34,837 nucleotides of DNA from a virus. This document shows positions 1 to 34,837 of the stretch, piece by piece. Position numbers and translations under genes: made by a program. Location: the IMG/VR virus record IMGVR_UViG_3300042294_002629, positions 1-34,837 of that record. The stretch is one strand, 5' to 3'. Position 1 is the stretch's first letter. The number at the start of each line of letters is the position of its first letter. Under the pieces are notes generated by a model that searched no databases, was not told the origin of the DNA, and saw nothing but the letters and a program-made list of their open reading frames with translations.

Positions 1-1674
1 CTGCATGATAAATGCTGCAAGGTTAGCACTTAGGATGTAATCGAGCTGAGAGCAGCCATTGCTGGAGAGCAACACAGTCTTTTCATCTGTGGTCTTGAAT
101 GGCAGTGGATCAAGGCTGCTCAGGAGCTTGAGATAGGTCTTTTGAATGCTATTCTCTCCGTACAATTTCTCGACATAGTCCATCTCAATCCCGGCAGTAA
201 TCAATGGATTAAATTTGCTATCCACTGCCTTCTTGAGCTGCTCTGATACCATGTCGGCAGTCATCACATCATAGTCAGTAGGCACAGTGATTTGCGGAAG
301 TGCAGCCTGTATCTTGTCGCTGTCCATCAAGGAAGATGCAAAAAGTGCATTATACCTCTGGAGCATGATGTAAAAGCAGACCTTGCGATAAATCTGTGCC
401 AGATGAACGGTCACCGAAAAGCAGAAGGTGTTTAGCTCCTTTCGGTCATACTCTTTGGCTATGCCAGACTGAGCAGCTGGTATCTGGCTGAGCAATTCCA
501 GACCTATGGCTTTGAAGCCTTGAAATTCCTTTTGTAATATGTCCTCTTGAAACAATTTAACTGTCTCTACTGGCCTCTCTATGTAGCCAGCCGGAGGCAC
601 TGGTGGAATCTGTGGAGTAGGATTAACTGCACTCACCCGGTCAATGTTAATCTCCATTAGGCCGAATGGTGAGCTGCTTGCCCTGCCTGAGCCTGAGCAG
701 TCATTACAGCTGACCTTCTCCTCCTTCCTATTTGTCCTTATCCCTGTGCCATTGCAGGTCTTACAGGGTGACATCTTCAATGCCCACTTTTGAGGCAGGG
801 CATGCATTGCCCAAAGTATGTTAAGGTCATCAGTTCTGAATAGCACTTCATTCCATGCCGGTAGGCAAGGAGCAAGCACCGAATCATAGACTAATTTGCC
901 ATCCTCTTCTTCGTAAATAATGTTGCCAACCTTACAAGCTGGCAAATAGCCAAACTCATAGGGCAGAATGAAGACCTGGAATGGCTGGTCATAGGTGTAT
1001 AGATTGACCTGCCTGAATAACATCAATCCCTGAGTGGTGATGCAGAGAAACTGATCCCACTTCTTGCGATTCATGTCTACATACTCATCAACCTTAGTGA
1101 TGACAAAGTCCTCCTCTTCCCAGATTAAATCTTCTGATTCAATAATCTGAGGGTAAGGTCTTGACCAGTCTAGAGTAGTAGTGCCTGATGGGTCTTCTAC
1201 AAAGTCTTCATAGTCCGGCAATGTCACCACTACCGCATTCGCATCCATCAGATAGGTTTTCAAAAACACATTAAAGAGCCATGTCTCAAGGCTGCCAGTC
1301 TTTGGCAGTTCATCTTTGACATAATATTCAAGAGTGTTGTCATTGAGTCCTATGCGCTCTGCTATGCCTGTCTTCTGAAAGTCAGACTCAAACTTTATCT
1401 TAAAATCATCAGCCTGCTGAATCTTTTGCAAGAAGGTGTAAACCCTTCCTGTGGCAGTGGTGGTAGGTGCTTGCCATCTACGCCTTCTGTACTCCTTCAT
1501 CCAAGGTTCTTCACTCGGATGTTGGGTGCGAAGGAGTTTTTCGGGATACTCGTTCTCGAAGTGATACTCCAATTCTTCGGCTTTCTCACGAGCATATTCA
1601 ATATATTCGTGCCTGCCTTCACGGATTTCCCGATCGAGCAACTTAGATAGGAGTACCCCGATTAACTCTTCCAT
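1..1674 (-). CDS. Portal protein, amino-terminal part (cut by window edge)
   Basis: Open frame of 558 codons from the ATG at 1674 to the first base of the window without a stop. It would form the dodecameric ring at the head vertex through which DNA passes. The call rests on size, acidic helical sequence, and the adjoining SPP1 gp7-like gene that follows its other half at the right end. Residues about 304-331 hold two CxxCxGxG repeats, as in the DnaJ zinc-binding domain, an unusual insertion here. A proline-rich stretch (about residues 350-365) follows. The start lies 11 bases after the stop of the upstream tail gene. The rest of the protein is at 34837-34626. Portal identity is inferred from context and is fairly secure; a different large head protein is possible. 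Confidence 0.7.
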   Translation of the reverse strand, partial: MEELIGVLLSKLLDREIREGRHEYIEYAREKAEELEYHFENEYPEKLLRTQHPSEEPWMKEYRRRRWQAPTTTATGRVYTFLQKIQQADDFKIKFESDFQKTGIAERIGLNDNTLEYYVKDELPKTGSLETWLFNVFLKTYLMDANAVVVTLPDYEDFVEDPSGTTTLDWSRPYPQIIESEDLIWEEEDFVITKVDEYVDMNRKKWDQFLCITTQGLMLFRQVNLYTYDQPFQVFILPYEFGYLPACKVGNIIYEEEDGKLVYDSVLAPCLPAWNEVLFRTDDLNILWAMHALPQKWALKMSPCKTCNGTGIRTNRKEEKVSCNDCSGSGRASSSPFGLMEINIDRVSAVNPTPQIPPVPPAGYIERPVETVKLFQEDILQKEFQGFKAIGLELLSQIPAAQSGIAKEYDRKELNTFCFSVTVHLAQIYRKVCFYIMLQRYNALFASSLMDSDKIQAALPQITVPTDYDVMTADMVSEQLKKAVDSKFNPLITAGIEMDYVEKLYGENSIQKTYLKLLSSLDPLPFKTTDEKTVLLSSNGCSQLDYILSANLAAFIMQ

Positions 1675-1684
1675 GTTTAGTTAA

Positions 1685-2572
1685 TTAACCTCCGCAATTT
1701 ATTGTTAATGTAACTTCCTGCTGGCCGAAAACACAACCATATTCATTGGTAACGGTTACCATGAAAATGTAAGTGCCATTGACAGTATTTATCCAGTTCA
1801 AAGTGCCAGTCGATGATTCCATTGTCAGAACAATGTCATTGATGTCATCACTGCCATCAAGCTGTTCAATTGACCATGTTAATGCTGGTGCGCCTGAGAT
1901 AGCACCTACATTCAGGACTGCTGCGAATAAAGCCTCTTCAGTACCTTCAGAGCAAAGTGATGTCCAGTTGAATCCCTGATAATCTGATCCACCTTGCATT
2001 GAGATGATGTAATAGAGACCCTCAAGGAAGGTGTCAGTATCGAACTCATAAGGCAAAGGATTAACCTTACTCACCCAGTTCACCGATACTTCGGCCATCT
2101 GGTAAGTGTTCAGGTCAGCAGTTACTACTGGATCACCGATAACAGTCACATAATAGCCGGAGGCATCCCAGATGCGACCAGGAGTGAAGTAGTAGAAGTC
2201 GAAGTTCTGAGCAGTAGCAAGGATGTCATTGTAGAACTGAACATTGTTCTGAACTACACCCTGCATGTCCTGGTAATTGATAGTATGGGTCTTTGCAAGA
2301 GCCTTTGTGTTCTGCATACCTCTGCCAGCAGTGGTTGCAGTTTCTGGCCTTGGCTTTTCACCAGAGGTATTGAAGACCAGGTAAGCCTCACCATTTAGGT
2401 AGCGGTCATAAAGAGCTGCTATCCAGAGGTCAGCAGTAGACTTCTCGTTGGCAGTGAGGGCAGCAGACTTACGAACATAAGCCACCGCCACGATCTTATT
2501 CTGAAACTCTGGGTCACAGAGAAAGTTCTGATAGCACCCTACATCGGGGCATGTTAATGAAAATATTGACAT
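1685..2572 (-). CDS. Tail protein with carboxyl Ig/PKD-like domain, possibly the tail tube protein
   Basis: A 295-residue protein. Residues 1 to about 210 form a mixed domain with a beta-rich section (TPGRIWDASGYYVTVIGDPV). Residues about 220-295 read like a PKD/bacterial Ig-type beta-sandwich (ALTWSIEQL, then NGTYIFMVTVTNEYGC and VTLTINCGG). Such domains often decorate major tail tube proteins of siphophages, which would suit a gene between the tail-tip genes and the portal. The identification as tube protein is an inference from size and place, not from a diagnostic motif. It starts 7 bases after the preceding gene. Cysteines near the start (C9, C13, C19) are unusual for a tube protein. Confidence 0.5.
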   Translation of the reverse strand: MSIFSLTCPDVGCYQNFLCDPEFQNKIVAVAYVRKSAALTANEKSTADLWIAALYDRYLNGEAYLVFNTSGEKPRPETATTAGRGMQNTKALAKTHTINYQDMQGVVQNNVQFYNDILATAQNFDFYYFTPGRIWDASGYYVTVIGDPVVTADLNTYQMAEVSVNWVSKVNPLPYEFDTDTFLEGLYYIISMQGGSDYQGFNWTSLCSEGTEEALFAAVLNVGAISGAPALTWSIEQLDGSDDINDIVLTMESSTGTLNWINTVNGTYIFMVTVTNEYGCVFGQQEVTLTINCGG

Positions 2573-2579
2573 TGTTTTT

Positions 2580-5141
2580 TTAGCAAGTTAAGCAACTTGA
2601 GTTCCTGGGCTGAAAGCCCTGAATGAGTGCCTGAAACTTCATTTGTGATAAAGTTTCAAATGAGCTTTGATTGGTGAAATCCTGAGTGGTGGCAACCTCA
2701 ACATCTCCCCGAACAAAGATTGACTTCCCTTCCCAGATAAAGTAAGGATACCGGGTGGCATCGATCATCGCAAGCTGTGTATCCAAGTCAAAGAAATCTG
2801 TATGCAAATCTATGGATAAATCCTGTTTATTCTGGGGTCTTCTATGTACCCCATTAGATTGTCTGTATAGGCTTTCTTCTATCACCGGCTTTTCTCCTCC
2901 ACCATTAAGACCAATGCGAACTCTCTGCTTCCAGCCATTAAAGTATTCAAAGCCTTGGGCAATTGAGTCTGAATCCTGCCAAAACTCAATCATTGTACTA
3001 AAGCAATCAGAGGCATCAATGTTAATGATGTTGCTCAGGCTGTATAGCTCAAAAGAGGTCTCTGTTTCAGGAGGGCATTCGCACGGTTGATACTCGGTTG
3101 CAAACCATAGAAAATTCCAATTGTCTTCAGCATCCGTAACTCCTGATTGCATTCTATATTCTTGACCACAATCAACCGTAACTACCCATGTAAAAGTAAA
3201 ATCATTCAGAGGTTCACTATAATCAACAGTCATACCAGGTATGCTATTCCCAAAGTCAACAACAGTAGTAATCAAATCAATTGGCGCAATTGGGAAAGGT
3301 GTTGGGCATTGATAGACCTGAGAGTAATTTGTCCCATCGAATAACGCAAATGTTAGAAACTCTCCAGGATAGTCCTCATTCATTGTGTTTAATTCAATCA
3401 ATCCACTCAGAAAGTAATTGAAGGTTAATTCACAAGTTCCTGTTGGCGGTGTAATGGTAGGCTCATTATATAAACCAATCCGGTAACACCCTTGCTTGCT
3501 TGGAATTGTAACCGATGCTTGCAACTGTTCAGCATCAATTGTGCTGCACACACAAGTGTAAGGCTCAGTTGTAAATAGCTCATCATTTACACCACCAGAC
3601 AATTCATTGTTAAATGTGTAATCAAATCCACATGGTAAATTAGAAGCAGTGTAGGTGAATGTATAATTGCCATCCTCCTCCGTTATCACTATGCCAAATG
3701 CTGATGCAATGGCAGTGATGCTGCTCATGGTCAATTCGGGTAAGCCAAAAATTAAAAGAAAGCTACCAACACCAATAATTCCAGGCTCATCACTTTCAAT
3801 TGTCCATTTAAAATTTACCGGAGGATCAAAGAGAGATGAGGGAATAGCATTATTTATTGCATCAAGGTAAGCCTCTACATTTTCAGCTGTCAATACATAG
3901 CTGAATGCATATTGACAAGCTGACTCACAGGTTATAGATGTCGGTCTAATTGCCGTACCTATCTGCTGAATGAATGTTCCATCCTGCTCAAACAACCCAA
4001 CTAATGCAGAGTCAACACCAAGCATGTTGGCATCCCAGACATTAAACTGGAATTGGTCTCCTGGCTTGGCCGGCATAGCATAGAACTCCTCAGAGACATA
4101 GCAGCCTGAAGTAAACTCTACAAATTCAAAGTCAAATGTGTCATCATTATAAAGCCATCTTCCTGCCTGAAGTGGATAATAAGGCAATGCATTTGTTTCG
4201 GTGTAGGCACTTAAAAAATTGTAAACCGGATTTGCAAATTCATCAGAGACAAATCTCTGCCAAAGCCAATTGCCATCCAGTCTGCCTACCAAAATAAACT
4301 TCCTTCTGGAGGCATTTACAAAATTAAATTGAACTCTTTCGTAAGTAGTGAATGAAGGATAGTTAACTGACTTTACCCATCCATCCGGCATGGTGAAACT
4401 ATTATAAGTAGCCAGTACGGAAGTGGTATAATCAGTATCACCAATGGATGCCTGAATGATGCGCTCCATAATGCTGATAATGTAGGTATCATCTCCATCC
4501 AACTGAGGCAATTCAAATAGCCTTTGATTTTGATAAGGCAAATTATCGGCAGGAAATCTACTTACTACTCCATTTACAAGTTGCAAGTCTCTTGCTCTGG
4601 CAAGTGCAGATGTAGCAACATTGGTTGTCTGGTTAAGTGAATATACAGGAGGGAAAAAAGCAGACCCATTTAGATCAACAATTTTTAATGCCTCTCTTGC
4701 CTTAACCTCTTGCTCTACTAATGTAAAGTCAACCCCAATCGGGAAAAAAAGACCCGGAGTAAAGGCATTGACATTAGCATTAACTACCTGCTGTGTGGTG
4801 TTGTTAAAAAACCCATTGATGGTAATTACCTGACCTGCTGTTGTAGCCGTAAGGTCAGGGTTAAAGATGTTAATGTTATACTCCCAATTGGGGATGTCGC
4901 TTATTTTTTGAATGGTAAAATCAAACTCACCGAAATAGGGTGACTGGGTGTAAGTGTTTATGAATTGCTTGACCAGGTTATACCATTGATTTATGGTTTT
5001 GCCTGACCAAGGGTTAGTAGCAACATAAGTAACCAAGTCATTCCTGATTTCATTGAGAAGGTCAGACATGATCTGGTTATCCGGGTAAAATCCGGCATTC
5101 CATGCTTTGCTAAATCGGTAAAATGGATGTGGATTAGCCAT
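2580..5141 (-). CDS. Large structural protein of the tail tip or baseplate, function unknown
   Basis: An 853-residue protein, rich in Asn, Thr, Tyr and Phe with long beta-prone stretches and about 16 cysteines, many in the second half (CVC, CECPP, CGF). No signal peptide, membrane segment or enzymatic motif is seen. The ending SSCLTC is cysteine-rich like other structural proteins of this phage. It lies between fibre genes and the tail-tube candidate, in the same direction and tightly packed (8-base overlap with the gene upstream, 7-base gap to the one downstream), so a virion role is likely. Adhesin-like repeats such as the two-fold TFTYTASN/TFTWVVTV beta segments hint at more than one Ig-like fold. 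I do not recognise a family. Confidence 0.5.
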   Translation of the reverse strand: MANPHPFYRFSKAWNAGFYPDNQIMSDLLNEIRNDLVTYVATNPWSGKTINQWYNLVKQFINTYTQSPYFGEFDFTIQKISDIPNWEYNINIFNPDLTATTAGQVITINGFFNNTTQQVVNANVNAFTPGLFFPIGVDFTLVEQEVKAREALKIVDLNGSAFFPPVYSLNQTTNVATSALARARDLQLVNGVVSRFPADNLPYQNQRLFELPQLDGDDTYIISIMERIIQASIGDTDYTTSVLATYNSFTMPDGWVKSVNYPSFTTYERVQFNFVNASRRKFILVGRLDGNWLWQRFVSDEFANPVYNFLSAYTETNALPYYPLQAGRWLYNDDTFDFEFVEFTSGCYVSEEFYAMPAKPGDQFQFNVWDANMLGVDSALVGLFEQDGTFIQQIGTAIRPTSITCESACQYAFSYVLTAENVEAYLDAINNAIPSSLFDPPVNFKWTIESDEPGIIGVGSFLLIFGLPELTMSSITAIASAFGIVITEEDGNYTFTYTASNLPCGFDYTFNNELSGGVNDELFTTEPYTCVCSTIDAEQLQASVTIPSKQGCYRIGLYNEPTITPPTGTCELTFNYFLSGLIELNTMNEDYPGEFLTFALFDGTNYSQVYQCPTPFPIAPIDLITTVVDFGNSIPGMTVDYSEPLNDFTFTWVVTVDCGQEYRMQSGVTDAEDNWNFLWFATEYQPCECPPETETSFELYSLSNIINIDASDCFSTMIEFWQDSDSIAQGFEYFNGWKQRVRIGLNGGGEKPVIEESLYRQSNGVHRRPQNKQDLSIDLHTDFFDLDTQLAMIDATRYPYFIWEGKSIFVRGDVEVATTQDFTNQSSFETLSQMKFQALIQGFQPRNSSCLTC

Positions 5142-5349
5142 TGCTCAATGTGTCAATTATCATCTGTGTCGATGTCTGAAGAACTCCATTAATAGTTACC
5201 TGATTAGCAACTAAAGCTATAACCGAATAGTAAATATCATTTTGAATCGTTGTCAAAACCACTTCATCAGAACTATGTTGTAAATCAATGACATTGTATT
5301 CTAATCCATTAAATAATAACAATTGATTATCAAAAATTAGTTCTAACAT
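5134..5349 (-). CDS. Small protein, possible fibre-tip accessory
   Basis: A 71-residue acidic, beta-prone protein (MLELIFDNQLLLFNGLEYNV). It starts one base after the fibre gene ends and overlaps the next gene by 8 bases, so it sits in the tail operon. Its DNA is very AT-rich (11 G/C in the 60 bases 5281-5340), matching the end of the fibre gene and unlike the genes around it. That suggests it came with the fibre tip as one exchangeable unit, for example as a chaperone or a small tip subunit. Family not recognised. Confidence 0.5.
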   Translation of the reverse strand: MLELIFDNQLLLFNGLEYNVIDLQHSSDEVVLTTIQNDIYYSVIALVANQVTINGVLQTSTQMIIDTLSNG

Positions 5350-5350
5350 A

Positions 5351-7003
5351 TTATTGTGGGATTATTTGAATTGACCTAATAAATGCTGAGTATGTTGCTG
5401 CACTTGATGCAGTTGTTACAATTATATATTGACTGACTGTCCAATCTATGGCAGAGATAGTATTCGTTCCATTAATTACATCGGTAATTGCTGTTGTGCC
5501 ATTTTGTGGTAAATTATATTGGGTTTGTGTTGTTGGGTTAATAATTAAAACACTTCTTTCCATTATTGTAGCATTATAAGCTAATGCTGCTACAAAATTC
5601 CACAATCCTAAGTTAAATGCCCCCACAATGCTTGCCGGGTTTGTTCCAATGTAAATTCTGGTAGCTACTACATTAAATCCAGGATTGTCTTTTCTAATTC
5701 TTACAATAATTTTAAAAGAAGTTTGTGCAGAAAATGTATTCGCAGGAATTAAGAGAGTCTTATTAATTGTTTCAGCAGTTCCGGTTGCCTGAGTTTCTGT
5801 GGTGTCTAATAGATATGATGCATTAATAGTGCCACCATTTCTTGTCCAACTTAATAATCCCGAACCATTAGTCTGCAAAACCTGACCACTTGTACCTGCA
5901 TTAACTGGCAATGTTAGATCATAATTAGAACCCATTGCCTGAGCCTTGATTCCTACCGATTGAGTTCCACTTCCTGAAGGTTCAAGAAGTCTAATTTCTC
6001 CGGCACTTGTTCCATTGCTAAATGAAGGCACAGTAGTGTCAATAACCACATTGCCAGATGCATCAGGAAGAGTAATAGTTCTATCCGCAGTAGGCGCAGT
6101 TAGTTGGATGTAGGTCTCATGGGTGTCAGTCTCTGATCTAAATCCAAGTACTCTGGTAGCCTTCTCCCACCATGTAGTTAGGTAGTTGGTTATCCCAGTA
6201 GGCGCAGAGTTGGCAGAGTGAATATGAAGATGTCCATTGCCATTGCCTGTGCCTATCTTAGGTGTTTCAATCTGCACAAATCCACCTGAATAAGTGAGTT
6301 CAGGAATGCCTCCGAATGCTCCGGCATTGTTGTATTGAACCTCTGTGTCTGCTCCCCCTGGCACACCTCCTGATGTACCACTTGAGGCTGCTGTGATTCT
6401 GCCTTGTTGATCAACGGTTATGTTGGCATTGGTATAACTATTAGGAGTGACAGCAGTATTAGCCAGGTTCAAAGTAACTGCTCCACTTGTGCCTCCTCCA
6501 CTTAATCCAGTTCCGGCAGTTACCGCTGTAATGTCTCCTCCTCCCCCTCCTCCAGAGATTGGGAAAAAGCCAACCATGCGCCAACTTCCTGAGCCTTCAG
6601 AGACAAGCATGGCACAGTCTCCGGCAGCAGTAGTGATGTCTGAGCCTCCGGGCAACACAAGAGTTGCTGAGTCAGTCAAGGTACATACCCCATCGAAGAC
6701 CAGGATAAACCTTGCCCCTGCCGGACAAATGCCAAATGAATTTACACCATTGAATGCTCCGGTTATGTGCAGATAGTTGCCCGATGCATTTGCCAGATTA
6801 ATAGTTGCAGCAGCAGTTAATGCACTTCCCTCATTCTCATAGATCGCATTCTCCAGAGTACTCTTGTCCTTCTGGGTGACAAAGCTATCCACAGCATCAT
6901 CAAGCCATGCCCTGAGTAGTGCAGGTGTGATGAAGTTAGTGTTATTGTCCGGGAAGTTAGTTAGTGCATTGGCATCTAATGATGCCCTGGTTATGTTAGC
7001 CAT
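5351..7003 (-). CDS. Tail fibre / receptor-binding protein
   Basis: A 550-residue protein. The amino part (to about 150) includes helical residues and a small beta domain (ASGNYLHITGAFNGVNSFGI). A run of six glycines near residue 155 is followed by repeats typical of phage fibres of Bacteroidota (AGTGLSGGGTSGAVTLNLA, then NANITVDQQGRITAASSGT). A central segment contains LTAPTADRTITLPDASGNV, a common short fibre motif. From about residue 395 the sequence changes to a beta-rich tip (INKTLLIPANTFSAQTSFKI to the end). The tip DNA is much more AT-rich than the shaft, suggesting exchange of the host-recognition part. It overlaps the upstream gene by 8 bases. It would bind the host surface at the tail end. 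Confidence 0.7.
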   Translation of the reverse strand: MANITRASLDANALTNFPDNNTNFITPALLRAWLDDAVDSFVTQKDKSTLENAIYENEGSALTAAATINLANASGNYLHITGAFNGVNSFGICPAGARFILVFDGVCTLTDSATLVLPGGSDITTAAGDCAMLVSEGSGSWRMVGFFPISGGGGGGDITAVTAGTGLSGGGTSGAVTLNLANTAVTPNSYTNANITVDQQGRITAASSGTSGGVPGGADTEVQYNNAGAFGGIPELTYSGGFVQIETPKIGTGNGNGHLHIHSANSAPTGITNYLTTWWEKATRVLGFRSETDTHETYIQLTAPTADRTITLPDASGNVVIDTTVPSFSNGTSAGEIRLLEPSGSGTQSVGIKAQAMGSNYDLTLPVNAGTSGQVLQTNGSGLLSWTRNGGTINASYLLDTTETQATGTAETINKTLLIPANTFSAQTSFKIIVRIRKDNPGFNVVATRIYIGTNPASIVGAFNLGLWNFVAALAYNATIMERSVLIINPTTQTQYNLPQNGTTAITDVINGTNTISAIDWTVSQYIIVTTASSAATYSAFIRSIQIIPQ

Positions 7004-9284
7004 CTATGTCGAAGCCATCGCTGAAGCCATCTGAGAAAGCACCTCCTTCAAGGGCATCCTGTGCTGACATCAGCAGAGTGAATTTAGTTGTACCTCCGGA
7101 AGCATCCTCTGGCTGATTGGTGGCCTCGGTGATAAACCCTTGAACATCCAAGCTACCAGAGGTGAGCCTGACTTTCCGGTACTGCTCATCTTGGCTCAAA
7201 GTTAAGAAATCGCAGAGACTTTGTGGATAGCTAAACTCAATGCCTATCGGCTTAAATAAGTACTCCTTTTCTCCATCCCTAAGCACATCCGGTCTTGGGC
7301 TGACATTTTCATAAAGTGGGTCATCAATTAGATACTGCTGGCAAGGTTCGGTGCTGTCATTGATCTGGGAGTAATAGCCGGTCTGATACTGGCCTACTTG
7401 AAACTGAAGCTGTGGATTTGTGAGTCCAAAGGTGTGCATGCCAAGCACCTTCCACCACCTGAGTGCAATTCGTGCCGGTGTGTGCCAGATGTTGTAAAGG
7501 TTTTCTAATGGTGAGCTACTGAAGGCAATGAAGCTGGATGGCATGCTGATTTCTCCAGGAGCAAAGGTAACTGTGCCTGTCTCCTGAGGCAGATTGAAGC
7601 AAGTACCTTCAATGTTGTCTAATGTCACCTCTGCTCTGGTCAGCCAGATGATGAATGTCTCATAGTCATTTGGCCTATCTGAAGTAGCACCGCCAAATGT
7701 TATGCCGGATAGCCTTCTGCTGAACTCAATTGCATAACCTTCTCCGATGATGTTTGTTCTCATGTCCAGCTTTGCTGTTGAGTTTTCAGCCATTGCCCGG
7801 TTAGCAACAAAGTAATTGCGGTCAGTGTGTATGGCAAAGACTCCAGAAAGCTGTATGTTTTTCCATGTGTCGGTAAAGCCAAGGGTGATGTTGTTCATTA
7901 ACATGTCAACCTTAGCCATCTGGGTTACTTCACCGACATTGTAAAAGGTGGAGCTAATTGAGTTTTGGTAAAAGTACTCCCTTGGCTCAACTCTGATTTT
8001 CCACTCTGATCCAGTCCACTCAAATGCCCATCCGAGGCAAAAGATTTTGTCAAGGTCTTCAAAGATGGCTTTCCAACTTGTCCTTAATGCTCCAAGTCCA
8101 TCCTGACCATCTGCCTGCCTTAATCTCAGGCCATTGGTCAGAACATTGTTCCAATAGCAGCCATTATCAGCCTCACTAAAGCAATCAGACAGCAGCTTAT
8201 TGTTACTGCCAGTCATTACATAGATGCTCCTCCTGAGCCATTGCTCAATGGTCAGGCAATTGGCTGTGGAGGCATACTCTCCAGAGTTAATCTCATTCAG
8301 ATTGATTGTGTAGCCATTGCGAATGGTTACATCTACTGCCTGATTAACCGTGCTGAAAGTATATTGACCAAATATTAGTGCAACAGTTATGCCTACCCCA
8401 ATAGTGAATGTGCCTGTATATGTAGTATTTACATTTATAAACTGACCGGGTGCAAGTGTAATACCATATAGATTTACAGAAGGTGGGAATGCTTGCGGAA
8501 TATTGCCATTGAATTGTAAGAGGCTTAATTCTACGAGAATAGACCCAGTTGTGTCATTGCTCTGAAGGTCAAAGTCTATTGATATTGTGTAGCTAAAGGT
8601 TCGGGTTGTTGTTGAATTGTTTTTAAAAATTGGATACCCTGGCAGATTGCCATCACCTAAAACAAAAATTGCATTGGCATCAAACACTGACCCATAATTG
8701 TCAACAAAGTCTTTCTGTTGCCAATAGGTGGGAACAATTGCATATCTATTACCATTAGGGCCAAGTGGCCCATTTCTTAAATAGGTGGTGCTATCAGCAA
8801 GGTTCTTACCATTAGCCTGAAGGTACAAGTCTTGCCTGTGCAGCCTGATCTCCTTTTGACTAAGGGCTGATATAGCATTGTCATTTAGGTCGGTTGTGCT
8901 GGTCAGGTCAATCTCAACATCCTGCCGAGCTTTGAACTCCTCCCTGAAGTTGTCATCAATAATGCCAACCGTTATCTCCCAGCTATCAGTGTCACAGACA
9001 TTATGCTCTTGATAGATTGCCATGTTTAAAAAGCCATCAAACTGCCAAGGAGCATTATTGTAGCCTACATCTGAGGTAATGGTTATGGCAATCGGCTGAT
9101 TAATGAAGTACTGGTCATAGATGGCCTTGATATATTTAGCACCCTTATTATAAAACTTTAATTCGGTGCTGAATGGTTGGTCAATGCCATGACTTTCCAT
9201 CCGGATAGCAGTAAACTCAATGGCATCCCAGCCAATCGGTTCTTCTACTTCATTGCCATCAAGGTAAAACTTCCAATTTGCCAT
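6996..9284 (-). CDS. Tail-tip / baseplate protein
   Basis: A 762-residue protein directly downstream of the tape measure gene, where siphophages place distal tail and tail-associated proteins. The beginning MANWKFYLDGNEVEEPIGWD, followed by IEFTAIRMESHG and QFDGFLN, resembles the opening of a distal-tail or baseplate hub protein, though no single family motif is decisive. A middle stretch (about residues 190-320, DNA 8330-8720) is Asn/Thr-rich and beta-prone, and could be an inserted carbohydrate-binding or Ig-like domain. The start is only 5 bases after a TAnnTTTG box, so its mRNA may have almost no leader. The end overlaps the fibre gene by 8 bases. Confidence 0.55.
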   Translation of the reverse strand: MANWKFYLDGNEVEEPIGWDAIEFTAIRMESHGIDQPFSTELKFYNKGAKYIKAIYDQYFINQPIAITITSDVGYNNAPWQFDGFLNMAIYQEHNVCDTDSWEITVGIIDDNFREEFKARQDVEIDLTSTTDLNDNAISALSQKEIRLHRQDLYLQANGKNLADSTTYLRNGPLGPNGNRYAIVPTYWQQKDFVDNYGSVFDANAIFVLGDGNLPGYPIFKNNSTTTRTFSYTISIDFDLQSNDTTGSILVELSLLQFNGNIPQAFPPSVNLYGITLAPGQFINVNTTYTGTFTIGVGITVALIFGQYTFSTVNQAVDVTIRNGYTINLNEINSGEYASTANCLTIEQWLRRSIYVMTGSNNKLLSDCFSEADNGCYWNNVLTNGLRLRQADGQDGLGALRTSWKAIFEDLDKIFCLGWAFEWTGSEWKIRVEPREYFYQNSISSTFYNVGEVTQMAKVDMLMNNITLGFTDTWKNIQLSGVFAIHTDRNYFVANRAMAENSTAKLDMRTNIIGEGYAIEFSRRLSGITFGGATSDRPNDYETFIIWLTRAEVTLDNIEGTCFNLPQETGTVTFAPGEISMPSSFIAFSSSPLENLYNIWHTPARIALRWWKVLGMHTFGLTNPQLQFQVGQYQTGYYSQINDSTEPCQQYLIDDPLYENVSPRPDVLRDGEKEYLFKPIGIEFSYPQSLCDFLTLSQDEQYRKVRLTSGSLDVQGFITEATNQPEDASGGTTKFTLLMSAQDALEGGAFSDGFSDGFDIDG

Positions 9285-9288
9285 GTAG

Positions 9289-9296
9289 CAAAGGTA
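9289..9296 (-). promoter_or_regulatory. Candidate -7 promoter box TACCTTTG
   Basis: Reads TACCTTTG on the minus strand, an exact match to the Bacteroidota -7 consensus TAnnTTTG. It lies directly after the T-run of the terminator at 9295-9325 and 4 bases before the ATG of the tail-tip gene. A CTTG 22 bases upstream is a weak candidate for the -33 box. If used, transcription would start at or next to the start codon. The same layout recurs before the tape measure gene. Confidence 0.35.
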
Positions 9297-9325
9297 AAAA
9301 GAAAAAGCCCCTGCATCGCAAGAGC
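9295..9325 (-). terminator. Intrinsic terminator after the tape measure gene
   Basis: On the minus strand an 8-bp stem GCTCTTGC / GCAGGGGC (two G-T pairs) closes a GAT loop, and is followed by TTTTTCTTTTT. It sits 38 bases beyond the tape measure stop codon, so the tape measure transcript can end here before the tail-tip gene. Confidence 0.65.
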
Positions 9326-9362
9326 TGTTTCACTTGATCTAAACCAATAAAAGTACCTATGA

Positions 9363-11867
9363 CTACTGAGAACTTCTGAACCTGTTGTTCAAAATCTTAG
9401 TTGTTCTTCGCTCGGTGCGAATATACTTCTCAAATCCTCGCTCATCCATATTAAGTTGAGTGATGGGCAGAGACTTCAGAATGCTGCCTAATTCATCCAG
9501 CTTGCCTACCATTGGATTGGCTGTTGCCTGTCCTCCGGATAAACGATTAGCCCAGAATACCTCCTGCTTGCTTAAGCTGGAGTTAGGAATAACCTGCGAG
9601 CCTTTAGGCAGGTCAACCAGGGTAGCTGTTGGTGGAGTGAAGTAAACCTTGCCTGACTTGGTTACTACCTTCTCCACACCTTTCTCACCTACCATTGCCA
9701 GACCTCCCTCAAATGGCTTGCCTTTAGTACCCTCAGCAAACTCAGGTACTTTTTGAGCCATGATAAATCCAATCTGAGCAGCCTGAGCAGTTAATGTTAT
9801 CGCAGCTAAAATTGGATTTACGGTTGTCCATTTTGCAATGATGGCAGCAGTTTCAAAAACTACTCTGGCAATAGCAGCATCTCTTTCAGCCCTCCATGCT
9901 TTTTCTTTAAGTTCTTTCTCCTTTACTGCTTTTTCTTGGTTGATCTGATCAATCTTCTGCTGGTTGCCATCGGCTAAGGCTATCTCTGCATTAGCTCTTT
10001 TATTTAGTAGGGTAATCTCCCTATCTATTGATTGAGAGTACAACTGAAATGCTCCGGCTACTAATTGATTGCCTAACTCAATGGATGCTGCCTTAATTTC
10101 CTCTGCTTCCTTATATTTTTTTATCTCCTTATCAATTGCCTCTTTATAGGTACTCTCGTATTGAGAAGCGAATTTTTTCATGGCTGCCAATCGGGAGTCA
10201 AATAATTTTTTGTCATCCTCTTCTCTCTTGGCATTCTCTTTGGCTAAAAAGTCAGTCAATGATATGGCTGTTAACTTTTCCTTCTCAACCGCATCCTCGT
10301 AAGCCTTAGCTGCTGCCTGCGCTGATAGCTCAGCATTGTCTACTTCAATTTGTTTAAGACCAATTTTCTTCTCTAAAAACTCTTTTTTAAGGTCATAAAC
10401 CTGCTGTTCATAAATTTTTTCAGCAGCAAGTGCAGTAGTAGGATCACCTCTTAGCTCACCCAATAACTTGCGCTGTTCCTTCTCCAGGTTAAGAAGCTGC
10501 AATCGGTCTTGAAAGTTCTGTTTCTCAGCTGCCACTCGCTCCTTCTCTGCTTTCTCGGCAGCTTTTCTTGCTTTTTCAGCATCTGCCTGCCGTTGTTTTT
10601 CAGCATCGGCTAATTGTTTGGCTGTCTTAGCTGAATTTTCAGTTCTTAACTTAATCTGTTCTTCTGCTGCTGCTATTCTACCTTTATAATTGGCAATATC
10701 AAGATTAGACTGCTCAATTATTTTCATTGCCTGTATTAACTCAGCACTACCTGTTCCGAAATCAGCTGCTGCTGCTCTCTCAAGTGAGGTAGCTTTATTT
10801 GCAATCGCTGAATATTTAATTAAATCATCAGTGCTTGTTTTTAAGCTATCTTTTTGTTTTTTGACAAATTCATCTAATTGGTCATCTGTCATTTTTAGCA
10901 TTTGCTGCTGATAAAACTGAAAAGCTGTTAGTTCGGTAGTTGCAAATCGCTCGGCATCACTTTGTGCATTTCCAAATAATTTATTGATGCTATCCATAAA
11001 ATCGGCAGTGATTACCAATGCATCCGTTAGTATTGGCTTAAGAAGTGTGCCTATCTTGTTAAGAAAGTTATCCCAGGCATCGCCTAAGTTATTGACCTGA
11101 CCTCCCAGAGTACCAGACACAGCAGCAGCTGCCCCAGCTACACCTTCATAATCGCCAAGGCTAAGAATGTACTCTCTGATTGCCTCATTGGTAAACTTAG
11201 TCTGGGTTTGAACTCCTTTAAAGGTGAAGGTAACCTGATCTCCTGCTTTTTGCGCCCGGATGCCAAACTCCTTTAATCGCTCAAATTCACCTACCTGAGC
11301 ATCAATGATGGCCTCGGTGAGCATGTCAAAGTTTTTACCTGTGCTGGATGCCAGATCGCCCAGCTTACGCATCTCTTCAGTGGTAGGTTTAAATCCCTGA
11401 TTGGCAAGTTTGACAAAGGATGCTGTCAGCTCCTCCACCGAAAATGGAGTTGTTTTAGCAAATTCCTTTATGCCTTCCAGAGCAAGTGATGCTTGCGCTC
11501 CACTGCCTAATGTGTTTTTAAGTACTGCTGCCAGCTTTTCAAATCGAGCAGTGACATCAAATATAGCTTTGCCAAATCCAACAACAGCAGTTATGGTAAA
11601 TGCCCCGGCTATCATCGGACCAAGTGGTCCGAGCTTGTTCATCATGCCACCGATTCCACCCTGAGCCTTATCAAATGCTCCGGATAGCTTGTTGCCTGTC
11701 TCAGTGGCTTTTGTTGATGTATCGTTAAGCTCCCGGTTAAACTTCTTTAACTCACTAACCGCATCTTGCTCCTCCTTACTAAGGTTGTCAAAGCTGGTTA
11801 CTGCCTTCTTTAGCTCAGTGTCATCAATGACATACTTAATTTTTATTTCATTGCTGGATATTGCCAT
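9363..11867 (-). CDS. Tape measure protein
   Basis: An 834-residue protein that sets tail length and lies inside the tail tube. It begins MAISSNEIKIKYVIDDTELK, followed by a coiled coil (residues about 15-60), a hydrophobic Gly-rich segment (LGPMIAGAFTITAVVGFGKA), a tape-measure core (FAKTTPFSVEELTASFVKLA), then long Lys/Glu/Ala-rich coiled coils (about 390-640) and a second hydrophobic segment near 680-720 (NPILAAITLTAQAAQIGFIM). I chose the ATG at 11867. A longer frame from 11924 would translate straight through an intrinsic terminator and its poly-T, giving GGFFLAN, so it is not real. By the usual 1.5 angstrom per residue rule the tail would be near 120 nm. Confidence 0.85.
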   Translation of the reverse strand: MAISSNEIKIKYVIDDTELKKAVTSFDNLSKEEQDAVSELKKFNRELNDTSTKATETGNKLSGAFDKAQGGIGGMMNKLGPLGPMIAGAFTITAVVGFGKAIFDVTARFEKLAAVLKNTLGSGAQASLALEGIKEFAKTTPFSVEELTASFVKLANQGFKPTTEEMRKLGDLASSTGKNFDMLTEAIIDAQVGEFERLKEFGIRAQKAGDQVTFTFKGVQTQTKFTNEAIREYILSLGDYEGVAGAAAAVSGTLGGQVNNLGDAWDNFLNKIGTLLKPILTDALVITADFMDSINKLFGNAQSDAERFATTELTAFQFYQQQMLKMTDDQLDEFVKKQKDSLKTSTDDLIKYSAIANKATSLERAAAADFGTGSAELIQAMKIIEQSNLDIANYKGRIAAAEEQIKLRTENSAKTAKQLADAEKQRQADAEKARKAAEKAEKERVAAEKQNFQDRLQLLNLEKEQRKLLGELRGDPTTALAAEKIYEQQVYDLKKEFLEKKIGLKQIEVDNAELSAQAAAKAYEDAVEKEKLTAISLTDFLAKENAKREEDDKKLFDSRLAAMKKFASQYESTYKEAIDKEIKKYKEAEEIKAASIELGNQLVAGAFQLYSQSIDREITLLNKRANAEIALADGNQQKIDQINQEKAVKEKELKEKAWRAERDAAIARVVFETAAIIAKWTTVNPILAAITLTAQAAQIGFIMAQKVPEFAEGTKGKPFEGGLAMVGEKGVEKVVTKSGKVYFTPPTATLVDLPKGSQVIPNSSLSKQEVFWANRLSGGQATANPMVGKLDELGSILKSLPITQLNMDERGFEKYIRTERRTTKILNNRFRSSQ

Positions 11868-11884
11868 TGGCTTATTGTTTGGCT

Positions 11885-11892
11885 CAAAGTTA
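11885..11892 (-). promoter_or_regulatory. Candidate -7 promoter box TAACTTTG
   Basis: Minus-strand TAACTTTG, an exact TAnnTTTG match, 17 bases before the tape measure ATG at 11867 and just after the poly-T of the terminator. No clear TTTG -33 box is at the usual spacing, since that position falls within the terminator stem. Confidence 0.35.
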
Positions 11893-11895
11893 GCC

Positions 11896-11921
11896 AAAAA
11901 AAAACCACCGGAATCCAGTGG
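11896..11921 (-). terminator. Intrinsic terminator before the tape measure gene
   Basis: On the minus strand CCACTGG-ATT-CCGGTGG forms a 7-bp stem (one G-T pair) with a 3-base loop and is followed by nine T. It ends the transcript that comes from the replication and terminase genes, or attenuates it, before the tape measure gene. It also decides the tape measure start. Confidence 0.75.
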
Positions 11922-11990
11922 CATTTTCTCAAACTAAACCTATGTTAAAAAAAACCTACTTCTTCTTTCTCTGTTCAGTCAAAAAAGTGC

Positions 11991-12749
11991 TTACAATGAG
12001 GTAGTATTCGTAGACTGGCCTTTCGACCAGGAATTTAATTCTCTGAGCATCTCCACCTGTGACTCTAAACTGTTCATCAAATCTCTGTCTATGCTGTCGG
12101 AGGATTGAAGTCCAATAATGTGTTTCAGGTTGTTTAGGTTTTGAATTGTTTCTGCCTGTAAATAAGTCGGGAAATTCGTGCTGTATTCGGTCAAAGAGGG
12201 CAGAAAGGCGTACTCCGGCAGTTTCAAAAAAAAACCCTCTACATCATTGTGCTTCATCCAATGCTCCAGCTTCAGCTTGTTGTATGGGTACTGGTAGTCT
12301 AATGGGTTCTCATGCTCATCAAAGTAAACAACAGTTGCCAGTTTCAGCTGCCTGGTCATGCTCATGCTCATCTCCATCTGCTCCTTTAGCCGGGAGGCCA
12401 GTATGCCAATCTCATAGAGCTTTTTCTCATCCTTCTTTTTCTTGTCCATGAGTAAGTTGATCAGGCCATTGTTCCAGCCCTTCAGATAGTCAGGGTTAAT
12501 CTGCCAGAGTTCTTCTGTGAATATATCTCTGGCTGCTATTGCCCTCTGGAATGGCACATTGACCTCTGAGCTGAAGCGGAAGTAGTTAATGCCTCCGGAT
12601 GTGAAGGCAAACTCAATCTGATCCCAGCGGTCTTTCGGTGCTAATCCTTGGTAAAGTATTCTGCCATCTTGCTCCGGTATAGCAGCTTTTTCTGGAGTCG
12701 GTTCAGGAGCAGGAGCAGGAAGTGGTTTAGACCTAAAAAAATTGAACAT
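11991..12749 (-). CDS. Protein of unknown function upstream of the tape measure gene
   Basis: A 252-residue protein. Residues 1-30 are a Pro/Ala/Glu linker (PLPAPAPEPTPEKAAIPEQD), then a mixed domain beginning GRILYQGLAPKDRWDQIEFAF. A Lys-rich helical stretch (about 105-140, MDKKKKDEKKLYEIGILASRLKEQMEMSMSM in part) and a Leu/Glu-rich coiled coil near the end follow. The place just before the tape measure gene is where tail assembly chaperones usually stand, but no frameshifted partner is seen and the sequence does not show a chaperone motif. Its first 109 bases overlap the end of the membrane-protein gene in another frame. Its stop is followed by the terminator at 11896-11921. Confidence 0.55.
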   Translation of the reverse strand: MFNFFRSKPLPAPAPEPTPEKAAIPEQDGRILYQGLAPKDRWDQIEFAFTSGGINYFRFSSEVNVPFQRAIAARDIFTEELWQINPDYLKGWNNGLINLLMDKKKKDEKKLYEIGILASRLKEQMEMSMSMTRQLKLATVVYFDEHENPLDYQYPYNKLKLEHWMKHNDVEGFFLKLPEYAFLPSLTEYSTNFPTYLQAETIQNLNNLKHIIGLQSSDSIDRDLMNSLESQVEMLRELNSWSKGQSTNTTSL

Positions 12750-13036
12750 AGATAGAATGGATAATCAAACATAAAGCAACCGATGAGCAGGAACTGCCAA
12801 GCACCGGAGCAGAATGGGCATTCACCAAGTGGCTTCGCCCAGATGGTTGGTAGCTTCTGGATTTGGCAGAGATACCACTGCCCAAGTGGGTGATCCTCCA
12901 GAAGGTAGTCCAGGAACAATGAGAAGGATGCGCTGAGTAAAGCTATCAGAGCCAATGTCAGCAGGCTCGGAATCGTGTGGTAACTCGATAATGCAACAGC
13001 CTCTGCGCTTGCCCCCGCAACTTGCATCAATGTCAT
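12641..13036 (-). CDS. Membrane protein with CPFC motif
   Basis: A 131-residue protein with about three hydrophobic segments: SLLTLALIALLSASFSLFL (about 24-42), CSGAWQFLLIGCFMF (about 76-90) and FYLCSIFLGLNHFLLLLL (about 93-110). The motif GECPFCSGAW before the second segment recalls DUF1360-type small membrane proteins that carry a CxxC-W signature; that link is tentative. The ATG overlaps the stop of the preceding gene (ATGA), arguing for translational coupling. The last 36 codons overlap the next gene in a different frame. Function in the phage is unknown. Confidence 0.6.
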   Translation of the reverse strand: MTLMQVAGASAEAVALSSYHTIPSLLTLALIALLSASFSLFLDYLLEDHPLGQWYLCQIQKLPTIWAKPLGECPFCSGAWQFLLIGCFMFDYPFYLCSIFLGLNHFLLLLLNRLQKKLLYRSKMAEYFTKD

Positions 13037-13434
13037 AGTTCTGGTTGTTCATTGTTGAAAACATTTATGATTAATTGTGCTGTCTCTATGTTGGTAAATG
13101 TACTGATGAAACTTAGGCAGATGCTGTCGTACTCCTTGCCATCAATAGCAATGAATGGCACAGGCTCATTGGTAACTGAGTCATTGAAGTAGATGCTGTA
13201 CTGACCACCGAAAGCATTGAGAAAGCCCTCCGGAATCTGGGTGGCATCAAGGTCAACAAAGCCATCTGGGTTAATTGTCAGCAATTGCCTGACATTGACA
13301 TTCACTCCCGGCTTAACTATGTTGACAATGATGTCCTCCTGATCATAGCCGGGAGGAGCAAAGATAAAGACATCATCAGGGCAGCTGGGGAATGGCTGAC
13401 AGATGGGATAGCAGTTATTGCAACATAGTGCCAT
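13033..13434 (-). CDS. Cysteine-rich small protein, probably structural
   Basis: A 133-residue protein starting MALCCNNCYPICQPFPSC. The cysteine cluster at the start is followed by a beta-rich domain (DDVFIFAPPGYDQEDIIVNIV to the end). The ATG at 13434 was preferred over an upstream one, because the longer version would run more than 100 bases into the terminase gene in another frame. It overlaps the end of terL by 20 bases. A head decoration or tail role would fit the cysteine style shared with other virion proteins of this phage, but this is a guess. Confidence 0.55.
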   Translation of the reverse strand: MALCCNNCYPICQPFPSCPDDVFIFAPPGYDQEDIIVNIVKPGVNVNVRQLLTINPDGFVDLDATQIPEGFLNAFGGQYSIYFNDSVTNEPVPFIAIDGKEYDSICLSFISTFTNIETAQLIINVFNNEQPEL

Positions 13435-14749
13435 ACTTTTCCAGATTAAAGTTGCTGGTGATTTCGGCAAAGTTAGAGAAAATAAAATATCGGAAGGCAT
13501 CCAGAGCATGCGACTTGTCCGGGTTCTTGTTTTTCCAGGCATCGAGGCTGCCCTGCCGATCTACTTTGGCTTCCTTTAGGTCAGTAACCAGAGCCGGGCA
13601 TGCTTTCTCTGAGATGGTGATCTTGGCCTTCTGGAAGACCAGGATGGTAATTAACCTGCTTGCTATGTGTGATGGGTTAGCCTTTGGCACTTGCAACTGC
13701 ATGTCGGTGAGCTGAAGGTAGTTCTTAATGATTAGGTAAGCACTGATGTTGCCCTGAGTAAAGGCATTCCTGCTTGCCCCAGATGCATCGCCATTGATAA
13801 CATACATCAGACCAGGATACTCCTGCCGGATGGTCTGGCAAAGGGTGGAGAGATCACCGATGCGGTAGACCTTCAGCACATTGATGGTGGCATAATTGGC
13901 TGACTCACTGCCGTACTTGATGTATTGGCAAGCTACGCAAGTGTTAGTGACATTGAAGTCAAATGCTAGGTAGAGTGGGTAGGCTGGATTAGCCTTAATG
14001 TAGCCTCCAAAGACATGCTTAGAGTAGTCGAAGGTATAGGCAAATAGACTTTCTCTATCCCAGACTCCCCACTGCCCTAGGGCATAGACTTCATAGTAAG
14101 TCTGGTTGACTGTCTTGAGTGCCTCCATCCTTGTGACATACTCATCATCCAGAAAGTTCAGAGCATCCCGATAAGTTCCATGTAGCCTGAGTATCTGGTT
14201 AGCCTCTTTGTCTGGCACATCATCAAAGAACCTTTTTTTAATCCAATGGCTATCACTGACCGGATTGAAGGTCAGAAAGAATCTCTTTGGATGCTCAGAC
14301 TTACCCCTGAGTCGGAGAGTTATCTGAGTGAAGTCTTCCAGAGTCAGCTCAGTTGCCTCCTCTATCCAGATGTACTTAGCCTGGCTAAGTGACTTGAGCT
14401 TCTCAGGATCATCACAGCCTAAGAAGACTATGCGATTAGTGCCGGACATTAGTTCCATGTATCCTGTTTTTGCCTTAATGAGCTTATCCAATCCCCATTG
14501 GCTAATCTTATTCCGGAAGTCAGCAAAGACTGAGTTTCTAAGAGTCGCTGCTACTTTGCGGATAACAAAGAAGGTCTGGTATTGATTGACTTTATTGTCG
14601 CATATCTCAGCCAGAAATAGCTGAATCATGGTCTGGCTTTTGCCCGATCCTGCCCCACCCCAGAGGATATTATAGGTCTTAGGCTCAGTGACTGCTTCCA
14701 GATACTGCTGCTGCCATAGGTCAGGACTTGACAAATCAAGCTGTGCCAT
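13415..14749 (-). CDS. terL: Terminase large subunit
   Basis: A 444-residue DNA-packaging motor. The ATPase part shows Walker A GGAGSGKS (31-38), Walker B YIWIEEATE (126-134) and the coupling motif LTFNP (159-163). The nuclease part shows the first acidic strand LAFDFN (D264), NGDASG (D321) and HALDAFRYF near the end (about 415), the expected RNase H-like set. Length is normal for the PBSX/Terminase_3 type group. The start codon overlaps the terS stop by one base (TAATG). It cuts concatemeric DNA and drives it through the portal into the prohead. Confidence 0.95.
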   Translation of the reverse strand: MAQLDLSSPDLWQQQYLEAVTEPKTYNILWGGAGSGKSQTMIQLFLAEICDNKVNQYQTFFVIRKVAATLRNSVFADFRNKISQWGLDKLIKAKTGYMELMSGTNRIVFLGCDDPEKLKSLSQAKYIWIEEATELTLEDFTQITLRLRGKSEHPKRFFLTFNPVSDSHWIKKRFFDDVPDKEANQILRLHGTYRDALNFLDDEYVTRMEALKTVNQTYYEVYALGQWGVWDRESLFAYTFDYSKHVFGGYIKANPAYPLYLAFDFNVTNTCVACQYIKYGSESANYATINVLKVYRIGDLSTLCQTIRQEYPGLMYVINGDASGASRNAFTQGNISAYLIIKNYLQLTDMQLQVPKANPSHIASRLITILVFQKAKITISEKACPALVTDLKEAKVDRQGSLDAWKNKNPDKSHALDAFRYFIFSNFAEITSNFNLEKYGTMLQ

Positions 14750-15069
14750 TAGGCTTCTGGTTCAGCTGCCTTCCTCGTTACAGGCTGTGGCATGATGACT
14801 GTATTGAATGAGCCTTCCAGCTCAATGTCTAGCTTGGCCTTGCCATAGGCTCTGTCCAGGAGCAGCTCGGCAGCCCTGACATCGCCCTTGGTTGCCTTAG
14901 CTCTCAGAGCCATAAGAATAGCCTCAGCAGCTGTTTTGCCATCCTTCTCATCACCAAGTACATTGGCAAGCAATTCCCTTAACTCAGGTAGCTTTTTAGG
15001 CCTGCCAGCAGGATTACCAGATTGGCCTTTTTTCCATTTTCCTTTTTCAAGATTCTCCGGGTTTGGCAT
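14749..15069 (-). CDS. terS: Terminase small subunit candidate (DUF5681-like)
   Basis: A 106-residue basic protein with the motif KWKKGQSGNPAGRPKKLPEL (about 11-30), characteristic of DUF5681 proteins often found directly before terL. A helical part (residues about 32-75, including AEAILMALRAKATKGDVRAAELLLDRAYGK) could make the oligomerisation or DNA-recognition domain. Small size is normal for terS. It overlaps the methyltransferase gene upstream by 23 bases and terL downstream by one. The role in recognising the packaging site is known for the family by position rather than seen here. Confidence 0.7.
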   Translation of the reverse strand: MPNPENLEKGKWKKGQSGNPAGRPKKLPELRELLANVLGDEKDGKTAAEAILMALRAKATKGDVRAAELLLDRAYGKAKLDIELEGSFNTVIMPQPVTRKAAEPEA

Positions 15070-16264
15070 CCTTGTTTTGTCCTTGTAAAGTACCTTCAGT
15101 CAGATAAGGCTGACCGTTCCTTTTTATTTGCAATGTAGGGTCTAATTTAAGCATCCTGTCAACTATGACCTGGCAGTATTTTGGGTCAAGTTCCATGCCG
15201 TAACATTTGCGCTTTAATTGATGAGCTGCGACCATTGTTGAACCACTGCCCAAGTATAAATCAACAATAAAACTATTTATATTTGAACTTATCTTCAATT
15301 CATTTAATATTATTTCTAATGGCTTTATTGTTGGGTGGTCATCACTTTTTTCATTATCCAGAATAAAATATTTGCCATAATTAACATTGGGAAGACTGCA
15401 ATTAAATATTGCATTTTTTGAAATATAAATAAGATATTCAGTATCTGCTAAATGATGATTTGAAGCAAAAGGTAGAATTTGTTTTTTATGCCATGTCAAT
15501 ATATTAAAATTATATCCATTGTCTTTTGCCCAATTACAATAGTCAGGAACTAAATCAGTATTACAGAAAATATAGGCATTTATTTGTTTATTAAATAATA
15601 TCGGTATTATGTTTAGGAAATTTGTAGGGTTAAAATCAATAATATCTTTTATTCTTTCTTTAAATCTTTCTGCATTTTTAAAATCTCCTGTTGATTTTCC
15701 CATCTTTTTATACCTATATGGAGGATCGGTAAAAAGCATATCAGCCTTTTGCCCATTCATAAGCTTTGCCAACGCATCACTATCTGTTGAATCTCCACAA
15801 AGCAATCGATGCTCACCTATCTCAAATAGGTCACCAAGCACAATGTCTGTCTGAATTTCATCAGGCATAACATAATCATCCTCTTCTGCTTCAGGCTCTT
15901 CAGTAAATCCAACAGGCACATCTAAGCCCCAGGCATCAAGTTCTTCAGCATCCCAGTTATTGGCAAGGTCATCCCAATCCCACTCACCGAAGCCTACATT
16001 GTCCTTGATTATAAACTCTCTCTGCTTAGCCTCATCCCAATCAACTACTTGCACAGGCACTTGCTTCCACTTGGCTTCTTTCATTGCCTTAAAGCGCATG
16101 TTGCCACCAAGGATAACCATATCCTGGTTCACGACTATTGGCCTAACACTAGCCATCTCAGGGAAGTCCTTTAGGCTTTGAACGAGCTTATGAAACTTAT
16201 CATCCTTGATAAGTCTAGGATTGCTCGGATTTGGTTTGATAGAGCTTATTGCAACTATTTGCAT
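15047..16264 (-). CDS. ParB-like domain fused to DNA methyltransferase
   Basis: A 405-residue fusion. Residues 1 to about 90 are a ParB/Srx-like domain (NPSNPR, VVNQDMVILGGNMRFKAM). Residues about 140-370 are an adenine-N6/cytosine-N4 methyltransferase of the beta order: LFTDPPYRYK (catalytic DPPY 180-183), HPTIKP (310-315), then the SAM-binding VDLYLGSGST (334-343) and YGMELDPKYC. Such fusions are frequent in phages and protect phage DNA from restriction. The centre between DPPY and the SAM motif (about 15260-15715) is strikingly AT-rich: 13 G/C in 15541-15600 against 29 in 16021-16080. That is where target recognition lies, so a specificity swap is likely. Confidence 0.85.
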   Translation of the reverse strand: MQIVAISSIKPNPSNPRLIKDDKFHKLVQSLKDFPEMASVRPIVVNQDMVILGGNMRFKAMKEAKWKQVPVQVVDWDEAKQREFIIKDNVGFGEWDWDDLANNWDAEELDAWGLDVPVGFTEEPEAEEDDYVMPDEIQTDIVLGDLFEIGEHRLLCGDSTDSDALAKLMNGQKADMLFTDPPYRYKKMGKSTGDFKNAERFKERIKDIIDFNPTNFLNIIPILFNKQINAYIFCNTDLVPDYCNWAKDNGYNFNILTWHKKQILPFASNHHLADTEYLIYISKNAIFNCSLPNVNYGKYFILDNEKSDDHPTIKPLEIILNELKISSNINSFIVDLYLGSGSTMVAAHQLKRKCYGMELDPKYCQVIVDRMLKLDPTLQIKRNGQPYLTEGTLQGQNKDAKPGES

Positions 16265-16269
16265 GCGGT

Positions 16270-16440
16270 CTATTTCTTTTTTGGCATCATTGAAGGCATT
16301 TTAGGCTTAGCTGCCTTCTTAGCCTTCTTAGCCACAGATAGCGCAATGGCTACTGCCTGCTTCTGAGGCTTGCCTTTCTTCATTTCAGCCTTTATGTTGC
16401 TGCTCACGGTCTTAGCCGAGTAACCTTTTTTGAGTGGCAT
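16270..16440 (-). CDS. Small basic protein (56 aa)
   Basis: The 56-residue sequence starts MPLKKGYSAKTVSSNIKAEM, continues KKGKPQKQAVAIALSVAKKA and ends in Lys/Met-rich repeats (PKMPSMMPKKK). The KGxSxxTVSxNIxxExxxGKPQKQAVAIAL pattern is a recognisable small phage family (DUF6496-like, from memory). It lies between two genes with 4-5 bases to each side, so it is certainly part of the operon. Strong positive charge suggests nucleic-acid binding. Confidence 0.75.
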   Translation of the reverse strand: MPLKKGYSAKTVSSNIKAEMKKGKPQKQAVAIALSVAKKAKKAAKPKMPSMMPKKK

Positions 16441-16444
16441 AGTC

Positions 16445-16708
16445 TTAAACTTGTTTCCGCAAAGATAAGTATTTCAGCATTGCCACATAAATGTCTCGCT
16501 GGTTCTGCCATCGGTTCATGTGCCTGGTGACTCCACCATTGGCAATCTTTGCATCAAGCTGCTTGATTTTACGGTGAAGGTACTCCATGCAGTCCTGGTA
16601 GTTCGGAGGAATAGAAATATGTTCGTACATAAGATTGTTTTGATAGGTGACATTTGTCTGCCATAGTTCTGGCATTTGGCTTAGATGGATTGCATTAACT
16701 TCATTCAT
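16445..16708 (-). CDS. Hypothetical helical protein (87 aa)
   Basis: An 87-residue protein with a helical second half (YLHRKIKQLDAKIANGGVTRHMNRWQNQ in part). It starts 8 bases inside the end of the helicase gene, using the upstream of two adjacent ATG codons, which couples it to dnaB. No recognised domain. Position between helicase and methyltransferase suggests a role in DNA metabolism. Confidence 0.55.
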   Translation of the reverse strand: MNEVNAIHLSQMPELWQTNVTYQNNLMYEHISIPPNYQDCMEYLHRKIKQLDAKIANGGVTRHMNRWQNQRDIYVAMLKYLSLRKQV

Positions 16709-18032
16709 TGTAGTCCTTGAGCCTCATTAGTGGGGCATCGAATCGCAAAGGTACTATTCCGGTGCTACCAGAACGCATCTTGACTTGGTCAATCAGGCAA
16801 AGGTCTTGGTTTGGCAATTCAGCACTGCCTACCTTGGTTGTGGCTGATGGCTCGAAGTAGTACTCTGGCCTGAGCATCATCCAGATAACATCAGCATCCT
16901 GCTCTACTGAACCTGACTCACGCAGATCAGACATTAGTGGCATCTTATCGCTGCGTTCATCTACTCTCCGGCTAAGCTGAGATAAGGCTACCACAGGAAT
17001 CTGGAGTTCTTTGGCAAGTAATTTCAGACCTCTGCTTATTTCGCCTATGATGTTCACTCGGTTTGTCTCCTTTGGATTGACTGAGTTAATCAGTCCGATG
17101 TAATCCACAAAAAGCACCTGCATCTTGTGCTTGTTCTTCCACATGGTTGCCTTGGTTCTGATTTTTGACATATTCAGATAGCCTTCATCACTGATCTTGA
17201 TAGGCCATTGCTTCATAAGGTGTACCGCATCATTGATAGCATTCTTGTCATATGGATTAAGGTCACCTTGTTTGATTTTATAGGCAAAGACTTTGCTTTC
17301 CTGAGAAGCTAATCGCTGCACCAGTTCATGCTTGGTCATCTCAAGGCTAAATAAGCCAGAGCCTATGCCTTGGGTTGCTAAGTTGCGAATTATGGTGACA
17401 GCAAGTGCAGTCTTGCCTTGTCCTGGTCTTGCACCTATGATGGTAAGCTCACCATTGACCAGACCTCCGCATAATTTGTCAAGTGCTGCTATGCCTGTCC
17501 GGTATCCGGCTATGTCTCCAGGCTGACTATTGAGCCAAATTTTAGCTGATTCATCCAGTTGCTTCTGGAAGTCATCATCAGACTTGGTGATGGTGCTGGC
17601 AAGTATGTTGTCAAACTTAGACTGATACTCGGAAAAAAGGTCGAAGATGTCTCCGGAATCAGATTGAGATTTCTGAAGTAGTTCTAAGCTAAACATGTAA
17701 ACCTTTGCCTTTAGGTATAGCTCAATCAGTAGTCGGCAATGGGTTTCAGTGTGACCGGGCTGCTTGAGACTGGCAAAGACCTTGGATATTGAGCGCAGAC
17801 CTCCGGCTTCTTTAAGTAGTCCTGACTTCTTGATTGTGGCTACTGTGGTCTCCAGGTCTACATGTTCTCCGGCATCCTGAAGTGCCTGGATTGCCTTGGC
17901 TATGATCTTGTGCTGCTCATTCTGGAAGCAGTCAAGTGTTGGCAGGATAGAGAAAGCTGTTAGCCTATCCTCCGGTGAGATCATCATTGCGGAGAGGACT
18001 TGCCTCTCCAGTTCTGAATTTTCGAATTGCAT
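16701..18032 (-). CDS. dnaB: Replicative DNA helicase, DnaB type
   Basis: A 443-residue full-length DnaB-family helicase. Residues 1 to about 105 are the DnaB N-terminal helical domain (MQFENSELERQVLSAMM). The RecA-like domain shows Walker A GARPGQGKT (200-208), FSLEM (228-232), Walker B LFVDYIGLI (307-315), SQLSRRVDER (351-360) and SDLRESGSVEQDADV (368-382) with the arginine finger region after it. It unwinds the fork as a hexamer during phage replication. The replication initiator-like gene is 11 bases upstream, as usual for phages that load their own helicase. Confidence 0.95.
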   Translation of the reverse strand: MQFENSELERQVLSAMMISPEDRLTAFSILPTLDCFQNEQHKIIAKAIQALQDAGEHVDLETTVATIKKSGLLKEAGGLRSISKVFASLKQPGHTETHCRLLIELYLKAKVYMFSLELLQKSQSDSGDIFDLFSEYQSKFDNILASTITKSDDDFQKQLDESAKIWLNSQPGDIAGYRTGIAALDKLCGGLVNGELTIIGARPGQGKTALAVTIIRNLATQGIGSGLFSLEMTKHELVQRLASQESKVFAYKIKQGDLNPYDKNAINDAVHLMKQWPIKISDEGYLNMSKIRTKATMWKNKHKMQVLFVDYIGLINSVNPKETNRVNIIGEISRGLKLLAKELQIPVVALSQLSRRVDERSDKMPLMSDLRESGSVEQDADVIWMMLRPEYYFEPSATTKVGSAELPNQDLCLIDQVKMRSGSTGIVPLRFDAPLMRLKDYNE

Positions 18033-18043
18033 TTTGTTTTGGT

Positions 18044-18769
18044 TTAGGGAGTAAATGTATAAGATTCGTGCAAAGGTCTGCTCCTGCGAGCAGGTAGGTC
18101 AGGTGGTGGGGGCGGAACATAAGTGGTTTGCTCGTTATTTTGGTTTTTAAGAATCCAGTTGTTAAGTACTGTTGTTTTCCAGTTAAGAATTGGCTTACCA
18201 AATTTATTATGCCAGTTTAGGTCTTTATAATGAAAGAAGCATTTTTCAGCTAAGTATGTGCTTGCTCCATGCTCATGAAAGTATGCTTCTATTTGCTCAA
18301 AAGTAGGAGGCACAAATTGAGTCTTTTTAGCTATTGGCTTTTTTTTAGGCTTAGCTTCTGGCTTACTATTATTATTGTTTTCAATGTTTAATTGTTTAGA
18401 TTGTTTATCTATGGTATCACCGCTTGTATCTGTGCTTGTACTCTGCTTGTCCTCTGCTTGTATCGCTGCTTGAGCATTTTCGCTCAGGCGCAAAGAGATA
18501 ATTCTTGATTGATTTTGATTTATTGAGGACTGAATTTCTTTGATAAATCCCCAATTTTTTAAGTCCTCTAATGCTGCATAAAAAGTATTCCGATTGCCTA
18601 TTCCAGTGTACTCCCTGGTCTCATCGGTAGGCAGTCCGAATGATTCTTTCCATTGAAGTCTATTATTAAGTTCAACACACCAACAGTACAATGCAGTGTG
18701 CTGAGCTTTGACTTTTGGATTGTTGTAGGCAAAATCAAACCATTGCCTGGTAAGTTGATAACCGTTCAT
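18044..18769 (-). CDS. Replication initiator-like protein with winged helix
   Basis: A 241-residue protein. Residues 1 to about 90 look like a winged-helix initiator domain (QLTRQWFDFAYNNPKVKAQH, then DETREYTGIGNRNTFYAALE, typical recognition-helix layout). A Ser/Thr/Asn/Lys-rich linker (about 105-150) follows. The end has a DnaD-like helical pattern with KFGKPILNWKTTVLNNW (about 190-206) and a proline run. This build, directly before dnaB, is typical of phage proteins that open the origin or load the helicase. The start overlaps the previous stop (ATGA). The origin may lie within or near this gene but I see no iterons. Confidence 0.7.
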   Translation of the reverse strand: MNGYQLTRQWFDFAYNNPKVKAQHTALYCWCVELNNRLQWKESFGLPTDETREYTGIGNRNTFYAALEDLKNWGFIKEIQSSINQNQSRIISLRLSENAQAAIQAEDKQSTSTDTSGDTIDKQSKQLNIENNNNSKPEAKPKKKPIAKKTQFVPPTFEQIEAYFHEHGASTYLAEKCFFHYKDLNWHNKFGKPILNWKTTVLNNWILKNQNNEQTTYVPPPPPDLPARRSRPLHESYTFTP

Positions 18770-18978
18770 ATATCATCAACTTTTAGTGTTTTGTCCAAAA
18801 ATGACATTAACCAAGTGGCCTCAATTTTAAGCAACTCCATTGATTGCTTAATTTGCCATTGGTTGTTTTTAAACTCCATTATTCTAACCTGATATATGTC
18901 ATCATCATGGAAATATTCCATTTCAAATGCATGTTCCTGTTGAATGTGTCTTACCTTAAATGTTGTTGTGATGTTCAT
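18766..18978 (-). CDS. Hypothetical protein (70 aa)
   Basis: A 70-residue protein with a beta-rich start (FKVRHIQQEHAFEMEYF, YQVRIMEF) and a helical end (ELLKIEATWLMSFLDKTLKV). It sits directly after the 30-residue ORF, with ATGA overlaps on both sides, so it is translated from the structured leader transcript. Family not recognised. Confidence 0.55.
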   Translation of the reverse strand: MNITTTFKVRHIQQEHAFEMEYFHDDDIYQVRIMEFKNNQWQIKQSMELLKIEATWLMSFLDKTLKVDDI

Positions 18979-19067
18979 AACAAAAACCCCATCCGGCTTT
19001 CCTGTGTGAGACCAGCGAACCTATAACGCTGCACAGTACGACCGAATGGGGCTTTTAATTTCTTCAT
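18975..19067 (-). CDS. 30-residue leader ORF inside a structured RNA
   Basis: ATG at 19067 opens MKKLKAPFGRTVQRYRFAGL, then TQESRMGFLL, ending with a TGA that overlaps the ATG of the 70-residue gene. It is very basic. The frame is preceded by an A/T-rich leader with ATG-proximal TAAATAAATCT, as for other genes here. Nearly the whole frame folds into the long hairpin at 18987-19051, so it may be a regulatory leader peptide, a real small basic protein, or chance. The exact four-base overlap favours translation. Confidence 0.45.
   Translation of the reverse strand: MKKLKAPFGRTVQRYRFAGLTQESRMGFLL
18987..19051 (-). ncRNA. Structured RNA element in the leader of the replication genes
   Basis: On the minus strand CCCCATTCGG pairs with CCGGATGGGG over 10 bp (one G-T pair). 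Inside, CTGTG pairs with CACAG and the adjacent CAGCG pairs with CGCTG, with a 6-base bulge and a 9-base terminal loop. The 3' side is followed by TTTTTGTT on the minus strand and by CTTTTAATTT on the plus strand, so it could also act as a terminator in either direction. It ends just before the ATG at 18978. A tRNA was ruled out. Best guess is a cis-regulatory or attenuator element. Confidence 0.45.
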
Positions 19068-19081
19068 AGATTTATTTAACC

Positions 19082-19118
19082 CGGGTCTCAATCGGGGGCT
19101 TTCGCCAGTGCAAACTTA
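19082..19118 (-). promoter_or_regulatory. Candidate -7 box TAAGTTTG and short leader hairpins
   Basis: Minus-strand TAAGTTTG (19118-19111) matches TAnnTTTG exactly. Downstream, the transcript would begin with GGC-GAAA-GCC, a GNRA-type tetraloop hairpin, and a second possible small stem CCCG/CGGG, before the 30-residue ORF. No -33 TTTG at the right spacing is visible. Confidence 0.3.
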
Positions 19119-19128
19119 ATAAATACTT

Positions 19129-19428
19129 TTAGATTCCACTATGTAAGACCGCAAAAAAGAAAGCACTGATGGCAATGGAGAACACAATAAAGACAGTTGC
19201 AATGGTTCTCCAGGTCTCATACTTCCGGATGTATGTCCACTTTGCCTCCTCCATTTCAAAGAGTGATTGCTCCCAGAAGTCTTTCTGGGTCTTGGCTACC
19301 TCCATTTCTTTCCGCAGCTCAGCATTGGCTTCTTTATGGTAGTCTCTGCTTCGCCTATGGTTGTCAGCATTGGCCTGAGCCTTGGCTAATTTAGCCCTTA
19401 GTACTTCGATTTCAGTCAGTTCTTCCAT
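19129..19428 (-). CDS. Coiled-coil protein with carboxyl membrane anchor
   Basis: A 99-residue protein. Residues about 3-70 are a charged coiled coil (IEVLRAKLAKAQANADNHRR and on), and residues about 74-96 are one membrane segment (IATVFIVFSIAISAFFFAVL). It is therefore tail-anchored with the coiled coil in the cytoplasm. Its gene overlaps the small membrane gene upstream by 13 bases, so the two are probably made together. A role in anchoring replication, in superinfection exclusion or in host takeover is possible; nothing in the sequence decides. Confidence 0.6.
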   Translation of the reverse strand: MEELTEIEVLRAKLAKAQANADNHRRSRDYHKEANAELRKEMEVAKTQKDFWEQSLFEMEEAKWTYIRKYETWRTIATVFIVFSIAISAFFFAVLHSGI

Positions 19429-19553
19429 TGGTTAAATTTTTTTAAAGATTTTTTTGCAAATAAATGGTCTAAAAAACGAATCAGCAAAACGAATGCCCAA
19501 AAAAATATGTGCAGCCAGATCCACTCAATGAAGAAGGTATATAGGCTGCTCAT
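19416..19553 (-). CDS. Small membrane protein (45 aa)
   Basis: A 45-residue protein: MSSLYTFFIEWIWLHIFFWA, then FVLLIRFLDHLFAKKSLKKF and NQWKN. One long Trp/Phe-rich membrane segment (about 6-28) is followed by a basic tail. The ATG overlaps the methyltransferase stop (ATGA) and the end runs 13 bases into the coiled-coil membrane gene. The tight overlaps make it a real gene. It fills the otherwise empty space 19429-19549. Confidence 0.65.
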   Translation of the reverse strand: MSSLYTFFIEWIWLHIFFWAFVLLIRFLDHLFAKKSLKKFNQWKN

Positions 19554-20107
19554 ATAAAAACCATTAAAGAGTTCTTAAACCACCATAGGCTGGCAGCTTT
19601 GCGGAGTTGATTGGTCAGAGTATTCTCAAGGTAATAACCTCTTGCCTGCATCTGCTGCATTATATAATCATTGGTCTGGCAATTGACATGCCCATCACCA
19701 TCCTGCCCAGGCACTGCCCAGCTAAGGATGATAATGCCATCCTCTATGCCATGCTTAATTAGGTTGTCCAGGAATGCCTGCTCAAACTCTGCCGGGATGT
19801 GTTCGCCTACTTCCAGAGACATTACGCACTTAAACTGCTTCAGCAGGTTAAACCGCTGGCTAAGGTCTTTGACCTGCCCAATGCCTCCAGATAATTGCTC
19901 AGTCCAAGGGTTGCCATCGTAAGCCTCCACAACTAAGCCATGCCTCCGGAAGAATCTGGCATACTCACCAGTGCCACATCCGAAGTCTACCAGGGTGTCA
20001 GCCTTGCGAGCTTTCAGAATCTTTAAAATTGCACCTGCCAGCCTGCTATCATGCGCATGGCCTTCCTTTGTTGGATTCTCCCAGAATCCTTTGTCATTTA
20101 TTTTCAT
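19550..20107 (-). CDS. SAM-dependent methyltransferase, class I
   Basis: A 185-residue protein with motif I TLVDFGCGTGEYARFF (38-53), an acidic residue at the end of the second strand (VVEAYDGN) and the later motif MSLEVGEHIP. It is a compact Rossmann-fold methyltransferase. No DPPY-type motif is present, so a small molecule, sugar or protein substrate is more likely than DNA. The ATG at 20107 is preferred; the frame can be extended only to a rare ATT codon. It overlaps the nuclease gene by 14 bases. Confidence 0.75.
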   Translation of the reverse strand: MKINDKGFWENPTKEGHAHDSRLAGAILKILKARKADTLVDFGCGTGEYARFFRRHGLVVEAYDGNPWTEQLSGGIGQVKDLSQRFNLLKQFKCVMSLEVGEHIPAEFEQAFLDNLIKHGIEDGIIILSWAVPGQDGDGHVNCQTNDYIMQQMQARGYYLENTLTNQLRKAASLWWFKNSLMVFI

Positions 20108-20480
20108 AGTAGTAATCAATCATAGTTATAACTTCATCCAATGACCAGGAGACAATCACCAGCCAGTTGGCAGCAACTAACTTGTCAAAAATTGACAACT
20201 GCTGATCTGATGGTTTATTGTAACCTACCTTTAGCTCAATAGCCATCCCGGAGTAGCCTTTGCGCTGATCCATTATAAGACAGTCTGGAATGCCTGCCTT
20301 TACTCCCATGCCCTTCAGCTTGCTTGCCTCTATTGCATTCCGGCTGCCACCATTTGGGCAGTGAAACCAGAATGCGCCTATGGTGTCCAGATAGCGAGCA
20401 ACTGCCTTCTGGAAGTTATCCTCCGAACCGACATACTTTTTGAAGTCTGGGTTAGGCTTAATGATCTCCGGCAATTGCAT
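20094..20480 (-). CDS. VRR-NUC domain nuclease
   Basis: A 128-residue nuclease of the PD-(D/E)XK superfamily, VRR-NUC family. The motifs are all present: EDNFQKAVARYL (20-31), CPNGGSRNAIEASKLKGMGV (41-60), GIPDCLIM (D66), AIELKVG (E82, K84) and SDQQ (91-94). In phages it likely acts on branched DNA, as a Holliday-junction or flap nuclease. The ATG at 20480 was chosen; the upstream ATG at 20525 lies in the shared promoter region and adds an unrelated stretch. It is the first gene of the long leftward operon. Confidence 0.85.
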   Translation of the reverse strand: MQLPEIIKPNPDFKKYVGSEDNFQKAVARYLDTIGAFWFHCPNGGSRNAIEASKLKGMGVKAGIPDCLIMDQRKGYSGMAIELKVGYNKPSDQQLSIFDKLVAANWLVIVSWSLDEVITMIDYYYENK

Positions 20481-20503
20481 TTCAAATATTATTCCTGCCA
20501 AAA

Positions 20504-20530
20504 TATTTTTGCATTTACTTTGCAAACCTA
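20504..20530. promoter_or_regulatory. Divergent promoter region of the main early operons
   Basis: Plus-strand TATTTTTG (20504-20511) and minus-strand TAGGTTTG (20530-20523) both match TAnnTTTG. A TTTC 20 bases upstream of the plus box is a weak -33 candidate. The two starts would face each other and give short leaders to the gene at 20541 and the nuclease gene at 20480. The stretch AAATATTTTTGCA recurs before 20993 and 27243. Confidence 0.45.
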
Positions 20531-20540
20531 AACCAAAAGA

Positions 20541-20903
20541 ATGGACTTGTTAAAGATTTCTGACTTCTGCCGGAAGTACAAGCTGCCTCCGCACCGATTT
20601 ACCAGGTACAAGCGACTGTTTCACACTCAGCAGGTGGATGGCTATAAGAATCCCTGGGTAAAGGTGGATGAGTGGAATCTGGCTATGGTTGCTGACATCC
20701 TTCAGCATACCGGCACTCGGAGGCATAAGCAGAGGCTAAGCCTGGATGCCTTCTGCATTAAGCATGGTTTGACCACTGAACACTTCAAAAAGGTATGTCA
20801 CCGGATGAACCTGGAGGATCAAAATGGACAATTAATGGTGGTGGATAGCAAGCACAATTATGCCCTCCTGAAGCATGGGAGGCTATATCGGACAAAAAAC
20901 TAA
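20541..20903 (+). CDS. Possible DNA-binding protein with two HTH-like halves
   Basis: A 120-residue very basic protein. Its two halves look alike: LLKISDFCRKYKLPPHRFTR (3-22) matches RLSLDAFCIKHGLTTEHFKK (65-84) in spacing (F-C-x-K-x-x-L-x-x-x-x-F), each followed by a beta strand and a helix. This layout suggests two helix-turn-helix units from an internal duplication. It is the first gene right of the divergent promoter and stands alone before the next promoter, as phage regulators often do. Regulator is therefore a reasonable but unproven call. Confidence 0.5.
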   Translation: MDLLKISDFCRKYKLPPHRFTRYKRLFHTQQVDGYKNPWVKVDEWNLAMVADILQHTGTRRHKQRLSLDAFCIKHGLTTEHFKKVCHRMNLEDQNGQLMVVDSKHNYALLKHGRLYRTKN

Positions 20904-20931
20904 AAAAAAAGTAAAATATTTTTGCAGATAA

Positions 20932-20962
20932 TTTGCAGATATAAATTCTGTGCTTACCTTTG
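20932..20962 (+). promoter_or_regulatory. Promoter with both Bacteroidota boxes
   Basis: TTTG at 20932-20935 and TACCTTTG at 20955-20962 are 19 bases apart, exactly the TTTG-N19-TAnnTTTG arrangement known for Bacteroidota sigma-ABfr. The ATG of the next gene is 30 bases downstream. A second -7-like TATTTTTG lies at 20917-20924. This is the best-supported promoter of the window. Confidence 0.6.
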
Positions 20963-20992
20963 TCTCAACATTTACCAAAAACAATTACAATT

Positions 20993-21217
20993 ATGATTCA
21001 GTCATTCGTACCTATGTCAGCAGCCTATAACGCATCAACTGACACATTAGTAGTTCACTTCATCGGCACAGAGAAGCACCGTTATCACAATCGTGAGGAG
21101 GCTCAGAAAGCATTAGGCTTCCCATGTGAGTACTCTGCATCTGATTACAAGCGTTTTCGCAAGTCAGGCACAACCATCATTCGTACTGATTTAGGTGTAA
21201 TTATTAATCCTAAATAA
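20993..21217 (+). CDS. Small protein, weakly KTSC-like (74 aa)
   Basis: A 74-residue protein. MIQSFVPMSAAYNASTDTLV and VHFIGTEKHRYHN resemble the strand-turn-strand of KTSC-type small domains (tyrosine, a V-x-F strand, then a Y near the turn). Residues KRFRKSGTTII follow. The ATG at 20993 is chosen; a longer frame begins with TTG inside the -7 box and cannot be transcribed from it. Function unknown; it opens the plus-strand replication operon. Confidence 0.6.
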   Translation: MIQSFVPMSAAYNASTDTLVVHFIGTEKHRYHNREEAQKALGFPCEYSASDYKRFRKSGTTIIRTDLGVIINPK

Positions 21218-21219
21218 TT

Positions 21220-21318
21220 ATGACCGAACACCCACAAATGCCCCTAAAGGATCAGCTTATCCTTTTTGCAAAACTCTTCGCAATCTGGGCAGTTTGCGCT
21301 ATCGTTTACGCACTTTAA
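21220..21318 (+). CDS. Small membrane protein (32 aa)
   Basis: MTEHPQMPLKDQLILFAKLF then AIWAVCAIVYAL. A single hydrophobic segment fills the second half. It starts two bases after the previous stop, with an ordinary A/T-rich leader, so it is likely translated. Function unknown. Confidence 0.45.
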   Translation: MTEHPQMPLKDQLILFAKLFAIWAVCAIVYAL

Positions 21319-21348
21319 TTTTTGTTCAATTTATAAACCAATAGATGT

Positions 21349-22047
21349 ATGGCAATTATTGCTAAATCTACCGGAGAAAGCACTCAGAGAGAGCTTATCC
21401 CTGCTGGCACTTATGTAGCCAGATGTTACAGTGTTGTTCACCTAGGCCACATCGTGCAGAAGTACATGGGCGAGGAGAAATTAGTAGACCTGGTCAGGTT
21501 TACTTGGGAGCTTCCAACCGAGCTTAGGTGCTTCAATCAGGACAAGGGCATGCAGCCCTGCGCAATTAGCAAGGAGATGACCTTTAGTCTACATGAGCAG
21601 TCCAACCTCAGAGCCATGCTCAATACTTGGAGAGGCAAGGCACTTACCGAAGATGAGGCTAAAGCCTTTGACCTAGCCAGACTTATAGGCAAGGAATGCA
21701 TGATTAACCTGATCCATCAGCCAAGCAAGAACAACCCTGAGAAGGTCTATGAGCGCATAGCTGCTGTGCTGCCAATGATGAAAGGCATGGTTTGCCCTCC
21801 TCAAGTCAATCCATCAATGGAGTTCTCAGTCCTTGAGTTTGACAGGGAGAAGTTCATGAGCTTGCCATCATTTCTTCAAGAGATGATAGTTGGCAGCAAG
21901 GAATATCAGGCAATGATGAAAGCCCCTGCTCCTGCTCCGGCAGTGGCAACTCCTACTCCGGCACAACAGCAGGAGATGCTCTATGCACAGCACCAGGCTC
22001 AGGTAGCTGCTCAGGTTGAAAGTTTTGAGGATCAATTGCCTTTTTAA
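21349..22047 (+). CDS. Phage replication/recombination protein with SSB-like tail
   Basis: A 232-residue protein. Residues about 15-165 are a beta-rich domain (PAGTYVARCYSVVHLGH, VRFTWELP, KEMTFSLHEQSNLRAMLNTW) like the DUF669-type and single-strand-binding proteins of phages. A Pro/Ala/Gln linker follows (APAPAPAVATPTPAQQQEML). The end ESFEDQLPF is acidic with a final Pro-Phe, like the protein-docking tip of bacterial SSB (DDDIPF). I infer an ssDNA-binding protein serving the phage replisome. It is followed by a Gp157-family gene, often paired with such proteins in siphophages. Confidence 0.65.
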   Translation: MAIIAKSTGESTQRELIPAGTYVARCYSVVHLGHIVQKYMGEEKLVDLVRFTWELPTELRCFNQDKGMQPCAISKEMTFSLHEQSNLRAMLNTWRGKALTEDEAKAFDLARLIGKECMINLIHQPSKNNPEKVYERIAAVLPMMKGMVCPPQVNPSMEFSVLEFDREKFMSLPSFLQEMIVGSKEYQAMMKAPAPAPAVATPTPAQQQEMLYAQHQAQVAAQVESFEDQLPF

Positions 22048-22050
22048 GTT

Positions 22051-22425
22051 ATGGAAGTAGTTAAAGCACCTACCGGACAGTTGGCAATCATATTGTCAAA
22101 GGAAGAGCAAAAAATACTGATGCAAACCTTAATGGGTGGAGTTCAGGAGGAAATAAAATTTGATGAAACTCCACTTAATGAAGATCCATTTAAAAACTTT
22201 AAGAAAAACACTAAAGATGCGTTAGTCGAATTAGTTAAGACATTTAAATGCTCTCCATTTACTGGTCATCAAACAACCGACATTAGAAGAAAGTACTATG
22301 TTCCAGACATTCAGAACACACTTAGACTATTAAGTCAAAGAGGTCATATGACTATTGAACGAAAGTCTGATAATGTAAATGTTTATCAATTTAATGAAAG
22401 ACTATGCAGACACTTTGGCAACTAA
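22051..22425 (+). CDS. Hypothetical protein (124 aa), AT-rich
   Basis: A 124-residue protein with a winged-helix-like second half (VELVKTFKCSPFTGHQTTDI, then LRLLSQRGHMTIERK and NVYQF, i.e. helices and a beta wing). DNA is notably AT-rich (18 G/C in 22201-22260) beside the more GC-balanced neighbours. It begins 3 bases after the previous stop and overlaps the next gene by 22 bases. Function unknown; possible DNA binding. Confidence 0.55.
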   Translation: MEVVKAPTGQLAIILSKEEQKILMQTLMGGVQEEIKFDETPLNEDPFKNFKKNTKDALVELVKTFKCSPFTGHQTTDIRRKYYVPDIQNTLRLLSQRGHMTIERKSDNVNVYQFNERLCRHFGN

Positions 22426-22907
22426 CACAAGACGAACTCTCCTTCATCGCATTGATGGAGGAGAACGGAGGCGAGGTCAATGATGAGATCATGGAAGACC
22501 TTGCCATCAGGAGGGAGAACTTCCAGACTAAGGCTGAAGCCTATGCTAAGTTCATCCTGAAACTTGAATCAGAGGCTGAGCAAGCTGCTGCTGAGATTAA
22601 GCGCATACAAGCACTGAAGAAAGCCAAGGAGAACACTGTTGCCCGGCTAAGAGATACACTGTTGGCTGCTCTTATGGTCTTCACTGAGGAGGACAGCAAG
22701 GGCATTCGCAGATATGAAACTCCATTAGCTAAACTTAGCACACGAAAATCACACTCAGTCGAAATACTTGATGACACGATTATCCCGGATGAGTTCTGGG
22801 TGATTAAAAAGGAGGTCAGCAAGTCCAGCATTAGCCAGTCCATAAAGGATGGCTTACAAGTACCAGGGGCGCAGATGAAGGAAAACATCAGTCTCTCGCT
22901 CAGGTAG
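22404..22907 (+). CDS. Siphovirus Gp157-family protein
   Basis: A 167-residue protein with the layout of the Siphovirus Gp157 family: helical coiled-coil from the start (ELSFIALMEENGGEVND, EAYAKFILKLESEAEQAAAE, KKAKENTVARLRDTLLAALM), then VEILDDTIIPDEFW, then the signature end ISQSIKDGLQVPGAQMKEN. Family members were linked to phage resistance in Streptococcus thermophilus and lie in replication modules. Its biochemical role is not known. It closes the plus-strand operon, with the bidirectional terminator just downstream. Confidence 0.85.
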   Translation: MQTLWQLTQDELSFIALMEENGGEVNDEIMEDLAIRRENFQTKAEAYAKFILKLESEAEQAAAEIKRIQALKKAKENTVARLRDTLLAALMVFTEEDSKGIRRYETPLAKLSTRKSHSVEILDDTIIPDEFWVIKKEVSKSSISQSIKDGLQVPGAQMKENISLSLR

Positions 22908-22941
22908 TGTTTATTGGTTAAAATGTTAAACAGGTAACATG

Positions 22942-22976
22942 AAAAAGGGAGGCTTTTGGCCTCCCTCTTTCTTTTA
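22942..22976. terminator. Bidirectional intrinsic terminator
   Basis: GGGAGGC-TTTTG-GCCTCCC (22947-22965), a perfect 7-bp stem with an extra A-T pair, flanked by GAAAAA on the left and TCTTTCTTTT on the right. It separates the converging Gp157 gene and major capsid gene and can stop transcription from both. Confidence 0.85.
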
Positions 22977-22988
22977 GTACAATCTCAA

Positions 22989-24107
22989 TTAGATTGTCTC
23001 GAACTGAGCAGTGAAGATACCATTTACACCTTCGTTGCTGTCTCCAGCAGGGAAGAGAGTGGTAGGAGCAGTGAACACATCGAAGTAGCACTCCATCCAA
23101 ACTGCATAGGTCTCGTTGCACTCATCAGGCAGGATGCGCACATCACACTTAACTTGTGGCAAGCCTGGGATTGGCATTGTGAAACGATTCATCACACCGA
23201 TTTGACCATAAGAGCCAACATACTGGAGGAACGGAGTGTAAACGAGTGAGCCTGGAGCAAACACGATGGCAGAGTCTTCGTTGGTCAATGCACCAGCTGC
23301 ATTCACATCGAAGTAGTACTCCGCAAGTCCGGTGTTGTCACGAACAGTTGCAAAGTTGATACCATTTGCACCCTGACCGAAGTAACGACTATCGTTCATC
23401 CATACCCGCTGAAGCGCACCAGCACCACCGATGATGATTGGAGAACCGGAGAAGCCAGTGTTCATGTAGTTCTGCTTCATTTGGAATAAGCCCAAAGGAT
23501 AGATAGAACCATCTGTGTTCTCAACCACATAAGTAGGGTTGGTTGCACCACCATACCAGTTACCGGCAGCAGCAGAGATAGAAGCCAAGAGGTCTTGGTT
23601 CATAGCCTGCACAAGAGCATTCGCTGAAAGTTGGAAGTCAACAAACATCTCACGAACAACAGAGAGCGCACCACCGGCAGCACCGATAGCATTAGCACGC
23701 TGAACGATTTGATTTGGGTCAGTAGAACCAGTCAGCTGTACAAGCTCAGAGTAGGCTTCGCAATAGGTGCGGAGTTGAGCCTCTGACAAAGTGAAGGAAA
23801 CACCACGATAGTTATTAACCTGGAATGTTTCTTCGATGTAGTTCATCTGTGCGCCCGGATCACAAGACTTAGTGTCTGTGGCATCGGAGGCAAGCTGGCG
23901 CTGCTTGAAGGTAACACGAACTTCTTTTGAATGACCGCTTCCATTATCATTGGCCTGCTTGATGATTTGGCCTGTCCGGAGGTTTGAAGGATCATTGAGG
24001 GCAGCAAGAGTACCACCCATAAGCTGCACATTGGCAGGGTTGTTTATAAGGTTGTCAGACAGCGAAGTGAGAATCGCTGGGCAGACATTAGCTGTTGATA
24101 ATGACAT
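22989..24107 (-). CDS. Major capsid protein
   Basis: A 372-residue protein beginning MSLSTANVCPAILTSLSDNL. It lies after a scaffold-like gene, is strongly biased to frequent codons, and ends at a strong terminator, as expected of the most expressed virion gene. Segments such as FVDFQLSANALVQAMNQDLL (spine helix-like) and GSPIIIGGAGALQRVWMND, YGQIGVMNRF fit an HK97-type capsid fold, though the call is by context and composition rather than by a named motif. The gap of 15 bases to the upstream gene holds no promoter. Confidence 0.7.
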   Translation of the reverse strand: MSLSTANVCPAILTSLSDNLINNPANVQLMGGTLAALNDPSNLRTGQIIKQANDNGSGHSKEVRVTFKQRQLASDATDTKSCDPGAQMNYIEETFQVNNYRGVSFTLSEAQLRTYCEAYSELVQLTGSTDPNQIVQRANAIGAAGGALSVVREMFVDFQLSANALVQAMNQDLLASISAAAGNWYGGATNPTYVVENTDGSIYPLGLFQMKQNYMNTGFSGSPIIIGGAGALQRVWMNDSRYFGQGANGINFATVRDNTGLAEYYFDVNAAGALTNEDSAIVFAPGSLVYTPFLQYVGSYGQIGVMNRFTMPIPGLPQVKCDVRILPDECNETYAVWMECYFDVFTAPTTLFPAGDSNEGVNGIFTAQFETI

Positions 24108-24122
24108 TTTAGTAAATGAGTA

Positions 24123-25025
24123 TTAACGCATTTTCGCAGCCACATTAGAAATATCAGCAAGTGCCGACCTAACGCTCTGCGGAAGTGGAGTGCCTTGACT
24201 TGCCTGGGGAGGCAAAGTCGGAATTGTTGGTGTGCCTGCTGCGAAAGTTGCCGGGTTAGAGCCACCAGATCCCTGCTCCTTCAACAGCTTATTCTCCTGC
24301 AAAACTAATGCAGAAAGGTCAGAATATGAAAACTCTCTTCCATTGTGAACAAGAGGCAATGTAGGGTCTTTAGCATTGACAAGCTTGGCAGCATTGCGCT
24401 CGGCATCATAGATAATTTGCCCATCCAGTTGAGCAAGCTTGCGCTCAAGGACTGCCTGATATGCTGGCACTCTGGCTGCTTCTGGAATCTGGTCATTCCA
24501 CTGGATGCCGTTAAGCTGAGTCTGCTCCCATAGTGACTTCATCTTGCTGACATATCTCTGCTCAATCAGATTTTTGTCTGCCTCTGCTTTGCTGACCAGG
24601 TCATCATACTTAGCCTGTGCTTCTGCCATCTTTTTCAAGAACTCCTCAGATTGATTGCTGTTGGTGGCATTCTTAGCTTTCTCCTCCAGCTCCTTCAGCT
24701 TCTTGAGGGCCAGCTTAATCTTGTCTCCGCTGTTCTTGGTGACCTTCAGCTCCTCAATTGAGTTGCTGTCCAGACCATACTCCTTAGCCATGCGGACAAT
24801 CTCTTCATCATAGCCCATCATATAATTGCTGATGAAGTGCTTTTTAAGGTCAAGGCTGGTCTTGGCAAGTTCAAAGTCATAGAGATTAGTATTGAACTTA
24901 TTGCTGACTGCCTCCGGCACTTGAATGTCATTGAGTGCTGATGCACTAATCATTAGGTTGAACTCAGGATCATCAGATACCCCAGCTCTTTTTGCTTGCT
25001 GGATTAAAAACTCTTTGATGTTCAT
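24123..25025 (-). CDS. Scaffold-like / capsid assembly protein
   Basis: A 300-residue protein with a helical, Lys/Glu-rich centre (about residues 100-165: IKLALKKLKELEEKAKNATN and on) of the kind seen in phage scaffolds, and a Pro/Gly-rich low-complexity tail (about 258-285). It directly precedes the major capsid gene in the same direction. No protease motif is seen. Capsid scaffold is inferred from place and composition. Confidence 0.6.
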   Translation of the reverse strand: MNIKEFLIQQAKRAGVSDDPEFNLMISASALNDIQVPEAVSNKFNTNLYDFELAKTSLDLKKHFISNYMMGYDEEIVRMAKEYGLDSNSIEELKVTKNSGDKIKLALKKLKELEEKAKNATNSNQSEEFLKKMAEAQAKYDDLVSKAEADKNLIEQRYVSKMKSLWEQTQLNGIQWNDQIPEAARVPAYQAVLERKLAQLDGQIIYDAERNAAKLVNAKDPTLPLVHNGREFSYSDLSALVLQENKLLKEQGSGGSNPATFAAGTPTIPTLPPQASQGTPLPQSVRSALADISNVAAKMR

Positions 25026-25028
25026 AAA

Positions 25029-25478
25029 TTAAAAAATTGAATCAGTTTCAGTCCTTAATTCTGGTGAGTCAAGACCGGACAACTCCTCCTCAATAACAAC
25101 CTTGCGCTTGCGCTTTGGTTTTTCCTCTGCATCATCTTCGGTGATGGTAGCAGCAGCAGCAAGTTCAGCAGCCATCTCTGCCCGGAGTTGAGCTTTTAAC
25201 TCTTCCTTCAGCTTGTCAATGTCTGGTAGACCTACCTGCTCAGACTTATGCTTAATGCCTACATGAGTCTCACCAATAGGTCTGATTCTTGCCCATGAAT
25301 AGCTGCGCTTATTAACTGGCTTTTGCAATTCTCGGAGAGCAATCTGAGCATTGACAGATACCTCATAGGGAGTATCCTGTGCGCCTGTTACTGGGTTGAT
25401 TTCCCACCGAATTACTTTTACCTGAGTGCGATTGCCATGCTGTCTGATGGCATCACGGATGTACTGTAAATTATCCAT
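25029..25478 (-). CDS. Hypothetical head-module protein (149 aa)
   Basis: A 149-residue protein. Residues 1 to about 85 form a mixed domain (MDNLQYIRDAIRQHGNRTQV; YEVSVNAQIALRELQ; YSWARIRPIGETHVG). Then comes an Ala/Glu coiled coil (about 92-117) and a Lys/Arg-rich patch (KPKRKRK) followed by an acidic end. The ATG at 25478 was chosen; a longer frame would extend into the glycosyltransferase gene. It starts 20 bases after that gene and 3 bases before the scaffold gene. Confidence 0.6.
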   Translation of the reverse strand: MDNLQYIRDAIRQHGNRTQVKVIRWEINPVTGAQDTPYEVSVNAQIALRELQKPVNKRSYSWARIRPIGETHVGIKHKSEQVGLPDIDKLKEELKAQLRAEMAAELAAAATITEDDAEEKPKRKRKVVIEEELSGLDSPELRTETDSIF

Positions 25479-25497
25479 TTTATAGTTATTAATTAAG

Positions 25498-26160
25498 TTA
25501 CCCTGTATGATGAATTGAACTGCGGAGCATTCCTGAAGTGCCTCGCTCCTGGTAGGCAATGGCTGGCTTAAATCCATAGGCTTGACAATCACTCTGCATA
25601 TCTGCTGTCATGGCATCCAACCCATTGTTCTGGACAATAGTGCGCTGCAACCAATCTAATGCACAATGATTGGTAATGATATAGGCATGAGTAAGCCACA
25701 TGCCATCACCCTTCCAGAGATTAGGTAGTTCAGGAATGTCTACCTTGTCAATTGTCTGATCTTTGTAGCCAGCATAGTACTCCCAGCCTAAGTGTAGGAA
25801 GTCAAAGTCTGGCAACCTGTTCCAATTGTTTACAAGATTAATGAGCTTGTCAATTTCAAACCTCGCATCATCCTCCAGAATCAGTGCAGTTTGATGCCCA
25901 TTTTGGACAATTGATGTCCAAACTTCCCGGTGAGAAGCGCAGCAGCCTATCTCTCCAATGGACATGTTAGGTCTCTTCCTTGACCGCTTCAGACTATTGT
26001 CAACCACATGACCAGGCTTATTGCCATCATTGGCCTCATGCCATTGCGGAGGTCTGCCATGTGCATCTTTTAGACCTTTTAAATGCTGGAGAAGTCTGTT
26101 CCTCCGCTGACTGGCCTTTTTTAAACTGATAAAATAAATAGCATCAACAGGCAACTGCAC
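25498..26160 (-). CDS. Glycosyltransferase family 25
   Basis: A 220-residue GT25-type glycosyltransferase. The pattern AIYFISLKKASQRRNRLLQH (8-27), SIGEIGCCASHREVWTSIV (67-85) and ALILEDDARF (92-101) is the family signature (acidic metal-binding EDD). It adds sugars, commonly galactose, to lipooligosaccharide or protein. There is no ATG at the domain border: GTG at 26160 is the best start (TTG 26154 the alternative), overlapping the upstream gene by 17 bases. The ATG at 26277 is unlikely, because its first 39 residues only re-read the upstream gene. Such an enzyme among head genes may modify a virion protein or the host surface. Confidence 0.8.
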   Translation of the reverse strand: MQLPVDAIYFISLKKASQRRNRLLQHLKGLKDAHGRPPQWHEANDGNKPGHVVDNSLKRSRKRPNMSIGEIGCCASHREVWTSIVQNGHQTALILEDDARFEIDKLINLVNNWNRLPDFDFLHLGWEYYAGYKDQTIDKVDIPELPNLWKGDGMWLTHAYIITNHCALDWLQRTIVQNNGLDAMTADMQSDCQAYGFKPAIAYQERGTSGMLRSSIHHTG

Positions 26161-26629
26161 AACTAATCCGCTCCGTGACAGAGAAGTCAATTGCGAAGAA
26201 GTAGGTCTCAAAGTTTCGCTCTGGTAATCCGAAGTATTGGTTGGCGATTGCTTTGGAATTGAAATCCGTACCGGCATAAGTTATACCTTTAGTTCTGTTG
26301 ATGATGGAAGTAATGCCAAACTCGGCATTCTCAAAGGTTGAATTTGCGACTAATTTAAAATTGACTGTCCTGAGCAAGCTATTGGCTCTGCCTCCGGCTG
26401 GAGTTGCTTCAAGGCTGGCTGATTCCCGAACCAAAAACACTACCAAAGGATAGGTGTCATTGACTGCACAATATGTATGCCCATCCTTGGTTACATAGTT
26501 GCCAGCACTGCCCTCTACAATGCTCTCCACAGCCTCCCCATAGTTGAGCATGTTATTCACGAATGTGCCTGCCAGATTCTCGCAGAGATTCTTGAGCGCA
26601 GATTCAACGGTTACCTTGGTGACTATCAT
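26144..26629 (-). CDS. Tail completion / connector-type protein
   Basis: A 161-residue protein between a gp10-like connector gene and the glycosyltransferase. Sequence: SALKNLCENLAGTFVNNML at the start, a central YPLVVFLVRESASLEATPAG and a beta-rich end (YFFAIDFSVTERISCAVAC). The size and place are typical of tail terminator or head-tail joining proteins, and the fold prediction from the pattern (helix, then beta strands) suits gpU/gp17-like proteins. The start overlaps the previous stop (ATGA). Confidence 0.55.
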   Translation of the reverse strand: MIVTKVTVESALKNLCENLAGTFVNNMLNYGEAVESIVEGSAGNYVTKDGHTYCAVNDTYPLVVFLVRESASLEATPAGGRANSLLRTVNFKLVANSTFENAEFGITSIINRTKGITYAGTDFNSKAIANQYFGLPERNFETYFFAIDFSVTERISCAVAC

Positions 26630-27165
26630 TTAGCAAGGATTTGAGTTGCCAGTCGATTGATGATCTGAAGTGATTGGTCAAGCTCCTGGTCAGACAGTTC
26701 AAAAATAGCACCGAATCTCTCCTCTAAATATCCGGCAACCTTAGCCTGCTCTATTGAAGTGAAGGTAACACCATAGGCAGTGTTGCTTATTGGCACTGGC
26801 TTCCAGCTTGCCCACATGTCTCCGGTTAATGTCAAGTCCATGTAGGCAACCTGCCTGCCAAGTCTTTGCCTGAACTCTTTATAGCTGCTAAACGATGCCC
26901 GATCTCCAAAGGATTTGGCTTGCTTTTTAGTTGCAATGTCTCCGAATTTCTTACCTATTGGGCTGGCAGTGCTTACTGTGCGCCCAGAATCATAGGGAGG
27001 TAATTGAGTACCATCAGACTTTCTGCCACTACTTTGAACTCTATCCTGAACAGCAGGAGCAGCATAAAGGGCAGCAGCCCTCAGTACCTTGTCGGCTTTG
27101 GATGCCTCCTTAAAGTTTCTGAATTGCTGCCGGAGGAAGGCAGAGGTGCTGTCATAGACTGGCAT
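26626..27165 (-). CDS. HK97 gp10-like / virion morphogenesis protein
   Basis: A 179-residue protein with YAAPAVQDRVQSSGRKSDGT, then MDLTLTGDMWASWKPVPISN and AKVAGYLEERFGAIFELSD. The TLTGDM(W) followed by a beta hairpin and a Y-x-E-E-R-F-G-xIF motif is typical of phage virion morphogenesis / gp10-type proteins that complete the head-tail joint. It is the first gene of the leftward head operon, beginning at the divergent promoter region 27182-27228. Confidence 0.7.
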   Translation of the reverse strand: MPVYDSTSAFLRQQFRNFKEASKADKVLRAAALYAAPAVQDRVQSSGRKSDGTQLPPYDSGRTVSTASPIGKKFGDIATKKQAKSFGDRASFSSYKEFRQRLGRQVAYMDLTLTGDMWASWKPVPISNTAYGVTFTSIEQAKVAGYLEERFGAIFELSDQELDQSLQIINRLATQILAK

Positions 27166-27181
27166 AAATTATTTTTAAAAA

Positions 27182-27228
27182 TATTTTTGCAGTTATTTTT
27201 CCTTTGCCTTTATTGCATCACAAATCTA
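27182..27228. promoter_or_regulatory. Divergent promoter region of head operon and accessory operon
   Basis: Plus-strand TATTTTTG (27182-27189) and minus-strand TAGATTTG (27228-27221) match TAnnTTTG. The arrangement equals that at 20504-20530, with AAATATTTTTGCA on the left and CAAAYCTAA on the right. No clear -33 boxes. The head operon starts left of it and the accessory operon right of it. Confidence 0.4.
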
Positions 27229-27242
27229 ACCAATAATTAATT

Positions 27243-27551
27243 ATGAATAACATGCGCAGCAAAGTCAGGATTGACTTACAAAATCGAATGTGGGTAGACA
27301 TCTATGATGGAACTATCCAGGACATCCATAGAGCCTGCCTGATGGGTGGGCAATTGGTAGTCTATCAGATTGATGAATTGTATTACATTAGTTATCATCA
27401 CACACAAGGCAATATTCATGTGCTATTTGTAGGGGTGACAATTACCAAAGAGCAATATGATCAACAAATCATGGCTTGGAATGGCAAAACTTACTATTTG
27501 GCAAGTCCAGGAACTGAGTTACTTTTAGTTGACAACTCTTACTTTATTTAA
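27243..27551 (+). CDS. Hypothetical beta-rich protein (102 aa)
   Basis: A 102-residue protein: MRSKVRIDLQNRMWVDIYDG, GGQLVVYQIDELYYISYHH, NIHVLFVGVTITKEQYD. Alternating hydrophobic strands suggest a small beta fold. First gene of the plus-strand accessory operon, 14 bases after the minus -7 box region. Family not recognised. Confidence 0.5.
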   Translation: MNNMRSKVRIDLQNRMWVDIYDGTIQDIHRACLMGGQLVVYQIDELYYISYHHTQGNIHVLFVGVTITKEQYDQQIMAWNGKTYYLASPGTELLLVDNSYFI

Positions 27552-27553
27552 CT

Positions 27554-27661
27554 ATGAAAGTAAACATGAAAGAAGCATGCATTCAGTCAGTGTTCTGGAT
27601 GGTGTACACTCTACTTTTTGGATTACTAATTGTAAAATTCATTGCCTACATTAATGGATAA
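27554..27661 (+). CDS. Small membrane protein (35 aa)
   Basis: MKVNMKEACIQSVFWMVYTL then LFGLLIVKFIAYING. One membrane segment (about 12-32). It starts two bases after the previous stop and its TAA overlaps the ATG region of the glycosyltransferase by 8 bases, so it is part of the operon. Confidence 0.5.
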   Translation: MKVNMKEACIQSVFWMVYTLLFGLLIVKFIAYING

Positions 27662-28355
27662 GAGAGATATAACTGTCTGCCTGACCAGCTGCGGAAGATG
27701 GGATTTACTTGAGAAAACCATCAGCAGTCTGGTCAGCTATTGGGATGGACTACCTCCGGCAGCTTTCTTAATACACGATGACTCCGGTGCAATTGATGCT
27801 GTCCTGGTTAAGGAATTAGACCGATTCCTGATGAGGCATTGGCAGATCATGGCTGAATGGTCAAGCAGCAATAGGCAAGGTCAGGTGCATGCAATTGATA
27901 CCATTTATTCAAAGGTTACTACTCCATACATTTTTCATTGCGAGGATGACTGGGAGTTTTATGCTGAAGGCTTTATCCATGACTCTCGTTCGGTGCTAGA
28001 GGCTGAGCCTAAGTGTGCATGTGTCTGGATGAGACATCCCTCTGATCGCAATGGGCATACCGTTCTGCCGGGCATGAAGCTAACAAAACAACATGTGCGC
28101 TATCAGCAGCTTGCCCACAGATATAAAGGTCATTGGCATGGGTTTACCTGGAATCCCGGATTGCGGAGGCTATCTGATTATAAGGCAATGGGCAAGTTCA
28201 GCAACTTCTGCGAGTGGAGAAGCAATGATCATGCAATTGCTGAGATTCAGTACAACAAGAAGTACTATGAGGCTGGCTACATTGGCCTGACCTTGTGCAG
28301 AGGCTTTGTCAAGCACATCGGGCATCTGGACAGCCTTAAAAAAAGAAAGCTATGA
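27654..28355 (+). CDS. Glycosyltransferase, family 2-like
   Basis: A 233-residue GT-A type enzyme. ITVCLTSCGRWDLLEKTISS (6-25) and FLIHDDSG (38-45) form the nucleotide-sugar part, RQGQVHAID (74-82) the usual following region, and YIFHCEDDWEFY (92-103) the metal-binding acidic motif. The ATG at 27654 is used; a TTG 12 bases earlier is inside the small membrane gene. Together with the GT25 gene on the other strand it points to sugar modification of host surface or virion. Confidence 0.75.
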   Translation: MDKRDITVCLTSCGRWDLLEKTISSLVSYWDGLPPAAFLIHDDSGAIDAVLVKELDRFLMRHWQIMAEWSSSNRQGQVHAIDTIYSKVTTPYIFHCEDDWEFYAEGFIHDSRSVLEAEPKCACVWMRHPSDRNGHTVLPGMKLTKQHVRYQQLAHRYKGHWHGFTWNPGLRRLSDYKAMGKFSNFCEWRSNDHAIAEIQYNKKYYEAGYIGLTLCRGFVKHIGHLDSLKKRKL

Positions 28356-28582
28356 GAGCAGTATTATCCTTTAATCTGGATGATGCAGATGATGCAATTA
28401 ATCATTATCGGTGCGTCAAATCACTTGACATGGCTTTGTTCATCTGGGATTGGCGCAATAAACTCAATCAATTGGTAGACACCTCAGAGGATGGCAAGCA
28501 CATTGATGAGGCTCACATCTGGGATGCTTGGAATGAGCTAAAGGAAGCCCATGATATTAACATTGACCGCATAATAATATGA
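28352..28582 (+). CDS. Hypothetical acidic protein (76 aa)
   Basis: A 76-residue acidic helical protein: MRAVLSFNLDDADDAINHYR, then CVKSLDMALFIWDWRNKLNQ. The opening and the later acidic helices resemble a small phage family of unknown function seen in several Bacteroidota and Gram-positive phages (impression from memory). ATGA overlap with the glycosyltransferase and with the next gene. Confidence 0.5.
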   Translation: MRAVLSFNLDDADDAINHYRCVKSLDMALFIWDWRNKLNQLVDTSEDGKHIDEAHIWDAWNELKEAHDINIDRIII

Positions 28583-28767
28583 CCAATCTTGAGCAAGTGC
28601 TTATCATTGTAGAAAAGGAAATCAAATCAAAAAAGATGTTGATGGAGCATGATGGCAATGACAAAGCAAGCAGAAACTATTGGCAGGGAGGCATGAATGC
28701 GCTCATCTATATCCGGCATGTAATTGAACGATTAATTGAAGAGACAAATGAACCCGACACCGATTGA
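28579..28767 (+). CDS. Hypothetical helical protein (62 aa)
   Basis: A 62-residue helical protein (NLEQVLIIVEKEIKSKKMLM; WQGGMNALIYIRHVIERLIE). ATGA overlap with the previous gene and a 20-base overlap with the next. Family not recognised. Confidence 0.5.
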   Translation: MTNLEQVLIIVEKEIKSKKMLMEHDGNDKASRNYWQGGMNALIYIRHVIERLIEETNEPDTD

Positions 28768-28972
28768 AGAATTAATTGACTTCATTGTCAGCAATGAGGG
28801 TGAGATAGATGTCAATGATGTGCTGATTAAAGCTGAGCTAATCAACATGAGGAGTAAGCCCAGGCATGTCGGATATTATTTCAATGGCAAGCTTTACAAA
28901 GACATGGAAGAGCTTAGAGGCAGAACCATGTCGGAGTTTAATATTCCTAAACCAGTTTTTTATTATCCTTAA
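28748..28972 (+). CDS. Hypothetical protein (74 aa)
   Basis: A 74-residue protein: MNPTPIEELIDFIVSNEGEI, then helices and GYYFNGKLYKDMEELRG. The ATG at 28748 is chosen over a TTG 12 bases before. Next gene starts two bases after its stop. Family not recognised. Confidence 0.5.
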   Translation: MNPTPIEELIDFIVSNEGEIDVNDVLIKAELINMRSKPRHVGYYFNGKLYKDMEELRGRTMSEFNIPKPVFYYP

Positions 28973-28974
28973 CT

Positions 28975-29226
28975 ATGGGAGACATCATCAGTAGTTACCT
29001 TAACAGCCTGCCGGAGGAGAAGCCATTGCAGGCAGTAGATCATCCTGCTCACTATGGTGGAGCAGAGAACATCTATGAGGCAATCAAGGTCATAGAGGCA
29101 TGGGAGCTTGGCTTTAATTTGGGCAATGTTGTGAAGTACATAAGCAGAGCAGGCAAGAAGGGCAGCAATCTGGAGGACTTAAAGAAAGCACAGTGGTATT
29201 TGAATAGGGAAATAAATAAGTTATGA
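28975..29226 (+). CDS. DUF3310 family protein
   Basis: An 83-residue protein with the DUF3310 pattern: VDHPAHYGGAENIYEAIKVI (21-40), FNLGNVVKYISRAGKK (47-62), then EDLKKAQWYLNREINKL. These are small phage proteins, often described as nucleotide kinase-like, whose function is not settled. It overlaps the next gene by four bases (ATGA). Confidence 0.85.
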   Translation: MGDIISSYLNSLPEEKPLQAVDHPAHYGGAENIYEAIKVIEAWELGFNLGNVVKYISRAGKKGSNLEDLKKAQWYLNREINKL

Positions 29227-29477
29227 TAAACATAGAAACACAACAGCAGTACATCATTGACTCTATCAATGAGGAGCGACAAAAAACACATAAGTTTGAT
29301 TTACGCAATCCATTTAGGGAAGCAGTTTATTTTGAGCCTTCTTCTGGTCGATTCCTTTTTGATGATGGCTACATCAGGTATGAAGTCATTGAGCCACTTA
29401 TAGCTGATGGCACTCTGGTGTATAAGGAATTTGCCATGCACCAAGGAGACAAGATGCTAAAGTATGTGCTTGGATAA
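29223..29477 (+). CDS. Hypothetical protein (84 aa)
   Basis: An 84-residue protein: helical start (MINIETQQQYIIDSINEERQ) then VYFEPSSGRFLFDDGYIRYE and a short helical end. It closes the accessory operon, 4 bases before the terminator region and 83 bases before the first attC-like site. Family not recognised. Confidence 0.5.
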   Translation: MINIETQQQYIIDSINEERQKTHKFDLRNPFREAVYFEPSSGRFLFDDGYIRYEVIEPLIADGTLVYKEFAMHQGDKMLKYVLG

Positions 29478-29481
29478 ATCG

Positions 29482-29528
29482 AAAACCCCTCCGGGTGCGC
29501 ATTGTGAAGAGGCGTGAGGGGTCTTATT
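29482..29528 (+). terminator. Terminator-like hairpin at the end of the accessory operon
   Basis: AAAACCCCTC pairs over 6 bp (CCCCTC / GAGGGG, 29486-29491 with 29516-29521), with a long 24-base loop that can fold further (GCGC/GCG). It is followed by TCTTATTGT. Weak T-run, so termination is probable but not certain. It lies just before the cassette-like region. Confidence 0.5.
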
Positions 29529-29559
29529 GTCGCAAATGTACAATGAATATAGTAATTGC

Positions 29560-29692
29560 TGATAACGTTTTGCGGCTTTGTGCAGGTGGGGATTTAGTAG
29601 TACAAATGCTGAATTTAGTACCAAAGCCGATTAGAATTACTGCTGTTGATGTTAGCACATCAGCCCCACTTGCACAAAACCGATGTTATGCG
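29560..29692 (+). repeat. attC-like site A
   Basis: 133 bases. R''-like TGATAAC (29560-29566), then arm CGGCTTTGTGCAGGTGGGG (29573-29591), a 72-base loop, the inverse arm CCCCACTTGCACAAAACCG (29664-29682, 17 of 19 positions complementary), and R'-like GTTATGCG (29685-29692). Length is within the range of attC. It shares ATAACGTTTTGCG at its left end and ACAAATGCTGAA in its loop with site B. Its R'' has no matching GTTATCA upstream, so the unit that should precede it is missing or truncated. Confidence 0.5.
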
Positions 29693-29811
29693 TATGTGTG
29701 GCGGTTATTTTAGTAGAAATAAAATATTGGAAGGCTGTAAAATCAGGTCGCATTATGCAGACGTTCAGAGCTAAATACTCAATGAACCCTTCCTTTTTAA
29801 AAATAAAAAAT

Positions 29812-30057
29812 ATGAGCAGCATTAGAAATTATAAAGAAAAAACAAGTAGAAGAAAAAGAGAATGTTACCAATGTGGGCATACTATTTTAGAAAATACTAA
29901 ATATAGAAATATCGAAGTGAGGTACGATAAAACCATAATTACTTTGTCTAAATGTATGAACTGTACAGACTTCGATATTTTTGAACTTCCAGATACATTT
30001 ATGAAACAGATTAATAAATTTGTCAGCCTAAACACTCGAAATGAAAACGGGAGGTAG
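29812..30057 (+). CDS. Cassette gene 1: small zinc-ribbon-like protein
   Basis: An 81-residue basic protein beginning MSSIRNYKEKTSRRKRECYQ. Two CxxC pairs (C18/C21 and C48/C51) could bind one zinc ion. The rest is Ile/Lys/Thr-rich with a beta-prone middle. The ATG at 29812 follows an A-rich leader; an in-frame ATG at 29755 (100 residues) is the alternative. DNA is much more AT-rich than the phage genes. It ends 8 bases before attC-like site B. Not recognised; typical of cassette-borne small proteins of unknown role, possibly toxin/antitoxin or anti-phage. Confidence 0.5.
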   Translation: MSSIRNYKEKTSRRKRECYQCGHTILENTKYRNIEVRYDKTIITLSKCMNCTDFDIFELPDTFMKQINKFVSLNTRNENGR

Positions 30058-30065
30058 CCACATTA

Positions 30066-30161
30066 CGCATAACGTTTTGCGTATATGTGCAGTACGCAGA
30101 AACGAAAGTTTAAATTAACAACAAATGCTGAAAGCGTATTGCACATATACGCTGTTAGGCG
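30066..30161 (+). repeat. attC-like site B
   Basis: 96 bases. R''-like CGCATAAC (30066-30073), arm GCGTATATGTGCAGTACGC (30079-30097), 36-base loop, arm GCGTATTGCACATATACGC (30134-30152, 18 of 19 complementary), R' GTTAGGCG (30154-30161), which fits the integron consensus GTTRRRY exactly. The R'' box is complementary to the R' of site A, not to its own R', as expected within an array. Confidence 0.6.
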
Positions 30162-30172
30162 AAGTTACTCTT

Positions 30173-30352
30173 ATGGATATTAAAGAATTGAAACCGCAAG
30201 AAATGCAAGAAATAATCGACTTCTACCACCACATAGAAGATTATGGACATATCTTTCATTTTGAACCTGAAAAATTAGATGAACCTTTCAAAAAGATTAT
30301 TGAAGGCATTTCGGAAATTAGAAAGATGATGGATGATAGTTACGGTATGTAA
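30173..30352 (+). CDS. Cassette gene 2: small acidic helical protein
   Basis: A 59-residue protein: MDIKELKPQEMQEIIDFYHH then helical IEDYGHIFHFEPEKLDEPFK and on. The ATG at 30173 is 11 bases after attC-like site B; the longer frame from 30125 would be translated through the hairpin arm and is rejected. The stop is 3 bases before the CGCCTAAC box. Promoterless, as cassette genes usually are. Not recognised. Confidence 0.5.
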   Translation: MDIKELKPQEMQEIIDFYHHIEDYGHIFHFEPEKLDEPFKKIIEGISEIRKMMDDSYGM

Positions 30353-30356
30353 TTTC

Positions 30357-30479
30357 GCCTAACTATCCCATTGCCGCAATATTGCGTGATATATTGTCAA
30401 GTTATGTCTTGACAAAATTTGACAAAAAGTAAAGTTATGACATTACATTTTTGTACGGCAATTGTCCGTACTTGCCGTA
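30357..30479. repeat. Right flank of the cassette cluster: R''-like box and palindromes
   Basis: Starts with GCCTAAC (30357-30363, perfect RYYYAAC). No full inverted-repeat arm pair with a GTTAGGC end follows; a short degenerate site ending GTTATGT at 30401 is conceivable. Two hairpins lie here: TTGTCAAG-TTATGT-CTTGACAA (30394-30415) and TACGGCAA/TTGCCGTA (30454-30479). Region is AT-rich and has no ORF. It also forms the 3' end of the minus-strand gene at 30490. Confidence 0.3.
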
Positions 30480-30489
30480 AGCTTATGCC

Positions 30490-31524
30490 TTATGGCCTTA
30501 CAAATCCTTGCTGAATCAGGCCAGCATTATCGCAGTTAAAGCACAGACCTTCACCTCTTAGGTTCAGCTGCCTTGCCCAGATAGCCAGACTTTGCTGATA
30601 GCCATCAAGGAAAGTTGCCATTGCCCTCTCGGTAAATTCCCGGTTGCCCTGAGCAAAGTAGTTGGCTCTCGGTGAGGCTACCTTCTGCCAGAGTATCTGA
30701 TAGCAGAGCAGATTTGCCCAGGCATCAAGAAGAAACTCCTTTTGCTGGCAAATGAAGCTATCAAGTGAGCATAGCAGCTGAGCATCTATGTACACTCCAG
30801 ACTGGCTATTGTCCTGACTCCATGAATCACCAAAGCCATAGCCAAGCGGAGCAGTTACCGGGAAGATGCTCCACCCATTGCGCCACAGGTAGCTGAAACG
30901 AGAGGCACATTCCAAGTCCATTTGCTGCCATCCATAATCACTGAACATGCCTGTGCTGGTAGGTAGATTGGTGCAGTCAACCGCCACCATAATGTTCAGC
31001 TTGTCAAAGTCTGAGTAGAACTCATTATTGACCGGCACATAATTCATTCCTGGACCAAGATTAACAGTGCCACTATCCAGCAGCTTGCCATCCTGAGTCT
31101 GGAATATAAACCAGTCAATGCCATTGACCGCTGGCCCGGCATTGTAGATATATATCTGCTTAACCCTTAAGGACAAATACTTGCTGCCCTGAATGCTTAC
31201 GAATGTGCCTTTCAGGATAGCCTCTGCCGGAACTACTTGCACCTGCTGCCATTGCTGCACAAACTCCTTTCTGGTCTGGAATAGCACCTGATCTAACTGA
31301 GCCTCTGCTGCGCTGTATAGGGCAGCCTGAATGTCTCTCTTAATCTTAACATAGCTAACATTCTGCGCTGAGTTCCACATGCCCACATAGCTTACCTGCT
31401 CCGGTGTGGCTATCTTATCAAGCAGCTCCGAACTCATGCCGGGATAGTCATTAATGTATAGGCCAGACAATGGCTCACCTGTGGTGCAGCCTTTCAGTCC
31501 GATGTAGTTCTGAAGACAATTCAT
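30490..31524 (-). CDS. Protein of unknown function (344 aa), possibly structural
   Basis: A 344-residue protein: MNCLQNYIGLKGCTTGEPLS at the start, a helical part to about residue 110 and a beta-rich middle (KQIYIYNAGPAVNGIDWFIF, VNLGPGMNYVPVNNEF). Many cysteines, near the end FNCDNAG. The ATG at 31524 is preferred because a longer frame would enter the upstream gene. The sequence type (loose Tyr/Trp/Asn-rich) resembles virion proteins of Bacteroidota phages. It ends the minus-strand lysis block. Role unknown. Confidence 0.5.
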   Translation of the reverse strand: MNCLQNYIGLKGCTTGEPLSGLYINDYPGMSSELLDKIATPEQVSYVGMWNSAQNVSYVKIKRDIQAALYSAAEAQLDQVLFQTRKEFVQQWQQVQVVPAEAILKGTFVSIQGSKYLSLRVKQIYIYNAGPAVNGIDWFIFQTQDGKLLDSGTVNLGPGMNYVPVNNEFYSDFDKLNIMVAVDCTNLPTSTGMFSDYGWQQMDLECASRFSYLWRNGWSIFPVTAPLGYGFGDSWSQDNSQSGVYIDAQLLCSLDSFICQQKEFLLDAWANLLCYQILWQKVASPRANYFAQGNREFTERAMATFLDGYQQSLAIWARQLNLRGEGLCFNCDNAGLIQQGFVRP

Positions 31525-31534
31525 AAGCACAAAG

Positions 31535-31768
31535 TTAATTATTCTCAGCTTTGTCTGAGCCTGCTGAGGTAATGCGGAAAATCTTGCTTGTAAGTGCTGC
31601 CCATGAGCCAAGCACCTGAGCCAAAATAAACATCAGCACCGAATCAGATGCTTGTACCTGGTTAATCTTATAGAGGTAACCCACTCCCAAAAGCAATCCA
31701 ATCAGCACAGCAGTAGTGCAGGTGTAGGCATACACTTGCATCCGCTTGCCGAAGGTATTGCGAATCAT
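31535..31768 (-). CDS. Holin-like small membrane protein
   Basis: A 77-residue protein with two membrane segments, YTCTTAVLIGLLLGVGYLY (about 15-33) and VLMFILAQVLGSWAALTSK (about 44-62), a short amino end with positive charge and a charged carboxyl end (ITSAGSDKAENN). This build matches class II holins. It is three genes from the endolysin. ATGA overlap with the gene upstream. Holin is an inference. Confidence 0.55.
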   Translation of the reverse strand: MIRNTFGKRMQVYAYTCTTAVLIGLLLGVGYLYKINQVQASDSVLMFILAQVLGSWAALTSKIFRITSAGSDKAENN

Positions 31769-32085
31769 AGTCCGGGAATTAATCCCTTCAGCAATCCACC
31801 TACAAATCTGCCCCTCCTCTCTGCTCTCTCCGATTTGCCTGTCTTAGTGGTGGCAACTGAGTCAACATAGATAACTGATTCTGCCACTGCCTTTGTCTGA
31901 GCTTTAATGCTATCAATTCTTGCCTCGCACCGGGCAACTCTGAACAATGCTGCTGTGGTAAAATTCTCGTTGTCCTGGACAAGTTTATCCAGCTTCTGGT
32001 GTGCTTGCTTTGCGAAATACACATCACCTGCAACATAGCCAACCATGAGCAGAAGGACAAAAATTATTTCTCTTGATACGGTCAT
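31765..32085 (-). CDS. Amino-anchored membrane protein, spanin-like
   Basis: A 106-residue protein with one membrane segment at the start (REIIFVLLLMVGYVAGDVYF, about 5-23) and then a helical, charged periplasmic part (KLDKLVQDNENFTTAALFRV, DSIKAQTKAVAESV), ending RRGRFVGGLLKGLIPGL. The shape is that of an inner-membrane spanin. No cysteine-lipobox partner was found. The neighbour genes are endolysin and holin candidates. Confidence 0.5.
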   Translation of the reverse strand: MTVSREIIFVLLLMVGYVAGDVYFAKQAHQKLDKLVQDNENFTTAALFRVARCEARIDSIKAQTKAVAESVIYVDSVATTKTGKSERAERRGRFVGGLLKGLIPGL

Positions 32086-32378
32086 TTTTTTCTTAACTTT
32101 TTGATTTCAACCCAAATTTTTTCATAGCCAGTCATCATCCTGACTTCTCCTTTCTCATCCTCCCACAGGTCTTTTTGCATCATGCGCTTGTGGATGTCAT
32201 GGATAATTACTCCCAAACGGTAGAGTAAAATTACTGCCCAGCCATGTGAGTATGCCCAGGCTTCCAGCTCGTTGTAAAATTGAATATCAGGGTTAGTCAA
32301 ATTCGTAATTAAGATTGCTCCGTAGGCAGGCAAATCACCCATGAATTTGACCAGCTCAGATTTGATTTCTGTTGTCAT
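32082..32378 (-). CDS. Lysis-block protein with one hydrophobic segment
   Basis: A 98-residue protein. Hydrophobic parts are YGAILITNLTNP and AYSHGWAVILLYRLGVIIHD (about 42-61), followed by a charged helical end (KEVRMMTGYEKIWVEIKKLRKK in part). It starts at the last base of the endolysin stop. It could be a holin-type or regulator protein; only place argues for a lysis role. Confidence 0.45.
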   Translation of the reverse strand: MTTEIKSELVKFMGDLPAYGAILITNLTNPDIQFYNELEAWAYSHGWAVILLYRLGVIIHDIHKRMMQKDLWEDEKGEVRMMTGYEKIWVEIKKLRKK

Positions 32379-32752
32379 TAGTATGTCCAGATGAGTGACT
32401 GTGGCTTCGTTGGATCACAATCAACATGGATAAATGTACCTGCAATTCCGATTCGCACAAAGCCAACCTCAAGCAATGCCTGAACAATCTTAAGCCTATT
32501 GACCGAATCATTGCAATGGATGTCGGCAGCCCAGCCTCCCAGATGTGGAGAGTTACTTACTGCTTTATATCCCTTTTTTTTCAAAGAAATATTATGAGCC
32601 TGAGTTCTGAACCCTGAGTTAATCCGGAAGGCAACACCAGCAATTTCTCTGGCCTTGTCCAGCTTAACCAAGAACTCCTCCTTCATGTTGCTTCCTGAAC
32701 CAGGAGCATCGGGGGAGTCAAATTCAGAAAGCTTAAAATACTTCAGTTGCAT
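32378..32752 (-). CDS. Endolysin, peptidase M15 family
   Basis: A 124-residue peptidase of the M15A type (L,D/D-Ala-D-Ala cutting). Metal ligands are visible: NSPHLGGWAADIH with H70 and D77 (HxxxxxxD) and FIHVDCD with H109 (HxD). RINSGFRTQ (43-51) is the usual motif before them. No signal peptide, so release through a holin is expected. It cleaves the peptide bridges of the cell wall to free progeny. Confidence 0.9.
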   Translation of the reverse strand: MQLKYFKLSEFDSPDAPGSGSNMKEEFLVKLDKAREIAGVAFRINSGFRTQAHNISLKKKGYKAVSNSPHLGGWAADIHCNDSVNRLKIVQALLEVGFVRIGIAGTFIHVDCDPTKPQSLIWTY

Positions 32753-32761
32753 GTTGTAAAG

Positions 32762-32998
32762 TTACTTAGTTCTGGTAAATTTTTTAGCAGCACTTTTTAC
32801 TGACTTTTTACCAACACAGCCCCAGGCTTGTCTGCTTAAGTCATTAGGGCAATGTTTCTTCCCCTTGCATTTGGGTATCCCAGAAGACCTCGCACAGTAG
32901 GCATCGCCCTTGGCTGTGCCAGGTGCAATGGAATAGCCCTTTGCACCAAACTTAACAGTCCTGCCATTGACCTTCTTTTGAAACTTCTTCTCAGCCAT
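32762..32998 (-). CDS. Small basic cysteine-containing protein (78 aa)
   Basis: A 78-residue basic protein: VNGRTVKFGAKGYSIAPGTA (11-30), then GDAYCARSSGIPKCKGKKHC (31-50) and WGCVG. The motif FGAKGxxIAPGTxKGDxYCARSxGI is a recognisable small family in phages of Bacteroidota (DUF6321-like, from memory). Four cysteines could bind zinc. The overlap TAATG with the gene upstream indicates coupling. Confidence 0.65.
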   Translation of the reverse strand: MAEKKFQKKVNGRTVKFGAKGYSIAPGTAKGDAYCARSSGIPKCKGKKHCPNDLSRQAWGCVGKKSVKSAAKKFTRTK

Positions 32999-33129
32999 TA
33001 TCTGCCTTGTCCTTTATATGCCTTCTGTCTTGCTGCCTTTGGCTTTCTTGATTTACTATGCTTGCCCTCTCTGCGCTTGCCAAAGCTAATTTTAGCTACC
33101 GGAGTGCTGCCTGTCTTTGCCTTTTTCAT
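32998..33129 (-). CDS. Very basic small protein (43 aa)
   Basis: MKKAKTGSTPVAKISFGKRR then EGKHSKSRKPKAARQKAYKG and QGR. 18 of 43 residues are Lys or Arg. The stop overlaps the next ATG by one base (TAATG). It is the first gene of the leftward lysis block. DNA or RNA binding is likely from composition; a DNA-condensing role is a guess. Confidence 0.6.
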   Translation of the reverse strand: MKKAKTGSTPVAKISFGKRREGKHSKSRKPKAARQKAYKGQGR

Positions 33130-33153
33130 GCTCAAATATCGTTTATTATCACT

Positions 33154-33161
33154 TACTTTTG
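33154..33161 (+). promoter_or_regulatory. Candidate -7 promoter box TACTTTTG
   Basis: TACTTTTG matches TAnnTTTG exactly, 16 bases before the TTG start of the nuclease-like gene. No clear TTTG -33 box. It lies between the divergent basic-protein gene and this gene, where a promoter is needed. Confidence 0.4.
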
Positions 33162-33177
33162 TAATCCTCTATGAGCG

Positions 33178-33678
33178 TTGAAGATAACCTTTACACCCAG
33201 AGAAATGGAGCTGCTCCGGGTGCTTGCCAATGGCAGGCACTTCCTGAAGGATCAGGCCAACCCTAACCGCTATAAGAAGCACTGGGGCAATGACCAGCAG
33301 ACAGCTGACATGCTCGGTGTCATGGGTGAGTATGCTGTCAGTAAGGCTCTCAAGATTCCAATGGATATGTCTTGCGGTCTGGAAGGTGATGGAGGCACTG
33401 ACCTTATGATGGATGAGTATAACATTGATGTCAAGACCACCAAGTATAAGACCGGGAAGTTAGTCTTCAATTTAAATGATGAGCTGAAGGCTGATGTCTA
33501 CATCCTATGCTGGGCAATTGAACAGGCAGCAGAGGTAATTCTACAAGGCTATATCAGAAAGCAAAGCATGGCTGCTGTCATGGTTCAGCAAAACTTAGGC
33601 TATGGCCTCCGAAATGTAATCGAGCAGAGACATTTAAAGCCTATCTCCCTACTTTTAGCTTATAGGGAAGGAAAGTAG
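33178..33678 (+). CDS. PD-(D/E)XK nuclease-like protein
   Basis: A 166-residue protein with the fold pattern of a restriction-endonuclease-like nuclease: GVMGEYAVSKAL (E in helix, about 47-58), GDGGTDLMMDEYNIDVKTT (catalytic D75 and D-x-K at 84-86), then a beta strand and helix. This group includes small phage and archaeal resolvases. The start is TTG at 33178, with ATG at 33205 the shorter option. It is the only gene in its direction between two leftward blocks, with its own promoter candidate. Confidence 0.65.
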   Translation: MKITFTPREMELLRVLANGRHFLKDQANPNRYKKHWGNDQQTADMLGVMGEYAVSKALKIPMDMSCGLEGDGGTDLMMDEYNIDVKTTKYKTGKLVFNLNDELKADVYILCWAIEQAAEVILQGYIRKQSMAAVMVQQNLGYGLRNVIEQRHLKPISLLLAYREGK

Positions 33679-33741
33679 GGTGAAAAGGTAGGGTGAAATT
33701 GTGACAAATTGGAACAGGTTGCCTACAAGTTGTAGTCACCT

Positions 33742-33758
33742 GGGGACAATGTGTCCCC
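33742..33758. terminator. Hairpin between converging genes
   Basis: GGGGACA-ATG-TGTCCCC, a perfect 7-bp stem with a 3-base loop, just after the stop of the gp7-like gene on the minus strand. No T-run on either side, so it would be an RNA-end or weak terminator. It separates this gene from the converging nuclease gene. Confidence 0.45.
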
Positions 33759-33759
33759 A

Positions 33760-34623
33760 TCATCTTAGACCTGCTCTGCCCTTCTCCTTTGCAGCCTCAT
33801 ACTGCTCCTGACTCACAGGCCAAAGCTGATGCCTGCAATTATAGCCTCCTCGGTAAATAAAGATGGTGCTGCTGTTAGTGCCTTTCATTCTGCCATCCCA
33901 GCCTTTTAGATTGGCCCAGGCTTTGACCTGGTCAGTGGTAAAGTATCTGCCTGACCTTGAAACGCAGAAGGCTCTGGAGTCATTTATGACAGTGCCAGCA
34001 TAGAGATAATACTCTACATCCAAATCCTCCGCAATAGTCTGGATATACTCACTGTTAAAGGTCATCACAGCATCATTAGTTGTCTGCTTAATATACCTAT
34101 TCAGAAATGCTGACTCCTCTGGAGTGCCTTCAATAAATCGCCTTAATGTCTTGTTGAGTTCAGACCTTGTGCCTATGCCTGCAATGTTATCCTTTAGTAC
34201 TTCCTGAATTGCTGTGCCAAAGTTTTCCCTGATGCCAGCACCAAGCAGAGCATCCTTGGTTGTGGCTATGTTAGTCTCAAGGATAGCCTTATAGAGAGCC
34301 TTCTTTTCACTGAAGTCACCTAATGCCACAGTGATGTATTCATTGCTTAGCTCCGAAAGCATTTCAAAGCCCTTGATGACCTCAGACACTTGTGCCTGGT
34401 AAGGAGCATTAGTAACAATAGTGTCAGCAATTTCTTTCTTGAGTTTTATCAGCTCCTTCAATGACTTGGCTCTGTCCTTGGGATCAAGTGACAGATTAGA
34501 GGCAAGGTCAATTACCTGATCGGATAACTTGCTGAATACCCTGGGCAGAGCATCATCCATCCGGCTTTCAATTGCCAGCTGAAGTTCCTGAATTTGCTTG
34601 ATTAACTCAGTAGGTGTTGCCAC
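33760..34623 (-). CDS. Phage head morphogenesis protein, SPP1 gp7-like
   Basis: A 287-residue protein. The end holds the gp7/MuF-type head morphogenesis motif: DSRAFCVSRSGRYFTTDQVK (about 212-231), then IYRGGYNCRHQLWPVS (about 254-269), in which the pairs C and C-R-H are typical. The first 200 residues are helical. It starts with GTG at 34623, two bases after the portal stop. SPP1 gp7 binds the portal and helps DNA ejection. It directly follows the portal gene, which supports the reading of the two edge fragments as portal. Confidence 0.85.
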   Translation of the reverse strand: MATPTELIKQIQELQLAIESRMDDALPRVFSKLSDQVIDLASNLSLDPKDRAKSLKELIKLKKEIADTIVTNAPYQAQVSEVIKGFEMLSELSNEYITVALGDFSEKKALYKAILETNIATTKDALLGAGIRENFGTAIQEVLKDNIAGIGTRSELNKTLRRFIEGTPEESAFLNRYIKQTTNDAVMTFNSEYIQTIAEDLDVEYYLYAGTVINDSRAFCVSRSGRYFTTDQVKAWANLKGWDGRMKGTNSSTIFIYRGGYNCRHQLWPVSQEQYEAAKEKGRAGLR

Positions 34624-34625
34624 TA

Positions 34626-34837
34626 TTATTCAATTTCACCCAGAAGTTTATTGATTTTGGCATTGAGTGTTTCAAAAAGTGCAGTGTTGCCTGCCTTACC
34701 TGCTCTCTCAGCAGCAAGTGATAGCTGCTGAATTGCAAGTGGTAGCTTGCCTAAGTTGTCAGCCTCCTCTGCTGCTGAACCTGGCTCAACATCATTGTCC
34801 ATCAATGGCACAATTCCTGACCTAATCTGAGACTGCT
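34626..34837 (-). CDS. Portal protein, carboxyl-terminal part (cut by window edge)
   Basis: An open frame enters from the right edge and ends at 34626. It starts in the middle of a codon and reads QSQIRSGIVPLMDND, then an acidic and Ala/Leu-rich helical tail ending NKLLGEIE. An internal GTG at 34811 can be mistaken for a start but the frame is open to the edge. Taken with the frame that leaves the left edge (ending LAAFIMQ), this is best read as the end of the same portal gene. A direct join of the two ends is out of frame by one base; letting the two terminal bases AG overlap restores the frame. The gp7-like gene starts 2 bases downstream. Confidence 0.6.
   Translation of the reverse strand, partial: QSQIRSGIVPLMDNDVEPGSAAEEADNLGKLPLAIQQLSLAAERAGKAGNTALFETLNAKINKLLGEIE

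Follow-up and report, generated by a model that had tools for sequence, protein, structure and literature searches.

A probable two-cassette array of a Bacteroidota integron-like recombination system in a phage without an integrase

Two long hairpins, each followed by a small gene, lie among the genes of this phage, and they raise the question of whether they are integron cassettes and, if so, how they were placed there. The window (the whole 34.8-kb virus record that was analysed) encodes a terminase, a tape measure protein, a DnaB helicase and a Gp157-like protein. The preliminary description had seen no integrase, and we confirmed that the window has no tyrosine recombinase or integrase; none of 28 phage or array contigs has a tyrosine recombinase either. 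We conclude that an integrase-less and presumably virulent phage here carries, at a conserved attI-like dock, what is probably an array of two cassettes belonging to a Bacteroidota recombination system of integron-like type.

The insert and its dock

The insert of two units spans 29566-30362, and each unit consists of a hairpin site followed by a body with one co-directional small ORF. Both hairpins and both units of the preliminary description are present. The two hairpins and the two bodies with self-complementary ends are an integrase-less cassette array, with the following features (window coordinates; a caret marks a junction).

29552-29565, plus strand: left half of the phage docking site (GTAATTGCTGATAA^C), joined straight to TATCCC.. 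in three related phages (L041, L055 and L110) and the first boundary of many other phage arrays
29559-29692, plus strand: recombination site A, a hairpin with R'' and R' boxes; 106.6 bits with covariance model R1, of whose training set it is a member; fold z -3.7
29566-30072, plus strand: mobile unit 1, 507 bp, site A core and body 1; putative crossovers at TAA^C, boundaries from the empty-site comparison and unit polarity
29812-30057, plus strand: ORF 1 of the ORF list, 81 aa, a CxxC...CxxC protein with a weak match to PHROG 7314 (PHROGs)
30066-30162, plus strand: recombination site B; 89.1 bits with R1, also as a training-set member; 19-nt arms that are 95% complementary
30073-30362, plus strand: mobile unit 2, 290 bp, site B core and body 2; 30069-30363 is 100% identical in IMGVR_UViG_3300005525_000129, with unrelated flanks
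30173-30352, plus strand: ORF 2, 59 aa, of a small protein family that is also an ordinary gene in other viral contigs
30363-30390, minus strand: right half of the docking site, attI-like, C^TATCCCATTGC with the palindrome CGCAATATTGCG; 28 distinct docks in related phages; layout as in host attI

Arms of 19 bases had been attributed to both sites. This holds for site B, where the arms are separated by 36 nt, and not for site A, whose stem is shorter (12 and 6 bp with one mismatch) and encloses a long loop. Fold z-scores of the hairpins against shuffled sequence ranged from -3.2 to -4.7. A custom site finder matched A and B and nothing else in the 35 kb, with 0.1 match per strand in shuffles. 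No attC-type match was found at the locus in Rfam, no similar DNA among named phages and plasmids, and no relative of ORF 1 in IMG/VR outside the same phage; the named phage relatives of the window terminase are distant.

We compared about 80 related phage contigs. The empty site in these phages reads TTGCTGATAAC^TATCCYATTGCCGC..., and the three phages lacking the insert have ...ATTGCTG(A/C)TAACTAT(C/A)C(C/T)ATTGCCGCAATATTGCG..., which is the left flank of the window joined to its right flank. The right half of the dock recurs in the 28 distinct docks, at times elsewhere among the phage genes. Nineteen of the 28 hold a unit that begins with the complement of the dock-proximal end, the left half TTGCTGATAAC opens many of the filled docks, and the same dock carries other cassettes in related phages. 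The empty docks, and the recurrence of both halves in filled ones, thus indicate repeated insertion at a single kind of site borne by phages. In a close relative (L033), whose 373-aa neighbor protein is 100% identical to that of the window, the same dock has other units. In three further close relatives (L035, L037 and L038) the region corresponding to 29538-30450 is absent entirely, dock included, so the dock itself can be lost.

IMGVR_UViG_3300005525_000129, which shares unit 2, is a phage too (its terminase is 64% identical to that of the window); there the unit is part of a longer array, and identity stops at the R'' boxes. Such sharing might mean that the cassettes are real but spread among phages mainly when similar sites recombine homologously in co-infected cells, no integrase taking part. 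The phages do lack an integrase, and short homologies could be supplied by conserved site ends such as TAACGTTTTGCG; part of the exchange between phages could be explained by phage recombination. However, the boundaries fall at the AA^C point within unrelated flanks, the dock accepts unrelated units, the site types share little sequence, and the empty docks are joined precisely. As the main route of movement, homologous recombination is therefore unlikely.

Just upstream of the dock (29485-29521, minus strand) lies an abiF RNA (RF03085, 45 bits), which was also found in 8 of 10 related phages tested; no Abi_2 gene was found in the window or in 11 other phage records. Regulation by the AbiF RNA has been described (PMC12373285), and the orphan RNA copy could be a decoy against AbiF-type abortive infection.

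Unit ends, site structure and gene order

The claim that each unit ends in the complement of its own beginning was upheld: the ends of unit 2 match at 14 of 15 nt and those of unit 1 over 10 nt, and sets of 58 and 155 units behave alike. In the 58 units, gathered without selection for end complementarity, agreement over 8 variable positions is 6.1 for the two ends of one unit, 3.2 for swapped partners and 2.9 within the site. Among the 155, complementarity breaks off abruptly beyond 15 nt: it is at least 96% over positions 4-9 and about 75-84% over 12-15, and from position 16 onward it is 12-25%. Since the 97 chromosomal units in this set were preselected on positions 4-12, the independent part of the result is positions 13-15 together with the fall at 16. 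At position 11, 79% of units have a G.T wobble and 1% a match. The complementary ends bear out the earlier view of a cassette cluster in a phage without an integrase, as do the naturally empty site, the occurrence of one unit in a second phage, and arrays in some 20 related contigs.

R' of site B and R'' of the last box had been fitted to GTTRRRY/RYYYAAC. R' of site A is GTTATGC, which does not fit GTTRRRY, and the right end of the insert abuts phage docking sequence rather than being a truncated attC. Across the family, 15 of the 155 unit starts fit GTTRRRY, with GTTA or GTTG in 154.

Among 43 aligned sites, 15 of the 17 stem pairs show compensatory changes, and at one pair 40 of the 43 sites have G.T. 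A further 132 chromosomal sites, none of them in the training set, were aligned by fitting to the covariance model: 96.2% of cells are paired, against 34-47% in slid controls, and 16 of 17 pairs covary. The pair that is G.T in the first alignment is G.T again in 125 of 131, with no record of G-C. The outer stem is 15 bp. No base is consistently bulged (extrahelical), an unpaired column or extra base being present in some sites only.

Copies with a long, conserved loop are scattered as single sites in many genomes, which would suit a dispersed repeat or transposon-like (MITE) family lying beside unrelated loci and having no cassette function. However, the ends of each body match each other and not those of other bodies, and the arrays are unidirectional, bear ORFs and end at an integrase. 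The MITE reading is already contradicted by this unit-specific end complementarity and array topology, and we give it hardly any credence.

The order of site and gene in the mobile unit can be read from bodies shared between loci, against a background site identity with a median of 61% and a 95th percentile of 74%. Body and upstream site are both 100% identical between the window and L004, 98.5% and 95% between L043 and L127, and 92% and 95% between L132 and L137. With the downstream site as third figure, the identities are 99.6%, 95% and 66% for two bacterial genomes (L254 and L268), 68%, 84% and 62% for L256 and L280, 93%, 78% and 65% for L264 and L310, and 95%, 75% and 60% for L013 and L135. 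One pair is an exception, keeping neither site (58% and 57%; L266 and L317). The 59-aa protein of unit 2 was found once more at 90% identity (L214), again after a related site. Because shared bodies keep their upstream site, in phages and chromosomes alike, the mobile unit is a site plus the following ORF, the reverse of the classical integron cassette.

Chromosomal arrays, their recombinase and attI

Searched with the covariance model, 178 of 395 genomes sampled from the phylum that includes Dyadobacter genome G006 (Bacteroidota) contain the site family, with arrays of more than 30 kb, as do 29 of 125 from the Candidatus Cloacimonadota phylum; the E-values are rough, the genomes are a capped sample, and site numbers per genome are lower bounds. 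Arrays for which a recombinase was found end at a tyrosine recombinase on the opposite strand, with its 3' end facing the 3' end of the array. Sites are present at 34 of 40 loci centred on this recombinase, and 96 of the 98 sites share one topology, with the array 3' end toward the integrase. Across genomes, 97 of the 111 that bear the recombinase have sites (odds ratio 17, p ~2e-27). Of the 178 genomes with sites, 81 have no detected recombinase, which may reflect decay or incomplete assemblies.

These data bear on the most familiar explanation, that the locus is an ordinary CALIN whose classical attC cassettes are moved by a host IntI and carried by the phage. Integrase-less attC clusters have indeed been described in phages, and 5 of 6 tested sites recombine with IntI1 (PMC9892861). 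The complementary unit ends, and a crossover compatible with G^TT, agree with it as well. Against it stand the scarcity of GTTRRRY among the 155 unit starts and the position of the site 5' of the ORF. Moreover, none of 20 loci centred on true IntI has a family site at E < 1e-4, those examined have classical attC, and genomes with IntI are not enriched in the sites (odds ratio 0.55). Our scan of the Polaribacter phage described in PMC9892861 found no R1 site. We hold an ordinary CALIN to be quite improbable, and on the strength of the same IntI loci we rejected IntI as the enzyme serving the family sites.

IntI scores above cut-off in 105 of the 395 genomes, and the IntI loci examined (L193-L199 and L201) have an attI-like site 3' of intI, then classical attC. 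IS91-associated recombinases (L153 and L154), considered because a site lies near the first, were rejected since they have neither the array topology nor the N-terminal domain; their single measurable box spacing is also short.

The array-associated recombinase matches the IntI model TIGR02249 at 192-223 bits, under the cut-off of 265, and NF040815 at 201-247 bits, with 3 of 6 proteins under its 220-bit cut-off. The spacing from box I to box II (GLR-HxLRH) is 91-96 aa, versus 133 in 11 of 11 measurable IntI, and the 41-residue IntI insertion is absent. In a tree IntI forms a 100/100 clade with the recombinase outside; the recombinase rows are not one clade, branches are long and some placements are unsure. 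In the N-terminal region, one to three repeats match DUF5710/HARP weakly (E 1.6e-4 to 0.02), and a W...W.(I/L/V)P signature marks the repeats of five recombinases (L258, L261, L263, L264 and L145). The HARP domains of SMARCAL1 bind fork DNA, and this likeness makes branched-DNA binding by the repeats a lead.

At most recombinase loci examined, the last unit ends in TAAC or CAAC, T..T.TATA follows, and the recombinase stop codon lies about 100 bp further on. TAT occupies +6 to +8 in 15 of 15 attI-like sequences, and 9 of the 15 include a perfect hairpin that begins 7-13 nt past the junction, versus 1.9 in shuffles. The phage dock, TAAC^TATCC(Y)ATTG with its palindrome, has the same layout as host attI; the two are alike in layout and unlike in sequence.

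Since the phages lack an integrase, the simplest reading is a host enzyme acting in trans, with the cassettes as counter-restriction cargo. A host, probably of Bacteroidota, with a matching tyrosine recombinase (XerA/IntI-like core, no IntI insertion, extra N-terminal HARP/DUF5710-like repeats) would act on the phage. Circular or single-stranded units would be inserted at the phage dock, with the likely crossover at TAA^C (G^TT on the other strand), and inserted units would be open to excision or reshuffling. In the host array the same reaction would use attI, which lies about 100 bp from the stop codon of the integrase. For the phage, the gain would be swappable accessory genes, many of them anti-restriction.

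Relation to known systems and cassette cargo

The sites had been called attC-like and their units integron-style cassettes. The cassette logic stands, and the assignment to the classical IntI/attC system does not. Like classical integrons (IntI, attI and attC; class 1 and Vibrio chromosomal), the system has small ORF units with complementary ends, folded palindromic sites whose structure is conserved more than their sequence, unidirectional arrays, and a tyrosine recombinase beside an attI-like end. Unlike them, it has a different tyrosine recombinase with short box spacing, family sites absent from IntI loci, R boxes that are rarely GTTRRRY, a 15-bp outer stem, and an invariant G.T wobble, with an unpaired or extra base in part of the sites but no consistent extrahelical one. 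In classical integrons the ORF is followed by attC and ORFs point away from attI, whereas here the site precedes the ORF, so ORFs point toward attI. Because the IntI insertion, the GTTRRRY box and the ORF-then-site order were all looked for and not found, we do not file this system as a classical integron.

Integrase-less cassette arrays are already known from virulent phages, among them the Polaribacter (Bacteroidota) phage (Qi et al., 2023; PMC9892861), in which no site of the present family was found. Those arrays resemble the present one in having at least two att sites in an integrase-less phage, with methyltransferase cassettes too; they differ in being classical attC, several of them recombined by IntI1, and no recurrent docking site is described in the text consulted. 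The recombinase has the core-binding and catalytic domains of the integron-like subgroup of simple tyrosine recombinases (Smyshlyaev et al., 2021; PMC8138268) and of NCBIfam NF040815. It differs from these in its extra N-terminal HARP/DUF5710-like repeats and its dedicated cassette array, neither of which was found in the literature searched. Few complete integrons were found in Bacteroidetes by the authors of IntegronFinder 2.0 (PMC9024848). No description of a mirror-polarity system was found in the open-access journal papers searched, and this is apparently an undescribed, widespread integron-like gene-capture system of Bacteroidota.

We lean toward a broader proposal, that Bacteroidota and Cloacimonadota have a second integron system of mirror polarity, served by a separate integrase lineage that lacks the IntI insertion and has fork-binding-like N-terminal repeats, and that a phage clade evolved attI-like docks that use the host integrase in trans, swapping anti-restriction cassettes among phages and hosts. 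If so, there would be a second form of integron-like gene capture, without the IntI insertion that is regarded as essential for folded-site recombination, and because this form does without the insertion, that requirement would become directly testable. There would also be a large hidden cassette pool in Bacteroidota, where classical attC arrays are rarely detected, and phages with no integrase of their own would be maintaining a socket at which the host enzyme swaps their counter-defence genes.

We scanned 20 of the longer non-redundant phage cassette ORFs, and 9 are for DNA modification: six N6/N4 methylases, one C5 methylase, one MT-A70 and one Mom. When the cassettes of one phage (L004) were searched against the 395 genomes, the matches were essentially to sites only, and no searched phage cassette body was found.

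This richness in DNA methyltransferases, with the one Mom-like protein, concerns cassette bodies of L043, L078, L124, L127, L128, L132, L135, L137, L138 and L140. One cassette of the L004 / L213 array encodes a 299-aa PAPS-reductase-domain protein. Relatives of ORF 2 lie beside ordinary genes in viral contigs (L215-L221), mostly with no sites nearby, so this cassette gene also has a non-cassette life. In the window itself, a 405-aa gene (15047-16264, minus strand) fuses a ParB N-terminal domain to an N6/N4 DNA methylase domain.
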